Of a stretch of 34,425 bases of DNA, positions 1-34,425 are shown piece by piece. The notes below the pieces were generated by a model. It was not told the origin of the DNA. It did no database searches and worked only from the letters and a program-made list of their open reading frames with translations. This DNA comes from an uncultured Gallionellaceae bacterium. GTDB taxonomy: Bacteria > Pseudomonadota > Gammaproteobacteria > Burkholderiales > Gallionellaceae. The stretch spans positions 1 through 34,425 of the forward strand of contig CAIRAO010000200.1 in assembly GCA_903876625.1 (NCBI GenBank), in the 5' to 3' direction. The first letter of the stretch is position 1. Every line of letters begins with the position of its first letter. Position numbers and translations under genes: made by a program.

Positions 1-26
1 GGATAGTTTAGTAAAGTTAGTCACTC

Positions 27-90
27 TGTAGGAGCGCAATTCATTGCGCGACAGGTTTAAAACAATCGCGCAATGAATTGCGCTCCTACA
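27..90. repeat. Perfect 25-bp inverted repeat with 14-nt loop (REP-like hairpin) upstream of leuB
   Basis: TGTAGGAGCGCAATTCATTGCGCGA (27-51) and its exact reverse complement TCGCGCAATGAATTGCGCTCCTACA (66-90). Confidence 0.9.
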
Positions 91-168
91 TTTTGATTAA
101 GCAAAATTTGCGTAGTAGGTCGGAAAAACAGTTTTTTGAGTATTTTATTATTTAAATAGGAAGCTAAA

Positions 169-1233
169 ATGAAAATCGCAGTTTTGCCGGGAGACGGCAT
201 CGGAACAGAAATCGTTGCCCAAGCAGTTAAAGTATTGGAAGCCTTGCGCAAGGATGGCGAGAAGATCGAATTGGAATATGCTCACATCGGCGGTGCAGGG
301 TATGACGCAGCAGGCGACCCGCTGCCGGAAGCAACGCTGAAATTGTCCAAAGAATCTGATGCCGTATTACTGGGAGCCGTTGGCGGATATCAATATGATA
401 CCTTGGCGCGTCCTTTGCGCCCTGAACAGGGTTTGTTGCGTATTCGCAAAGGCTTGGGTTTGTTCGCCAACTTGCGTCCGGCGAGGGTCTATCCCGAGTT
501 GGTGAACGCCTCGACTTTGCGCGCAGAGGTCGTCTCCGGTCTGGATATTTTGATTTTGCGTGAACTCACCGGCGATATTTATTTTGGTCAACCGCGTGGA
601 ATTCGTACTTTGGATAGCGGCGAGCGCCAAGGCTTCGATACCATGCACTATTCAGAGTCGGAAGTGCGCCGCATTGCGCATGTCGGCTACCAGATCGCGC
701 TGAAGCGCAACAAAAAACTGTGTTCGGTGGACAAAGCCAACGTGCTGGATACCAGTATGTTCTGGCGCGAGATCGTGACAGAAGTGGCGAAGGAATACCC
801 GCAAGTCGAGACCTCGCACATGTATGTGGATAATGCAGCGATGCAACTGGTGCGCTTTCCAAAACAGTTTGATGTGATCCTTACCGGGAACATATTTGGA
901 GATATCCTGTCTGACGAGGCATCCATGCTGACAGGCTCTATCGGTATGCTTCCATCTGCTTCTCTGGACTCAAACAACAAAGGGCTGTATGAGCCCAGCC
1001 ATGGCTCTGCTCCAGACATTGCCGGTAAAGACATCGCCAATCCGCTGGCGACCATATTGTCTGTGGCGATGATGATGCAATACACCTTCGGTCGTGCCGA
1101 TGTTTCACAGCGCATCGAAACCGCAGTCCATAAAGTGTTGCATCAAGGTCTGCGTACGGGAGATATCTTTGAGGCAGGTATGCAAAAGATCGGCTGCTCG
1201 GCGATGGGTGATGCGGTCGTTAAGGCGCTATAA
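169..1233 (+). CDS. leuB: 3-isopropylmalate dehydrogenase
   Basis: 354-aa [19 protein letters not shown]..., [35 protein letters not shown], typical of LeuB. Confidence 0.97.
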
Positions 1234-1250
1234 AATCAGAAAAACATTTT

Positions 1251-1372
1251 GCCACAGAGTACAACAGAGATCACAGAGGTAAAACAAACGGTTGCAACGA
1301 GATCACGATTTACCTGTTGGGCAAGTCCTTGAAAGAGTGATTTTCCTTCACTCTCTCTGTGTTCTCCGTGGC
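1251..1372. repeat. Imperfect inverted-repeat element between leuB and asd
   Basis: Left end GCCACAGAGTACAACAGAGATCACAGAGG; right end CTCTCTCTGTGTTCTCCGTGGC (imperfect reverse complement). Inner hairpin AGAGTGA...TCACTCT near 1333-1354. Confidence 0.6.
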
Positions 1373-1405
1373 ATGAATTAAGTTTTTAAGATTAAAAGGA
1401 AAGAC

Positions 1406-2509
1406 ATGAAAGTTGGTTTAATCGGTTGGCGCGGCATGGTGGGTTCGGTGCTCATGCAGCGTATGCGCGAAGAAAAAGATTTCGATCTGATCGATGCGGT
1501 GTTTTTTACCACCTCCAATGCGGGCGGCGAAGCCCCCATTGAAGGGCGCGGAGTGGCGCTGAAAGATGCGCATGATCTTGCTTCGTTGCAAGCTATGGAT
1601 ACCATCATCTCCTGTCAGGGCGGTGATTACACCACCGAAATTTTCCCCAAGCTGCGCGCAGCGGGTTGGCAGGGTTACTGGATCGACGCCGCTTCCACGC
1701 TGCGCATGCAAGACAACGCAGTCATCATCCTTGATCCGGTCAATCTTGATCTGATCAAGAAGTCACTTGCCAGTGGCGGCAAAAACTTTATCGGTGGAAA
1801 CTGTACCAATAGCATTCTGCTGATGGGCTTGTGCGGTTTGTTCCGTGCCGATCTGGTGGAATGGGTTTCGTCAATGACCTACCAGGCTGCCTCAGGAGCC
1901 GGCGCGCAAAATATGCGTGAACTGCTGAATCAAATGGGCGTGGCGCATGCTTCCGTGGCTGATCTATTGGCAGACCCGAAGTCGGCTATTTTGGAAATCG
2001 ACCGCCGCTTGGCGGAAACCCTGCGTTCTGCGGACATGCCCACCGAGAATTTTGGTGTGCCACTGGCTGGGAGCCTGATTCCCTGGATAGACAAACAGCT
2101 CGACAATGGCCAATCCAAAGAAGAATGGAAGGGACAGGCCGAAGTCAACAAGATACTGGGAACGAGTAAACGTATTCCCGTAGATGGCTTGTGTGTGCGC
2201 ATAGGCGCGATGAGATGCCACAGCCTGGCGTTAACGCTCAAGTTGAAAGCGGACTTGCCGTTAAGTGAAATAGAAACCCTGATCAAGGGCGGCAACCCCT
2301 GGGTTAAATTCGTACCGAACCAACGCGAGATCTCGGTGCGTGAACTTACCCCGGTTGCTGTCACAGGCAAACTGGAGGTGGCAGTCGGTCGCGTGCGCAA
2401 AATGGAACTGGGGCCGGAGTATGTGACAGCTTTCGTTTGCGGAGACCAATTACTGTGGGGTGCAGCAGAACCGTTACGCAGAATGTTACGTATTTTGTTG
2501 GGCAAATAA
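1406..2509 (+). CDS. asd: Aspartate-semialdehyde dehydrogenase
   Basis: 367-aa [56 protein letters not shown]. Confidence 0.96.
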
Positions 2510-2638
2510 ACCTGAGTGAGCGAATAATTCGATTAATAAATTGCCGGTTAACGTGTGAACTTAAAGATAAATTGAGCTTGCATCTCTAACTCCATGATGT
2601 TATTCTGATTAAGGTATTAAATTTTAAAGGGTGGCAAC

Positions 2639-5437
2639 GTGCGGAAATCATTTCTGAAAGCGTTCGGGTTTTTTGCCTGTTTTGCATGGTCAAGCATGGC
2701 CTGCGCAGTGGGTTTTGGTGGCATCAACGTAACCTCTTCACTGGGGCAACCTTTGGTGGCTGAAATTGAATTGGTGGCGGTTGACAGGGCAGACAAGTCG
2801 AGCTTGAATGCTCACTTGGCGTCACCTGATGCTTTTAAAGGCGCCGGCATCGATTACCCTTATTCACTGCCCAAATTAAAATTTCAAGTTGAAACCCGAG
2901 CCAATGGCACACCCTATGTAAAATTAAGTTCGGATCAAGTTGTTAACGAACCATTTGTCAGTTTGTTGCTTGAATTGACCTGGTCCTCCGGACGTTTACT
3001 GCGTGAATATACTTTCTTGCTTGACCCCCCGGGGTTTGTCGCAGAACAGCCTCCAGTTGTAGCGGTAAAACCGATCGAGCCAGTGGTCGCGTCTGCGGTT
3101 GCTCCGGCAGAACCGGTAGCCGAGGTTGCGCCCGTCGCCATTGCTGCGCCAACTCCGACTGAGCCGATAGCAGCGTCAGCACCGCAAGCGGCTCCGGCAG
3201 TTGCTGCAGCAGAACCGGTTGCAACAGAAGCCGCATCTGCAGTGGCAGGAGAAGCCGCAGTCACCGCAGAAGTACAGAAGAGCGAAGAGCCGAAAGTCGA
3301 ACCGCTCGCCAAAGAAACACCACCACCTGCTGCGGCAGACACTGCAGCATCCAAACCAAAAGAAGTGAATCAAGTAGCTGCCTTACCGATCACCGTCAAA
3401 CGTGGCGACACTTTAAGCAAAATTGCGAATCAGACAAAATCTCCGGACGTGAGTCTGGAGAGAATGCTGGTCGCGTTGTATCGCGCCAACGCCGACGAGT
3501 TCGAAGCGCACAACATGAACCGCATCAAAACAGGGAAGATATTGCGTTTACCTGAAGCAAAAGAAGTGGAAAAGATCAATCAGTCAGAAGCGGTTAAAGA
3601 AGTACGTGCACAGGTGGCAGATTGGAATGTTTACCGTCAAAAATTAGCTTCCGCGAAGACACCGGTTGAAGACCATTCTGCAAAACAGGAAGTTGCCGGA
3701 AAAATCAGCACCTCGATAGCGGAAAAAACGCCTGTCGCAAATGAATCTGCCAAAGAAGTGTTAAAAGTTTCAAAAGGTGAAACTCCTGGCGATAAGGCTA
3801 CAGGTGGTAAGGCAAAGTCGGGTCAAGAAAAAGAAAATGCCAAGGTAGAGGATTCAATTTCAAAAGACAAGGCGTTGAAAGATTCGCAAGTTAGAACTGC
3901 GATGCTGGAAAAGAACGTTAAAGAAATGCAACGGCTGGTTGAATTGAAAACGCTGGCAGATAAAGAGAAAAAAGCCGCGGCTTCGGCGCCTGCAAATGCG
4001 CTACCTTTGGTTACGGCACCTGCTTCAGCAGTCAAGCCTGCCAGCGGCGTAGTTGAAACAAAACCAAAGCCAAAGGTCGTGACACCTAAAGTGGTTGCTC
4101 CTCCGCCATCATTGATGGACGATCTGCTGGGCGATCCGATCTATCTGGGGGGCGGCGTTGCGGTCTTGCTAGGCTTGGCCGGGTTAGGTGTTGCAGTGAT
4201 GCGAAAAAAAAAGGGCGGCAATAAAAAGCCGAAAGGTAAATCCGGAGATCCGGGAGATGTGAGCGGACGTATAGCTTCACCGGTTCAATCTTCACCGGAA
4301 ACCGGCGATTTCACCCACACTATCACCGCTATTCCGGCTACTACGTCAGATGCAGATGAAGTCGATCCGATCGGTGAAGCTGATTTGTTCCTGAATTTTG
4401 GTCGGGATGTACAGGCTGAAGAAGTCTTGAAAGAGGCGTTGCAAAAAGAACCGGGCAACAATCCGGTCAAACTGAAATTGCTGTCCATCTACGCTAATCG
4501 TAAAGATACCAAATCATTCTATGTGTATGCGTCTGAGATCAAGGCGTCCGGCGATCAGGCAGCCTGGACCCAGGCTGCAACGATGGGACGCGAACTGGAG
4601 CCTAACAATGAATTATATGGCGCGACTGTTTCGAAACCTGCAGTTGCCGGTGCTTCAACTGAAAGTGAGGCGCCGCCCTCTGTCGATCTGGATTTGAGTT
4701 TTGGCGATACCCGGAAAATCGTAACAACACAAAAATTGGAAGTTGATAAGCCTGCAGAGCCGAAATCTTCGCCTGTCGGAGAATCAACTGCAATCATTTC
4801 GGCTGAGGATTTGCGTGCTTCTCAAGATACGCCGATGGACTTTGATATCACGGGAGCTCATCCGGATAATAAAGCTTTAGCATCTGAAGATCCTGCATTG
4901 AATGTAAATGCAATGGATTTTGATGTCTCGGGAGCTCACTCCAGTGTCAATTCCGCGACCGCCGAGAAGGCACACCTCGATGTTCCAGCGATGGATTTTG
5001 ATGTGACGGGTGGCTCGGTGTTGCCAAATCAGCCGCCAATCCAGGCACCGGCACTAAATCTGGACGACCTGGTATTTGACGTGGCGCCGAAAACAGCGCC
5101 TGCTGTCAAATCACCTGCTCCTGCGGCGAACAAAGGCATGGAATTTACACTCGATTTCCCAACCGACACAAAGCCGGCTACACCGGCAGCACCGGTTAAA
5201 GATGTGGGTTTGGGTGACATCAGCCTGGATCTGGACGGCCCCGCGTCTGCGACGCCTCAGTCTAGCGGTAACAAGGATGAGCATTGGCAAGAAGTGGCAA
5301 CCAAGCTTGATTTGGCCAAGGCATATCAAGAAATGGGTGATCAGGCGGGTGCACGTGAAATTCTTGAAGAAGTATTGCGCGATGGTGACGATGCACAACG
5401 CGCAGCAGCTCAAGGATTGTTACAGCAACTCGCTTAA
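2639..5437 (+). CDS. fimV: FimV-like pilus assembly / polar hub protein (GTG start)
   Basis: 932 aa; N-terminal GGINVTSSLGQPLVAEIEL, LysM-like ITVKRGDTLSKIANQ, single TM with KKKGGNKK, acidic repeat region, C-terminal KLDLAKAYQEMGDQAGAREILEEVLRDG. Confidence 0.93.
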   Translation: MRKSFLKAFGFFACFAWSSMACAVGFGGINVTSSLGQPLVAEIELVAVDRADKSSLNAHLASPDAFKGAGIDYPYSLPKLKFQVETRANGTPYVKLSSDQVVNEPFVSLLLELTWSSGRLLREYTFLLDPPGFVAEQPPVVAVKPIEPVVASAVAPAEPVAEVAPVAIAAPTPTEPIAASAPQAAPAVAAAEPVATEAASAVAGEAAVTAEVQKSEEPKVEPLAKETPPPAAADTAASKPKEVNQVAALPITVKRGDTLSKIANQTKSPDVSLERMLVALYRANADEFEAHNMNRIKTGKILRLPEAKEVEKINQSEAVKEVRAQVADWNVYRQKLASAKTPVEDHSAKQEVAGKISTSIAEKTPVANESAKEVLKVSKGETPGDKATGGKAKSGQEKENAKVEDSISKDKALKDSQVRTAMLEKNVKEMQRLVELKTLADKEKKAAASAPANALPLVTAPASAVKPASGVVETKPKPKVVTPKVVAPPPSLMDDLLGDPIYLGGGVAVLLGLAGLGVAVMRKKKGGNKKPKGKSGDPGDVSGRIASPVQSSPETGDFTHTITAIPATTSDADEVDPIGEADLFLNFGRDVQAEEVLKEALQKEPGNNPVKLKLLSIYANRKDTKSFYVYASEIKASGDQAAWTQAATMGRELEPNNELYGATVSKPAVAGASTESEAPPSVDLDLSFGDTRKIVTTQKLEVDKPAEPKSSPVGESTAIISAEDLRASQDTPMDFDITGAHPDNKALASEDPALNVNAMDFDVSGAHSSVNSATAEKAHLDVPAMDFDVTGGSVLPNQPPIQAPALNLDDLVFDVAPKTAPAVKSPAPAANKGMEFTLDFPTDTKPATPAAPVKDVGLGDISLDLDGPASATPQSSGNKDEHWQEVATKLDLAKAYQEMGDQAGAREILEEVLRDGDDAQRAAAQGLLQQLA
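4831..5016 (+). repeat. Three spaced copies of a coding repeat, MDFD(I/V)(T/S)G(A/G)(H/S), within fimV
   Basis: MDFDITGAHPD, MDFDVSGAHSS, MDFDVTGGSVL, at about 75-nt spacing. Confidence 0.8.
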
Positions 5438-5450
5438 ATTGATCCAATGG

Positions 5451-5487
5451 AAAAACGGCAGCCTGATTTTCGGCTGCCGTTTTTTTA
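5451..5487 (+). terminator. Rho-independent terminator after fimV
   Basis: AAAAACGGCAGCC-TGATTTTC-GGCTGCCGTTTTTTT just after the fimV stop. Confidence 0.9.
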
Positions 5488-5595
5488 TTTCCGCATTTTG
5501 TCCTGGTTTATTGATTGGTTGATAAACTAAGTGGTCAATCGGGAATGGTTGTGGTTAACTCTCTCTAAATCGCTGTAACCGATACGAGGTGATAA

Positions 5596-6219
5596 TTGAG
5601 AATTGCGGTTCCGCATCCTGTAACACAAATCGCGCTGTGGATAGGTTTGGCTATTCTGGTTCAAACATTTCAGACGGCTGTCTTGCCTCTACTTGCTGCA
5701 GGATTGGTATTCCTTGCCTTCAAAGCGCACTCTAAACGTTTGCTGACGCTGTTGCGCCGCACTCGCTGGATATTTATCTCGTTGATGGTTATCTATGCGT
5801 TCATGACACCGGGAATCGCCTTGTGGTCATTACCCTACATACCAAATCCGACCAGAGAAGGCCTGCTGGACGGCTTGATGCAGCTGAGCCGCTTAATCTG
5901 TGTACTTGCCGGATTATCCATCCTGCTGACCTCTCTATCGCAAGAAAGACTGATCAGTGGACTGTATGTCATCGCGTATCCGTTGCGGTATATTGGTCTG
6001 TCACGCGAACGTATCGCAGTCAGATTGGCCTTAACGCTGCAATATGCCGAAACTGCCATGCAGGAAACTGCCAAAGATTGGCGCTCCGGCATAGAGAGTG
6101 CGCTTGTGCCGGAAAATGGAAATACCTCAGAATTCGAATTGCCTATGCAAATGCTGACATGGACAGATGGTTTTTTATTGGCAGTTGTTAGCGTGATATT
6201 GCTGACGGTGTGGCGATGA
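5596..6219 (+). CDS. CbiQ-like (ECF transporter T-component type) membrane protein (TTG start)
   Basis: 207 aa, several hydrophobic helices; LMQLSRLICVLAGLSILLTSLSQERLISGLYVIAYPLRYIGLSRERIAVRLALTLQYAE resembles CbiQ/EcfT proteins. Overlaps the truA start. Confidence 0.6.
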   Translation: MRIAVPHPVTQIALWIGLAILVQTFQTAVLPLLAAGLVFLAFKAHSKRLLTLLRRTRWIFISLMVIYAFMTPGIALWSLPYIPNPTREGLLDGLMQLSRLICVLAGLSILLTSLSQERLISGLYVIAYPLRYIGLSRERIAVRLALTLQYAETAMQETAKDWRSGIESALVPENGNTSEFELPMQMLTWTDGFLLAVVSVILLTVWR

Positions 6220-6983
6220 GAATAGCACTCGGCGTGGAATATAACGGTAGCGACTTCAATGGCTGGCAAAGTCAGCCGGATGGACACACCGTGCAGGACA
6301 CTATCCGGCGGGCACTCAGCCAGATCGCCAATGAATCCACCTCCATCATCGCCGCAGGCCGCACTGACACCGGTGTGCACGCACTTGAGCAAATCATCCA
6401 CTTTGATACCGCAACTGAGCGCCCCTTGAGCGCGTGGGTGCGCGGCGTAAATGCCTTACTACCGCCAAGTATTGCCATCCTCTGGGCGCACCCTGTAGAG
6501 GAAGAATTTCATGCGCGTTTTTCGGCACAGGCGCGCAGTTATCAATACGTGCTCATCAATCGCCCCGCGCGCAGTGCAGTGCATCATGGCAAGGTCGGGT
6601 GGTACCATACGCCGCTGGATATCGAAGCGATGAGTGAAGCAGCCGGATATTTATTGGGGCAGCACAACTTTAGTGCGTTTCGTGCGGCTGAGTGTCAAGC
6701 CAAATCTCCGGTAAAGACGCTGGCGAAATTGGATATTCAACAACAGGGAGATACCTTCATCTTTGACTTCACAGCAGAGGCATTTCTGCATCACATGGTG
6801 CGCAATATTGTCGGCTGTTTGATTTACGTTGGCAAAGGTAAATATCCTCCGCTGTGGATGAAACAGATTTTGGATTCACGCCAACGCAGCATGGCGGCCC
6901 CCACTTTTTCGCCAGATGGTTTATATTTACGTCACATCAGTTACGATGCGAAGTGGGGCTTGCCGCAGTTGTACTTTGAATAA
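6210..6983 (+). CDS. truA: tRNA pseudouridine(38-40) synthase TruA (start likely 6216)
   Basis: MRIALGVEYNGSDFNGWQSQPDGHTVQDTIRRAL, AAGRTDTGVHALEQIIHFD, FLHHMVRNIVG. Confidence 0.97.
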   Translation: MAMRIALGVEYNGSDFNGWQSQPDGHTVQDTIRRALSQIANESTSIIAAGRTDTGVHALEQIIHFDTATERPLSAWVRGVNALLPPSIAILWAHPVEEEFHARFSAQARSYQYVLINRPARSAVHHGKVGWYHTPLDIEAMSEAAGYLLGQHNFSAFRAAECQAKSPVKTLAKLDIQQQGDTFIFDFTAEAFLHHMVRNIVGCLIYVGKGKYPPLWMKQILDSRQRSMAAPTFSPDGLYLRHISYDAKWGLPQLYFE

Positions 6984-7085
6984 ATTTGGTTGTGTCCGTA
7001 AAAAAGTTGGGAGTGCCGTAACCCTAAAAGTTAATGGAGACTTTAAGTTGTCATTTTACAAACATGATTGGCTATAACATTCAAC

Positions 7086-7222
7086 TTCTCCCCCTCCCCA
7101 ACCCTCCCCCGTTGGGAGAGGGAGTAAATTCAACATCCCGAAATAGATCCAGGTATTTCAACTCCCTCTTCCGGGTGCCCGGCCACAAGCTTTTTAGTCC
7201 AACGGGGGGGGTGGGGAGGGAG
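7086..7222. repeat. REPIN-like element (two inverted GC-rich ends flanking about 75 bp)
   Basis: Left CTCCCCCTCCCCAACCCTCCCCCGTTGGGAGAGGGAG; right CCAACGGGGGGGGTGGGGAGGGAG, the reverse complement of the left-end motif with a few changes. Same family as 19212-19362. Confidence 0.8.
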
Positions 7223-7270
7223 TGCTTTGCGCTTTCAAACTGATGTCTTTTTAAAAATGACCAACTCTTT

Positions 7271-9139
7271 TTGGACAAAGCCATAAAATTCGATATGCGA
7301 ATTTATTATCTAAAAAATCTGTTTGCCTTCGTAATTACCTGCACCTGTCTGGTTATTTTTGCCAATTACGCAATTGCACAAGATGCAAAAGGTAAATCAG
7401 CACAACCCGATAAAGAACGGCTGGTACTTATGCCCTTGCGCGTTTCCGAAGATAACAAAAGCATGCAATCAGTGATGGAGACTGCATTGGTGCAAGGGCT
7501 TCAGCAAAAGTATGTGGTTTTTCAGGGCGAGCAAGTCGCGCAAAAGGCCAGAGAGATTTTTCTCAAAGAATCGCGCAACAAGGCATCAAACGAATGCAAT
7601 GAGATACGCTGTTTGCAAAATATCGCAGAGGCCTTTCAGGCAGAACTCATCGCGACAGCCAACGTCACCAAGATCGAAGGCGGTTATTTGCTGTCGCTGA
7701 ACATTCAAAATATTTTCGACAACAAGGCGGTTTATTCCAATGCCTTGCCGTGCAGAAACTGCGACGGATTTCAGGTCGTGGAAAAACTCAAATCTCTGGC
7801 TAGCGAAACAACTAACTCAACTCAACAAGCTACCGGCACAACACCAGCCATGCCAACCAATAACGGTGCCATCGTGTCCGAAAACTCCCTGTGGGATGAA
7901 ACTCAAAGGGGCAATAAAATTTCCGACTATCGCGCCTACCTTGGGCAATATCCCAGAGGTAAATATGCCTCCACCGCCGAAGGCCGCATCTTCTTGCTGG
8001 AAGAGCAAGCCAGAACAGAGTTATCGCAGCAGGACCAGAATGCCTGGACGAACGCGACCAATGCGGCGACAGAAGCCGGATATCAGGAATATTTAAATCG
8101 CTACCCGCAGGGTTTGTATATCGTTCAAGCCAAAGCACGTCTTAAAAAACTTCAGGAAGGCCACCAGAAAACCGTAACGGAGAACAAGCCGGGCAGCGAG
8201 TTTCGCGATTGCCCGGAATGCCCGGAAATGGTCATCATTCCCGCAGGTGAATTCAGCATGGGTTCAAACAATGCGGATAAAGATGAGCAACCGGTTCATC
8301 GCGTGCGCTTTGCCAAAATGTTCGCCATCGGCAAGACTGAAATCACGCAAGGCCAATGGCGCGCGCTGATGTCCACTCTTTCGACACAGCAAGCGACTAC
8401 TGAAAACAGATTGGGCGAATTAGTCGGGAAGATCAAGCATATTTTGCCTGAACATAGAAGAAGAGATGTAACTGAAAGCCACTTCAATACAATATTAGCA
8501 ACCAGCCCCGAGGATTTGAAAAATTGTGGCGATAACTGCACCGCAGAGCAAAGAAGAGCGATTCGTGAATCTGAGGATAATGAGGGCGCTGTTTCAACCA
8601 ACAACCAGATCGTCGTGGAAAATAATCCCAGTTACTTTAAAAATTGCGGTGATGAATGTCCGGTAGAGCAGGTGAGCTGGGCAGACGCGCAAAAATATAT
8701 TCAGAAACTCGTGGCAAAAACGGGCAAACATTATCGCCTGCCCACTGAAGCCGAATGGGAATATGCCTGCCGTGGCGGTAACCCCAAAGAATATTGCGGT
8801 AGCGATCAGGCAGACAGCGTGGCCTGGTATGGCGGCTATACCAATCCACTGGGCAACGCCGGCAAAAGCACACATACGGTCGCCACACTGGGGGCGAACG
8901 GTTTTGGCTTGTATGACCTGAGCGGCAACGTGTGGGAATGGGTAGAAGACAATTACCATGCAACCTACAATAATGCCCCGGCCGATGGCAGTGCCTGGCT
9001 TGGAGAAACCACCAGGCACGTTTTGCGTGGAGGCGCGTGGAATAGCAAGGTGCAGGAGACGAGAGCCGCGAATCGCGGCAGGGTGGACCCTTCCGGCCGA
9101 GGTAATGTGGGTTTTCGGGTAGTGAAGGTGTTGCCTTAA
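7271..9139 (+). CDS. Secreted/periplasmic SUMF1 (formylglycine-generating-enzyme fold) domain protein; likely start ATG 7295
   Basis: Signal-peptide-like N-terminus after MRIYYLKNLFAF; C-terminal EMVIIPAGEFSMGSN, KTEITQGQWRALM, YRLPTEAEWEYACRGG, GLYDLSGNVWEWVEDNY, VLRGGAWNS...VGFRVVK. Confidence 0.9.
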   Translation: MDKAIKFDMRIYYLKNLFAFVITCTCLVIFANYAIAQDAKGKSAQPDKERLVLMPLRVSEDNKSMQSVMETALVQGLQQKYVVFQGEQVAQKAREIFLKESRNKASNECNEIRCLQNIAEAFQAELIATANVTKIEGGYLLSLNIQNIFDNKAVYSNALPCRNCDGFQVVEKLKSLASETTNSTQQATGTTPAMPTNNGAIVSENSLWDETQRGNKISDYRAYLGQYPRGKYASTAEGRIFLLEEQARTELSQQDQNAWTNATNAATEAGYQEYLNRYPQGLYIVQAKARLKKLQEGHQKTVTENKPGSEFRDCPECPEMVIIPAGEFSMGSNNADKDEQPVHRVRFAKMFAIGKTEITQGQWRALMSTLSTQQATTENRLGELVGKIKHILPEHRRRDVTESHFNTILATSPEDLKNCGDNCTAEQRRAIRESEDNEGAVSTNNQIVVENNPSYFKNCGDECPVEQVSWADAQKYIQKLVAKTGKHYRLPTEAEWEYACRGGNPKEYCGSDQADSVAWYGGYTNPLGNAGKSTHTVATLGANGFGLYDLSGNVWEWVEDNYHATYNNAPADGSAWLGETTRHVLRGGAWNSKVQETRAANRGRVDPSGRGNVGFRVVKVLP

Positions 9140-9248
9140 GAGTCTAATTGACTCGTGATTTGCGAATTGAACCCCTAATCAAGCGGCAAGATATATTTCT
9201 TTCTGGCGCAACGTCGTACAATGCACGCAATAAACAGGATTTCACTGA

Positions 9249-9741
<493 letters not shown>

Positions 9742-10020
9742 ATTTTCTATTGTTACTATCAATATACAATGCCCGGAATCGTTCGATCCGGCGACACCCA
9801 GTCGTTCTATGAGCATTACGTGTTTACACCCTGCCGTGACAAACCGATGACCCTGTATTTATCACTTGGCAGTTGAAAGTTTAAAAGGCAACAATCAACA
9901 TAAGCGACAAAGTGACGAAAATTGTCACTCTGGCTGACGTAAAATAGTTTGTGACTAATTTAGCCTCTTAAAAATCATCTTTTTCCTATACGTACATAGG
10001 ATTTAGCCAGAGAGTGCGGT

Positions 10021-10036
10021 TGGCATGATTGATGCT
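10021..10036 (+). promoter_or_regulatory. Sigma-54 (-24/-12) promoter of the pilin gene
   Basis: TGGCATGATTGATGCT has GG and GC dinucleotides at the correct 12-nt register (consensus TGGCACG-N4-TTGCW), about 55 nt before the pilin ATG. Confidence 0.75.
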
Positions 10037-10090
10037 TGATCAGGGACGCACACCTCGTGTGTACCCTTCAAATTCTAAGGAGCAACAATC

Positions 10091-10549
10091 ATGAAACAAG
10101 TACAAAAAGGTTTTACCTTGATCGAATTGATGATCGTTGTTGCGATCATCGGTATCTTGGCTGCGGTAGCGATTCCTGCTTACCAAGACTACATCACCAA
10201 AGCCAAAGTATCTAAAGTTGCTACTGCTGTTAGCGCCGTTCAAACAGCAGAAGCTGATTATGCGCAAAACAATGCGGGTACATTCCCTGCAGCAAACGGT
10301 TGGGCTTCTCTGGGCATCAATGCCGCTGGCCCAACACCAACAACAGAAGTTACTGCAATTACAACAGATGCTAATGGTGTAATTACTGCTGCCCTCGCTG
10401 CTGGCGTAGCGCAACCTACTGCTTGTGATATCACTTTCACTCCACCAACAACAGCCGTATTATCCGCGGGTGCAACATCCTTTAGGTGGACTGTTGGAAC
10501 AACTTGTACTGGTACAGCTGTTGTGGCGCAGGTTGCCAAGTGGAACTAA
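10091..10549 (+). CDS. pilA: Type IV major pilin (PilA/PilE-like)
   Basis: [42 protein letters not shown] prepilin leader and N-methylated helix; two C-terminal cysteines could form the D-loop. Confidence 0.95.
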
Positions 10550-10578
10550 TTTGAGTAGACTTTAAGTTGGCTTGAAGT

Positions 10579-10606
10579 AAAAAACCCCTCCAAAGAGGGG
10601 TTTTTT
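10579..10606 (+). terminator. Rho-independent terminator after pilin gene
   Basis: AAAAAACCCCTC-CAAA-GAGGGGTTTTTT. Confidence 0.93.
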
Positions 10607-10635
10607 GTTTCTGGCAATTTAGTTATTAGCAAACC

Positions 10636-12261
10636 ATGAATTTTCACCCGAAACTATATTATGCGCAAGATCGGCTCAAATCTCTGTTGCTGCTTCTGGT
10701 TTTGGTCATCTATTTGCCTTTTCTGAATAGTCCTCTCGTATTCGACGACCTGTATTTTTTCAAAATCCCAATAAGTACCTACGCCAACAAGAATCTAGAT
10801 TTCTCATTGCGGTGGTTTTCTAATACTACGTTTGGCGTGACCTGGGTATTCTTTGGCGAAGCCCCCCCCGCCTTTCGCGTGCAGAATCTAATGCTGCATG
10901 GCATGAATGTGTTGTTGCTAATGTTGCTGATGCGACTGTGGATCAGACTATTTATTACGGATGCCGGTAAAGATAAGCTCGCCAATTGGGGGGCGTGGCT
11001 GGGTGCTTTGGTGTTCGCCTGTCATCCGTTGGCTGTTTATGGTGTGGGTTACTTGATTCAGCGCAGCATTTTGATGGCGACGCTGTTTTCGCTGGTGATG
11101 CAGCTCGCTTATTTGCGCGGCCTGTTGGAAAACAATAAAAGGTATATGGCGTTGGCAGTGGCGGCTTATTTTCTCGCTGTCTTCAGTAAAGAACACAGCA
11201 TCATGGCGCCTGCCATTTTGTTGCCGCTGACTTGGGTGCTGCGTAAGCAAATTAAATTCTCCCCGCGCATTTTGCTGGCAACCTGGGCAGGTTTTGCCGT
11301 GGTGGCGTTGCTGGTTGTCATGCGCATTAAAGGATTGCTGGGTGAGGCCTACGAGGCCGATGCTGCCAGCTTGTTTGGGCAACAAGAGATGTTGCAGGCC
11401 CTTCCGGCGGAGCGTTTGTTGAGTGTGCTTACTCAGGCCGGATTGTTTTTCAAATATTGTTTGTTAATGCTGCTGCCTGATCCGGCCTGGATGTCGGTTG
11501 ACATGCGCGAAACATTCATTCTTTCCTGGCGCGACTGGACGAGCTGGATAGGGCTCTTGGCCTTTGCCGGTTACGGCGTGTTTGCGTTGGGCTGTTTACT
11601 GCGCGGTGGCCGTCTCGCTTTGCTGGGTTTGGCCTTGCTCTACCCCTGGTTATTGTTCATGACGGAGTTTTCCAGTATTCGAGTGCAGGAAATTTTCGTG
11701 CTGTACCGAAGCTATTTGTGGCTACCGGGTTTCATGCTCCTGGTGCCCTTGTTGGCAAGTATTTTGCCGGAAAAAAAAATGGTACTGGTCGGGGGGCTTG
11801 TCGCGCTGTTGCTCGTCCCTTTGTCCTGGAATCGCTTGTGGGTCTTTGCCGATGACTATCGTTTGTGGAATGACGCCATACAACTGTTGCATGACGAAGA
11901 TCGCCTGGGGGCGCAACGAACCTATTACAATCGGGCGCAGGCTTCGGTGGCAAAAAAAGATTGGGATGCCGCTATTCAGGATTACCGGAAATCCTTGGCA
12001 ATTGATTCATCGCACCCGCAAGTTTATACGGCACTGGCAATAGCTTACTATGGTGCGAAGCAATATATCGAGGCACTCGCCACGTTTGACAAAGTGATTG
12101 CACTGGATGAAAAGAACGCCAGAGCTTATTACAATAAAGGCATTGTAATGAATGCGCTAAAAAACAAGGCGGGCGCGTTGAGTATGATGCAAAAAAGTTG
12201 TGCGCTGGGTGAAACGACCGCATGTGCGATAGTCAATATGGAACAGGCTAAAAAACGCTAG
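10636..12261 (+). CDS. GT-C-type polytopic membrane protein with C-terminal TPRs (TMTC-like; possible protein O-glycosyltransferase)
   Basis: 541 aa; PLVFDDLYFF in the first loop, HPLAVYGVGYLIQRSILMATLF, FSKEHSIMAPAILLPL, then TPR-like ALAIAYYGAKQYIEALATFDKVIALDEKNARAYYNKGIV. Confidence 0.7.
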   Translation: MNFHPKLYYAQDRLKSLLLLLVLVIYLPFLNSPLVFDDLYFFKIPISTYANKNLDFSLRWFSNTTFGVTWVFFGEAPPAFRVQNLMLHGMNVLLLMLLMRLWIRLFITDAGKDKLANWGAWLGALVFACHPLAVYGVGYLIQRSILMATLFSLVMQLAYLRGLLENNKRYMALAVAAYFLAVFSKEHSIMAPAILLPLTWVLRKQIKFSPRILLATWAGFAVVALLVVMRIKGLLGEAYEADAASLFGQQEMLQALPAERLLSVLTQAGLFFKYCLLMLLPDPAWMSVDMRETFILSWRDWTSWIGLLAFAGYGVFALGCLLRGGRLALLGLALLYPWLLFMTEFSSIRVQEIFVLYRSYLWLPGFMLLVPLLASILPEKKMVLVGGLVALLLVPLSWNRLWVFADDYRLWNDAIQLLHDEDRLGAQRTYYNRAQASVAKKDWDAAIQDYRKSLAIDSSHPQVYTALAIAYYGAKQYIEALATFDKVIALDEKNARAYYNKGIVMNALKNKAGALSMMQKSCALGETTACAIVNMEQAKKR

Positions 12262-12381
12262 TTCCTTTTGCTCTGTGCCGCGGCGATTTCGTGGAATTGT
12301 TTCAACTCGGTTTCAATCGTAGGTAACTCGTAGTAATCCGTCCCCGTTTGTTTGGCGAGCACCAGTTGCTCTATGGCGCAG
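12261..12381 (-). repeat. Diverged direct duplicate of the 3' end of the bepA-like gene (gene fragment)
   Basis: Minus-strand translation CAIEQLVLAKQTGTDYYELPTIETELKQFHEIAAAQSKRN matches the C-terminus of the 13051-14505 protein, CAIEQLVLAKQTGTDYYELSTIETELKQFREIAAAQSKKN. DNA aligns without gaps to 13054-13174. Confidence 0.9.
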
Positions 12382-12489
12382 GCGGGGAGCCGGTGTCTTA
12401 ATGTAATGGATTCTATCGCGGATAACCAGCGCCTTTGCGTAGGATAGGCAATTTGGGAAAGTATAGGATTATAATGAGGTTTTCGCGGA

Positions 12490-12699
12490 GTGTATATTAT
12501 GTCCACTATCCAAGCGATTGAGCAGGCAGTGCAGCAATTACCTGCGAACGAATTAGCTGAATTTCGCCAATGGTTTTCAAAATTTGATGAAGCAGCGTGG
12601 GATGCACAAATCGAAACAGATGCAGGCTCTGGAAAACTTGATGCGATGGCTGCTGACGCATTGGCTGAATATCATAATGGTACGGCACGCGAGCTTTGA
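12490..12699 (+). CDS. Addiction-module antitoxin (partner of RelE/ParE-type toxin); start possibly ATG 12499
   Basis: MSTIQAIEQAVQQLPANELAEFRQWFSKFDEAAWDAQIETDAGSGKLDAMAADALAEYHNGTAREL matches a common antitoxin pattern. Confidence 0.85.
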   Translation: MYIMSTIQAIEQAVQQLPANELAEFRQWFSKFDEAAWDAQIETDAGSGKLDAMAADALAEYHNGTAREL

Positions 12700-12956
12700 G
12701 GCATTTTACCTCATCAAAGTTCTGGGAATGTTTTGATGCTTTGCCAGCTCATATTCAGATTCAGGCGCGAGATTGCTATGAACTTCTCAAGAAAAACCCA
12801 AAACATCCGTCTCTGCAGTTTAAGCACGTTAAAAATGGAGCATTTTGAAGTGTTCGCGTAAGCTTGGGTTATCGGGCACTTGGTGTTCCGGTCGATTTAG
12901 GCGTGCAATGGTTTTGGATTGGAAGCCCTGCCGTCTACGATAAATTAATTGCTTGA
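12696..12956 (+). pseudogene. RelE/ParE-superfamily toxin interrupted by in-frame TGA (12846-12848)
   Basis: Frame from TTG 12696: (M)RHFTSSKFWECFDALPAHIQIQARDCYELLKKNPKHPSLQFKHVKNGAF*SVRVSLGYRALGVPVDLGVQWFWIGSPAVYDKLIA*. Homologous toxins usually read G-x-[FYW]-W-S-V-R-V at the stop. Confidence 0.87.
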
Positions 12957-13050
12957 CCTGACATTCGACTGGGACTGGCTATGCCAGCCCCTAAGTATTA
13001 CGGTTATATCGCGCCTAGTTGAATGGCTGATTCACTAATCACGAAACTGG

Positions 13051-14505
13051 TTAATTCTTTTTGCTCTGCGCTGCGGCAATTTCCCTGAATTGTTTCAATT
13101 CCGTTTCAATCGTTGACAACTCGTAGTAATCCGTTCCCGTTTGTTTGGCGAGCACCAGTTGCTCAATGGCGCAGCGCAGGTTGCCGTGCAATATACAGTT
13201 GTAAGCCAGTGCGTGGTGTTCTTCCTGGGTTCTATTCAAGGCGGCAAATGTCTTGGCCTGCAACTCATACAAATGCGAATCGTTACTATGAATCTGGATC
13301 TGCTCGTTGAGCAACTTAAGCGCGTCTTTGTAGCTGTGGCTTTCCAGTAAAATTTCGGCATAGTCATAAATCAAAGCGCGATGCTGGGGGAAGTTTTGCA
13401 AGGCGGTGCGGTAGAAGCCGGCCAGATTTTTATCTTGTCCGTCGGCACGTTTTATTTTTCCTGATAAGGTGGTGATCATCGGATTGGCAGGCACCATACT
13501 TTGCAGCGTCACCAATTCCTGTTCGGCTAAATTAATTTGTTTGCTGCGCAACAGGGCGAGCGTCAGCCCGTAACGATTGGCGATCGGGTTGCCGAATTTC
13601 TGTTCGCCCAAGGCTGATTTGAAATAAGTAACCGCTTCAGTCGGTGTTTTATTCATCGCCAGTAATTTGGCGCGCACCAGTTGAAAATTCAGACTATCCG
13701 GCACCAGATGAAATTGCATCTGCTGGATGCGGTTGTCTACATCGGCAATACGCTCTGCGGTGATGGGGTGGGTGCGCAGATAAGTCGGTGTGTTGCCTTC
13801 AACCAGGCGGGTGGCTCTTTGCATGCGTTCGAAGAAGGCGGGCATGGCGCGTGTATCAAAGCCCGATTTTTGCAGGGTGGCGATACCGATGCGGTCTGCT
13901 TCCTGTTCATTTGCGCGGGTGAAATTAAGTTGGCGCTGGATGACGCCGCCCTCTGCCCCCAAAATGGCGGCAGTGGCTGCCTGCGGGTTATTGCGTGCTG
14001 CCAGGATAGCCACAGCGATGGTCGCCATCGCGGCCAGTGAGTCGTATTTCTGGCCGGCGATCATGCGCGCAAAATGGTGCTGGGTGACGTGGGAGATTTC
14101 GTGGCCCAAAACAGAGGCCAGTTCGGATTCATTATTCGCAAGCAGTATTAAGCCGGTATTGACGCCGACAAAACCGCCGGGCATGGCAAAAGCATTGACG
14201 GCATTATCGTTGATGGCAAAAAACTCGAATTCCATTGCCGGCTCGGGGGAGTTGGCGACCAGTAACCCACCCAGCTGGTTGAGGTAATCGGCTATTTCAG
14301 CATCATCCACGTAAGCTTTGTCAGCACGAATCTGGTACATGCTTTGTTCACCGATTTGACGCTCTTGCAGGGGAGAGATCATTTCCTGCGAAGAGTCGCC
14401 CAAATCGGGTAACCCATCGGCATAGCAAACCGGCGTGAGGGAACAAAGCAAAATAAAAATAATCCGTTTCATGCCGCCTATGATAACCGCTTTGAATTTT
14501 TGCAA
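13051..14505 (-). CDS. bepA: BepA-like periplasmic M48 metalloprotease with TPRs (likely start 14472)
   Basis: Signal peptide MKRIIFILLCSLTPVCYA; HEXXH in ASVLGHEISHVTQHHFARM; ANEQEADRIGIATL; TPR-like C-terminus. Confidence 0.9.
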   Translation of the reverse strand: MQKFKAVIIGGMKRIIFILLCSLTPVCYADGLPDLGDSSQEMISPLQERQIGEQSMYQIRADKAYVDDAEIADYLNQLGGLLVANSPEPAMEFEFFAINDNAVNAFAMPGGFVGVNTGLILLANNESELASVLGHEISHVTQHHFARMIAGQKYDSLAAMATIAVAILAARNNPQAATAAILGAEGGVIQRQLNFTRANEQEADRIGIATLQKSGFDTRAMPAFFERMQRATRLVEGNTPTYLRTHPITAERIADVDNRIQQMQFHLVPDSLNFQLVRAKLLAMNKTPTEAVTYFKSALGEQKFGNPIANRYGLTLALLRSKQINLAEQELVTLQSMVPANPMITTLSGKIKRADGQDKNLAGFYRTALQNFPQHRALIYDYAEILLESHSYKDALKLLNEQIQIHSNDSHLYELQAKTFAALNRTQEEHHALAYNCILHGNLRCAIEQLVLAKQTGTDYYELSTIETELKQFREIAAAQSKKN

Positions 14506-14639
14506 ATAGTGATTTACTACTTTTAACCTGCAAAAAATCGGGGTTGATCAGGCGGTTTTTAGTTGTCAAAAATAAATCCGGTCTGGACACAAGCGAAATA
14601 AATACGCAAAATGCCCGATTCGTGGTGAAATTGCCAGCA

Positions 14640-15923
14640 ATGAAAAATATTGGAAAATACGAGATCGTAAAAGAGTTGGGGCGTGGCGCGACCAGTACCG
14701 TGTATTTGGCCATCGATTCGTTCAACAACCAGCAGGTTGCGCTTAAGCTATTCAAGCTCGATACCGCGCATGACAGTTCGATTGCGAAAGTTTTTCGCAA
14801 GCTGCTGGTAACCGAAGCTGCATTGGCCGGTAAATTATCCCATCCGCATATTGTGAAAGTGTATGACGCTGTGATTGACGACGAGGTCAATTACATGGTG
14901 ATGGAATACATCGACGGCGAGACACTAGAACGCAGTTCGGAAGTGGATCATCTTTTACCACTGGGCAGGGCTGCTGAGATCATCTATAAATGTTGCAAGG
15001 CGTTGGAATATGCACAGAGTCAGGGTGTGATCCACCGCGATATCAAACCTGCCAATATTTTATTAAGTGGCGAGAGTGAAATCAAGATCTCCGATTTCGG
15101 GGCGGCGGTCATCGAAAGCCAGCAAGAGACCCAAGTGAGCGGCTTGGGTTCGCCAGCCTATATGTCACCGGAGCAGATCGAAGAGCGGCCTCTCACTCAT
15201 CAGACGGATATCTATTCTCTGGGAGTCACGATGTATCGTCTGCTGACCGGCAGACTGCCGTTTGATGCGGCAAACAATTACAGCATGATTTACCAGATCA
15301 TGAATATAGACCCGCCGCCGCCCAGCACTTTCAGACCCGAAATACAGCCGGCATTGGATGCCATCGTGTTGCGAGCGATGTGCAAGGACACGAAGAATCG
15401 ATATCAGAACTGGGATGAGTTCGCCCGCGACCTGGTCGCGTTCATTTCTGACAGCGTCGAACCTCAGGCAAAGATCTACGATACGGAGAAATTCGATACT
15501 TTGCGTACCTTGCCTTTCTTTAAAAACTTTAGCGATGTCGAGTTGTGGGAAGTGTTGCGTATCAGTGTGTGGAACAAGATTCCGCAGGATGAGCAAATAA
15601 TCACCGAGGGCGATGACGGTCGTGACTTTTATATTTTGGCTCGCGGCACTGTCAAGGTGATCAAGCACGGAAGACTGTTAAGTCTTTTGCATACCGGTGA
15701 TTGCTTTGGTGAGATGGCTCACCTTTCCGAAAAAAACGCAAAGCGCTCCACCGATGTCATCACCAAAACGGAGGTGACACTGATAGCGCTTGATCCTGAA
15801 GTGCTGGCAAAATCTTCATCTGGCTGCCGTTACCAGTTTAGTGAAGCATTTTTGCATATGCTGGCAAAGCGTTTGGCGGTTTCCAATATTCGTATCTCGC
15901 ATTTATTGAGCGATCATCAGTAG
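14640..15923 (+). CDS. Serine/threonine protein kinase with C-terminal cyclic-nucleotide-binding domain (track ORF begins 14544; ATG 14640 preferred)
   Basis: YEIVKELGRGATSTVYLA, VIHRDIKPANILLS, ISDFGAAV, GSPAYMSPEQIEERPLTHQTDIYSLGVTMYRLLTG; C-terminal EGDDGRDFYILARGTVKVIKHGRLLSLLHTGDCFGEMAHLSEKNAKRSTDV. Confidence 0.93.
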   Translation: MKNIGKYEIVKELGRGATSTVYLAIDSFNNQQVALKLFKLDTAHDSSIAKVFRKLLVTEAALAGKLSHPHIVKVYDAVIDDEVNYMVMEYIDGETLERSSEVDHLLPLGRAAEIIYKCCKALEYAQSQGVIHRDIKPANILLSGESEIKISDFGAAVIESQQETQVSGLGSPAYMSPEQIEERPLTHQTDIYSLGVTMYRLLTGRLPFDAANNYSMIYQIMNIDPPPPSTFRPEIQPALDAIVLRAMCKDTKNRYQNWDEFARDLVAFISDSVEPQAKIYDTEKFDTLRTLPFFKNFSDVELWEVLRISVWNKIPQDEQIITEGDDGRDFYILARGTVKVIKHGRLLSLLHTGDCFGEMAHLSEKNAKRSTDVITKTEVTLIALDPEVLAKSSSGCRYQFSEAFLHMLAKRLAVSNIRISHLLSDHQ

Positions 15924-16051
15924 AAGTACTGAATTTTAGGGATTCTCTAATTCTGGGAGACTCGCTGAACAACTACAGGATGAAAAAGTAGTATGAAAAA
16001 AATACTTCATTGGTAATAAATTCAGAGGAAAGTGCAATCAGGGGAAATTAT

Positions 16052-16348
16052 ATGTTCGGTTTTTTAGACGTCAAACAAGTAGAAAAATTCGGTGAATCCT
16101 TAGCTGGATTATTGATGGAAAGAATACCCCCGGAAGCTTCAGTTTTGGGAGACAAGTCGCCGACTAAAAAATTATTTCCGGCTGTTCATAAATTGCATCA
16201 GCAAATTGATCAGTTCAAACTCGAACACAAAATGAATTTTTACCAAAAAGCGAAGCTTCTCAACACCTTTAAATGGCAGTTGCTTTCGTCTGGGTATAAC
16301 AAGGAATTTGTCGATGAAATTACGCAAGGTCTGGCTCTGAAACTATGA
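16052..16348 (+). CDS. Small protein of unknown function, translationally coupled to the OGT-like gene
   Basis: 98 aa from ATG 16052 (track ORF 16010): MFGFLDVKQVEKFGESLAGLLMERIPPEASVLGDKSPTKK...; preceded by AGGGGAAA; stop overlaps the next ATG (ATGA at 16345). Confidence 0.75.
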   Translation: MFGFLDVKQVEKFGESLAGLLMERIPPEASVLGDKSPTKKLFPAVHKLHQQIDQFKLEHKMNFYQKAKLLNTFKWQLLSSGYNKEFVDEITQGLALKL

Positions 16349-18447
16349 ATCTTACTCAAAAGTTACTCACGAAACTATTCTGGAACAAAGGGAGTGGCCA
16401 CGAATCAACAAAAGTTTCAGTAGTTCAGCCGGAAAAGTCTGAGCGGAAAATATATCAAGCGAATTTTAATATTCCAATGAGCAATCAGGCTGGTTCAGCA
16501 TACCTAATGTCAGGTTACCAAGCTTCGTCTTTCTCAATACACACGAAAGATGCAGAAGCCTATATCAAAATGGCTGAAAATGCGTTGGAAAGCGGAAGTT
16601 TTCGAGAGATGCTTGGCCATAGCGAAGAGGCTGTAAATCTAGCTCCGAACCATTTCATGGCGCATAAATATCTCGCCATAGCACGCTACGAAACTGGGGA
16701 ATGGGAGAAAGCTTATGAAAGCTTCAGAAAGGTTATCGTTTTAAAGCCGGATTATGCAGAAGGACACTACAATCTCGGCAAAGCACTCCAGCAATTGTCA
16801 CGATTGGATGAAGCCATTACTTGTTATAAAAAGGCGCTTGAGCTTAAGCCTGATTTCGCTTCGGCGTATAACAACTTGGGCATGATCTTGGAAGAGCAGG
16901 GCCAATTCGATGAAGCTGAACTTAACTATAGAGAAGCGATTTCATTCGATCCAAACAATACAGAAACATTTAATAATTTGGGAAATGTTTTTCATAAGCT
17001 TGGCAGGCGCACAGAAGCCATAGACTCGTATAAGAAATCGCTGGAATGTTTTCCTGGAAATAACATAGCTAGATTGAGTCTGCTATTTCAAATGTTGCAT
17101 ATCTGCAAATGGGATGAACTGGAATCGGGTATCCGTGAAATTCGCCGAGTGGTCAAAGAGAAACATCCTACCTCTTATAATATTTTCCCACCATTTATGT
17201 TTCTGGCACTACCTGGCACGACAGGAGAGGAACAGCGGATTTGTGCAGAAAATTTCTCGCAACCACTCTTTCAGACGTTGCTACCGCTTAGAATGAAACT
17301 TGGTTTTGAATTCCATCGCCCAGCCAATTCGAAAATACATATAGGTTACCTGTCCGGAGACATTCATGATCACCCTGTTTCCAAACTGACGGTCGAAATA
17401 TTCGAACTGCATGACCATAGCCGTTTTAAGGTCACAGCCTATTCCTATGGGCCCGATGACGGCAGTTCTGTTCGCCAAAGGGTTATGCAAGCATTTGATC
17501 AGTTTGTAGATATAGGAAATTTATCCATTGAGGATGCCGCACGTAAAATATATGCAGATCAGGTAGATATTTTGGTCGATCTTAAAGGTTATACGGCCGA
17601 CACTAGAAGCGCCATTCTGGCGTTACGTCCAGCACCAGTTCAGGTGAATTTTCTTGGATATCCAGGAACGATGGGGAATCAATTTGTTGATTACATCATC
17701 TCAGATTCTTTTGTTAATCCAGCCTCTGAGCAAGAAAAAAATTATGCAGAAAAGGTTGTCAGGATGCCCTACTGCTTCCTGCCCAGTGATAGCAAGCGCC
17801 CCAGAAAGCTCGCAACTCCCGATCGTAAGTCTCTTGGCTTGGACGAGAATGGATTTGTGTTCTGTTGTTTCAACCAAACCTTCAAGATCACTCCTCAATT
17901 ATTTATTGTATGGTGCAACTTACTGAACGAAATCCCAAAAAGTCAATTATGGTTGTTTGCAACTAATTCTGTTGCGGAAGCAAATCTGAGGAACGAAGCT
18001 GAAAAACAAGGTGTAGCTCAAGAGAGGTTGGTTATGGCTCCTAGGGTGGAACTAAATGAAGATCATTTGGCAAGACTGCAATGTGCAGATCTCTTTCTGG
18101 ACACAATGCCTTACAACGCTCACACTACCTGTAGCGAGGCTTTGTGGATGGGATTGCCGGTCGTTACCTATTCTGGGGAAACTTTCGCATCCAGAGTGGC
18201 AGGTAGCCTTCTAACAACGCTTGGCGTGCCTGAGTTGATAACTTACACACTTGATGATTACCAAACTCTTGCTCTTGAACTTGCTACAGATGTTGAAAGA
18301 ATGTCGAAAGTCAGAAAAAAGATTTTAGAAAATCGTGACACGATGCCACTGTTTGATTCTAAGAGATTTACTCTGAATCTTGAAGAGGCTTATAAGAAGA
18401 TGATTCCTGCGGCTAAAAATACGCAAGAGTCGACTAGTAATAATTGA
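16345..18447 (+). CDS. TPR protein with O-GlcNAc transferase-like (GT41/SPINDLY) catalytic domain
   Basis: TPRs (GHYNLGKALQQLSRLDEAITCYKKALELKPDFASAYNNLG) then HIGYLSGDIHDHPVSKL, LKGYTADTRSAILALRPAPVQVNFLGYPGTMGNQFVDYIISD, FCCFNQTFKITP, LFLDTMPYNAHTTCSEALWMGLPVVTYSGETFASRVAGSLL. Confidence 0.93.
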   Translation: MNLTQKLLTKLFWNKGSGHESTKVSVVQPEKSERKIYQANFNIPMSNQAGSAYLMSGYQASSFSIHTKDAEAYIKMAENALESGSFREMLGHSEEAVNLAPNHFMAHKYLAIARYETGEWEKAYESFRKVIVLKPDYAEGHYNLGKALQQLSRLDEAITCYKKALELKPDFASAYNNLGMILEEQGQFDEAELNYREAISFDPNNTETFNNLGNVFHKLGRRTEAIDSYKKSLECFPGNNIARLSLLFQMLHICKWDELESGIREIRRVVKEKHPTSYNIFPPFMFLALPGTTGEEQRICAENFSQPLFQTLLPLRMKLGFEFHRPANSKIHIGYLSGDIHDHPVSKLTVEIFELHDHSRFKVTAYSYGPDDGSSVRQRVMQAFDQFVDIGNLSIEDAARKIYADQVDILVDLKGYTADTRSAILALRPAPVQVNFLGYPGTMGNQFVDYIISDSFVNPASEQEKNYAEKVVRMPYCFLPSDSKRPRKLATPDRKSLGLDENGFVFCCFNQTFKITPQLFIVWCNLLNEIPKSQLWLFATNSVAEANLRNEAEKQGVAQERLVMAPRVELNEDHLARLQCADLFLDTMPYNAHTTCSEALWMGLPVVTYSGETFASRVAGSLLTTLGVPELITYTLDDYQTLALELATDVERMSKVRKKILENRDTMPLFDSKRFTLNLEEAYKKMIPAAKNTQESTSNN

Positions 18448-18513
18448 TTGGGGATGGCAAGCAGGAATTCAAAAGTGAATTTGATTATCTTTAGTTTGAA
18501 TAGGTAAAAATAG

Positions 18514-18831
18514 ATGAACAGTTTCAAAAATATAACCGTTGCTGAATTAGAACCCTTGCTCGCTGGAGGCAAGGTAAAACTTGTCGATGTGCGCACCACA
18601 GCAGAAGTGGCACGCGGTTTCATTAAAGGGGCAGAAATAATGCCTTTGCATCTTTTATCGTTGAATATTAAAAAATTGGACGCGGCAATGCCAACTGTAT
18701 TTTATTGTCAGGTTGGAGGCCGCTCCGCGCAGGCTGCCTCTTTCGCCGCAGCTCAGGGTATGTCGGATGTCTACAATCTGCAGGGCGGTATTACCGCCTG
18801 GGCACACAACGGTGGAGAGATTGTAGTATGA
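18514..18831 (+). CDS. Rhodanese-like domain protein
   Basis: VKLVDVRTTAEVARGFIKGAEIMPLHLL, FYCQVGGRSAQAA, VYNLQGGITAWAHNG. Confidence 0.92.
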   Translation: MNSFKNITVAELEPLLAGGKVKLVDVRTTAEVARGFIKGAEIMPLHLLSLNIKKLDAAMPTVFYCQVGGRSAQAASFAAAQGMSDVYNLQGGITAWAHNGGEIVV

Positions 18832-19067
18832 ACTTCGATGCATTTGATGTGGAATTGGATGTGCGGCAACTGGCTTGCCCGTTGCCGATATTGCGCGCTA
18901 AAAAATCGCTGGCAACCATGCAGGGCGGCCAAGTGTTGAAGATCGTCGCGACTGACAAAAAATCACCCCAAGACTTCGTGACGTTTTGCAAGCAAACAGG
19001 AAATGAATTGTTGTCTTCGGAAGTGAGCGGTGAAGAGTTCGTGTTTTTTCTGCGCCGGCGCAAATAG
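18828..19067 (+). CDS. TusA-family sulfurtransferase
   Basis: From ATG 18828 (ATGA overlap with rhodanese stop): LDVRQLACPLPILRAKKSLATMQGGQVLKIVATDKKSPQDFVTFCKQTGNELL; CPxP motif. Confidence 0.92.
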   Translation: MNFDAFDVELDVRQLACPLPILRAKKSLATMQGGQVLKIVATDKKSPQDFVTFCKQTGNELLSSEVSGEEFVFFLRRRK

Positions 19068-19211
19068 TCGTCATGCTGCGAAGGCGGTAACCCCGTGATT
19101 TTATCCAATTAGCTTTTAGAGCTTGTCCTTGGTGTGCAAGGGATTAATATTATTTTTATCGGTAAAATGTGTTGGTGAATTGTGAAAATACAGCAGAGTG
19201 ATAGCGTAAAG

Positions 19212-19362
19212 ACCCCCTCCCCAACCCTCCCCCGGAGGGAGAGGGAGCAAATTCGCGCTCTTGGGAAAGACGTGCTACTGAACTCCCCCTGTCGGAGCAA
19301 CGTCACCACTCCGATCTTGATTTCATCTCCGTATCCCACCGGGGGAGGGTTGGGGAGGGGGT
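19212..19362. repeat. REPIN-like element with perfect 24-bp terminal inverted repeats
   Basis: ACCCCCTCCCCAACCCTCCCCCGG (19212-19235) and exact reverse complement CCGGGGGAGGGTTGGGGAGGGGGT (19339-19362). Confidence 0.92.
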
Positions 19363-19385
19363 AACGGAAATGACGAACGAAAATA

Positions 19386-22283
19386 TTAGCTCAGCTTACT
19401 GCGCTGTACCTTCAACTGAGCCAACGTTGAACTAAAATCCGCCACGCGTTTCTTTTCCTGTTCGACCACCGCGGCGGGTGCGCGAGCCACAAAACTTTCG
19501 TTATTCAGTTTTCCTTCCGCTTTGGCGATCTCGGCTGATATTCTCGAAATCTCTTTGTCAAGTCTTTCACGTTCAGTTGCGACATCGATCTCAACTTTAA
19601 GCATCAGTTTAAAATTGCCAACGATGGCAACTGCAGCATCAGTATCGGGTAATGCATCCAGTATGCTTACTTCGCTTAATTTGGCCAAAGCCTGCAAATA
19701 AGGTGCAAAGGCTTTTAGCGTTTTATGCTCGCCCGTGGCGAGCAGTGGAACACGAAGCGCAGGAGAGATATTCATTTCGCTGCGCAGTTTACGGCAAGCA
19801 TTGACCATTTCCTGGAGCAGACCGATCGTTTTAATGGAGGTGGGCGCGACAAATGTCAGATTGGCCTTGGGATAGGCTTGCAACATGATGGTGTCGCCTT
19901 TGATGCCGGCAAGCGGTGCAACCTTTTGCCACAATTCTTCGGTAATGTACGGGATGACCGGGTGTGCCAGTCGCAGGATGGCTTCAAGCACCCTGACCAA
20001 AGTGCGTCGCGTGGCGCGCTGCTGGGCTTCATTGCCATTGGCAATCTGCACCTTTGCCAATTCCACGTACCAGTCACAATAAGTATCCCATACCAATTCA
20101 TACAAGATACGCGCGGCGAAATCAAAACGGTATTCTTCGAATTGGATCGCCATTTCACTTTCAGCTTGTTGCAACAGGCTGATCATCCATTTGTCTGCGT
20201 CTGAAAATTCGAGAGGTAGCTTGGCGACTTCCCCCTCCCCAACCCTCCCCCGGGGGGAGAGGGAGTTAACAGCATTTCCGTTATTGGCGGAAATGGGATT
20301 AACAGAGACTAGACCGACATCTTTCCCTTCGCAATTCATCAGGACAAAGCGTGTGGCGTTCCACAATTTGTTGCAGAAATTACGATAACCTTCACAGCGT
20401 TGCATGTCGAATTTAATGTCGCGTCCGGGTGAGGCGAGAGAGGCGAAGGTGAAGCGCAAAGCATCGGTACCGAAAGCGGGAATTCCTTCCGGGAATTCTT
20501 TGCGTGTGCGCTTTTCGATTTGCTCTGCCTGCTTCGGATTCATGAGTCCTGTGGTACGTTTCTTCACCAGCTCCTCGATGCCGATGCCATCGATCAGGTC
20601 GATCGGATCGAGAACATTACCCTTAGATTTGGACATTTTTTGACCTTCCGCATCGCGGATGAGGCCATGAACGTAGACATTCTTGAAAGGGATTTTTCCG
20701 GTGATGTGTTTGGTCAACATTACCATGCGGGCAACCCAGAAGAAAATAATGTCGAAACCGGTCACCAGTACGGATGACGGAAGATATGCCTGAACAAACG
20801 GGTTTTGTTCAGGAAACGGAATTCCTTCTTCCCAGTCCAGGGTTGAGAAGGGCCACAACGCAGAGGAGAACCAGGTGTCGAGTACGTCATTGTCGCGGGT
20901 GAGTTTGCCTTGGTAACCATTCTTGGCGGCGATTCTTAATGCCTCGGTTTCATCATGCGCGACGAACACTTGGCCTGTATCACCATACCAGGCGGGAATC
21001 TGGTGCCCCCACCATAATTGGCGCGAGATGCACCAATCCTGTATGTTGTTGAGCCATTGGTTGTAGGTGTTCACCCAATTCTCGGGGTAGAACTTGATCT
21101 CGCCTGATGCGACACATTCCAGCGCCTGCTCGGTAATGCTTTTTCCTCCATCGCCGGGTTTGCTCATGGCAACGAACCATTGATCGGTGAGCATGGGCTC
21201 GATCACCACATTGGTGCGGTCACCGCGTGGCACTTTGAGTTTATGTTTCTCTGCTTTTTCAAACAAGCCCGCGGTGCCGAGATCAGCGACGATCTGTTTG
21301 CGCGCTTCGAATCGATCCAGCCCCTGATATTGCTTGGGTGCAAGTTCGTTGATTTTGGCATCAAGCGTGAGGATGGAGATCATTTCCAATTTGTGACGCT
21401 GACCTACTGCATAGTCGTTGAAGTCATGTGCGGGTGTCACTTTGACCACACCTGTGCCGAAGTCCTTGTCCACATATTCATCCGCGATGATGGGGATATC
21501 GCGCTCACACAGCGGGAGCTTCACTTTCTTGCCGAGGAGGTGTTTATAGCGCTCGTCTTCGGGATGTACCATCACCGCCACATCACCCAACATGGTCTCC
21601 GGACGGGTGGTGGCAACGGTAAGATGCTTTAAACCACCAACGTTATCGATTTCGGCCAACGGATAATGTATATGCCACATGAAGCCGTCTTCTTCTTCTT
21701 GCACTACTTCGAGATCGGACACCGCGGTGTGCAGTTTGGGATCCCAGTTCACCAAACGTTTGCCGCGATAGATCAGGCCTTCGTTGAACAGGCGCACGAA
21801 TGTTTCTGTAACGGAACGCGACAAACCTTCGTCCATGGTAAAACGTTCACGCGACCAGTCGGGCGAGGTGCCGAGGCGGCGCATTTGTTTGGTGATCGTG
21901 TTGCCGGAATATTCTTTCCATTCCCACACTTTTTCGATGAACTTCTCGCGGCCGAGGTCGTGGCGCGAGATGCCTTGTGCATCGAGTTGGCGTTCAACCA
22001 CGATCTGGGTGGCGATGCCAGCATGGTCGGTACCCGGTTGCCATAAGGTGTTGTCCCCGCGCATACGGTGGTAGCGCGTCAACGTGTCCATTAATGTCTG
22101 GTTGAAACCGTGCCCCATATGAAGTGTGCCGGTGACGTTCGGCGGGGGTAATTGAATGCAGAAAGATTCAGTCTTTTTTGGATCTTGACCTGCTTTGAAA
22201 TAGCCTGCGCTTTCCCATTTGTCGTACCAGTAGGCTTCTGTTGTTTTGGGTTCAAAACTTTTTGCGAGTTCTTTGGTGTTCAT
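19386..22283 (-). CDS. valS: Valyl-tRNA synthetase (canonical start ATG 22283; ORF open to 22841)
   Basis: [63 protein letters not shown]-terminal coiled-coil. Confidence 0.97.
20230..20265. repeat. Copy of the GC-rich REP motif inside valS coding sequence
   Basis: CCCCCTCCCCAACCCTCCCCCGGGGGGAGAGGGAG; reads in frame on the - strand as [12 protein letters not shown]. Confidence 0.9.
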
Positions 22284-22841
22284 GCTTTTAGTATTAAGTT
22301 GAGGCGCAGCAGATGCGCTGATTTTGTGTTTTTGGGAATTGCCAATAACGGGCTTGTCGAAAGAGGTCGAGATTATACCTAATGCAGCTGTGGCCGATTC
22401 TATGAGCTGCGTGCGAATCATATCCGGCAAAGCATTTTGGAAATGAGTCCATTCGGCATGGCCGGAGAAGCGATCATGAAACAGGGCAGAGATTTTAGTG
22501 GACAGACTGCTGTTGAAATGCAGGCATTGTTCTGCCGTTAACGAGATAAGCGCTTCCTGTGATGTATCAACTGGCTGAATCTCGTTAACGTGAAACTCGC
22601 GTAGCGATTCGTTCGCACCCTTTCTCTCCGGGGGAGGGTTGGGGAGGGGGAAACGGGCATCGCGAGTTTCATTTTTCGGAGTGGCACAATTGCCATGCCC
22701 GTTAGGTTGAGTTGGAAGCGACTCTACTTTGCGCGAAACTTCTTCTGTTAATACAGGAATTTTTATCGGGGTTTTGTCGACGACATCAGTTAATACGGGA
22801 AGTTTTTTCCAATGTGCATTTTCGTTGGGCTTGTTAATCAT
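22284..22841 (-). CDS. Unknown protein segment in frame with, and with no stop before, valS
   Basis: [35 protein letters not shown]... continues uninterrupted into ValS; its ATG follows the holC stop immediately. Confidence 0.6.
22619..22651. repeat. Copy of the GC-rich REP motif in the valS upstream ORF, enclosed by an 11-bp inverted repeat
   Basis: CTTTCTCTCCGGGGGAGGGTTGGGGAGGGGG; outer arms TGAAACTCGCG (22591-22601) and CGCGAGTTTCA (22661-22671). Confidence 0.85.
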
Positions 22842-22844
22842 TCA

Positions 22845-23273
22845 TCAGCTTCCTTGCTTCTGGCGCAGATCGAAGTGTCGCATCTCATAACCGCGATCAC
22901 GATAAAAACCATAACGTTCGCGTCCTGCTTTGGCATCTTCGTCTTCCAGTCCAACTATTTCGATTACGCGTTCGAAGCGACTATAGAATGGAAGACACAC
23001 ATTGTGCAGACTGATGAGTAACTCGGAGTGATGAAATGACTCGTCTAGTCCGATGATGACCGGAAGTGTGGTGGCTTCACCGGCATGGCTGCGACAATGC
23101 GGAATAAAGGCTGTGGCAGGGAAGTGCCACAGCAACTTATCCAACTTGTCAGCGGTGGCTTCATCCGGCACGTGCAAAAGCACACGCACGCTGTTTTGCA
23201 TTGCCTTGTTACTCAGTTGACAAGCAGTGCGCAGCTTATCTTCACTGCCGGTATAGAAATCGACTTTGGTCAC
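22845..23273 (-). CDS. holC: DNA polymerase III chi subunit
   Basis: MTKVDFYTGSEDKLRTACQLSNKAMQNSVRVLLHVPDEATADKLDKLLWHFPATAFIPHC; location next to valS. Confidence 0.93.
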   Translation of the reverse strand: MTKVDFYTGSEDKLRTACQLSNKAMQNSVRVLLHVPDEATADKLDKLLWHFPATAFIPHCRSHAGEATTLPVIIGLDESFHHSELLISLHNVCLPFYSRFERVIEIVGLEDEDAKAGRERYGFYRDRGYEMRHFDLRQKQGS

Positions 23274-23418
23274 GTTTTGGAATGTGGTTGATAAAAGGCG
23301 GCGTGATTATACCAAAGGCAGGCAATCCGCTATTAGCTAAAGCAAGCTCAAGCTAATGCGGCGTTGTCATTAATTCATTGCACTCTCAACTTGAGCTAGA
23401 TGAGCAGTTCATTGTGCC

Positions 23419-24180
23419 CTAACTGGCCACTAGAAAACGGTAGAAGTTGCGCAACATACCAGCGGTCGCACCCCAGATAAAATACTCTTTACCGGTTTCT
23501 AAATCGTTATAGGGCATGGAGAACCATTGACGGGTTGTATCGCGCCAACGGACTTCGTGACGCCGGTGATTCGACGGATTCATCAGAAATTCCAAAGGCA
23601 CTTCAAAGATTTCCTCCACTTCAACTGGATTCGCCACCAGGGTAAAGCCCGGATGAACCAGCGCCACAACCGGTGTAACGACAAACGCCGAACCCGTTAA
23701 ATAAGTCGGCAACTGCCCCAATACTTGCACAAATTCAGTTTCCAAACCGACTTCCTCGCGGGCTTCACGCAAGGCGGTAGCAGCAGCATCGGCATCCGAA
23801 GGTTCTGATTTGCCGCCCGGAAAAGCGATTTGCCCGGAGTGAGTCGGCATGCGTGCGGTGCGTTGGGTAAGCAAGACCGTTGGCTGATCGTGCAGCGGTC
23901 CACGCAATACGATGGGCACAAGTACCGATGCGTTGGTGGCCTCGGTTCGGCTGGAGTCGCTTTTTTCCAATACAACCTCTGGCGTCCAGCTCGGCGGGTT
24001 CGCAAAACGCTTTTGCAGGGCTAGGGGAAGCAGCGACTGACGCTGCACAGCGGGCAAATGAGTGTCTACCCCCACAACCGGAATCTGACGTGGATCAAAG
24101 TTCGGGATGGATGAAAGAGATGACTCCTTGGGAGGCAGCCTTTTATTTGACGATATATCAGAAGGAATCTCAAAGCTCAT
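23419..24180 (-). CDS. NUDIX hydrolase, CoA pyrophosphatase-like
   Basis: NUDIX box FPGGKSEPSDADAAATALREAREEVGLE; TQRTARMPTHSGQIAFPGG. Confidence 0.92.
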   Translation of the reverse strand: MSFEIPSDISSNKRLPPKESSLSSIPNFDPRQIPVVGVDTHLPAVQRQSLLPLALQKRFANPPSWTPEVVLEKSDSSRTEATNASVLVPIVLRGPLHDQPTVLLTQRTARMPTHSGQIAFPGGKSEPSDADAAATALREAREEVGLETEFVQVLGQLPTYLTGSAFVVTPVVALVHPGFTLVANPVEVEEIFEVPLEFLMNPSNHRRHEVRWRDTTRQWFSMPYNDLETGKEYFIWGATAGMLRNFYRFLVAS

Positions 24181-25331
24181 ATTGATAGACGGCGCAATAT
24201 GCCTGACAGCAAATCCGCCAGATCCTCAGTATTCTGATCAGGCACGAACTCTGTGGCAGCAGCACCACTAAGCCATGCTGCTGCCGCCGCTGCGAGGAAG
24301 GGATCCATTTCTTGAACAAGAAGCCCTAGCAATATACCGCTTAGTGCATTGCCTGCCCAGGCATTTGCCAAGGATTCTGGTGCGTTTGTATTGATGATTG
24401 CCATGCCGTTGGGAGCTGTGATGATCGTGTCGGCGCCTCTCAACATAATAATAGCGTTGCTACTGCGAGCTGCTGCACGTGTTCTGCTTAGCTTATCGCC
24501 GGTCAGATCAAATTGCCGCGAAAACGCTTCATCATTGAAAGTGAGTATGCGCGGATCAGTAACCACTTGATCATGCGACAGTGGATTATTCAGCCAACGC
24601 TCAAAATCTGCAGGCTGTTGGGGCAATGCAGAAACCCAAATTTCTGGACAGTTTTCAAAAGTATTGGGCGCAATCTGTTCGAGTACGGAAATTGGCATAC
24701 CAATGTCGGCAACGATAACCTCGCCGCAAAGCAACCGACCTGGTAACAATACATGTCCGGGTTTTTTACGAAAGAAGGTTACCGTCAGAACAGAGGAAGC
24801 CGCCCCAAATGATTCTCCGGTATCGCCCATCAGCCCGCTCGGCACATCGATAGCCACAATCGGGATTTTTCTGAAGGCAGCAACTGCCAATGTTTCTGCA
24901 GCAACCCTTTCGAGAGGACGACTTAGTCCGGCACCGAAGATCGCATCCACGATCAATTCTGCGCCATCAATGACGACGAGGGTAAGAGGCCCGATTTCGC
25001 CAAGCCATAAATCAGCATGATACCGCGCGGCGCCGACCAGCTTTTCTCGTGAACCGAGCAAAGCAACTCGTACTTGCCAGCCCGATTCGGCAAGCAGTCG
25101 CGCCGTGACAAAGCCATCGCCTCCATTATTGCCGGGTCCGCACAGGACTGTGACAGGCCTCGCAGACCAGCGTTGCTTGATCTCATGCGCGACAGCGGCA
25201 CCCGCATTGGCCATCAGTTTTTTCACTGGAATGCCAACGGCCACAGTCAGGCGGTCAGCCTCACTCATTTGACTTACATCAAGCAAAGCCGTCGTAAGAA
25301 TTATCGAGAGGCACTTCATCGACTCTGTCAA
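24177..25331 (-). CDS. NAD(P)H-hydrate epimerase (YjeF_N) with shortened C-terminal dehydratase-like domain
   Basis: VTVLCGPGNNGGDGFVTARLLAESGW, VDAIFGAGLSRPL, AIDVPSGLMGDTG; C-terminal part partly resembles NnrD (ANAWAGNALSGILLGLLVQEMDPFLAAAAAAWLSGAAA). Confidence 0.88.
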   Translation of the reverse strand: MTESMKCLSIILTTALLDVSQMSEADRLTVAVGIPVKKLMANAGAAVAHEIKQRWSARPVTVLCGPGNNGGDGFVTARLLAESGWQVRVALLGSREKLVGAARYHADLWLGEIGPLTLVVIDGAELIVDAIFGAGLSRPLERVAAETLAVAAFRKIPIVAIDVPSGLMGDTGESFGAASSVLTVTFFRKKPGHVLLPGRLLCGEVIVADIGMPISVLEQIAPNTFENCPEIWVSALPQQPADFERWLNNPLSHDQVVTDPRILTFNDEAFSRQFDLTGDKLSRTRAAARSSNAIIMLRGADTIITAPNGMAIINTNAPESLANAWAGNALSGILLGLLVQEMDPFLAAAAAAWLSGAAATEFVPDQNTEDLADLLSGILRRLSI

Positions 25332-25365
25332 AGTCCCAAAGGATAGTGGAACCTTATATCAAAGA

Positions 25366-28161
25366 TCAGCTCGGTTCCTGATATTGATCCTCAACCAATT
25401 TGGCCTGTGCTGCTGCCAGACGGGCAATGGGCACTCGCGGACCGGAACAGGAAACGTAGTTGAGTCCGATGTGGTGACAGAAATGAATAGAGCTTGGATG
25501 CCCGCCATGTTCGCCACAAATCCCTATTTTTAAATCCGGATTGGTTGCGCGGCCTCTTTCCACTGCCAACTTCATTATCTGTCCGACACCTTTGATATCC
25601 AGTACTTCAAACGGGTTGTCTTCCAGAATGCCAGTCTCGTTGTATGCAGGCAGGAATTTATTTTCCGCATCTTCGCGGCTAAAGGAGAAGGTAGCCTGGG
25701 TTAGATCGTTGGTGCCGAAGGAGAAGAATTCGGCAATTTCAGCCATACGTCCTGCGCGGATGCAGGCACGAACCACTTCCAGCATGGAACCGAACTTGAA
25801 TTTCACATTGATGCCGTGGGTGAGAGAAACCACCTGGTGAATGCGCTGTACATAGCTATGAATGCGTTTGAGCTCTTCCACTGTTGCGACTTGGGGCACC
25901 ATGATTTCCGGATAAATTACCAGCCCTTCCTTGGCACACAACGCTGCAGCTTCAAGTATCGCCTGAATTTGCATTGAATAAATTTCAGGATAGGTGATGC
26001 CAAGTCGTACACCACGATGCCCCAGCATTGGGTTTACCTCGGCCAGCGCTCTGACTTTTTTCAGGATCACTTCCTTGCGGCTGATTACATCTTCTTCCAG
26101 ATGCGAATCCTTGAAGTCGTTCAGCCCACCCATTAGTTTGGTCAACCCGTCGGCATATTGCTGATAGAGCTTGGGATTGAGCAGTTTGAGCGTACCTGGC
26201 AACTCTTCCAGCCCTTTGATGGTGTCGCGCAATTGGTGCAGATGCGCGATCTCAAGTTCAAGTTGCGCTGCTGTGGGCAGGAATTCATGCATCGGTGGAT
26301 CGAGCAGGCGAACGGTCACAGGTAGTCCCTTCATCGCCTTGAAGATGCCCTTGAAGTCTGCTCGCTGGATGGGTAATAGACGATCCAATGCAGCCTGGCG
26401 TTCTTCTGGCGTTTCGGCCAGAATCATTTCCTGCACGATGGGCAACCGGTCGGTGCTGTTGAACATGCGTTCGGTGCGGCACAGGCCGATACCCATTGCG
26501 CCGAATTCACGCGCACGTTGGGCATCGTGGGGCGTGTCGGCGTTAGCCATCACCTTGAGCCTTGACACCTCGTCCGCCCAGGCCAGCAGCGTGGCTAATT
26601 CTTCGGAAAATTCGGCTTCCACTGTTGGCACTTCACCCGCATAAACATGGCCGGTGCCGCCGTCTATGGTGATAACATCGCCTTCTTGTAGAGTGGTATT
26701 GCCAATCTGCGCGCTACGCAGAACATCATTGATGATGATTTGTTCGCAACCCGAAACACAGGGCTTGCCCATGCCGCGCGCCACCACGGCGGCGTGTGAA
26801 GTTTTGCCGCCGCGACTGGTGAGAATTCCCTGCGCCTGAAAAAAGCCGTGGATATCTTCGGGCTTGGTTTCCTCGCGCACAAGAATGATTTTTTCACCGG
26901 CACGACCGCGCGACTCTGCGGTGTCTGCATCGAAAACAATTTTGCCGGAGGCGGCGCCGGGCGACGCTGACAAACCCTGTGCCAGGGACTTGCCATGAAA
27001 GTTCGGTGCCAACTGGGGAACCAGAAGTTGTTCCAGCACTGCCGGCTCGATACGCAGCAGAGCACGTTCCTTGGAAATCAGTCCCTCATTAAACATTTCT
27101 ACAGAGGTACGCACCATGCCGCGCGCGTTCATTTTGCCGTTGCGTGTTTGCAGGCAATACAAAATGCCCTTCTCGATAGTGAATTCGAAATCCTGCACTT
27201 CATGGTAATGCGATTCCAGTCGGTTATGCAGCGTCATTAACTGGCTGTAAATTTCCGGCATTTCCTGTTCCATTTCAGCAATCGCTTTGGGCGTGCGGAT
27301 CCCCGCCACCACGTCCTCGCCTTGTGCATTGGTCAGATATTCACCATAGATCAAGTTCTCGCCCGTGCCGGGATTTCGCGTGAAACCCACGCCTGTACCG
27401 GAATCGTTGCCCATGTTGCCAAAGACCATGGTGCAGATGTTTACAGCAGTTCCGCTGGCTTGCGCGTTGGTGATCTTAAACTGTCTGCGATAATCCACTG
27501 CTCGTTTGCCCATCCATGAGCCGAACACTGCGCCGATTGCAATTTCCAGTTGCTCGTAAGGGTCTTGCGGGAATTGTTTGCCGGTGTGGCGTGCCACGAT
27601 GCCGAGAAACTCACCCGCCAGCTCTTTGAGGTGATCAACAGTTAAATCCAGATCCTGTGGCGCCCCATATTTACGCTTGATGGCAATCATGCTTTCGTCG
27701 AAATGTTCGTCGTTGATGTTGAGTGCGATCTTGCCGAACAGTTGGATGAAACGGCGATAAGTATCATAGGCAAAGCGTTCGTTGCCTGTCTGCTTGATGA
27801 GACCTTTCAGGGAAGTTTCGTTGAGACCAAGATTGAGGATAGTGTCCATCATGCCCGGCATGGACATGGACGAACCGGAACGCACCGAGACGAGCAGGGG
27901 ATTCTCGCTGCCGCCGAAACTTTTGCCAGTTTTCTTCTCAAGCGCTTGCATGCGCTCTTTGACTGACTCCATCAAGCCGTCAGGCAGTTTGTTTTTCTTC
28001 AGATAGGCTGTGCATGCATCGGTAGTGATCGTAAAACCCGGGGGAACATTCAAGCCGATCTGTGTCATTTCACACAGATTGGCGCCCTTTCCTCCCAATA
28101 ACATCTTGTTTTTGCCATCTCCGTGCTCGAACTCGTAAATGTATTGCTTGCTGTCTGTCAT
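25366..28161 (-). CDS. ppdK: Pyruvate, phosphate dikinase
   Basis: MTDSKQYIYEFEHGDGKNKMLLGGKGANLCEMTQIGLNVPPGFTITT; LTSRGGKTSHAAVVARGMGKPCVSGC catalytic His motif. Confidence 0.97.
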   Translation of the reverse strand: MTDSKQYIYEFEHGDGKNKMLLGGKGANLCEMTQIGLNVPPGFTITTDACTAYLKKNKLPDGLMESVKERMQALEKKTGKSFGGSENPLLVSVRSGSSMSMPGMMDTILNLGLNETSLKGLIKQTGNERFAYDTYRRFIQLFGKIALNINDEHFDESMIAIKRKYGAPQDLDLTVDHLKELAGEFLGIVARHTGKQFPQDPYEQLEIAIGAVFGSWMGKRAVDYRRQFKITNAQASGTAVNICTMVFGNMGNDSGTGVGFTRNPGTGENLIYGEYLTNAQGEDVVAGIRTPKAIAEMEQEMPEIYSQLMTLHNRLESHYHEVQDFEFTIEKGILYCLQTRNGKMNARGMVRTSVEMFNEGLISKERALLRIEPAVLEQLLVPQLAPNFHGKSLAQGLSASPGAASGKIVFDADTAESRGRAGEKIILVREETKPEDIHGFFQAQGILTSRGGKTSHAAVVARGMGKPCVSGCEQIIINDVLRSAQIGNTTLQEGDVITIDGGTGHVYAGEVPTVEAEFSEELATLLAWADEVSRLKVMANADTPHDAQRAREFGAMGIGLCRTERMFNSTDRLPIVQEMILAETPEERQAALDRLLPIQRADFKGIFKAMKGLPVTVRLLDPPMHEFLPTAAQLELEIAHLHQLRDTIKGLEELPGTLKLLNPKLYQQYADGLTKLMGGLNDFKDSHLEEDVISRKEVILKKVRALAEVNPMLGHRGVRLGITYPEIYSMQIQAILEAAALCAKEGLVIYPEIMVPQVATVEELKRIHSYVQRIHQVVSLTHGINVKFKFGSMLEVVRACIRAGRMAEIAEFFSFGTNDLTQATFSFSREDAENKFLPAYNETGILEDNPFEVLDIKGVGQIMKLAVERGRATNPDLKIGICGEHGGHPSSIHFCHHIGLNYVSCSGPRVPIARLAAAQAKLVEDQYQEPS

Positions 28162-28205
28162 GATAACTCCCGATTATTTTAATAGCTGATCAACATACTC
28201 TGGTG

Positions 28206-30899
28206 TTATGCCTTACTCATCAATTCCTTTAGCACATAAGGCAGTATGCCGCCATTGCGGTAGTAGTCGACTTCGATCGGCGTATCGATACGCAGCAATA
28301 ATGTGACGCTCTGCTTGCTGCCATCCTTGCGCGTGATGGCGAGTGTAATGTCTTGTTGCGGCTTCAAATTCTCGTTGATTCCGGTCAGATCGAAAGTTTC
28401 TCCGCCGCTCAAATTCAAACTTGCCAGTGAGTCGCCACCTTTGAATTGTAGCGGCAATACTCCCATACCGACCAGATTGCTGCGGTGAATACGCTCATAA
28501 CTTCTTGCGATGACGGCCTTTACACCGAGTAGTTGCGTGCCCTTTGCAGCCCAGTCTCGGCTTGAACCGGTGCCGTATTCTTCACCCGCGAAAATCACTG
28601 TTGGCGTGCCGTCGGTGATGTACTTCATCGCTGCATCGTAAATTGCCAATTGTTCGCCTTTGTAGAGGGTGTAACCACCTTCGACACGACTACCATCTGC
28701 ATTGGCTGGCAACATGAGATTTTTGATACGCACGTTGGCGAAGGTACCGCGCATCATCACTTCATGGTTGCCGCGACGCGAGCCGTAGCTGTTGAAGTCT
28801 TTTACTTCGACCTTGTGTGCTTGCAGATATTTTCCGGCGGGCGTAGTTGGCTTGAAGCTACCTGCCGGACTGATGTGGTCGGTAGTGACGGAATCGCCAA
28901 ATAGTGCCAGAGCCTTTGCACCCTTGATGTCGCCAACCTTGGGAGTGGCGGCATCGAAGAATGGCGGACGCGCGATGTAAGTGGAATCGTCCCACTGATA
29001 GCGATTACCAGTTGGCGCTGAGATTGCGTTCCACAATGGCAAGTCTTTGGTCAGATCGGAATACAGTTTGCGATACACCGCAGGATCAGCGGCAAATTTC
29101 ATTACGGTTTGTACTTCTGCACTATTCGGCCAGATATCTTTCAGATAAACAGGTTGACCATCTTTGCTTGTGCCAAGCGGATCGGTGTCGAGATTGATAT
29201 TCATCTTGCCCGCGATTGCATAAGCTACAACGAGCGGTGGGCTGGCGAGGAAGTTTGCTTTCAGGTTAGGGTGAATACGCGCTTCGAAATTTCGGTTGCC
29301 CGAGAGCACCGCTGCGCAGATCAGACCATTGTCGGTAATGGTTTTGTCGATGTCTTCACTCAGTGGTCCGGCGTTACCAATGCAAGTAGTGCATCCGTAA
29401 GCGGCGACACTGAAACCCAGTTGGGTCAAGGAATCCAGCAGGCCGGCGTTAGTCAGATATTCAGTGACGACACGCGAACCGGGAGCAAGCGAAGTCTTGA
29501 TATGCGGCGCGACTTTTAATCCTTTAGCCACGGCCTTCTTCGCCAGCAAACCGGCTGCCAGCAACACACCGGGATTTGATGTGTTGGTACAAGAAGTGAT
29601 CGCGGCAATCAGCACATCGCCATTGCCAATCTTTAGATCACCTTTGCCGGTGGCGTAACGTTGAGCCAATTTTTCAGCGGGTTGGTTGAAGCCGTTTTCA
29701 GCGATAGGTTTGCTGAACAGCGTATTGAAAGTATCTTTCATAGCCTTTAAAGCTACGCGATCTTGAGGGCGCTTTGGACCAGCCAGCGAAGGCTCAATGC
29801 TATTCAAATCAAGCTCTACCGTGCTGCTGTAATCTATGCTGCCATCTTTGGGTACGCCGAACAGACCTTGAGCTTTGAAGTAGGCTTCGAAGGCCGCCAC
29901 TTCATCATCTGTGCGTCCGGTATTGCGCATGAAGTTGACAGTGACTTCGTCGACCGGGAAGAAGCCCATGGTTGCACCGTATTCAGGCGCCATGTTGGCA
30001 ATCGTCGCACGGTCGGGCAGGGTGAGTGCGGCAGTGCCTTCACCGTAAAACTCGACGAACTTGCCGACGACTTTTTGTTTGCGCAGCAGTTCGGTGACCG
30101 TCAGTACCAAATCAGTTGCCGTTACACCTTCGCGCAATTTGCCTTTGAGATGCACACCGACAACATCCGGTGTCAGGAAATAGACCGGCTGACCCAGCAT
30201 GCCAGCTTCAGCTTCGATACCGCCAACACCCCAGCCGACTACGCCGATGCCATTGATCATGGTGGTGTGGCTGTCCGTACCCACCAATGTATCGGGATAA
30301 GTCACGCCATCTTTTTGCAACACGCCGCGCGCCAGATATTCCAGGTTGACTTGGTGCACAATGCCGATGCCGGGCGGTACGACTTTGAATGTGTCGAAGG
30401 CCTGCATGCCCCATTTCATAAAGCGGTAGCGTTCAGTGTTACGTTCGAATTCCAATTCCATGTTCAACTTCAACGCATCGGGCCGGTTGAAATAATCGAT
30501 CTGCACCGAGTGATCAACCACAAGATTGACAGGAACCAGCGGCTCAATAACCTTGGGGTCTTTGCCCTGTGCGGCAGCTGCATCGCGCATCGCGGCCAGA
30601 TCGGCAAGTAACGGAACACCGGTAAAGTCTTGCAAAACAATGCGTGCCACAACGAAAGGAATTTCTTCAGTGCGAGACGCTTTCGCTTGCCAGTTTGCCA
30701 GCTGCCGCACATGCGCTTCGGTCACTTTTTTGCCGTCGCAATTGCGCAATACCGATTCCAGAACAATGCGGATTGATACCGGCAAGCGGGAGATCTTTCC
30801 AATACCCGCCGCTTCAAGAGCAGGTAATGAATACAGGGTAGATTGCTTTCCGTTAGCAAGTTGCAATTGTTGGTGGGTATTAAACAGATTATGTGACAT
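28206..30899 (-). CDS. acnA: Aconitate hydratase A
   Basis: [106 protein letters not shown]. Confidence 0.98.
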
Positions 30900-30931
30900 G
30901 GCGAGTGGCTCCTGGGTCGGTGAGTAAGTGG

Positions 30932-31834
30932 TTAGTCTTTAAGTAATTCATCAACAATGACTTCTTTTTTTGCTCGCCGTGCGAGCATGATTGGCGTGGT
31001 GCCGTCCTGATATTTGGCATCTTTGTCTGCTTTTGATGCCAATAGCAATTTGACGATTTCAAGGTGTCCGTTGGCGCAAGCTTTATGCAAGGGAGTCCAC
31101 CCGTCTTTAGTGGCCAGGTTTACATCAGCACCGCTGGAGATCAACACTTCACAGGTAGACAAGTGCCCGCGTGTGGCAGCTTGCAACAGGGGAGTCCAGC
31201 CATGTTTGCTCTGTGCATTCAGGTTGGCATGCTTGTTGATGAGCAACTTCACGACATCGGCGTAACCATTGAATGCGGCCCAGTGTATTGGGTTATATCC
31301 CGATGTGTCTTCAACATTTATATCGGCACCATGTTCAATTAGCAGCCGGGCGATTTCTTGATTTCCATTAAATGACGAGATCATTAACGGAGTCCAGCCG
31401 CGTTCATCCCGAGTATTTAGATCGGCACCATTTACGATGAAAGCAGTGACTACTTTGAAGTTGCCGGATTCTGATGATTTTAAAAACCCCGCTGATGAAC
31501 GCTCATAGCCACTGTCTTCGATGATCTGTATATCTTCAAGTTCCACATCTTCCCAAATATCACCGGTCTTTTTTTTGGGCTTAATCCGGGTGTTCTCGCG
31601 CACTTGGCTCAAGTGAAATATTTCCGTGGCGATCTCAGTTGGGAAGCCTTGCCGTCCCGGACGATCGTTCATCATCAGTTCTTTAAAATAATCGTCGATT
31701 TGCGGGGTTTCCCACAGCTCGATTACTTTGCTGAAGACGCGCGGAAACTTCTCCTCAAGTTTATGTGGATAGAGGTCCTCTGCGCCTTGAACCATGTGCA
31801 ACATTGCTTCATTCATTTTGAGTGGACGATGCAC
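30932..31834 (-). CDS. Ankyrin-repeat protein (start 31834 or 31816)
   Basis: Five or so ANK repeats: [66 protein letters not shown]... Confidence 0.9.
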
Positions 31835-31917
31835 AACAAATCACAATGGGGAAGTATTTTACTCGTTTAGAGAGACTTCTTCACTATGCTTTCAACATAA
31901 AATAAGTTTAGCCTAAT

Positions 31918-33432
31918 CTATTCTGCGATGACGGGTGTTTGAGAAGTCCCTTCCTTTGTTGGAGTGCGAACCAATAGTAGCAGCGGTAGCATCAGTACGA
32001 AGTTAAGTGTGGCGAAGGTGAAGCTGTCGATGTAAGCGATACTTTGTGCTTGATTCATCACTGCCCGGGCGGCAAGAGCGATACCTTGTTTATCTTGCGC
32101 GCCCAAATGAAGCGGTGCGAGATAGTGATGCAGGGCATCGCTGTATGGTGTTATGTCACCGCGCAACAATGCCCAGTTTTTTTGCGTGTCGCGCGAAAAA
32201 TAAGTGGCGAGAATAGAGATGCCCAGCGCAGAGCCAAAAGTGCGTATCAGGCTGTAAATCCCCGCAGCTTCGGCGGCAATGGTTTTTGGCAGAGTGGTGA
32301 AGGCCAGCGTCGAAATCGGTACGAAAATCAGTCCCATTCCGAAACCTTGCAAGATCATGGGCAGAATCAACTGGTTTGCATTGATGTCACCGGTGAAACG
32401 GGTCATCAGGTAATTGCCGCCGATGCTGCAAAAAATGCCGGCCAATACAAAATTTCGCGGTGGAAATTTGCCGGAAAATTTTCCAACTATAGTCATGATA
32501 AGTAACGAGGCCAATCCCCGGGGAGCCATGTATAACCCAGCATCAAAGGTCGGGTAACCCAGAAAATTTTGCAGGTCTAGCGATTGCAGCAGCATGCCGC
32601 CAAAAAATCCGACACCGATCGTGGTCATAATAAGACAGGCAACCAGAAAATTACGGTCTTTGAAAATTCGCAAATCAAACAACGGATGATGTTTCCCGGT
32701 TATTGTATAAACAAAAAAGAAAATTAAGGAAGATATCGCGATGATGGTTGCGAAGACCAAGGTTTGCGAGCTGAACCAGTCGTCCTGATTACCGCGATCC
32801 AGTACCAACTGAATCGCACCAATGCCAAGGGCAAGGGAAGTAAATCCAAACCAGTCCATGCGCCTGGCGTGCACGGCACTATCCGGCACATGCCTCACAG
32901 CGAGTATGAACGAAGCAATTCCAACGGGTAAATTGATGTAGAACGTCCAGCGCCAGCTAACCACCTCGGTAAGCCAGCCACCCAGTGTCGGGCCAAGAAT
33001 CGGGGCAACCATCACACCCATCGCCCAAATTGCCATCGCCTTGCCACGCTGTTCGCCGGGATAAGCTTGCAGCATGATCGATTGAGACAAGGGTACTAGT
33101 GATGCGCCGAACACGCCTTGCAGGAATCGGAACAATACCATCTGGGCGATGCTGGTAGCCATGCCGCACAGCGCAGAGGTAACGACAAACCCCGCAATAC
33201 TGATCAGCAGAAAACGTTTTTGTCCCAGACGATCAGTAAAATAGCCGGTGAGCGGCATGAAGATAGCTGAGGCGATCAGGTACGAGGTGAGCACCCAACT
33301 GATGTTGTCGGGCGTGGCATTAAGCTGCCCTGCCATATTGGGAAGCGCCACGTTGATAATGGTGGTGTCCAGCACTTGCATGATGGTCGCCGCCATGACA
33401 GCAATCGCAACCAATATGGGCTTGCTTTTCAT
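31918..33432 (-). CDS. emrB: DHA2-family MFS efflux transporter (EmrB-like)
   Basis: MQVLDTTIINVALPNMAGQLNATPDNISWVLTSYLIASAIFMPLTGYFTDRLGQKRFL; about 14 hydrophobic segments. Confidence 0.93.
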   Translation of the reverse strand: MKSKPILVAIAVMAATIMQVLDTTIINVALPNMAGQLNATPDNISWVLTSYLIASAIFMPLTGYFTDRLGQKRFLLISIAGFVVTSALCGMATSIAQMVLFRFLQGVFGASLVPLSQSIMLQAYPGEQRGKAMAIWAMGVMVAPILGPTLGGWLTEVVSWRWTFYINLPVGIASFILAVRHVPDSAVHARRMDWFGFTSLALGIGAIQLVLDRGNQDDWFSSQTLVFATIIAISSLIFFFVYTITGKHHPLFDLRIFKDRNFLVACLIMTTIGVGFFGGMLLQSLDLQNFLGYPTFDAGLYMAPRGLASLLIMTIVGKFSGKFPPRNFVLAGIFCSIGGNYLMTRFTGDINANQLILPMILQGFGMGLIFVPISTLAFTTLPKTIAAEAAGIYSLIRTFGSALGISILATYFSRDTQKNWALLRGDITPYSDALHHYLAPLHLGAQDKQGIALAARAVMNQAQSIAYIDSFTFATLNFVLMLPLLLLVRTPTKEGTSQTPVIAE

Positions 33433-33439
33433 GCGTGTG

Positions 33440-34425
33440 TTATTTCAATTGCACAGTTACAGTCGCCGTTGCACCGATGCGCAGGGGATGCTCAGCATCT
33501 GTCGGGGCGAACTTGATACGCACCGGCACACGCTGTGCAATCTTAACCCAATTACCCGTGGCATTTTGCGGCGGTAGCAGAGAGAAAGCCGTACCGGTAC
33601 CACCACTAAGACTTTCGACCGTGCCTTTGAAATGCTGGCCCGGATACATGTCGATCTGGATATCAACATTTTCGCCAGAATGAATGCCTGTCAATTCGGT
33701 TTCTTTATAATTGGCATCGATATGAAAACTATTGTCAGCGATCAGCGCGAAAAGCGGCACACCGATTCCAACCAAAGAGCCGGCAGTCAGGGTCAGGTTG
33801 CTGATCTGACCATCTACAGTTGCGGAGATATGTGTGTGTTCGAGGTCGAGTCTGGCCTGTGCGATCGCAGCTTGAGCATTTAATACATCACCGCGATCTT
33901 CGGGCTTATCCGGCGCAGACAGAGCTTTGTTTAATTTTGCACGGGCTTGATTAAGCGATGCCTGTAAGGCTTCCACATGAGCAAGCGAATCGTCGGCAGA
34001 TTGCCGGGAGAGAAAATTTTGCGCAACCAGCTTTTGATTTCGAGCGAGAGTGGCTTGTGCATTGGCGAGATCACTTTCGGTTTGAGTGATTTGCGCACGT
34101 GCTACGTTTATTTCAGCATTGTCCTGTCGGGCACTTTGCTGTGCCAGAGCCAAATCAGCCTGGGCGCGTTTTAAGGCAATAGCAAAAGGTGCTGTATCGA
34201 TGTCGAAAAGCAAATCACCTTTGTGAACATGCTCATTTTCCTTGATATAAACACTGCTAACCCGACCGGAAACTTGTGAAGCTATGTTTATCACATCAGC
34301 GTTGATATAGGCGTTTTCAGTGCTGCGCGAAGTGCCAGAAAAATAGAGGTACGCGATTATGCTGAACGCAATACTGATCAAAATCGACGATACAACAATT
34401 TTCCTTTTTGTATTTGAGACAAGCC
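33440..34425 (-). CDS. emrA: HlyD/EmrA-type membrane fusion protein; 5' end lies outside the window
   Basis: STENAYINADVINIASQVSGRVSSVYIKENEHVHKGDLLFDID; frame stays open past the track start (TTG 34381) to the window end (LVSNTKRKIVVSSILISIAFS...). Confidence 0.92.
   Translation of the reverse strand, partial: LVSNTKRKIVVSSILISIAFSIIAYLYFSGTSRSTENAYINADVINIASQVSGRVSSVYIKENEHVHKGDLLFDIDTAPFAIALKRAQADLALAQQSARQDNAEINVARAQITQTESDLANAQATLARNQKLVAQNFLSRQSADDSLAHVEALQASLNQARAKLNKALSAPDKPEDRGDVLNAQAAIAQARLDLEHTHISATVDGQISNLTLTAGSLVGIGVPLFALIADNSFHIDANYKETELTGIHSGENVDIQIDMYPGQHFKGTVESLSGGTGTAFSLLPPQNATGNWVKIAQRVPVRIKFAPTDAEHPLRIGATATVTVQLK

Follow-up and report, generated by a model that had tools for sequence, protein, structure and literature searches.

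An ORF encoding ValS in an uncultured member of the Gallionellaceae contains, in uninterrupted frame, a 35-bp palindromic repeat of the REP type; very probably this is a mobile element that inserted, or was copied, into the gene at a surface loop of permissive character, to be translated and tolerated there as extra loop peptide. The sequence analysed, here termed the window, is contig C200 (34,425 nucleotides) of a draft metagenome-assembled genome (G000; 3.93 Mb in 492 contigs, with 5.57% contamination), whose nearest named relatives are MAGs of Gallionella and Sideroxydans. The insert is not an isolated oddity, being one of some 20 copies of the repeat situated in the interior of coding sequences of this genome. 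Precedents for REPs read in frame within proteins, among them tRNA synthetases, have already been published (PMC3733652; Rickettsia RPEs). Here we describe the insert and its repeat family, the recurrence of inserts at the same loop in related genomes, and an association of this class of repeat with genes encoding DUF559 nucleases that may bear on its dissemination.

Integrity of the valS gene

The valS ORF occupies 19386-22841 of the minus strand, with 1151 aa encoded by 19389-22841, and its translation contains no internal stop. Pfam and NCBIfam profiles identified the complete set of ValS domains (PF00133, PF08264, PF10458), with a score of 1102.8 bits against TIGR00422 (cut-off, 612.1). 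A profile search revealed no second locus above that cut-off, indicating that full-length valS is present in single copy. Outside the insert the protein is 90% identical to ValS of the sister genome G001, with a pN/pS of 0.09, and by this comparison is evidently under purifying selection.

ValS proper begins at about position 22286. The remainder of the ORF (22287-22841, minus strand) encodes PVLTEVV repeats read in frame with valS, and in all seven genomes of the same genus whose valS was read (G000-G006) this segment is joined to the valS frame with no stop between. It is likely an N-terminal fusion or extension of ValS, which we take to be related to DUF2486-type proteins. Within it, also in frame, lies a palindromic repeat of 120-135 bp (approximately 22572-22706, minus strand), other copies of which are 83-91% identical, and which is absent from the same-genus genome G001; its REP core (22616-22650) constitutes a second copy of the repeat in the valS ORF that the initial annotation had overlooked.

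The insert in the ValS hinge

The extra segment (20219-20314, minus strand) lengthens an inter-helix loop of ValS: the stretch from KLW to DKW measures 61 residues here and 34 in relatives lacking the insert, a difference of 27 residues. This is near the 30 or so residues that the initial annotation had attributed to a REP-type repeat held in frame within an essential gene, and the uninterrupted frame bears out that description; however, only about 12 of the 27 residues are encoded by the repeat copy itself (20231-20265, minus strand, 35 bp), the remainder being contributed by an adjoining imperfect hairpin of the form GTTAA..CATTTCCG-7nt-CGGAAATG..TTAAC (20265-20303, minus strand), likewise read in the ValS frame. 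The stem of this hairpin folds and is single in the genome; since a genome search retrieved no repeats of it, its candidacy as a second repeat family was discarded. The small inverted repeat previously placed at about 20272-20294 is present at 20273-20280/20288-20295, one base from that position, and is nested within the larger hairpin. In the valS mRNA the REP alone is calculated to fold at -22.8 kcal/mol, and together with the neighbouring hairpin at -38.7 kcal/mol. As had been supposed, the motif is the one found between genes in the window: the 35-bp repeat also occurs at 7090-7124 (plus strand, outside long ORFs), as the inverted, REPIN-like intergenic pair starting at 19213 and 19327 (19213-19361, just downstream of valS), and at 22616. 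The hinge copy is single and outside inverted pairs.

On comparison with solved structures the insert takes the place of a short loop that joins two helices in the anticodon-binding domain, comprising residues 596-605 in ValS of T. thermophilus (1GAX), about 3 residues in the P. aeruginosa domain (4xkz), and 42 here. An AlphaFold2 model predicted the insert to be disordered, assigning pLDDT values below 50 to residues 661-688 between confidently modelled helices (632-652 and 696-717); the modelled anticodon domain superimposed on 4xkz with a TM score of 0.85. Because of a shallow alignment the catalytic half was modelled poorly, and structural use of the model is therefore confined to the anticodon domain.

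Sequence, abundance and class of the repeat

Interrogation of the genome with a 121-bp segment spanning the insert yielded 60 further matches (E-values 7e-14 to 6e-5), all lying within query positions 11-65 and most within 22-56, that is, restricted to the repeat. A 21-bp core occurs exactly 45 times and, at up to two mismatches, in 100 places in the 3.93 Mb. The 99 copies compared give the consensus ACCCCCTCCCCAACCCTCCCCCGGTGGGAGAGGGAGC, a unit of 35 bp with stem CCCTCYCCC/GGGAGAGGG, and in its size, imperfect palindromic form and copy number (about 100) the family conforms to the general description of REPs as imperfect palindromes of 20-40 bp present in high copy. It falls outside the GTAG and CGTC superfamilies, neither tetranucleotide occurring in the 99-copy consensus. 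Counted at up to one mismatch, copies number 67 in G000, 32 in G001, 23 in G028 and 18 each in G007 and G044, and many relatives have none.

Inverted doublets at short spacing, characteristic of REPINs, account for 38 of the 99 copies, arranged as 19 pairs 60-193 bp apart; the tails face outward in 18 of these, the sole exception being a pair in polA with tails inward, the same orientation as around the DUF559 genes described below. Of five Y1_Tnp matches in the genome, one is a fragment and the other four were inspected over 2.3-3.0 kb; no REP copy was seen at any of these four Y1-transposase loci, and RAYT was accordingly dropped as a candidate neighbour of the family. An Rfam search with the REPIN produced only sub-threshold miRNA matches, which we judged to be chance. 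The consensus, like 72 of the 99 copies, is free of stops in all six frames. This property is found in 2.6% of random 37-mers at 48% GC and in 41% of shuffled sequences having the composition of the repeat, and is therefore largely a by-product of composition.

Two other repeats were observed in the window: an inverted pair of a GTAG-tagged, GTAGGAGCG-type repeat at 17-100, apparently a separate and rare REP family (one other match in 357 kb of loci), and a 123-bp direct repeat (12259-12381 and 13052-13174; 88% identity, 793 bp apart).

Copies within other proteins

When the surroundings of the 99 copies were fetched and scanned for genes, 20 copies proved to be interior to 12 recognisable genes: six in hrpA, two each in polA, purL and the gene of an MmeI-type methyltransferase, and one each in nifN, earP, prmC, mutS, leuS, mnmC, valS and the gene of a GlcD-like oxidase. 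Eight more lie near the termini of rnfG, yjbH, hpnE, ffh, bioH, mnmA, a lysophospholipid acyltransferase gene and the valS extension, those at N-termini possibly falling outside the protein if the true start is later. Most of the genes concerned exceed NCBIfam equivalog cut-offs. Against solved homologues the repeat appears as a clean insert in LeuS (562-589), PurL (359-400 and 1073-1108) and EarP (about 12 residues), and at the REP in MutS the protein is longer by a net 7 residues or so; the copies in PolA, PrmC and MnmC sit between Pfam or NCBIfam domains. The family shares with RPE-type elements the occurrence of in-frame palindromic inserts in conserved ORFs, a rule that here pertains to genes still recognisable as such.

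Inserts at the same loop in related genomes

Most relatives aligned with this ValS have no insert at the hinge, and those with a similar hinge peptide carry REP-like DNA of their own there. A distant ValS bearing this peptide where the repeat family is missing, which the initial annotation had named as refuting evidence, did not turn up. Searches with gap patterns retrieved an insert at this loop in at least eight of 159 Gallionellaceae genomes, a lower bound because the patterns allowed no mismatch and only fixed ranges of gap. All eight inserts are in frame. Five are REP-like (G000, G044, G072, G181 and G193), two (G154 and G156; loci L224 and L225) share a different, unrelated repeat, GTGRAGACTTACYTGCRCAGCARGTTWGTCGKAAC, and the 23-residue insert of G001 is of neither type. 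The hinge inserts of the sister genomes G000 and G001 align no better than shuffled sequences, and their homology was rejected. Since G001 is extended at this very position by sequence unrelated to the REP, the loop may already have been long when the REP was acquired. In a ValS tree constructed with the insert left out, the observed distribution requires seven changes, of which three are forced by well-supported branches alone. Judged from these sequences, the loop is a permissive site, its inserts being of three or more kinds unrelated in sequence.

Origin and alternative interpretations of the insert

We envisage that a mobile REP inserted into, or was copied into, the sequence encoding a surface loop of ValS. 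Lacking stops in six frames, a REP inserted in frame adds peptide instead of killing the gene, and the product would be a short, disordered stretch made as part of ValS, probably near-neutral in effect and tolerated because it only extends the loop connecting a pair of helices in the anticodon-binding domain. Insertions that broke the frame would be purged by selection, so that the genic copies surviving would be in frame, many of them in loops or linkers.

A draft MAG invites the suspicion of an assembly artefact or chimera, as assemblies fail at repeats; yet inserts occupy the same ValS site in seven other genomes, comparable in-frame inserts are found in many genes on other contigs, and misassembly at repeats seldom preserves frame, making this explanation very unlikely. 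Excision of the segment at the RNA or protein level, as an intervening sequence, bypass or intein-like element, is suggested by a hairpin within an essential gene and by the nuclease genes that elsewhere travel with such repeats, and we consider it just as improbable: removal would need neither an open frame, nor a length divisible by three, nor the in-frame condition of all eight loop inserts, and a domain search of the ValS ORF found no splicing domain. Somewhat less remote, if still improbable, is domestication, in which the strong mRNA hairpin or the added peptide tunes the synthesis or activity of ValS. The stable stem formed with the neighbouring hairpin and the repeated use of one loop would accord with such a role; against it, the loop inserts vary among species in sequence, length and kind, most relatives have none, and the same REP occurs in many unrelated proteins, as expected of a tolerated element.

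DUF559 nuclease genes bracketed by REPs

Both DUF559 (PF04480) genes of this genome, which score above the Pfam cut-off, are near REPs: one encodes a nuclease domain within HrpA (L164:6096-11099) that is bracketed in frame by inverted REPs, and the other is accompanied on one side by a REP at a distance of about 100 bp. As these genes are near REPs and the Y1-transposase loci are not, flanking sequences were examined with no assumed repeat sequence; and because an HMM tuned to G000 overlooked divergent REPs at DUF559 loci, left and right flanks were compared by family-free inverted alignment. Loci were chosen with no regard to their flanks, the first 20 by long frames and the second 20 by top scores among short frames. 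The left flank matched the reverse complement of the right above all shuffles at 21 of 22 Gallionellaceae loci and at 19 of 20 free-standing DUF559 genes, giving inverted REP brackets at 40 of 42 loci in all. Inverted matching flanks were likewise found at 22 of 28 loci in other families of the class, and in control flanks at 0 of 300 and 1 of 49. The tails of the REPs point toward the DUF559 gene in 40 of the 42 cases that could be oriented by a generic pattern. This orientation, opposite to that in REPINs, opposes a derivation of REPINs from DUF559 elements by loss of the gene.

Among the long-frame loci (L233-L252) the REP-DUF559-REP block lies in frame within HrpA, MetG, MmeI-like enzymes and TrpC, hosts named from conserved motifs, with HrpA and DUF559 identified by profile as well. 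At a second HrpA site, a REP pair in G000 stands against a REP pair plus DUF559 plus a further REP in G152. A separate observation concerns an MmeI-like enzyme (L167) in which four relatives have REP-DUF559-REP at a site where this genome has another peptide, VRPELVEGHASTSSARTN, repeat-like in appearance. In a comparison of folds, a DUF559 model matches 3hrl (an endonuclease-like protein; E 3.2e-7), 3r3p (the homing endonuclease I-Bth0305I; E 3.8e-4) and 1vsr (Vsr; E 0.024). The DUF559 profile likewise matches 3hrl and 3r3p; its matches to enterotoxin B (E 0.05 and worse) were set aside as chance. A plasmid search with one DUF559 element returned just REP-like matches of 40-45 bp, and no link between DUF559 and REPs was found in the non-subscription literature searched.

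These features support, short of proof, a DUF559-driven mobile element behind the REPs; alternatively, DUF559 genes might merely insert beside REPs. We tentatively put forward a broader form of the element reading, as a serious possibility rather than a probability: the untagged CCCTCTCCC-type REPs may serve as ends, or as targets, for a mobile element not previously described, having a DUF559 nuclease of I-Bth0305I/Vsr fold as its sole gene and inserting in frame in essential proteins (HrpA, MetG, MmeI-like enzymes and TrpC) as a translated, unspliced REP-nuclease-REP block; the REP of ValS would then be a solitary copy that this machinery left behind or disseminated.

Relation to known systems and implications

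Palindromes of 20-40 bp, inverted doublets and intragenic copies, including those in DNA polymerase I and tRNA synthetases, were described for GTAG- and CGTC-tagged REPs by Di Nocera and co-workers (2013, PMC3733652), for which flexible linkers or loops were already proposed. The present family resembles those REPs in palindrome size, doublets and intragenic occurrence, and differs in its untagged consensus and in having no copy near the four Y1-transposase loci checked. Similarly, the inverted pairs under 200 bp recall REPIN/RAYT (TnpA-REP) systems, whereas the gene bracketed here encodes DUF559, a nuclease like Vsr and homing endonucleases rather than an HUH transposase, and REP tails that face outward in REPINs point toward the gene at DUF559 loci. 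From I-Bth0305I and Vsr, whose fold it matches, DUF559 differs in lying between REPs, either free-standing or in frame in a host protein, and not in an intron. The resemblance to Rickettsia palindromic elements proposed initially holds for manner of working, as it does for the coding palindromes of Wolbachia: a palindromic repeat lies in frame in many conserved proteins and is borne as extra peptide. This comparison is one of features. The Gallionellaceae repeat occurs in another bacterium and is by organism no RPE; it is moreover a GC-rich unit read in all frames and both orientations, and a nuclease gene travels with its class.

The ValS insert is itself of a known type; the element behind it is possibly new. 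With its description, coding REPs, previously recorded in Rickettsia and a small number of other genomes, are extended to a family of free-living bacteria, in the form of a repeat family that is untagged and has no evident link to RAYT. The inserts provide a natural map of where essential enzymes tolerate longer loops, a single loop of ValS having taken three or more unrelated kinds, and with the DUF559 nuclease as candidate mobiliser of this class of REPs, their spread becomes testable.
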